Shown here piece by piece: positions 1-5,203 of a stretch of 5,203 nt of DNA (within the stretch, counting starts at the first letter, position 1; each line of letters opens with the position of its first letter). The translations under genes and the position numbers were made by a program. Origin of the DNA: an uncultured bacterium. GTDB lineage: Bacteria > Actinomycetota > Coriobacteriia > Coriobacteriales > Eggerthellaceae. The notes under the pieces were generated by a model, which did not search any database, was not told the origin of the DNA, and worked only from the letters and a program-made list of their open reading frames with translations. The stretch is taken from the NCBI GenBank assembly GCA_947649215.1, contig CANSQW010000118.1, forward strand, positions 1 to 5,203, in the 5' to 3' direction.

Positions 1-464
1 GGCTCGACTTCGCCGACCTTCCCTTCATGAACCAGGACACGGAGTTCCCTGCGCCCGCCGCGGTGCGCCGCGTCCGCGACGAGGTGGCGGCGGCCGACGC
101 GGTGTGGGTGTTCTCGCCCGAGTACAACCATGGCGTTCCCGGCGTGCTCAAGAACCTGCTCGACTGGCTGTCGCGCCCGCTCGATCCCGGCGGGTCGGAC
201 ACCGCGGCCAAGGGCAAGCCGACGGCTCTCAGCTGCGCCGGCGGCGGCGCCCGGGCGCGCTACTGCGCGGCCGACCTCATGGAGACGCTCACGTTCATGC
301 AGATGGACCTCGTGCAGACCGTCCACGCCCAGGTGGCGCTCACCCGCCAGGACTACACCACCGACGTGCTCCGCATGACGCCCGGCGAGGACGCCGCCCT
401 GGCCCTCCAGGCCGACCTGCTGATGGGGAAGCTCGCGGGGAAGCTGGCGCAGCCCCTTCTCTAG
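1..464 (+). CDS. NAD(P)H-dependent FMN reductase family flavoprotein, 3' part
   Basis: The frame is open from the window edge (first full codon at 3) to the TAG at 462-464, giving 153 residues; the start lies outside, and roughly 35-40 N-terminal residues are probably missing. The stretch AVWVFSPEYNHGVPGVLKNL followed by LDWLSRP is the hallmark of the flavodoxin-like NADPH-dependent FMN reductase family, where the SPEYN loop and the following helix contact FMN. A glycine-rich segment (CAGGGARARY) follows, as in family members. Such proteins are soluble cytoplasmic two-electron reductases using NAD(P)H to reduce flavin, quinone, azo or chromate-type acceptors; the physiological substrate cannot be told from this fragment. 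The gene converges on the carbonic anhydrase gene and shares stop-codon bases with it, leaving no space for a terminator between them. The ATG at 27 is internal to the domain and is not the start. The family call is firm, the substrate unknown. Confidence 0.9.
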   Translation, partial: LDFADLPFMNQDTEFPAPAAVRRVRDEVAAADAVWVFSPEYNHGVPGVLKNLLDWLSRPLDPGGSDTAAKGKPTALSCAGGGARARYCAADLMETLTFMQMDLVQTVHAQVALTRQDYTTDVLRMTPGEDAALALQADLLMGKLAGKLAQPLL

Positions 465-1057
465 AGGAAGTCGACGACGCCGCAGTGCGTGTGGTAGATG
501 GCGCCGCGCACCATGAGCCGGCCCGCGTGCTCGAGGGCGGCAAGCTCGGGCAGCGCGCGCAGCTCGGCGATGGCCGCCTCGGTGTTGCGGACGCTCGCCT
601 GGTAGGGGTCGCGCTCGCCCCGGAGGGCCTCGGCGATGCGCCCGGTGATGGGCGCGAGCGGCCCGGCCTCGCCGTCGAGCGCCGCCTTGATGGCGCCGCA
701 GTGGGTGTGCCCGAGCACGAGCAGCAGCCGCGTGTGCAGGTGCTCGCAGGCGTAGAGGGCGCTCGCGGCCTCCGTCGGCCCCACGACGTTGCCCGCCACG
801 CGGATCACGAAGACCTCGCCGAGGCCGGCCATGAAGATGTGCTCGGGGACGACGCGGGAGTCCGCGCAGGTTACGATGGTGGCGAAGGGACGCTGCCCGT
901 TCTCGAAGAGGTCGCGCACGCGCTCGGGCGACAGGTCGCGGTGGTGATCGAGCGCCTCCACGTAGACGCGGTTGCCCTCCACGAGACGCGCGAGCGCCTC
1001 ATCAGGCGGGACGTGCGCGTCGCCGTCGAAGTCGTCTGCCGTGTATCCGCAGGTCAT
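461..1057 (-). CDS. Beta-class carbonic anhydrase
   Basis: This complete 198-residue protein interconverts CO2 and bicarbonate in the cytoplasm. Zinc ligands of the beta class are visible: Cys64 and Asp66 in CADSR, then His117 and Cys120 in GHTHCG. Arg68 forms the usual dyad with Asp66. RVAGN (residues 86-90) is also a class signature. The length fits compact prokaryotic beta enzymes, and no signal peptide is present. The ATG at 1057 is chosen because AAGGAGG lies six bases upstream and the N-terminus leads into a normal helical region. A TAGAAT -10-like box lies about 30 bases upstream of the start. The gene is monocistronic here: it diverges from the XRE regulator and converges with the FMN reductase. 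One oddity is a second HTHCG at residues 189-193 near the C-terminus, repeating the zinc-ligand pentapeptide where many family members have other residues. Likely jobs are bicarbonate supply for carboxylations or pH balance; this is inference from the family. Confidence 0.95.
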   Translation of the reverse strand: MTCGYTADDFDGDAHVPPDEALARLVEGNRVYVEALDHHRDLSPERVRDLFENGQRPFATIVTCADSRVVPEHIFMAGLGEVFVIRVAGNVVGPTEAASALYACEHLHTRLLLVLGHTHCGAIKAALDGEAGPLAPITGRIAEALRGERDPYQASVRNTEAAIAELRALPELAALEHAGRLMVRGAIYHTHCGVVDFL

Positions 1058-1063
1058 TGTATG

Positions 1064-1070
1064 CCTCCTT
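1064..1070 (-). promoter_or_regulatory. Ribosome binding site of carbonic anhydrase
   Basis: On the minus strand AAGGAGG precedes the ATG at 1057 with a six-base spacer. It is a full match to the core anti-Shine-Dalgarno complement and decides the start codon. Confidence 0.85.
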
Positions 1071-1086
1071 GCCTCGCTCGCGCCCT

Positions 1087-1092
1087 ATTCTA
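1087..1092 (-). promoter_or_regulatory. Candidate -10 box for carbonic anhydrase
   Basis: The minus-strand hexamer TAGAAT matches TATAAT at five of six positions and stands out in a GC-rich leader. It would place the transcript start near 1080, giving a leader of about 22 bases. No convincing -35 hexamer is found at 16-18 bases upstream, so an activator or a non-canonical promoter is possible. Confidence 0.4.
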
Positions 1093-1133
1093 CCGCGAGC
1101 GCCGCGCGAGCCTGGCCTCGCCCCTCGCAGCTT

Positions 1134-1145
1134 GGCGATATCGCC
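1134..1145. promoter_or_regulatory. 12-bp perfect palindrome upstream of carbonic anhydrase
   Basis: GGCGATATCGCC is a perfect 12-bp dyad centred about 60 bp upstream of the start site predicted for the carbonic anhydrase gene, between that promoter and repeat element E1. The position would suit a protein-binding site, but no regulator is identified. GC-rich DNA produces such dyads by chance fairly often. Confidence 0.3.
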
Positions 1146-1153
1146 GATTCCCG

Positions 1154-1357
1154 GCCAGGCAGGTGGACAAAAAGCGGCGATGTCACATCTGGGTGGACAA
1201 AAAACGGCGATGTCACCTATCGGGGAGGGCGGCAAAGTTGGAGGCCGGTTGACTGCACGGCGCTGACCTGGGGATATGCGGAAGAAGAACTGCTGGTGCC
1301 CGAAAGAGGGCGTCCCTTGACGGTGACATCGCGATTTTTTGTCCACTCGGGCCTGGC
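1154..1357 (-). repeat. Inverted-repeat element E1 with an extra tandem left arm
   Basis: This non-coding element lies in the divergent gap between the carbonic anhydrase and XRE genes. Its core runs from TGGACA at 1194 to TGTCCA at 1345, 152 bp. The arms 1193-1217 and 1322-1346 are complementary at 23 of 25 positions (GTGGACAAAAAA ... GATGTCACC). A further copy of the left arm sits exactly 30 bp upstream at 1162-1186 and matches the inner copy at 24 of 25 positions. Outside the arms, GCCAGGC (1154-1160) and GCCTGGC (1351-1357) extend the symmetry. Read on the minus strand, the core carries GGGACGCCC, GTTCTTC, CCAGGTC and CCCCGATAGG in that order, the same ordered blocks as in element E2 at 4678-4829. 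It contains no transposase gene and no target-site duplication was seen. TG...CA ends and repeated arms recall the termini of IS21-family elements, so a non-autonomous derivative (MITE) is possible; a structured RNA or a protein-binding array are alternatives. Confidence 0.75.
1162..1216 (+). repeat. Two tandem 25-bp arm copies, 30-bp period
   Basis: Units 1162-1186 and 1192-1216 begin GGTGGACAAAAA and end CGGCGATGTCAC, differing only at their thirteenth base. The five bases between them (ATCTG) are not repeated elsewhere. Both can pair with the single inverted copy at 1322-1346, so two mutually exclusive stems are possible. Two units are too few for a CRISPR array, and the five-base gap is far too short for a spacer. 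Confidence 0.85.
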
Positions 1358-1417
1358 GCTGCGCGCCGTGCCTCGCGGGCGTCGTTCCGCAGGCCGCGCC
1401 CGCAGCTGCGCTCGCGC

Positions 1418-1432
1418 GCAACGGCGCGTTGC
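1418..1432. promoter_or_regulatory. Candidate operator upstream of the XRE gene
   Basis: GCAACG-GCG-CGTTGC is a perfect 6-3-6 inverted repeat overlapping the start of the proposed -35 region of the XRE regulator gene. XRE-type repressors commonly bind such dyads and regulate their own promoters, so autoregulation is a reasonable inference. Chance occurrence in GC-rich DNA cannot be excluded. Confidence 0.35.
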
Positions 1433-1461
1433 TTTACGGGCTGGCGCGGGCGTGATTAGAT
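1433..1461 (+). promoter_or_regulatory. Candidate promoter of the XRE regulator
   Basis: TTTACG (1433-1438) is followed after 17 bases by TTAGAT (1456-1461), which has an extended -10 dinucleotide TG at 1453-1454. Match quality is modest: four and three of six bases. The spacing, the extended TG and the local AT content in a GC-rich leader support it. Transcription would begin near 1468, about 22 bases before the start codon. Confidence 0.35.
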
Positions 1462-1476
1462 GGGAGCACCCGATTG

Positions 1477-1483
1477 AAAGGAG
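1477..1483 (+). promoter_or_regulatory. Ribosome binding site of the XRE regulator
   Basis: AAAGGAG lies six bases before the ATG at 1490. It selects this start over the in-frame ATG at residue 33, which would remove only the Ala/Pro/Ser-rich leader. Confidence 0.75.
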
Positions 1484-1489
1484 CCCGCC

Positions 1490-2044
1490 ATGTCCGCTGA
1501 CCCCATCGCCACCTCCGCCGCACCTTCCGCCGACTCCGCCGACGCCGCGCCGGCTGCGCCCGCGCTGCGCAAGGCCGCCTTCGGCATGCCGGTGAGCGCG
1601 CTGCTTCCCCGCCTGCGTGAGGAGCGCGGCCTCACCCAGCAGCAGCTGGCCGACCGCCTCTACGTGACGCGCCAGGCCGTCTCGCGCTGGGAGCGCGGAG
1701 AGACGCACCCCGGCATCGACATGGTCAAGCTCATCGCCGCCGTGCTCGACGTGCCCGTGACCATGCTCATGGAGATGCCGCCCGAGGGCGCCTTCTGCCA
1801 GAGCTGCGGCATGTACCTCACGCGCGACGAGGATCGCGCGCACGCCGCCGACGGCACGCCGTCCGACGAGTGGTGCGCCTGGTGCGTGAAAGAGGACGGC
1901 GCCTATGCCGTCGACTGCACGATGGAGGAGATGATCGAGTTCTGCGCGCCGATGATGGCCCAGGCCAACGACGTGTCCCCCGACGACGCCGTCTCCCTCA
2001 TGGGCGCGGTGCTCCCCCAGCTCAAGCGCTGGCGCGAGGAATAG
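1490..2044 (+). CDS. XRE-family HTH regulator with C-terminal zinc ribbon
   Basis: This complete 184-residue cytoplasmic protein is probably a DNA-binding transcription regulator. Residues 1-28 are a low-complexity Ala/Ser/Pro leader. Residues about 36-92 form an HTH_3 (XRE/Cro-CI) domain, with LTQQQLADRLYVTRQAVSRW and then ERGETHP, the classic two-helix signature. Residues about 101-152 form a putative zinc-ribbon domain of the type CxxCGM...C-x2-C. The four likely ligands are Cys103, Cys106, Cys129 and Cys132, followed by DGAYAVDCTMEEMIEF, which is typical of that domain. Cys143 and Cys152 are additional. The XRE plus zinc-ribbon fusion recurs in anaerobic Firmicutes and Actinobacteria; its signal is not known to me, and metal or thiol/redox sensing is a guess from the cysteines. 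It diverges from the carbonic anhydrase gene across element E1 and converges on the small basic gene, whose frame overlaps its last 23 bases. Target genes are unknown; autoregulation is suggested by the dyad at 1418-1432. Confidence 0.9.
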   Translation: MSADPIATSAAPSADSADAAPAAPALRKAAFGMPVSALLPRLREERGLTQQQLADRLYVTRQAVSRWERGETHPGIDMVKLIAAVLDVPVTMLMEMPPEGAFCQSCGMYLTRDEDRAHAADGTPSDEWCAWCVKEDGAYAVDCTMEEMIEFCAPMMAQANDVSPDDAVSLMGAVLPQLKRWREE

Positions 2045-2321
2045 GGCGGGGAAGGGGAAGGGCCGGGGCCGGAGCGTCGCAGAGGCGCCCCGCGTTCTGC
2101 GCCAGAAAAGGGAAGGAGCCCCGAGAGGCTCCTTCCTGTCCGATCTGCCGACGCCAGGCCTGCTTGGCCCGGGCGCGGTTGTAGCGCGTGTCGCCGTGCG
2201 GGCCGTGGCCGCAGGCATAGCCGTTGTAACGCGGCTTGCCCGCCAGCGTGGCCTCCTCGGCCGTCTGGCGCCACACCACGTCGCCGCCGGGTGCGCCGCG
2301 GCGCTTCCGCTTCTTGGACAT
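2022..2321 (-). CDS. Small basic protein of unknown function; frame crosses a terminator hairpin
   Basis: I do not recognise a named family. The ATG at 2321 has a perfect ten-base Shine-Dalgarno sequence AAGGAGGTGA (2328-2337), strong evidence that it is translated. The full frame is 99 residues and ends at TGA 2022-2024, inside the 3' end of the XRE gene. Residues 1-73 look genuine: start MSKKRKRR, a WRQTAEEA helix, Lys/Arg-rich throughout (about +11 net), and a motif CGHGPHGD (Cys37, His39, His42) that could bind metal or nucleic acid. A 10-bp hairpin followed by TTTT on this strand falls at codons about 62-72. Beyond it the frame turns Pro/Ala-rich and overlaps the neighbour. No minus-strand frame has a stop between 2321 and 2025, so a transcript ending at the hairpin would lack a stop codon. 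That layout is known for the rescue factors ArfA and BrfA; assigning that role here is inference. The alternative is an ordinary small gene with a degenerate 3' end. Confidence 0.7.
   Translation of the reverse strand: MSKKRKRRGAPGGDVVWRQTAEEATLAGKPRYNGYACGHGPHGDTRYNRARAKQAWRRQIGQEGASRGSFPFLAQNAGRLCDAPAPALPLPRPIPRASA
2104..2136 (-). terminator. Rho-independent terminator-like hairpin inside the small basic ORF
   Basis: GGAAGGAGCC (2111-2120) and GGCTCCTTCC (2127-2136) pair perfectly over 10 bp around a six-base loop. On the minus strand the stem is followed by C and then TTTT (2109-2106), the order expected of an intrinsic terminator. On the plus strand no T-run follows, so it is a poorer terminator for the XRE gene, although it lies 67 bases after that gene's stop. 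The T-run is short, so efficiency may be partial. Confidence 0.6.
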
Positions 2322-2327
2322 ATCGCC

Positions 2328-2337
2328 TCACCTCCTT
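2328..2337 (-). promoter_or_regulatory. Perfect ribosome binding site of the small basic gene
   Basis: AAGGAGGTGA on the minus strand is complementary over ten bases to the usual 3' end of bacterial 16S rRNA. The core AAGGAGG ends nine bases before the ATG at 2321. It is the strongest site in the window and the main argument that this short frame is a gene. Confidence 0.85.
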
Positions 2338-2354
2338 CAAGCTCGCCGGGAACG

Positions 2355-2372
2355 CTTGTCATAGTACCATAG
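2355..2372. promoter_or_regulatory. AT-rich island in the divergent promoter region
   Basis: The 134-bp gap between the divergent small gene and oxidoreductase gene contains one AT-rich stretch. On the plus strand TTGTCA (2356-2361) resembles a -35 hexamer but has no good -10. On the minus strand TACTAT (2361-2366) resembles a -10 box but has no good -35. A promoter probably lies here, but the sequence does not settle its direction. Confidence 0.3.
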
Positions 2373-2380
2373 GGTCGTAC

Positions 2381-2412
2381 GTGCGCGGCCGTCCGGCCGC
2401 GGTGGGGCCTTG
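2381..2412 (+). repeat. 32-bp direct repeat, copy 1 (oxidoreductase leader)
   Basis: This stretch matches 4591-4622 at 27 of 32 positions. The second copy covers the last codons (RVAVRPR, stop) of the oxidoreductase gene and seven bases beyond. The copy here can be read as AAVRPR followed by Trp in place of the stop. It also contains a 7-bp GC hairpin (2384-2390 with 2395-2401). It may be a relic of the 3' end of a lost tandem paralogue, or chance similarity between GC-rich stretches. Confidence 0.45.
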
Positions 2413-2455
2413 ATCTGCGGGCGTGCCAGTGCGCGCCGACGGGAGAGGGGGCATC

Positions 2456-4615
2456 ATGGGCGAGGGGGTCGTTTCCACCTGCCGTTTCTGCGACGGGGGC
2501 TGCCGGGTCGTCGGGGAGGCGGGCGACGATGGGCGCCTGCGCGTGGCGCCGGCGTCACCGGAGTTCCCGGCCATCTGCCCCAAGGCGGCGGCCGTGGACG
2601 AGTACCGCCTGCATCCCGACCGCCTGACGGTGCCGCTGCGGCGCGTGGGCGAGCGCGGCGCGGGGGAGTGGGAGCGCGTCAGCTGGGACGAGGCGCTCGA
2701 CGAGATAGCCGCTAAGCTGCGCGCCGTCATCGACGAGCACGGGCCCGAGGCGCTTGCCGTGGCGGAGATGCCGCTCAACATCGGGTTCGGCGGCGTCACG
2801 CGGAGGCTCATGAACGCGCTCGGGGCGGTCAACTACACGGCGCCCACGCAGCTGTGCATGGGCAACACCGCGCAGGTGCACCGTGCCGTCTACGGCTGGT
2901 TCGCCTCGCCCGACTGGGCGCGTGCCGATTGCATCGTCTACTTCGGCCAAGATCGCGACATGCAGCGCTGGCCTGCTGAGTACCTCCAGCTCAAGGCCGC
3001 GCTCGCTCGCGGCGCCACGCTCATCGAGGTGGATCCGCGCCTCACCGACACCGCCAGGCTGGCCGACTACCACCTGCGCGTTCGCTACGGCACCGACGCG
3101 GCCCTGGCCCTCGCGTGGATCAACGTCATCATCGAGGAGGGGCTCTACGACGCCGGCTTCGTAGCCGCATGGTGCGTCGGCTTCGACGAGCTGCGCGAGC
3201 GCGTGGCCGCGTGGACGCCCGAGCGCGCGGCGGAGGTCTGCGGGGTGGACGCCGAGCTCATCCGCCAGACCGCGCGCGTCTACGCAAACGCGGCTTGCGC
3301 CGTCATCCCCTGGGGCGTGGTGGCCGACATGCAGGTGAACTCCACGAGCCTGCTGCAGGCCCAGTGCATCCTGCGCGCCATCTGCGGCTACCTCAACGAC
3401 GGCGAGAACGTGTCAGGCCCGGCGCTCGGCGGCGTCGTGAACGCGCAGCTGGCCGCGTTCGAGATGCTCGCCCCCGAGCAGCGCGCCAAGCAGCTCGGGC
3501 AGGACGGCCCGCGCGCCCATCCGCTGCTCACCATGTGCGCTGCCGCGCTCTACCGCGACGCCACGGCGCGCGCGGGCATCCCCTATGAGCCGGACATCCT
3601 GGGCGAGTCGCAGGCATGCGACCCGTCGGCCCTGTTCGCGGCCATGCGCGGCGAGGGGCCCTACCCGGTGCGCGCGTTTTTCGCGGTGGGGAACAACACG
3701 GTCATGAGCTATGCGGGCCAGCAGGGGATCGTCGACGCGATCAGGGCCCAGGACCTGGTAGTGGTGTTCGAGAACTGGCTGACGCCCACCGCGCAGCTGG
3801 CCGACTACGTGCTGCCGGGTGACATGTGGGCCGAGCGGGACGTGCTGGGTCCTGAGTTCGACGTGGCGCCGGTGCTCACGGCCAGCTATGCCCTGCGCGA
3901 GCCGGCGGGCGAGTGCCGTGGATGGTATGAGGTGGCAAAGGGGCTGGCCGACCGCCTGGGCGTAGGCGACGCGCTTCCGTGGGCGGATGCGCGCGAGCTG
4001 TTCGACTGGCGCCTGGCGCCGATCGGCAAGACGTTCGACGATTTGCGCGACGGCCGGCCCGTGCTGGCCGAGGCGCCGGCACGCGGATGCTTCCTGACCC
4101 CCTCGGGCAAGGTGGAGCTGGCCTCCTCGGCGCTCGCGACGCTCGGGCACGATCCGTTGCCCAGCTACGTCGAGCCGTGCGACCCGGCGGCCGCGGCGGA
4201 GCCCGGGCGCTATCCGTACGTCGCGTTCGCCGGCCTGCGCGAGCGCGCGTCCTACAACACGAACTTCCACCAGATGCCGACCTTCCGCGCGCAGGCGCCC
4301 GAGCCGCTGCTGCTCATCAACCCGGCCGATGCCGCGGCCGAGGGCGTGGCTGACGGCGCGTGGTGCGTGGTGGAGAGCGCCTATGGGCGCGTGGAGCTGG
4401 TGGCGCGGCTCGATGACGCGCAGCCTGCGGGCAGCGTGCGCGTGCCGCATGGCTGGTGGAAGCCGGAGCTGCCCGGCGGCCTGGTGGGCGGGCTCTCGGC
4501 CGCGTGCCTCCACAACGACGGCATGCTCATGCCCGACGCGGAGTGGAACCTCGATCCGGTTCAAGGCGTCCCCGGCCTGCGTGGGACCGTGCGCGTGGCC
4601 GTTCGGCCGCGGTAG
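2456..4615 (+). CDS. Molybdopterin/[4Fe-4S] enzyme, acetylene hydratase-like
   Basis: This is a complete 719-residue catalytic subunit of the DMSO-reductase superfamily. The ATG at 2456 is preferred over upstream GTGs at 2423 and 2429 because GGGAGAGGGGG sits just before it and the iron-sulphur motif begins at residue 9. Cys9, Cys12, Cys16 and Cys41 should bind a [4Fe-4S] cluster. Asp13 directly follows the second Cys, as the catalytic Asp13 does in Pelobacter acetylene hydratase. Cys134, in NYTAPTQLCMGN, is the likely Mo/W ligand, 93 residues after the fourth cluster Cys (95 in acetylene hydratase, whose ligand is Cys141). Residues from about 585 form the C-terminal molybdopterin-dinucleotide-binding domain, with VPHGWWKPE at 663-671. 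There is no Tat signal and no adjacent iron-sulphur or membrane subunit, so it is probably a soluble stand-alone enzyme. Family membership is secure; hydratase-type chemistry is inference and the substrate is unknown. Catechol dehydroxylases of gut Eggerthellaceae are larger, exported relatives. Confidence 0.93.
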   Translation: MGEGVVSTCRFCDGGCRVVGEAGDDGRLRVAPASPEFPAICPKAAAVDEYRLHPDRLTVPLRRVGERGAGEWERVSWDEALDEIAAKLRAVIDEHGPEALAVAEMPLNIGFGGVTRRLMNALGAVNYTAPTQLCMGNTAQVHRAVYGWFASPDWARADCIVYFGQDRDMQRWPAEYLQLKAALARGATLIEVDPRLTDTARLADYHLRVRYGTDAALALAWINVIIEEGLYDAGFVAAWCVGFDELRERVAAWTPERAAEVCGVDAELIRQTARVYANAACAVIPWGVVADMQVNSTSLLQAQCILRAICGYLNDGENVSGPALGGVVNAQLAAFEMLAPEQRAKQLGQDGPRAHPLLTMCAAALYRDATARAGIPYEPDILGESQACDPSALFAAMRGEGPYPVRAFFAVGNNTVMSYAGQQGIVDAIRAQDLVVVFENWLTPTAQLADYVLPGDMWAERDVLGPEFDVAPVLTASYALREPAGECRGWYEVAKGLADRLGVGDALPWADARELFDWRLAPIGKTFDDLRDGRPVLAEAPARGCFLTPSGKVELASSALATLGHDPLPSYVEPCDPAAAAEPGRYPYVAFAGLRERASYNTNFHQMPTFRAQAPEPLLLINPADAAAEGVADGAWCVVESAYGRVELVARLDDAQPAGSVRVPHGWWKPELPGGLVGGLSAACLHNDGMLMPDAEWNLDPVQGVPGLRGTVRVAVRPR

Positions 4616-4622
4616 CGCCTTG
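4591..4622 (+). repeat. 32-bp direct repeat, copy 2 (3' end of oxidoreductase)
   Basis: This is the partner of 2381-2412, with 27 of 32 positions identical. It spans the final codons and stop of the oxidoreductase gene, so the two copies bracket that gene exactly 2210 bp apart. Confidence 0.45.
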
Positions 4623-4677
4623 GGCGGGGCGTCGCGGAAGCCGCAGGCTGGCTGGCGTGCGGTTCTCGGGGCTGAAT

Positions 4678-4829
4678 TGGCCAAAAACGACGACTTGACG
4701 ACAAGGAGGGGACGTCCCCCGATGTTCTTCACGGCAAAAGTCCAGGTCGCAGAAGTTCTCTAGGGAGCACCTTGCCCCGATAGGGGCGAGATGCCGCCTG
4801 TGTTGTCGTCAGGCCGTCGTTTTTGGCCA
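4678..4829 (+). repeat. Inverted-repeat element E2, 152 bp
   Basis: The arms 4678-4704 and 4803-4829 are complementary at 25 of 27 positions, beginning TGGCCAAAAACGACG and ending TGACGACAA. The interior holds a perfect 12-bp palindrome GGGGACGTCCCC (4708-4719), GTTCTTC (4724-4730), CCAGGTC (4742-4748) and a small hairpin GCCCC-GATA-GGGGC (4774-4787). Element E1 at 1194-1345 has the same 152-bp length, similar TGGnCAAAAA ends and the same blocks in the same order on its minus strand. The element lies 62 bp after the oxidoreductase stop. It encodes no transposase, and no target-site duplication was seen. It could be a MITE-like mobile unit, a structured RNA, or a long-stem 3' end for the oxidoreductase transcript; the sequence does not decide. 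Confidence 0.8.
4722..4763 (+). other. 13-codon reading frame inside element E2
   Basis: ATG at 4722 opens a frame for MFFTAKVQVAEVL ending at TAG 4761-4763. AAGGAGG at 4703-4709 lies 12 bases upstream, a good core at a longer than usual distance. The equivalent part of element E1 has no ATG, and its conserved blocks are shifted by one base, so the peptide is not conserved between the copies. It is probably fortuitous. Confidence 0.15.
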
Positions 4830-4949
4830 TTTTGCGAGTGGAATTCTCCCGGGGGCGTTCGCCGGCATGTGGAAGCGCGCTTGGGCGGCGGCTCGGCTCG
4901 CGTCTGGCGACTAGCGAGTCGGGGCCGTCACCGGCCGTTGGCGCGGCGG
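4830..4949. other. Gene-free stretch between E2 and the acetyltransferase
   Basis: No convincing gene is seen here. Two weak GC hairpins, CGACT-AGCG-AGTCG (4908-4921) and GGCCG-TCAC-CGGCC (4923-4936), lie just past the acetyltransferase stop on its transcript. Neither is followed by a T-run, so a terminator is not supported. Together with 4616-4677, where I also see nothing definite, this flanks element E2. Confidence 0.4.
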
Positions 4950-5203
4950 CTAGGCGGTGGGGGAGAGGGGGCGCTCGTAGGCGAGACGCGGGGCGCCGGC
5001 CTCCAGCCCCTCGGCGAGGGTGACGGTGCCGCAGCGGGCGAATCCGGCCTTGGCCAGAGCGCGCTGCATGGGAACGTTGTCGGCGTGGGTGTCGATGCGC
5101 ACCGAGGCCAGGCCCTCGGCGGCGGCCTTCTCGCAGGCGAAGGCGAGCAGCGATCCGGCCAGGCCGCGCCCGCGCAGTTCGGGGTCGACGGCCAGGCGGT
5201 GGA
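4950..5203 (-). CDS. GNAT-family N-acetyltransferase, C-terminal part
   Basis: Reading the minus strand from the window edge (first full codon at 5201) to the TAG at 4950-4952 gives 83 residues; the N-terminal half lies outside. LAVDPELRGRGLAGSLLAFA is GNAT motif A: the beta-4 strand is followed by the acetyl-CoA pyrophosphate-binding loop R-x-x-G-x-A (Arg10 to Ala15 of the visible part). RIDTHADNVPMQRALAKAGF is motif B, with the usual Asn that precedes the helix leading to the GF turn. The protein is soluble and transfers an acetyl group from acetyl-CoA to an amine; the acceptor is set by the missing N-terminal part and cannot be named. The gene converges on the oxidoreductase gene, with element E2 between them. 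Confidence 0.9.
   Translation of the reverse strand, partial: HRLAVDPELRGRGLAGSLLAFACEKAAAEGLASVRIDTHADNVPMQRALAKAGFARCGTVTLAEGLEAGAPRLAYERPLSPTA

Follow-up and report, generated by a model that had tools for sequence, protein, structure and literature searches.

A stop-less gene of Coriobacteriia predicted to encode a backup ribosome-rescue factor, with a terminator-like hairpin in its reading frame

A small gene on the minus strand of the window, by which we mean the whole 5,203-nt stretch of DNA analysed here, is likely to be that of a non-stop-encoded backup ribosome-rescue factor; from the sequence, its mRNA is predicted to stop short at a hairpin within the coding frame. Related copies occur in many gut bacteria of the class Coriobacteriia. 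A preliminary description of this DNA had proposed an unrelated protein with ArfA/BrfA-like control, and the proposal is supported by the end of conservation at the hairpin, the hairpin-in-frame layout of 61 of 63 distinct relatives, the absence of ArfA similarity and the exclusion with ArfB-like genes. The features of the gene are as follows.

Positions 2328 to 2337, minus strand: Shine-Dalgarno sequence AAGGAGGTGA, read from the sequence; GGAGG lies at most 20 nt from the start in 59 of 61 relatives.
Positions 2106 to 2321, minus strand: the window gene, a candidate ribosome-rescue factor coding sequence of about 72 codons, Lys/Arg-rich, belonging to a conserved family and predicted to be translated from a truncated mRNA.
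Positions 2111 to 2136, minus strand: in-frame hairpin GGAAGGAGCCTCTCGGGGCTCCTTCC, a predicted intrinsic terminator and/or RNase III site.
Positions 2105 to 2110, minus strand: U-run CTTTTC after the hairpin, with the transcript end predicted at or just after it.
Positions 2022 to 2104, minus strand: unconserved open frame from the hairpin to a TAG, overlapping the end of the convergent gene (which ends at 2044).

Direct reading of the sequence placed the ATG at 2321–2319 on the minus strand, from where the frame stays open for 99 codons to a TAG at 2024–2022; this first in-frame stop lies at nt 297 from the ATG, 86 nt past the hairpin. The two other forward frames of the same strand carry no stop as far as scanned, and none between the ATG and the TAG. 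The hairpin consists of 11 pairs (7 of them G-C) and a loop of 4, is followed by CTTTTC and spans codons 62.7–71.3, so that the earlier wording of a 10-bp hairpin plus TTTT at codons about 62–72 was essentially right. The perfect Shine-Dalgarno sequence then noted was found again at 2337–2328, and the claim that no minus frame offers an earlier stop held in a scan of all three. The 45-nt hairpin stretch folds at −23.5 kcal/mol (z −2.85), none of 200 shuffles being equally stable, and 19 of 2,000 synonymous recodings of the segment fold as well. The terminator scan of the window returned 2 sites against a shuffle mean of 1.3, and a comparable in-frame hairpin followed by T was present in 16 of 163 background genes of related loci, from which frames overlapping the family gene had been left out. 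Taken alone, the window hairpin is only moderately above chance; since such hairpins are not rare in GC-rich frames, the case rests on the relatives.

Strong matches to the protein (E at most 8.7e-13) were detected in 22 of 100 related genomes searched, besides the window's own, and when 396 genomes of the class were searched with a profile, 53 held a family match. The scan of named genomes yielded 50 loci, including those of Adlercreutzia, Enterorhabdus, Parvibacter, Slackia, Ellagibacter, Gordonibacter, Aphodovivens and Eggerthellaceae; 49 titles belong to the Coriobacteriia lineage, and one reads uncultured bacterium. The protein database search matched 869 proteins, 120 of which are the matches listed. 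Merging genes that are identical over the first 160 nt left 63 distinct ones from 122 matches in 129 loci, and 62 of these were aligned (alignment A2), a damaged copy (L116) being left out. Residues M1, P30, G40, G43 and R49 are invariant in the 62 members, and K4, V16, W17, T25, L26, N33, C37, H42, K46, Y47 and W56 are nearly so. Ahead of the hairpin, the encoded proteins have a median length of 61 residues, a combined Lys and Arg content of 24.5% and, on average, a net charge of +11.6. A metal-binding C-x-H-x-x-H reading was dropped because other residues stand in for the C (L008), the first H (L018) and the second H (L021). Some copies are duplicated or decayed: genomes G340 and G350 each hold two, the second G350 copy (L117, from 639 onward) with a stem mismatch; the middle of L116 is disrupted and its hairpin intact; and L024 (genome G034, minus strand) is a damaged C-terminal remnant in which the hairpin sequence is still present.

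The preliminary description had suggested checking whether homologues keep the hairpin-in-frame layout and whether conservation stops there, and both were found. A hairpin precedes any in-frame stop in 61 of the 63 distinct relatives (60 by script and L117, with its one stem mismatch, by eye; the hairpins of L068 and L080 were re-located by eye), a layout far beyond chance; under the strict criterion used for the background genes the family scores 57/63. Among the 61, L018 and L073 reach the contig end with no stop seen, and L116 is the damaged copy. The two distant members L111 and L113 were left out of the hairpin statistics, which thus refer to 61 genes. Over 12 pairs in these genes, 91.8% of cells were paired, compared with 51–67% for partners slid by one or two bases, and 170 cells showed double changes, against a mean of 57.7 and a maximum of 73 in shuffles that keep relatedness. 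The codon phase at which the loop begins is 1 in most genes and 0 or 2 in the rest, differing between clades, so that the fold is preserved even as the amino acids encoded there vary. In 60 of the 61 genes the hairpin segment folds within the lowest 5% of its synonymous recodings. Pairwise identity, taken by bin, ran from 0.36 to 0.94 before the hairpin and was tracked by the hairpin-coded part (0.39–1.00). After the hairpin it was 0.28–0.34, the upper value coming from the top bin of 5 pairs, against 0.28 for shuffled tails, which is approximately the control level; pairs with a tail under 8 codons were left out of this comparison.

Among the genomes of 60 relatives, tmRNA was found above the cut-off in 53 and SmpB in 55; weaker tmRNA matches were ignored because archaeal controls gave such matches too. 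Both tmRNA and SmpB occur in 8 of the 9 genomes of this set that carry a strong family match, the exception being the window's own genome (57% complete), where neither was found. The ArfA model PF03889 matched none of the 60 genomes and, among 14 controls, E. coli only, so that it would not see BrfA. ArfB-like genes, counted at E at most 1e-8, scored below NCBI's cut-off in every genome searched; at 1e-6 ordinary release factors enter (105 versus 91 genomes in family f4, another family of the same order). Ten of 11 such genes match both halves of the ArfB model, and the two that were read have GPGGQ and a basic tail.

The gene family and ArfB-like genes were never found together. In the same 396 genomes the family is present in 53, an ArfB-like gene in 161 and both in none, about 22 being expected by a calculation uncorrected for ancestry. 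The window's own taxonomic family (f1, 138 genomes) has the gene family in 58 (56 long matches and 2 fragments), an ArfB-like gene in 17 and both in 0, while the 140 genomes of f4 gave 4, 91 and 0. Counted by genus, 19 and 7 of the 48 genera of the own family carry the one or the other and none is shared, the chance of no overlap being 0.02. These distributions, in which ancestry is taken into account only through the genus count, suggest that the gene family and ArfB probably fill the same niche. Neither gene was detected in 63 of the 138 own-family genomes, which indicates that a backup is not obligatory. Those 63 genomes may hold another backup or rely on tmRNA alone.

It is conceivable, though rather unlikely, that the same non-stop control governs a protein with another job: produced only on failure of tmRNA-SmpB, it might for example protect ribosomes, act in hibernation or signal stress. 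All of the hairpin evidence bears on the control rather than on the activity, and the many own-family genomes with neither gene would suit such a protein; however, in each of the three genome sets the family and ArfB-like genes exclude one another, which argues for a shared task, and of the 140 f4 genomes the four that carry the gene all belong to the 49 that lack an ArfB-like one. A backup rescue factor, the reading that we prefer, would be expected to combine the non-stop control predicted here with the features observed, a small basic protein, tmRNA-bearing hosts and the exclusion with ArfB.

The sequence around the hairpin bears on where the transcript would end. On the sense strand, 40 of the 61 hairpins are followed by a T-run of at least 4 and 54 by one of at least 3, whereas on the other strand the corresponding numbers are 0 and 9; 7 of the 61 hairpins are not followed by a T-run of at least 3. 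Sequence preceding the hairpin is rich in A (4.2 of 12 on average), which makes a weak role on the other strand conceivable. That A-richness, together with the convergence of the window gene on a helix-turn-helix gene, would fit an ordinary terminator, with the gene translated from read-through mRNA to the downstream stop or the hairpin serving the convergent gene. We judge this very improbable in view of the one-sided distribution of T-runs of at least 4 and of the part after the hairpin, which is unconserved and varies from 4 to 296 codons among relatives. A leader-peptide attenuator, in which the hairpin would regulate whether transcription continues into a gene beyond it and the peptide would be a sensor only, has the least to recommend it: the layout resembles that of attenuators in general, which have a terminator within a short reading frame or close behind it, but the next gene in the window lies on the opposite strand with nothing co-directional directly downstream, and conservation of the protein extends over about 60 residues, invariant positions included.

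The preferred reading, a backup rescue factor encoded without a stop, can be compared with the known systems. For both ArfA and BrfA, published work describes an mRNA that is shortened at a terminator within the frame or at a site for RNase III (PMC6881298, PMC8012679), and the arfA hairpin is both terminator and RNase III site (PMC8012679). The family resembles ArfA of Escherichia coli (PF03889) in being a short basic protein with an in-frame hairpin before the stop, poor conservation past the hairpin and tmRNA-bearing hosts, but it is without the KGKGS motif. The earlier view that there is no convincing similarity to ArfA is borne out by hhalign probabilities of 0.2% and 0.1%, and PF03889 is absent from the Pfam matches of the 62 members, the window protein itself matching 0 families. 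BrfA of Bacillus subtilis, compared by its published description rather than by its sequence, has an intrinsic terminator in its coding region that gives a protein of about 62 residues (PMC6881298) and is likely limited to Bacillus according to a review (PMC8012679); the terminator-like hairpin predicted inside the coding region and the Gram-positive host are points of likeness. With ArfB/YaeJ the family would share the backup role, and the two never co-occur; however, ArfB has a GGQ hydrolase domain, whereas no GGQ occurs in the family proteins listed, and the window protein has no family match. ArfT is likewise small and basic, and scarcely annotated if at all. Its 40 residues include a KKGGSTNKK stretch, and its gene lacks a terminator ahead of the stop codon (PMC6299226), whereas the present family has another conserved core and the in-frame hairpin, and no KKGGSTNKK-like stretch was seen in the proteins listed. 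A profile search of solved-structure chains listed four unrelated molecules (E 0.33–1.2) and no rescue factor. The family shows features of non-stop-encoded rescue factors, namely a small basic protein, conservation ending at an in-frame hairpin and a host with tmRNA-SmpB, and by analogy it may be classed with ArfA and BrfA in its presumed mode of action, without being counted in either family.

By the same analogy, a course of events can be proposed. RNA polymerase would terminate at the hairpin and U-run, or RNase III would cut the hairpin, and ribosomes would reach the mRNA end after about 72 codons with no stop met. As long as tmRNA-SmpB works, the growing chain would receive the tag and be degraded. 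Once that system is lost or can no longer cope, basic protein without a tag would build up and enter the empty mRNA channel of stalled ribosomes. There it may recruit a class-1 release factor, leading to cleavage of the peptidyl-tRNA. Because a GGQ motif is missing from the family protein, an ArfB-type hydrolase is unlikely and the cut would fall to a release factor; rescue therefore probably proceeds through a release factor, as with ArfA and BrfA.

The distant relatives are more varied. L111 (1080–1301) and L113 (1052–1258, minus strand), distant members in f4, end at an ordinary stop with no hairpin before it, the stop falling approximately where the hairpin would begin, and L110 and L112, also of f4, have an in-frame hairpin of quite different sequence. 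The preliminary description had named homologues with an ordinary stop before the hairpin as a refutation of its proposal; L111 and L113 fit this in part. Proteins of similar ordinary length also occur among the wider protein matches, for example P0243 and P0292. Relatives of 54 residues with ordinary stops were located on two IMG/VR contigs, which are predicted to be viral, the first one found sharing 41% identity over query residues 20–60.

3300028887_000154, positions 2962 to 3126 (L138): 54-residue relative with an ordinary stop, on a predicted viral contig.
3300033463_001043, positions 2001 to 2165 (L140): 54-residue relative with an ordinary stop, on a predicted viral contig.

The stretches fetched around L138 and L140 contain 6 and 4 tRNA genes, respectively, which fits a translation role, and the ordinary stops of these two relatives suggest that the hairpin is a separable control. 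Around the chromosomal gene, tRNA genes are no general feature in 47 sources (the window and 46 of the 50 named loci), and deposited phages gave no match with L138 and L110 as queries. On balance, we lean towards the view that Coriobacteriia own a stop-less, self-limiting backup rescue factor which would have originated independently of ArfA and would replace ArfB in many lineages. It would belong to a wider superfamily whose distant members, predicted phage copies next to tRNA genes among them, have ordinary stops; the in-frame terminator may then be a separable control that a pre-existing ribosome-rescue protein either gained or lost.

The neighbouring genes of the window are as follows.

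Positions 1490 to 2044, plus strand: convergent neighbour, a helix-turn-helix and Zn_ribbon_2 protein (open reading frame list and family search).
Positions 2423 or 2456 (start) to 4615, plus strand: molybdopterin oxidoreductase, related to formate dehydrogenase alpha and below the curated cut-offs of the NCBI models.
Positions 461 to 1057, minus strand: carbonic-anhydrase-like protein (family search).

Two small intergenic elements with imperfect inverted ends look MITE-like. One (1163–1346) has inverted arms at 1193–1217 and 1322–1346 (25 nt, 92%) and a second direct copy at 1162–1191; the other (4675–4832) has inverted arms at 4675–4704 and 4803–4832 (30 nt, 90%).

General searches gave little further information. 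The window protein had no match in Pfam, NCBIfam or plasmids, Rfam gave none in the window, and a sequence search of solved structures returned nothing at E below 0.3. Scans of the 62 members gave scattered, weak matches (best E 0.019 in Pfam, 0.017 in NCBIfam and 0.0086 in PHROGs), which we read as chance, and the UniRef label "DUF5872 domain-containing" on relative P0109 received no support from the Pfam scan. Confidence in the AlphaFold2 model is low (mean pLDDT 64.8, pTM 0.28).

A literature search on ribosome rescue, tmRNA or non-stop in Coriobacteri, Eggerthella or Adlercreutzia, with preprints outside its scope, found no report, and the titles of the wider rescue-factor literature announced no such factor in Actinobacteria. 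Burroughs and Aravind 2019 (PMC6514570) describe a wider ArfT family and a sporadic absence of ArfB in actinobacteria, and the string "Coriobact" is absent from the main text of that paper. A survey of 15,259 genomes, 3,213 of them Actinobacteriota, counted arfA in 1, rqcH in 0 and arfB in 2,245 of the latter (PMC11633108). If the present reading is true, the family would fill part of this rescue-factor gap in Actinobacteriota, and stop-less self-control of a rescue factor would have arisen again in another phylum. Moreover, the combination of an in-frame hairpin, the end of conservation and exclusion with ArfB would then provide a computable sign for further rescue factors.
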